Origin: Halobacteriales archaeon SW_9_67_25
Lineage (GTDB): Archaea > Halobacteriota > Halobacteria > Halobacteriales > Haloarculaceae
Reading direction: 5' to 3'
Assembly: GCA_003022745.1 (NCBI GenBank)
Contig: PXSU01000132.1
Coordinates: forward strand, 1-10,122
DNA: 10,122 nt
Below are positions 1 through 10,122 of this stretch, one piece after another. How positions within the stretch are numbered: the first letter of the stretch is position 1; every line of letters begins with the position of its first letter. The notes beneath the pieces are model-generated. The model was not told the origin of the DNA. It ran no database searches and saw nothing but the letters and a program-made list of their open reading frames with translations. The position numbers and the translations under genes were made by a program.

Positions 1-1776
1 TCCTACGACGCCGTCTACGACCTCTGGCTCGACGAGGTCGGACTGGAACACCCCGGCTCGCGGTTCCCCGACGCGCAGTTTGTCCTCACGACGAAGACGG
101 TCGCCTTCGACCACGCCGAGGAGCGCGTCTCGCTGGTGTTCACACCGGTCCTCCGCGAGGGCGACGACGCCGGGGCCCGCTACGACGCCATCGCGGCCGA
201 GGCCGAGCGCGTACAGGACCTGCTGGCCGACGCCGCCCCGCCGGAGACGGGCGGATTTCGGCGCGAACGCGAGGAGACGGGACCGCGCGAGGAGTACGAG
301 CGGGCGGTCGAGCGCGCCAAGGAGCACGTCTACAGCGGCGATATCTACCAGGGCGTCGTGTCCCGGACGCGCGAGCTGTACGGCGAGGTCGACCCGCTGG
401 GTTTCTACGACGCGCTCCGGTCGGTCAACCCATCGCCGTACATGTACCTGCTCGCCTACGACGACCTGACAATCGTCGGCGCGAGTCCGGAGACGCTGGT
501 GTCGGTCGGTGGACGGCGCGTCGTCTCGAACCCCATCGCGGGGACGTGTCCGCGGGGCTCCAGCCCCGTCGAGGACCGCCGCCTGGCCGGCGAGATGCTC
601 GCCGACGGGAAAGAGCGCGCCGAGCACACGATGCTGGTCGACCTGGCGCGCAACGACGTCCGCCGGGTCGCCGAGGCCGGCAGCGTCCGGGTCCGGGAGT
701 TCATGAACGTCCTCAAGTACAGCCACGTCCAGCACATCGAATCGACGGTGACGGGCACGCTCGGGGCCGACTGCGACGCCTTCGACGCGGTGCGGGCGGC
801 GTTCCCGGCGGGGACGCTCTCGGGGGCGCCCAAAATTCGCGCCATGGAGATCATCGACGACCTCGAAGGCCAGCCCCGCGGTCCTTACGGCGGCGGCCTG
901 GGCTACGTCTCCTGGCAGGGCGACGCCGACTTCGCCATCGTCATCCGGACAGGGACCGTCGAGGACCTCGACGGCGCCAGCGAAGCGGGCGGACCAGCCG
1001 CGGACGCCCCCCAGCGTATCACGGTCCGGGCCGGTGCGGGCATCGTCGCCGACAGCGACCCCGCCGCCGAGTACGAGGAGACCGAGAAGAAGATGGACGG
1101 CGTGCTGACGGCACTCGAAGGCATCGAGGGCGAGCCCACCGGCAATGGCCCCGCCCGGCCCGGCGACGAGACGCGGGTCCTGTTCGTGGACAACTTCGAC
1201 TCGTTTACCTACAACCTCGTCGAGTACGTCAGCGAACACGCCCACACCGAAGTCGTCCGGAACACGACCAGTCTCGAGGACGTGCGGGCGGCAGACCCCG
1301 ACGCGGTCGTCATCTCACCCGGCCCGGGCCACCCGAAACACGACCGCGACGTCGGCGTGACGACCGACGTCCTCCGGGAAATCAGTCCGGAGGTCCCGAC
1401 CCTCGGTGTGTGTCTCGGCCTCGAAGCGGCAGTCTACGCCTACGGCGGCGAGGTAGCGGCAGTCTACGCCTACGGCGGCGAGGTTGGCCGCGCCCCCGAA
1501 CCGATCCACGGGAAGGCATTCCCCATCGAGCACGACGGCGAGGGCGTCTACCGGGGTCTTGACCAGGGCTTCCAGGGCGGGCGGTACCACTCGCTGATTG
1601 CCACCGAGGTGCCTGACTGCTTTGCGGTGACCGCCACCACGACCGTCGACGACGAGGAACTGGTCATGGGGATTCGTCACCGCGAGTACCCCATCGAGTG
1701 CGTGCAGTTTCACCCCGAGAGCGTGCTGACGGCCGTCGGGCACGACGTCATCCGGAACTTCCTCGAGGGGACCTAG
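1..1776 (+). CDS. Fused anthranilate/aminodeoxychorismate synthase (TrpE-TrpG type), 5'-truncated by the window edge
   Basis: The reading frame is open from base 1 to the TAG at 1774-1776 (591 codons visible). I infer that roughly 150 N-terminal residues lie upstream, including any Trp-feedback site. Residues 1 to about 370 (counted from the window edge) are a chorismate-binding domain with PIAGTCPRG (from 178), a DLARND block, and the conserved AGTLSGAPK stretch. After a linker of about 20 residues, residues about 391-591 are a class I glutamine amidotransferase: VDNFDSFTYNLVEY, SPGPGHP, nucleophile Cys471 in GVCLG, and His571/Glu573 in FHPES. The glutaminase would pass ammonia to the synthase domain to aminate chorismate in the cytosol. 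Ala in PIAGT favours anthranilate synthase (many PabB have PIKGT), but some aminodeoxychorismate synthases also have Ala, so the product is left open. Order and fusion resemble TrpE(G) and PhzE. Residues 476-495 are a duplicated decapeptide. Confidence 0.9.
   Translation, partial: SYDAVYDLWLDEVGLEHPGSRFPDAQFVLTTKTVAFDHAEERVSLVFTPVLREGDDAGARYDAIAAEAERVQDLLADAAPPETGGFRREREETGPREEYERAVERAKEHVYSGDIYQGVVSRTRELYGEVDPLGFYDALRSVNPSPYMYLLAYDDLTIVGASPETLVSVGGRRVVSNPIAGTCPRGSSPVEDRRLAGEMLADGKERAEHTMLVDLARNDVRRVAEAGSVRVREFMNVLKYSHVQHIESTVTGTLGADCDAFDAVRAAFPAGTLSGAPKIRAMEIIDDLEGQPRGPYGGGLGYVSWQGDADFAIVIRTGTVEDLDGASEAGGPAADAPQRITVRAGAGIVADSDPAAEYEETEKKMDGVLTALEGIEGEPTGNGPARPGDETRVLFVDNFDSFTYNLVEYVSEHAHTEVVRNTTSLEDVRAADPDAVVISPGPGHPKHDRDVGVTTDVLREISPEVPTLGVCLGLEAAVYAYGGEVAAVYAYGGEVGRAPEPIHGKAFPIEHDGEGVYRGLDQGFQGGRYHSLIATEVPDCFAVTATTTVDDEELVMGIRHREYPIECVQFHPESVLTAVGHDVIRNFLEGT
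1425..1484 (+). repeat. Perfect 30-bp tandem duplication inside the glutaminase domain
   Basis: Bases 1425-1454 are repeated exactly at 1455-1484; the match stops at both ends (1424 versus 1454 and 1455 versus 1485 differ). The unit is a multiple of three, so the frame is kept and the decapeptide AAVYAYGGEV appears twice (residues 476-485 and 486-495 from the window edge). TrpG-family proteins carry this helix-to-strand segment once, directly after the CLG nucleophile elbow, so this is a 10-residue insertion near the active site. Confidence 0.95.
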
Positions 1777-1976
1777 AAGACCCCGACGCTGAACCCGAGC
1801 GCCGCGAGTACCCACAGCACCGCAATAACAGCCAGTGCGATCAGAACGAGCCGCCAGGCCAGCGCGAGGAGAAAGCGACCGACGACGATGATCAGTGTGA
1901 GCACGACGAGTGTCACGACGATACCGGGCGGGGAACCGAGCGGTCCCAGCGCCAGGGCTGTCAGCGGGAGCGTCAT
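1773..1976 (-). CDS. Small two-helix membrane protein, function unknown
   Basis: A 67-residue protein starting MTLPLTALALGPLG. It is almost entirely hydrophobic, with one predicted helix at about residues 17-37 and a second at about 40-62, separated by an Arg-containing turn (LLALAWRLVLIALAV). I recognise no family. I chose the ATG at 1976 over an in-frame GTG at 1988 because a TATA-like element is centred about 26 bp upstream of the ATG, the spacing of a leaderless haloarchaeal transcript. The gene is convergent with the TrpE-TrpG gene, and its TAG stop (1775-1773) overlaps that gene's stop within the palindrome CTAG. Frame length, hydrophobic pattern and promoter placement support a real gene, but hydrophobic reading frames can arise by chance in GC-rich DNA. 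Confidence 0.6.
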   Translation of the reverse strand: MTLPLTALALGPLGSPPGIVVTLVVLTLIIVVGRFLLALAWRLVLIALAVIAVLWVLAALGFSVGVF

Positions 1977-1999
1977 ACGCACTGTCACCCCGGCACGAA

Positions 2000-2005
2000 C
2001 ATAAG
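2000..2005 (-). promoter_or_regulatory. TATA-like element for the small membrane protein gene
   Basis: On the minus strand this reads CTTATG, centred about 26 bp before the ATG at 1976. That spacing puts transcription initiation at or next to the start codon, as in leaderless haloarchaeal genes. The match to the haloarchaeal TATA consensus is only partial and no clear BRE is seen. Confidence 0.35.
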
Positions 2006-2120
2006 CCTCGTGGCCACTATCTCCACCCGAAACCCCCCATCTCTTCTACTGCGGAATCGAAAGACAGCATCCGGACGAGAGAGTACCACTTTCACTTTCA
2101 CTGCGGTCTGCTGAGGATTA

Positions 2121-2133
2121 AGACGGTCCGTCT
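2121..2133. promoter_or_regulatory. Palindrome AGACGG-T-CCGTCT, possible distal regulator site
   Basis: Perfect 6-bp arms around one central base, about 105 bp upstream of the nrdJ TATA box. A dimeric regulator could bind here, but the distance is large for archaeal repression. There is no T-run after it, so it is not an obvious terminator. Weak evidence. Confidence 0.25.
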
Positions 2134-2230
2134 CGTGACGTCTGTCCGGAGGACTGTCCCGGCGGCGGGCCGAGACGAAGCGGTACTGAACAGAACAGAG
2201 ACAACTCTTCGCAAACGCGAAATGCGGATA

Positions 2231-2244
2231 CGAAAGGGTTATTT
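2231..2244 (+). promoter_or_regulatory. nrdJ core promoter (BRE plus TATA box)
   Basis: CGAAA (2231-2235) matches the haloarchaeal BRE and is followed by a TATA-like TTATTT (2239-2244). The usual spacing of about 26 bp from TATA centre to start predicts initiation near 2267, giving a 5' leader of about 75 nt before the nrdJ ATG. This is the best promoter-like sequence in the intergenic region. Confidence 0.6.
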
Positions 2245-2257
2245 GTGTCCCACAAGT
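2241..2257. promoter_or_regulatory. Candidate repressor operator, inverted repeat TTGTG-TCC-CACAA
   Basis: Bases 2243-2247 and 2251-2255 form perfect 5-bp arms around a 3-bp spacer; the outermost pair A2241/T2257 also matches, with one mismatch between. The repeat overlaps the 3' side of the TATA box and lies between it and the predicted transcription start, where an archaeal repressor would block TBP or polymerase. It does not match the bacterial NrdR-box consensus, so the regulator is unknown. Confidence 0.45.
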
Positions 2258-2275
2258 ACAGAACTTTCGTCAAAA

Positions 2276-2347
2276 ATGATAGGAACGGGGAAACGCGAGC
2301 GACGGAGTATCGCACGACGGACAGCCGGCCGGGGTGACCGCGCATGA
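2276..2347 (+). CDS. Possible 23-codon leader ORF overlapping the nrdJ start
   Basis: An ATG at 2276, about 9 nt after the predicted transcript start, opens a 23-codon frame rich in Arg (beginning MIGTGKRERRSIARR) whose TGA stop overlaps the nrdJ ATG as ATGA. That is the classic geometry for translational coupling. No Shine-Dalgarno site precedes it, although near-leaderless initiation is common in haloarchaea. It may equally be chance in a 75-nt leader; the peptide resembles nothing I know. Confidence 0.25.
   Translation: MIGTGKRERRSIARRTAGRGDRA
2333..2337 (+). promoter_or_regulatory. Shine-Dalgarno site deciding the nrdJ start
   Basis: GGTGA, complementary to the CACCU-type 3' end of archaeal 16S rRNA, sits 6 nt before the ATG at 2344. 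It supports that ATG as the nrdJ start and fits a transcript with a real leader, unlike the leaderless neighbours. Confidence 0.6.
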
Positions 2348-5300
2348 GCCAGCACGTTGACGCGGGCGAGATCACCCTGCCGATAAAACGCACAGAGGGA
2401 GACACGCTGGAGGAGCGGCTTACCGACAACGCCTACTACAACATCCTGCCGGCACGCTACCTCCGCAAGGACGCCAACGGGGACGTGGCCGAAGCCCAGG
2501 AGGACCTCTTCGACCGCGTCGCGAAGAACATCGCCCTCGCGGAGGCGGTCTTCGAGGCAGACAACGAGGACATCGAGGTGACGGTCACGCCAGACCAGCT
2601 CAAGCCCGACCACCCCCGCCGGGACGAACTCGCCGCGGAGGTGTTCGGGACGGGCACCACGGCCGCGGACGACGTCGAGACGGCCCTGACGGAGTACAAC
2701 GTCAACAAGTTCGCCTACGAGACCGTGGTGCCGGAACTGCCCGAGGTGGTCCGCGAACACGTCGAGGAGACTGCCGCGGACTTCCGGGCGGCGATGGAGG
2801 ACCTCTCGTTCATGCCGAACAGTCCGACGCTGATGAACGCGGGCGACGAACTCCAGCAGCTCTCGGCCTGTTTCGTCGACTCCCCCGAAGACGACATAGA
2901 CAACATTCATCAAACAGCTAAGGAAGCCGCACAGGTCTTCCAGTGTCTGATTGCCGACACACACGTCCACGTCGACGGGAAAGGTGTGGTATCCATCGCA
3001 GACGTCGAACCAGGTGACGAAATCCGGCAACGTGACGGTGACGGGCATCGAACCCAGCGCGTCGAAGAGACCCATGCCTACGACGACGCGCCGGTCGCTC
3101 GCCTCGAAACCGAGGCGGGAATCGACCTCACCGGGACGCCAAACCACGAACTCCTCGTTGACGGGGAGTGGACACGGATCGACGAGATCGAGTCCGGCGA
3201 CACCCTCACCGTGCGACTCGGCTGGCTCCCGGATGCAGACGAGACGACAGAACTGACGTCAGTCGCGTCCGGCGGGCGGTGGACAGAGGCTCGGACCGTC
3301 TCCAACGACGCGATCCTCGAACTGTACGCCGAGGGACACTCTGACTACGAGATTGCGGCGGAACTCGGTGTCCACGCCACGAGCGTCGGACAGTATCGAC
3401 AACAACAATCCCTGGAACCCAACGGACAGCCGGTCAAGGCCGTCACGCAGCCGACGCAACTGACCACCGACCTCGCGGAACTGGTCGGCATGTGGGTCGG
3501 CGACGGATCGAAACACGAGGACGGGATTCGGTTCCACCTCAACCGCGAGGAGAACCTCGAACACGCGGACCGGCTCTGCCGGCGGCTGTTCGACGAGGGC
3601 CTCGACTGGCGGTGGGACGAGGGCTGTTACGACGCCGTGTTACACAGCCACGAGATCAAACGCTGGTGGCTCGCCAACTTCGGCGACGCGAAACCGGACG
3701 CGGCGTCTGCCAGTGTTCCCGAGCAGGTCTGGCGGGCGGACCACGAGACGGTCGCCGCGTTCCTGCGAGGCCTGTTCTCGACGGACGGGAGCCTACAGAA
3801 AGAGCAGTATCCCAGGCTGTGGACCGCCTCGGAGGACCTGCTCGATGGCGTCCAGCAGCTCCTCCTCGGTCTCGGTATCCCGGCGATGACCTGGGAGTAC
3901 GACTCCGAAGACCGCGAGTATTACAACGTCGGTCCGACCGGCGAGGTCGGATTGTGCAGCTTTGCGGATTGGGTCGGATTCATCGACGCTCGCGACGACG
4001 AGATAGCCAGGACTCTCGACGAGACCACGTTCCGGGGAACGACCGTTGGGACGGTTCGGGACGACACCTGGGAGGTGCCGGTGGAGACTGTCGAGGAGGT
4101 CGGGACCAGCACCGTCTACGACGTAACTGTCGCTGACGATCCCGAGTACGTCGCCAACTCCGTCGTTTCGCACAACAGCGGCGGCGGAATGGGCTATGCA
4201 TTCTGGCGATTACGGCCCTACGGAGATCCTGTTGGAAGTACAGGAGGTATTGCGTCAGGTCCCATCACGTTCATGCGGACCTACGACCAGATGTGCGAGA
4301 CCATCGCCCAGGGTGGCGCCCGGCGGGGCGCCCAGATGGGCGTGATGCGCGTCTCGCACCCCGATGTCATCCAGTTCATCCACGCCAAGAACAAGGACGT
4401 CTCGCTTGCTCACACCCTCCGGCTGAACGACCCCGACGACTTCACGCACAACTCCTTCGCCGACGCCCTGGAGGAGGCCCGCGAACTCATCGACGACGAG
4501 GGCCGGGTTCCCAAGCACCTCCGGAACGCCGTCGAGGGACACCTCTCGAATTTCAACATCTCCGTGGGCGTCACCCACGACTTCATGGAGGCCGTCAAAG
4601 AGGGCGAGGAGTACACCTTCACCAGCCCCCGGACTGGCGAGCCCCACGTCGCCACCGAGCAGACCGTCGAACTGTACGAGATGTTCGACCTGGGGGAGTA
4701 CGTCGAGGCCGGCGAGGTGCTCTCGGTGCCCGCGGAGGAAATCTGGGAGCGCATCGTCGAGGGTGCCCACGAGAACGGCGAACCCGGCGTCATCTACCTG
4801 GAGCGGGTCAACGACGAACACTCCTTCGACGTTGAGGCCCACCCCGGGCACCGCATCCTCGCGACCAACCCCTGCGTGACGGGCGAGACGGAAATCGCGC
4901 TCGCCGACGGCACGACCGAGAGGATGGCGACGCTGGCGGAGAACGGACAAGATGTGCGCGTCCTCTGTCGGAACACCGAGACGGACGAGCTGGCAGTGAA
5001 AGTCGGCCGAAACCCGCGACAGACGCGTGCGGACGCCGACCTGGTTCGTGTCGAGACGGATGATGGAACCACCCTCACGTGTACGCCCGACCACGAGGTC
5101 TGGACGCCGGAGGGCTACGTCGAAGCTGGCAGCCTCTCGGCCGGCGACACGATCGTCGGGACGACCGCCGTCGTGATTCCTGCAGGGACCGTCTCCGAGA
5201 CGGTTTCGGAACGACTGACGGTCACGTCTGTGAGCGACGCCGGTTCCGCACCCGTCTACAACATCACGGTCGACGACCACCACAACTACCTCGCCATCAC

Positions 5301-7188
5301 CGAGGGAGACGACGACGCTCCCTTCGTGAGCGTCGCGAACTGCGGCGAGCAACCGCTGGAGGAGTACGAGGCCTGCAACCTCGGACACATCAACCTCTCG
5401 ACGCTTGCGGCCGAGGACGCGCCGGACTGGCGGGTCTGGGCCGACCGGCATACCGGCGAGTACGACTCGCAGGCCGGCGCCATCACCGCGTTCCTGGAGG
5501 CGGCCGTCGACTGGGAGGAGTTCGACCGGCGCATCGAACTCGGGACCCGCTTCCTCGAGAACGTGGTCACGATGTCCGATTTCCCGGTCGACGAAATCGA
5601 ACAGACTGTCCGGGAGATGCGCAAAATCGGGCTGGGCATCATGGGCTTGGCCCAGCTGTACATCCAGCTGGGCATGAAGTACGGCAGCGACCCCGCAAAC
5701 GAGGTCGCCCGCCAGCTGATGACCCACATCAACCACCACTCGAAGTGGACGAGCCACGAACTCGCCACCGAGCGTGGCTCCTTCGCGGAGTGGGACAACT
5801 CCAAGTACGCCGACCCGACCGCCTATCGGGAGTGGTTCGAGGGCCAGACCGGCCTCGACGCCGAGGAGTGGGCCGACGGGTTCGCCATCCGAAACCACAA
5901 TACGACAACAATCGCCCCTACCGGGACCACCAGTATGGTTGGAAATACGACAGGTGGTTGTGAACCCATCTACAACGTCGCCTACTACAAGAACGTCTCC
6001 GACGACGTGCAGGGCGACGAGATGCTCGTGGAGTTCGACGACTACTTCCTGCGGGTCCTGGAGGCAAACGACATCGACGTCGAGGCGGTCAAGGAGGAAG
6101 CCCAAGAGCAGATGGCCGAAAACGAGTTCGACGGCATCGACGGGCTCACGTCGGTGCCCGACGCCATCGGCGAACTGTTCGTCACCACGGGCGACCTCTC
6201 CGCGAAGGAACACGCGGGCGTCCAGACGGCCTGTCAGGAAGGGGTAGACTCGGCGATCAGCAAGACCGTGAATGCGCCCAACGACTCGACCATAGAGGAC
6301 GCCAAGGAGGTCTTCCAGTACATCTACGACCACGGCGGGAAGGGCGTCACCTACTACAGGGACGGCACCCGCTCGAAGCAGGTGCTGACGACGCGAGCGA
6401 AAAATACCGAGTTCGCAGACGAGGCCGAGGCGGCGGAGGCGCTGGTCGAGCAGATCGAGGAGGTCTTCGGGAGCATCGAGGCCTTCGCCGAGAGCGAGGA
6501 GGTCCGTGCCGTCGTCGACGACCAGGTCGCCGAGGTGCTGGGCTCTGTCGACGGGCGCGAGGAGTTCGCCCAGAAGCGCGACCGGCCGGACGTGTTGCGG
6601 GGCGTCACCCAGCGAATCGACACCGGCTACGGGAAGCTGTACGTCAACATCAACGAGGACCCCGAGGCCGACCGGCCCTTCGAACTGTTCGCCAACATCG
6701 GCAACTCCGGCGGGTTCACGGCCTCGTTCACGGAGGCGCTGGCGAAGACCATCTCGACGGCGCTTCGCGCGGGCGTCGACCCCCGGGAGATCGCCGAGGA
6801 ACTGCAGGGCATCCGGTCGCCGAAGGTCGCCTGGGACAAGGGCGAGCAGATCCAGTCCATCCCGGACGCCATCGGCACGGCGATGCGCCGCTATCTGGAG
6901 GGCGACATCGAGCGGGCCTACCCGCAACAGCAGACCTTAGAGGAGACCGCCGAAGACGCCGAGGAACCCGAGTCCCGCGGGGAACGCGACGCCACCCCGG
7001 GACCGGACATCGGCGGCGTCGAGCCCGAACCCGAAGCCGACGGCGGGGCCGCGGCCGCAGCCGACAGCGACCAGCAGTCGCTGGTCGAGGCCGGTGAGAG
7101 CCCGGAGTGTCCGGAGTGTGGGTCGCTGTCGCTGTACTACTCGGAGGGCTGTAAGACCTGCGAGTCGTGTGGCTGGTCGGAGTGCTGA
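2344..7188 (+). CDS. nrdJ: Class II (adenosylcobalamin-dependent) ribonucleotide reductase with two inteins
   Basis: The 1614-residue precursor reduces ribonucleotides to deoxyribonucleotides in the cytosol by a B12-generated thiyl radical, after both inteins leave (exteins about 1047 residues). Seen in order: an N-terminal reductase domain without a recognisable ATP cone; redox Cys176 in LSACFV; intein 1 (201-611); SGGGMGYAFWRLRP; QGGARRGAQMG; NP (842-843); intein 2 (844-999); thiyl Cys1000 and Glu1002 in CGE; redox partner Cys1011 in YEACNLG, the same 11-residue spacing as Cys408/Cys419 in the Lactobacillus enzyme; PTGTTS (1192-1197); an acidic insertion (about 1370-1410); a TSCPD domain (about 1415-1500); an acidic linker; and a C-terminal ribbon with Cys 1589, 1592, 1603, 1606, 1609 and 1614, probably metal-binding or relaying electrons. 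No small radical subunit gene is nearby, as expected for class II. It likely heads an operon with the two genes downstream. Confidence 0.97.
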   Translation: MSQHVDAGEITLPIKRTEGDTLEERLTDNAYYNILPARYLRKDANGDVAEAQEDLFDRVAKNIALAEAVFEADNEDIEVTVTPDQLKPDHPRRDELAAEVFGTGTTAADDVETALTEYNVNKFAYETVVPELPEVVREHVEETAADFRAAMEDLSFMPNSPTLMNAGDELQQLSACFVDSPEDDIDNIHQTAKEAAQVFQCLIADTHVHVDGKGVVSIADVEPGDEIRQRDGDGHRTQRVEETHAYDDAPVARLETEAGIDLTGTPNHELLVDGEWTRIDEIESGDTLTVRLGWLPDADETTELTSVASGGRWTEARTVSNDAILELYAEGHSDYEIAAELGVHATSVGQYRQQQSLEPNGQPVKAVTQPTQLTTDLAELVGMWVGDGSKHEDGIRFHLNREENLEHADRLCRRLFDEGLDWRWDEGCYDAVLHSHEIKRWWLANFGDAKPDAASASVPEQVWRADHETVAAFLRGLFSTDGSLQKEQYPRLWTASEDLLDGVQQLLLGLGIPAMTWEYDSEDREYYNVGPTGEVGLCSFADWVGFIDARDDEIARTLDETTFRGTTVGTVRDDTWEVPVETVEEVGTSTVYDVTVADDPEYVANSVVSHNSGGGMGYAFWRLRPYGDPVGSTGGIASGPITFMRTYDQMCETIAQGGARRGAQMGVMRVSHPDVIQFIHAKNKDVSLAHTLRLNDPDDFTHNSFADALEEARELIDDEGRVPKHLRNAVEGHLSNFNISVGVTHDFMEAVKEGEEYTFTSPRTGEPHVATEQTVELYEMFDLGEYVEAGEVLSVPAEEIWERIVEGAHENGEPGVIYLERVNDEHSFDVEAHPGHRILATNPCVTGETEIALADGTTERMATLAENGQDVRVLCRNTETDELAVKVGRNPRQTRADADLVRVETDDGTTLTCTPDHEVWTPEGYVEAGSLSAGDTIVGTTAVVIPAGTVSETVSERLTVTSVSDAGSAPVYNITVDDHHNYLAITEGDDDAPFVSVANCGEQPLEEYEACNLGHINLSTLAAEDAPDWRVWADRHTGEYDSQAGAITAFLEAAVDWEEFDRRIELGTRFLENVVTMSDFPVDEIEQTVREMRKIGLGIMGLAQLYIQLGMKYGSDPANEVARQLMTHINHHSKWTSHELATERGSFAEWDNSKYADPTAYREWFEGQTGLDAEEWADGFAIRNHNTTTIAPTGTTSMVGNTTGGCEPIYNVAYYKNVSDDVQGDEMLVEFDDYFLRVLEANDIDVEAVKEEAQEQMAENEFDGIDGLTSVPDAIGELFVTTGDLSAKEHAGVQTACQEGVDSAISKTVNAPNDSTIEDAKEVFQYIYDHGGKGVTYYRDGTRSKQVLTTRAKNTEFADEAEAAEALVEQIEEVFGSIEAFAESEEVRAVVDDQVAEVLGSVDGREEFAQKRDRPDVLRGVTQRIDTGYGKLYVNINEDPEADRPFELFANIGNSGGFTASFTEALAKTISTALRAGVDPREIAEELQGIRSPKVAWDKGEQIQSIPDAIGTAMRRYLEGDIERAYPQQQTLEETAEDAEEPESRGERDATPGPDIGGVEPEPEADGGAAAAADSDQQSLVEAGESPECPECGSLSLYYSEGCKTCESCGWSEC
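2896..2943 (+). other. AT-ending codon tract left of intein 1 (putative co-conversion tract)
   Basis: Of 16 host codons immediately before the intein, 8 end in A or T (for example ATA, ATT, CAT, CAA, ACA, GCT), whereas surrounding nrdJ codons almost always end in G or C. The bias continues into the first part of the intein. Confidence 0.65.
2944..4176 (+). mobile_element. Intein 1 of NrdJ: 411 residues with LAGLIDADG homing endonuclease
   Basis: Precursor residues 201-611, inserted between QVFQ and SGGGMGY. It starts with Cys201 (block A, CLIADTHVHVDGKG), has block B TPNHELLV, block F VYDVTVADDPEYVA and ends VVSHN before the +1 Ser, so all splicing residues are present. Two dodecapeptide motifs, LAELVGMWVGDGS (377-389) and AAFLRGLFSTDGS (471-483), keep the acidic residues Asp387 and Asp481, so the endonuclease looks intact. 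Between the N-terminal splicing part and the endonuclease lies a helix-turn-helix (about 320-352). Such inteins excise from the protein and can home into empty alleles by cutting them. Flanking host codons are atypical, suggesting recent homing. Confidence 0.95.
3301..3399 (+). other. Helix-turn-helix module inside intein 1
   Basis: Residues 320-352 read as a short HTH: ILELYAEGHSDYEIAAELGV followed by HATSVGQYRQQ. The pattern (helix, DYEIAAELGV turn, recognition helix) is that of resolvase or sigma-like HTH domains. It lies between block B and the first LAGLIDADG motif, so it may add DNA contacts to the endonuclease. The call rests on pattern alone. Confidence 0.6.
4177..4260 (+). other. AT-ending codon tract right of intein 1 (putative co-conversion tract)
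   Basis: Of the 28 host codons right after the intein, 17 end in A or T, including TTA, CGA, ACA and repeated GGA. In the next 40 codons (4261-4380) only 2 do. The sharp edge at the insertion site fits donor DNA copied in along with the intein during homing. Confidence 0.7.
4873..5340 (+). mobile_element. Intein 2 of NrdJ: 156-residue mini-intein before the radical cysteine
   Basis: Precursor residues 844-999, interrupting NPCGE so that the +1 residue is the catalytic thiyl Cys1000. Block A is CVTGETEIALADG, block B LTCTPDHEVWTPEGY, block F VYNITVDDHHNYLA, and the end is FVSVAN before Cys. There is no endonuclease: only a short linker joins the splicing halves. The penultimate residue is Ala where His is usual; several inteins with other residues there still splice, with other residues helping Asn cyclisation. 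Flanking host codons are normal, in contrast with intein 1, which fits an older, immobile insertion. Removal is needed for any reductase activity. Confidence 0.93.
5890..5964 (+). other. Third AT-ending codon tract at the PTGTTS loop, no intein present
   Basis: Of 25 codons (residues 1183-1207) covering the conserved HNTTTIAPTGTTSMVG and TTGGCE segments, 14 end in A or T; in the following 34 codons only 1 does. The tract resembles those around intein 1 but is uninterrupted. It may mark a site once occupied by an intein, or a segment replaced by recombination. Confidence 0.55.
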
Positions 7189-7195
7189 CCGGGGG

Positions 7196-7870
7196 ATGGA
7201 GGCCATAGCCACCGACGACAGCGTCCTCGCGGCGGGCGCCCGGTGGCTGGCAGCAAAGCGTGTGACGCTCGGAGTCATCGTCGTTCTCGCTGCCGTCTTC
7301 GCGTTCGAGCGCGGCGTTCTGTGGCTGTACGGACCGCGCACCTGGGGGTATCTCTTTCTCGCCAGCGGCGACCTCTCGCCGGGCTGGCTGCTGGCACCGT
7401 TCGCCCACCAGGACCTCATACACCTCGGGACGACTGCGGGAGTCCTCCTCGTCTATGGCGGGCTCGTAGAGCAGCGGCTGGCGCCGGCAACGTACCTCGG
7501 GTTCTACGTCGCGGCCGGCTACGCGAGCACCGCGGCGCAACTGGGTGCGTACCTCGGCGGCGGCCCCGGCCTGGGCACCCTCGGAGCCAGCGGTGCCGCG
7601 CTCGGACTCGTCGCCTTCTTTTCGACCGCCACCGCGCTGGAGCGCGTGTGGGATAGCCGCGACGGCGAGGACACCGGCCGATCCGTCGAGACGGTGTTCG
7701 CGGTCACCGGGGTCGTCGTCGTGGCACTAGTGGTCGCCAACGACTTCCTGCCCGCGGTGGGCTTCGAAGCCGGGACGGCGCCCTTCGGTCACCTCGGCGG
7801 GATGCTCACTGGCCTGTTCTGCGGCGTGGTCCGCATCCGAGGGGAAGGGCAAAGTGCGCCGGGAGCCTGA
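7196..7870 (+). CDS. Rhomboid-family intramembrane protease-like protein
   Basis: A 224-residue protein with six likely transmembrane helices (about 22-40, 74-92, 98-120, 126-147, 165-184, 192-212). The rhomboid dyad is present: Ser132 in GASG at the start of the fourth helix and His199 in FGHLGG in the last. The second-helix motif reads APFAHQDLIHLGTTAG, so His76 is kept but the Asn four residues later, which helps form the oxyanion hole in GlpG, is Thr80. It may therefore cleave membrane proteins with altered activity, or be a weakened relative. I start at the ATG at 7196, 7 bp after the nrdJ stop, not at an upstream in-frame start inside nrdJ, since those extra residues are an Arg-rich shadow of nrdJ. 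Likely cotranscribed with nrdJ; the substrate is unknown. Confidence 0.85.
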   Translation: MEAIATDDSVLAAGARWLAAKRVTLGVIVVLAAVFAFERGVLWLYGPRTWGYLFLASGDLSPGWLLAPFAHQDLIHLGTTAGVLLVYGGLVEQRLAPATYLGFYVAAGYASTAAQLGAYLGGGPGLGTLGASGAALGLVAFFSTATALERVWDSRDGEDTGRSVETVFAVTGVVVVALVVANDFLPAVGFEAGTAPFGHLGGMLTGLFCGVVRIRGEGQSAPGA

Positions 7871-7878
7871 GGGGACGC

Positions 7879-10121
<2,243 letters not shown>

Positions 10122-10122
10122 G

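Follow-up and report, generated by a model that had tools for sequence, protein, structure and literature searches.

Silent A/T-ending codon tracts at occupied and vacant intein sites of haloarchaeal nrdJ: candidate lasting marks of homing-endonuclease activity

The stretch of DNA analyzed here (the window, 10,122 nucleotides) is an entire contig of about 10 kb, C132 of 178, from a draft haloarchaeal genome that is 57% complete. It carries the gene nrdJ (Table 1), whose product matched the Pfam domains PF02867, PF00317 and PF12637 and scored 676 bits against the model TIGR02504 NrdJ_Z, for which the cut-off is 400. The gene is interrupted by two inteins, parasitic inserts that self-splice. In haloarchaeal nrdJ, inteins recur at five positions, namely extein 200 (site a), 239 (a'), 432 (b), 627 (c) and 740 (d). 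Upstream of nrdJ, a fusion open reading frame, which we take to be anthranilate/aminodeoxychorismate synthase-like, contains a 30-base in-frame tandem duplication at about positions 1425-1484 (AAVYAYGGEV twice), near the glutaminase cysteine. Elsewhere, two nrdJ-like matches about 13 kb apart were seen in one genome (G029:C1:977550-979511 and 990911-992869).

Intein 1 was matched by PF14890 and PF14528, both over the cut-off, and has same-site homologues in other haloarchaea. It begins with CLIADT and ends with VVSHN followed by serine, and thus has Cys1, a C-terminal His-Asn pair and a +1 Ser. From its splicing domain, terminal residues and endonuclease domain, it is predicted to be a LAGLIDADG homing intein. 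Most of its relatives (forms of 463-466 aa) contain two tandem helix-turn-helix-like units, while intein 1 has one. In the alignment, the inteins of 411-413 aa (the window, L160 and L063) appear to be one such unit short by deletion; a single shared deletion was rejected as the origin of these forms, since the three deletions differ in their breakpoints. Open reading frames about 30% identical to most of intein 1 also occur outside the nrdJ match (G359:C1:110233-111420, G395, G203, G330 and others). Intein 2 scored over the cut-off of TIGR01445 and just under that of PF14890. The first-pass annotation had described it as lacking an endonuclease; the profile search found no LAGLIDADG match in intein 2, only splicing-type domains. 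In most relatives occupied at site b, the resident inteins are 350-373 aa long.

Table 1. Features of nrdJ in the window.
Feature	Position	Strand	Description
nrdJ ORF	2344..7188	+	adenosylcobalamin-dependent (class II) ribonucleotide reductase; two inteins inside
Left A/T-codon tract	2896..2943	+	8/16 codons A/T-ending; sister codons identical 7/15
Intein 1	2944..4176	+	site a, extein position 200; 411 aa; LAGLIDADG endonuclease domain
Single HTH-like unit in intein 1	3313..3402	+	HTH_23 match below its cut-off; alignment
LAGLIDADG_3 domain of intein 1	3745..3975	+	PF14528, 63 bits
Right A/T-codon tract	4177..4260	+	17/28 codons A/T-ending; sister codons identical 11/26
Intein 2	4873..5340	+	site b, extein position 432; 156 aa mini-intein
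Third A/T-codon patch	5890..5964	+	14/25 codons A/T-ending; no intein; straddles site c, vacant in the window

Recounting gave exactly the numbers of A/T-ending codons that had been reported beside intein 1 (8/16 on the left and 17/28 on the right, against 2/40 just downstream of the right tract). Just before the left tract the count is 4/40, and across the exteins it is 123/1047. Together, the two tracts hold 25 A/T-ending codons in 44; when the extein codons were shuffled 10,000 times, the highest count reached by a window of this length was 18. The third patch, absent from the first-pass annotation, surrounds site c, which lies between positions 5925 and 5926 and is occupied in L133, L142, L147, L148, L159 and others. 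Around intein 2, 1/16 codons on the left and 3/28 on the right are A/T-ending.

The nearest species (G001, locus L004; referred to as the sister) has an intein-free nrdJ, and in a tree of the rest of the gene (29 rows) the window and the sister were joined at 100. At positions with the same residue, the two genes have identical codons in 608/764 cases outside the tracts, compared with 18/41 in the tracts at site a (p = 1e-6 against the rest of the gene) and 11/26 at site c (p = 5e-5 against the same). The jump in synonymous divergence predicted by the first-pass annotation was therefore found. The sister itself has 2/16, 2/28 and 1/25 A/T-ending codons in the left tract, the right tract and at site c, respectively. 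On the left of intein 2, 9/17 codons are identical to those of the sister (p = 0.014), and on the right 17/20 (p = 0.78). Since this left flank is GC-ending yet unusually diverged from the sister, the normal flanks attributed to intein 2 are normal in A/T content only.

The site a tract adjoins the insertion site and differs from the intein-free sister; nonetheless, two codon blocks are common to both. In the right tract, the sister shares TTR at Leu211 (13/97 genes) and AGY at Ser220 (15/97 genes), a combination seen in only 4/97 genes (the window, the sister, L158 and L162). Because of these shared blocks, an origin before the split is probable for part of the haplotype at site a, and tract a could have arisen by silent change towards A/T within a background common to both genes. 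After the split, either the sister drifted back to G/C-ending codons or the window shifted to A/T. Codons shared with an intein-free relative had been named as evidence against gene conversion, and the sister answers to this in part: it lacks most of the A/T third bases but has the TTR and AGY blocks. When the gene was scanned for windows in which a distant gene most beats the sister, three of the top eight were at a, b and c, one was near a' (extein 248), one near d (718), and three (328, 46 and 516) were away from any site.

The best matches to tract a are those of Halorhabdus amylolytica (L133, 86%, occupied) and L161 (85%, empty), followed by L139 (84%) and L158 (83%), both occupied; the sister is at 82%. 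By raw identity, alleles bearing an intein at site a account for 3/4 of the best tract matches in one comparison and 4/5 of the best others in another. The first 17 extein codons to the right of intein 1 (codons 200-216) differ from L133 at 2 of 51 nucleotides. In the intein tree, however, intein 1 grouped with the inteins of L134, L063, L137, L160, L132 and L242 (SH-aLRT 93), apart from Halorhabdus, and the flanks of these six inteins have 0-4/16 A/T-ending codons on the left and 3-10/28 on the right. The tract tree, which has few columns and is subject to composition pull, joined the window to alleles of the Halorhabdus group and to some A/T-rich genes (95, 98). In an AU test of tract a on 29 selected rows, a grouping with the intein kin came close to rejection (p-AU 0.07), and one with the sister was not rejected (0.71). 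The trees disagree and the intein kin have mostly GC-ending flanks; the expectation that the tract phylogeny would follow the intein donor found no clear support. Apart from the window's own, no intein more than 76% identical to intein 1 was found in 392 genomes of the order and 146 of the family, nor in a scan of named genome contigs (11 loci). A protein search with the intein 1 region likewise gave at best 76% identity, the window's own apart, among the best 120 of 293 proteins, so that no recent donor is in hand. Viral contigs scanned with intein 1 contained no relative, in a scan that detects close relatives only.

At site c, codons 628-639, which start one codon to the right of the site, have a single mismatch in 36 nucleotides to L132 and likewise to the halovirus locus L217, a 100-kb contig (IMGVR_UViG_3300003631_000001) that is 86% identical to the window at c and 67% in the rest. 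A serine in this stretch is encoded by AGT in the window, L132 and L217 and by TCG in the sister. At c, the nearest rows are halovirus L217, L132, L183 and L134. In the AU test of site c (33 chosen rows), placing the window with the sister alone was not rejected (p 0.15), and placing it with the genus cousins gave 0.039. The case for a replacement after the split is better here, since the serine block differs and the grouping of the window with its genus cousins has p 0.039; the c patch was probably acquired once the window and the sister had diverged.

A pattern search of the viral collection for the site-c stretch returned the L217 contig only. Haloviruses were rejected as a general source of the tracts, as 12/14 viral loci are only 66-72% identical to tract a. 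The lowest values were those of L220 (58%) and HRTV-13 (61%), and most loci are within about 5 points of their identity over the remainder of nrdJ. The exceptions are L217 and L216, with 84-86% at c. Halovirus nrdJ (L217, L216, L220) is close to the cellular gene, with 68-79% identity in exon 2. By alignment, insertions were also seen in these viral genes, one of 365 aa at site b in L216 and one of 429 aa near extein 158 in L220.

To score patches across genes, the third-base A/T content of 20-codon windows was compared with the expectation from amino acid and gene (z); in nrdJ, a patch was counted as being at a site if the strongest window was at most 25 codons from a, a', b or c. The nrdJ set comprised 97 genes. 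Left out were 23 locus ids (second copies or cut loci), viral genes and genes covering 900 extein residues or fewer, including L160, the host of the closest full-length intein. L185 was kept despite its badly aligned first part, and 11/73 pairs, those with L185, were dropped from the synonymous-mismatch scan described below. Genes with a third-base A/T content of at least 30% were excluded from the patch test (nrdJ 6/97, mcm 6/40, polB 6/48, atpA 1/30 and EF-2 1/30). For mcm and polB, the 30 loci returned per search were combined with 20 hand-picked split intein-bearing genes, and 42/50 and 49/50 loci, respectively, passed the filter. The final patch counts omit two duplicate mcm genes and one duplicate polB gene, which remain in the matched-conservation, profile and substitution tests. 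The atpA and EF-2 sets were confined to the 30 top-scoring loci each, with split ones left out.

In 35/44 nrdJ genes with z of at least 4, the strongest patch coincided with an intein site (null 0.22), which in 27 of the 35 was vacant; with the window itself removed, the count was 34/43. Part of the nrdJ set had been chosen from searches favouring A/T tracts at a and c; in relatives not picked by tract, the strongest patch was at a site in 13/20. The mcm and polB genes of 58 genomes provided new data for testing the nrdJ pattern. At the same threshold, the strongest patch was at an intein site in 19/19 mcm genes (null 0.22), 15 of them vacant there, and in 21/21 polB genes (null 0.20), 16 of them vacant. 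Patches with z of at least 6 were present in 18/91 nrdJ, 11/34 mcm and 12/42 polB genes and in none of atpA or EF-2. These two genes are rarely invaded (atpA is interrupted in 3/58 genomes and EF-2 in 1/58, as read from split matches) and reached z of at least 4 in 2/29 and 6/29 cases, respectively. The split matches suggest P-loop insertions in atpA of G004, G019 and G032 and an insertion near the P-loop of aEF-2 in G041.

When windows were matched for conservation, the strongest was at a site in 35/36 nrdJ, 17/17 mcm and 21/21 polB genes (nulls 0.59, 0.59 and 0.21). At the P-loop of EF-2, the strongest window was found in 7/29 genes (null 0.03), as were two of the six patches with z of at least 4; this excess is compatible both with an effect of inteins and with one of the motif as such. 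At the atpA P-loop, the corresponding numbers were 3/29 (null 0.10) and 0/2. Amino-acid-corrected synonymous mismatch between the nearest nrdJ relatives was highest at codons 421-437 (b, 1.73-fold), 204-220 (a, 1.45) and 245-261 (a', 1.40); the window ranked fourth (122-138) is off-site, and 183-199 (a) and 625-641 (c, sixth) follow. Jointly, the four sites were matched by 14/5,000 random site sets. Taken singly, their ranks of 830 were 13 (a), 66 (b), 110 (a') and 244 (c), and only a stands out. In b-vacant alleles of several families, the left flank reads CAT AGA ATA CTT GCA ACA AAT or a close variant; the highest A/T-ending count in this flank is 18/20 (L141).

Over all site instances, patches with z of at least 3 were present at 84/490 vacant and 17/136 occupied sites (p = 0.24), where vacant refers to the present state only; the overall excess at vacant sites is not significant. 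Since patches are about equally frequent at both, the mark belongs to the site rather than to the intein that occupies it. For nrdJ alone, mean scores were slightly higher at occupied sites (0.91 vs 0.61, p = 0.02). The codon pair GCA-ACA before site b was found in 17/59 empty and 1/38 occupied alleles, and AGY at Ser629 (site c) in 27/87 empty and 0/10 occupied alleles. The mean A/T excess reaches about 12 codons on each side of a site, with the longer shoulder on the left. Transitions and transversions showed no bias (159:133 in patches vs 910:725 elsewhere), and deamination-type mutation was rejected as the source of the patches on this ground. Codon-block switches made up 88/311 changes in patches vs 549/7100 elsewhere, and 32/112 vs 287/1744 for serine alone; a serine switch between TCN and AGY takes more than one silent mutation. 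Carriers of a patch at the same site did not share the choice of A or T beyond background, which argues against a single donor haplotype. One spreading haplotype was rejected accordingly, although particular stretches are shared.

The tracts are real, lie at insertion sites and contain A/T third bases that are mostly not in the sister, and patches of this kind recur across haloarchaea at occupied and vacant intein sites of nrdJ, mcm and polB. Our reading of the sequences, which we consider somewhat probable, is that homing-endonuclease activity left the tracts beside intein 1 and around the vacant site c as durable traces, which are not a timestamp of the intein now in place. A homing endonuclease would cut vacant alleles, and the break would be repaired from a diverged homologous template, the copy of another cell or of a virus, with or without an intein. 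Such repair would replace some 10-30 codons on each side. Templates that mismatch the target would survive best, so that recoded flanks would accumulate; as the third bases of the host genes are nearly all G/C, a replacement would become visible as A/T-ending codons. Of the possible causes, repair by gene conversion after cutting appears the likeliest; selection for targets that escape cutting comes close to it as a competing or contributing process. Co-conversion around intein 1, as initially proposed, thus stands in part: the A/T bases mostly absent from the sister, the jump in divergence, the mostly intein-bearing nearest tracts and the patches at sites of three genes speak for it. A more tentative extension, possible rather than probable, is that the silent A/T scars at vacant sites of haloarchaeal genes for replication and nucleotide metabolism were made by endonuclease-driven conversion and kept by blunting further cutting, which would make them both a record of invasion and a form of host immunity, partly exchanged with viruses.

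If vacant alleles had been recoded by selection for escape of the target site, the patches would be resistance alleles and not conversion tracts. Most strong patches are indeed at vacant sites, the GCA-ACA pair at b and AGY at Ser629 track vacancy, the patches vary by lineage, and codon-block switches add mismatches. However, counted per site, occupied alleles carry patches about as often and in nrdJ score slightly higher, and site a of the window is both occupied and recoded. The excess of about 12 codons on each side is also wide for the target of a LAGLIDADG enzyme. Moreover, in the excerpted text on H. volcanii polB the authors state that such endonucleases tolerate single silent changes (PMC3024317). 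We regard escape as an unlikely account of the patches. The proposal that recent homing brought intein 1 together with both flanks from an AT-ending donor appears more doubtful still. It agrees with a tract that adjoins the intein on both sides, with the intein-bearing alleles L133, L139 and L158 among the nearest tracts and with the absence of intein 1 from the sister, but the closest kin of intein 1 have flanks of mainly GC-ending codons, uncommon codon blocks are common to the sister, the closest intein among the matches listed is 76% identical, and the vacant site c is marked alike. Given the mismatch between tract and intein, the shared blocks, the mark at vacant c and the similar patch frequency whether sites are vacant or occupied, the tract does not demonstrate the recent arrival of intein 1 by horizontal homing that the first-pass annotation had suggested. 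Tract a probably started to form while the window and the sister were still one lineage, and it gives little information on the arrival date of the intein now resident there.

Mutation linked to the break itself, through repeated cutting and error-prone repair, would lead to a gain of A/T since the gene starts out G/C-saturated, and is consistent with patches that occur at vacant and occupied sites alike and differ per lineage. The lack of a transition bias, the enrichment of serine TCN/AGY switches and the part of the c patch common to L132 and a virus argue against it, and we hold it to be slightly less probable than recent homing. Selection on codons or DNA at catalytic motifs, where inteins merely insert too, would agree with the 59% of conservation-matched windows that are near a site in nrdJ and mcm and with the EF-2 P-loop excess. 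Yet conservation-matched windows still favour the sites, the atpA P-loop is no hot spot, and an insertion near the EF-2 P-loop is present in 1/58 genomes, which makes this explanation very improbable. An assembly chimera might be suspected since the window spans an entire 10-kb contig and the draft genome is 57% complete, but the patches are short and two-sided, strong patches are also found in one-contig genomes (L140 of G004, nrdJ, z 7.8; L342 of G031, polB, z 9.4), and protein cluster P0001 includes a contig of 7,872 bases, a size unlike that of the window; such an artefact is improbable in the extreme.

Co-conversion beside homing elements is established. In the excerpted text on the angiosperm cox1 group I intron, one loss is inferred in which the tract was kept, and in Solanaceae the tract is present in 17/17 intron-bearing and 0/55 intron-free genes (PMC3192709). 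The tracts described here resemble that system in their silent third-base differences beside the insertion point of a homing element; unlike in cox1, intein patches are about equally frequent at vacant and occupied sites, and the tract parts from the element's nearest kin. For Halobacterial rir1, the intein alleles rir1-b, -g, -k, -l and -m have been described, and the likeness lies in the same kind of host gene and group, several sites per gene and horizontal spread within the class; neither "synonymous" nor "flank" appears in its main text (PMC4071816). In Haloferacales mcm, according to the excerpted text, vacant MCM-d sites resist invasion, probably via proline (PMC10643990). There too, the sequence beside the insertion point is not the same in vacant as in occupied sites and co-conversion of the flank is inferred, but in contrast to the silent changes in nrdJ, a serine-to-proline replacement is the presumed block to splicing, and cutting continues. 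In the open-licence PMC literature, we recognized no description of silent A/T marks at vacant intein sites.

If our reading is true, the homing cycle of invasion, fixation, degradation and loss would be readable from silent codons at sites that are now empty, which would be useful in GC-rich genomes where the presence or absence of an intein tells nothing of the past. It would also allow a direct test of silent host-gene resistance to homing endonucleases, and would caution against dating a resident intein by its A/T flanks.
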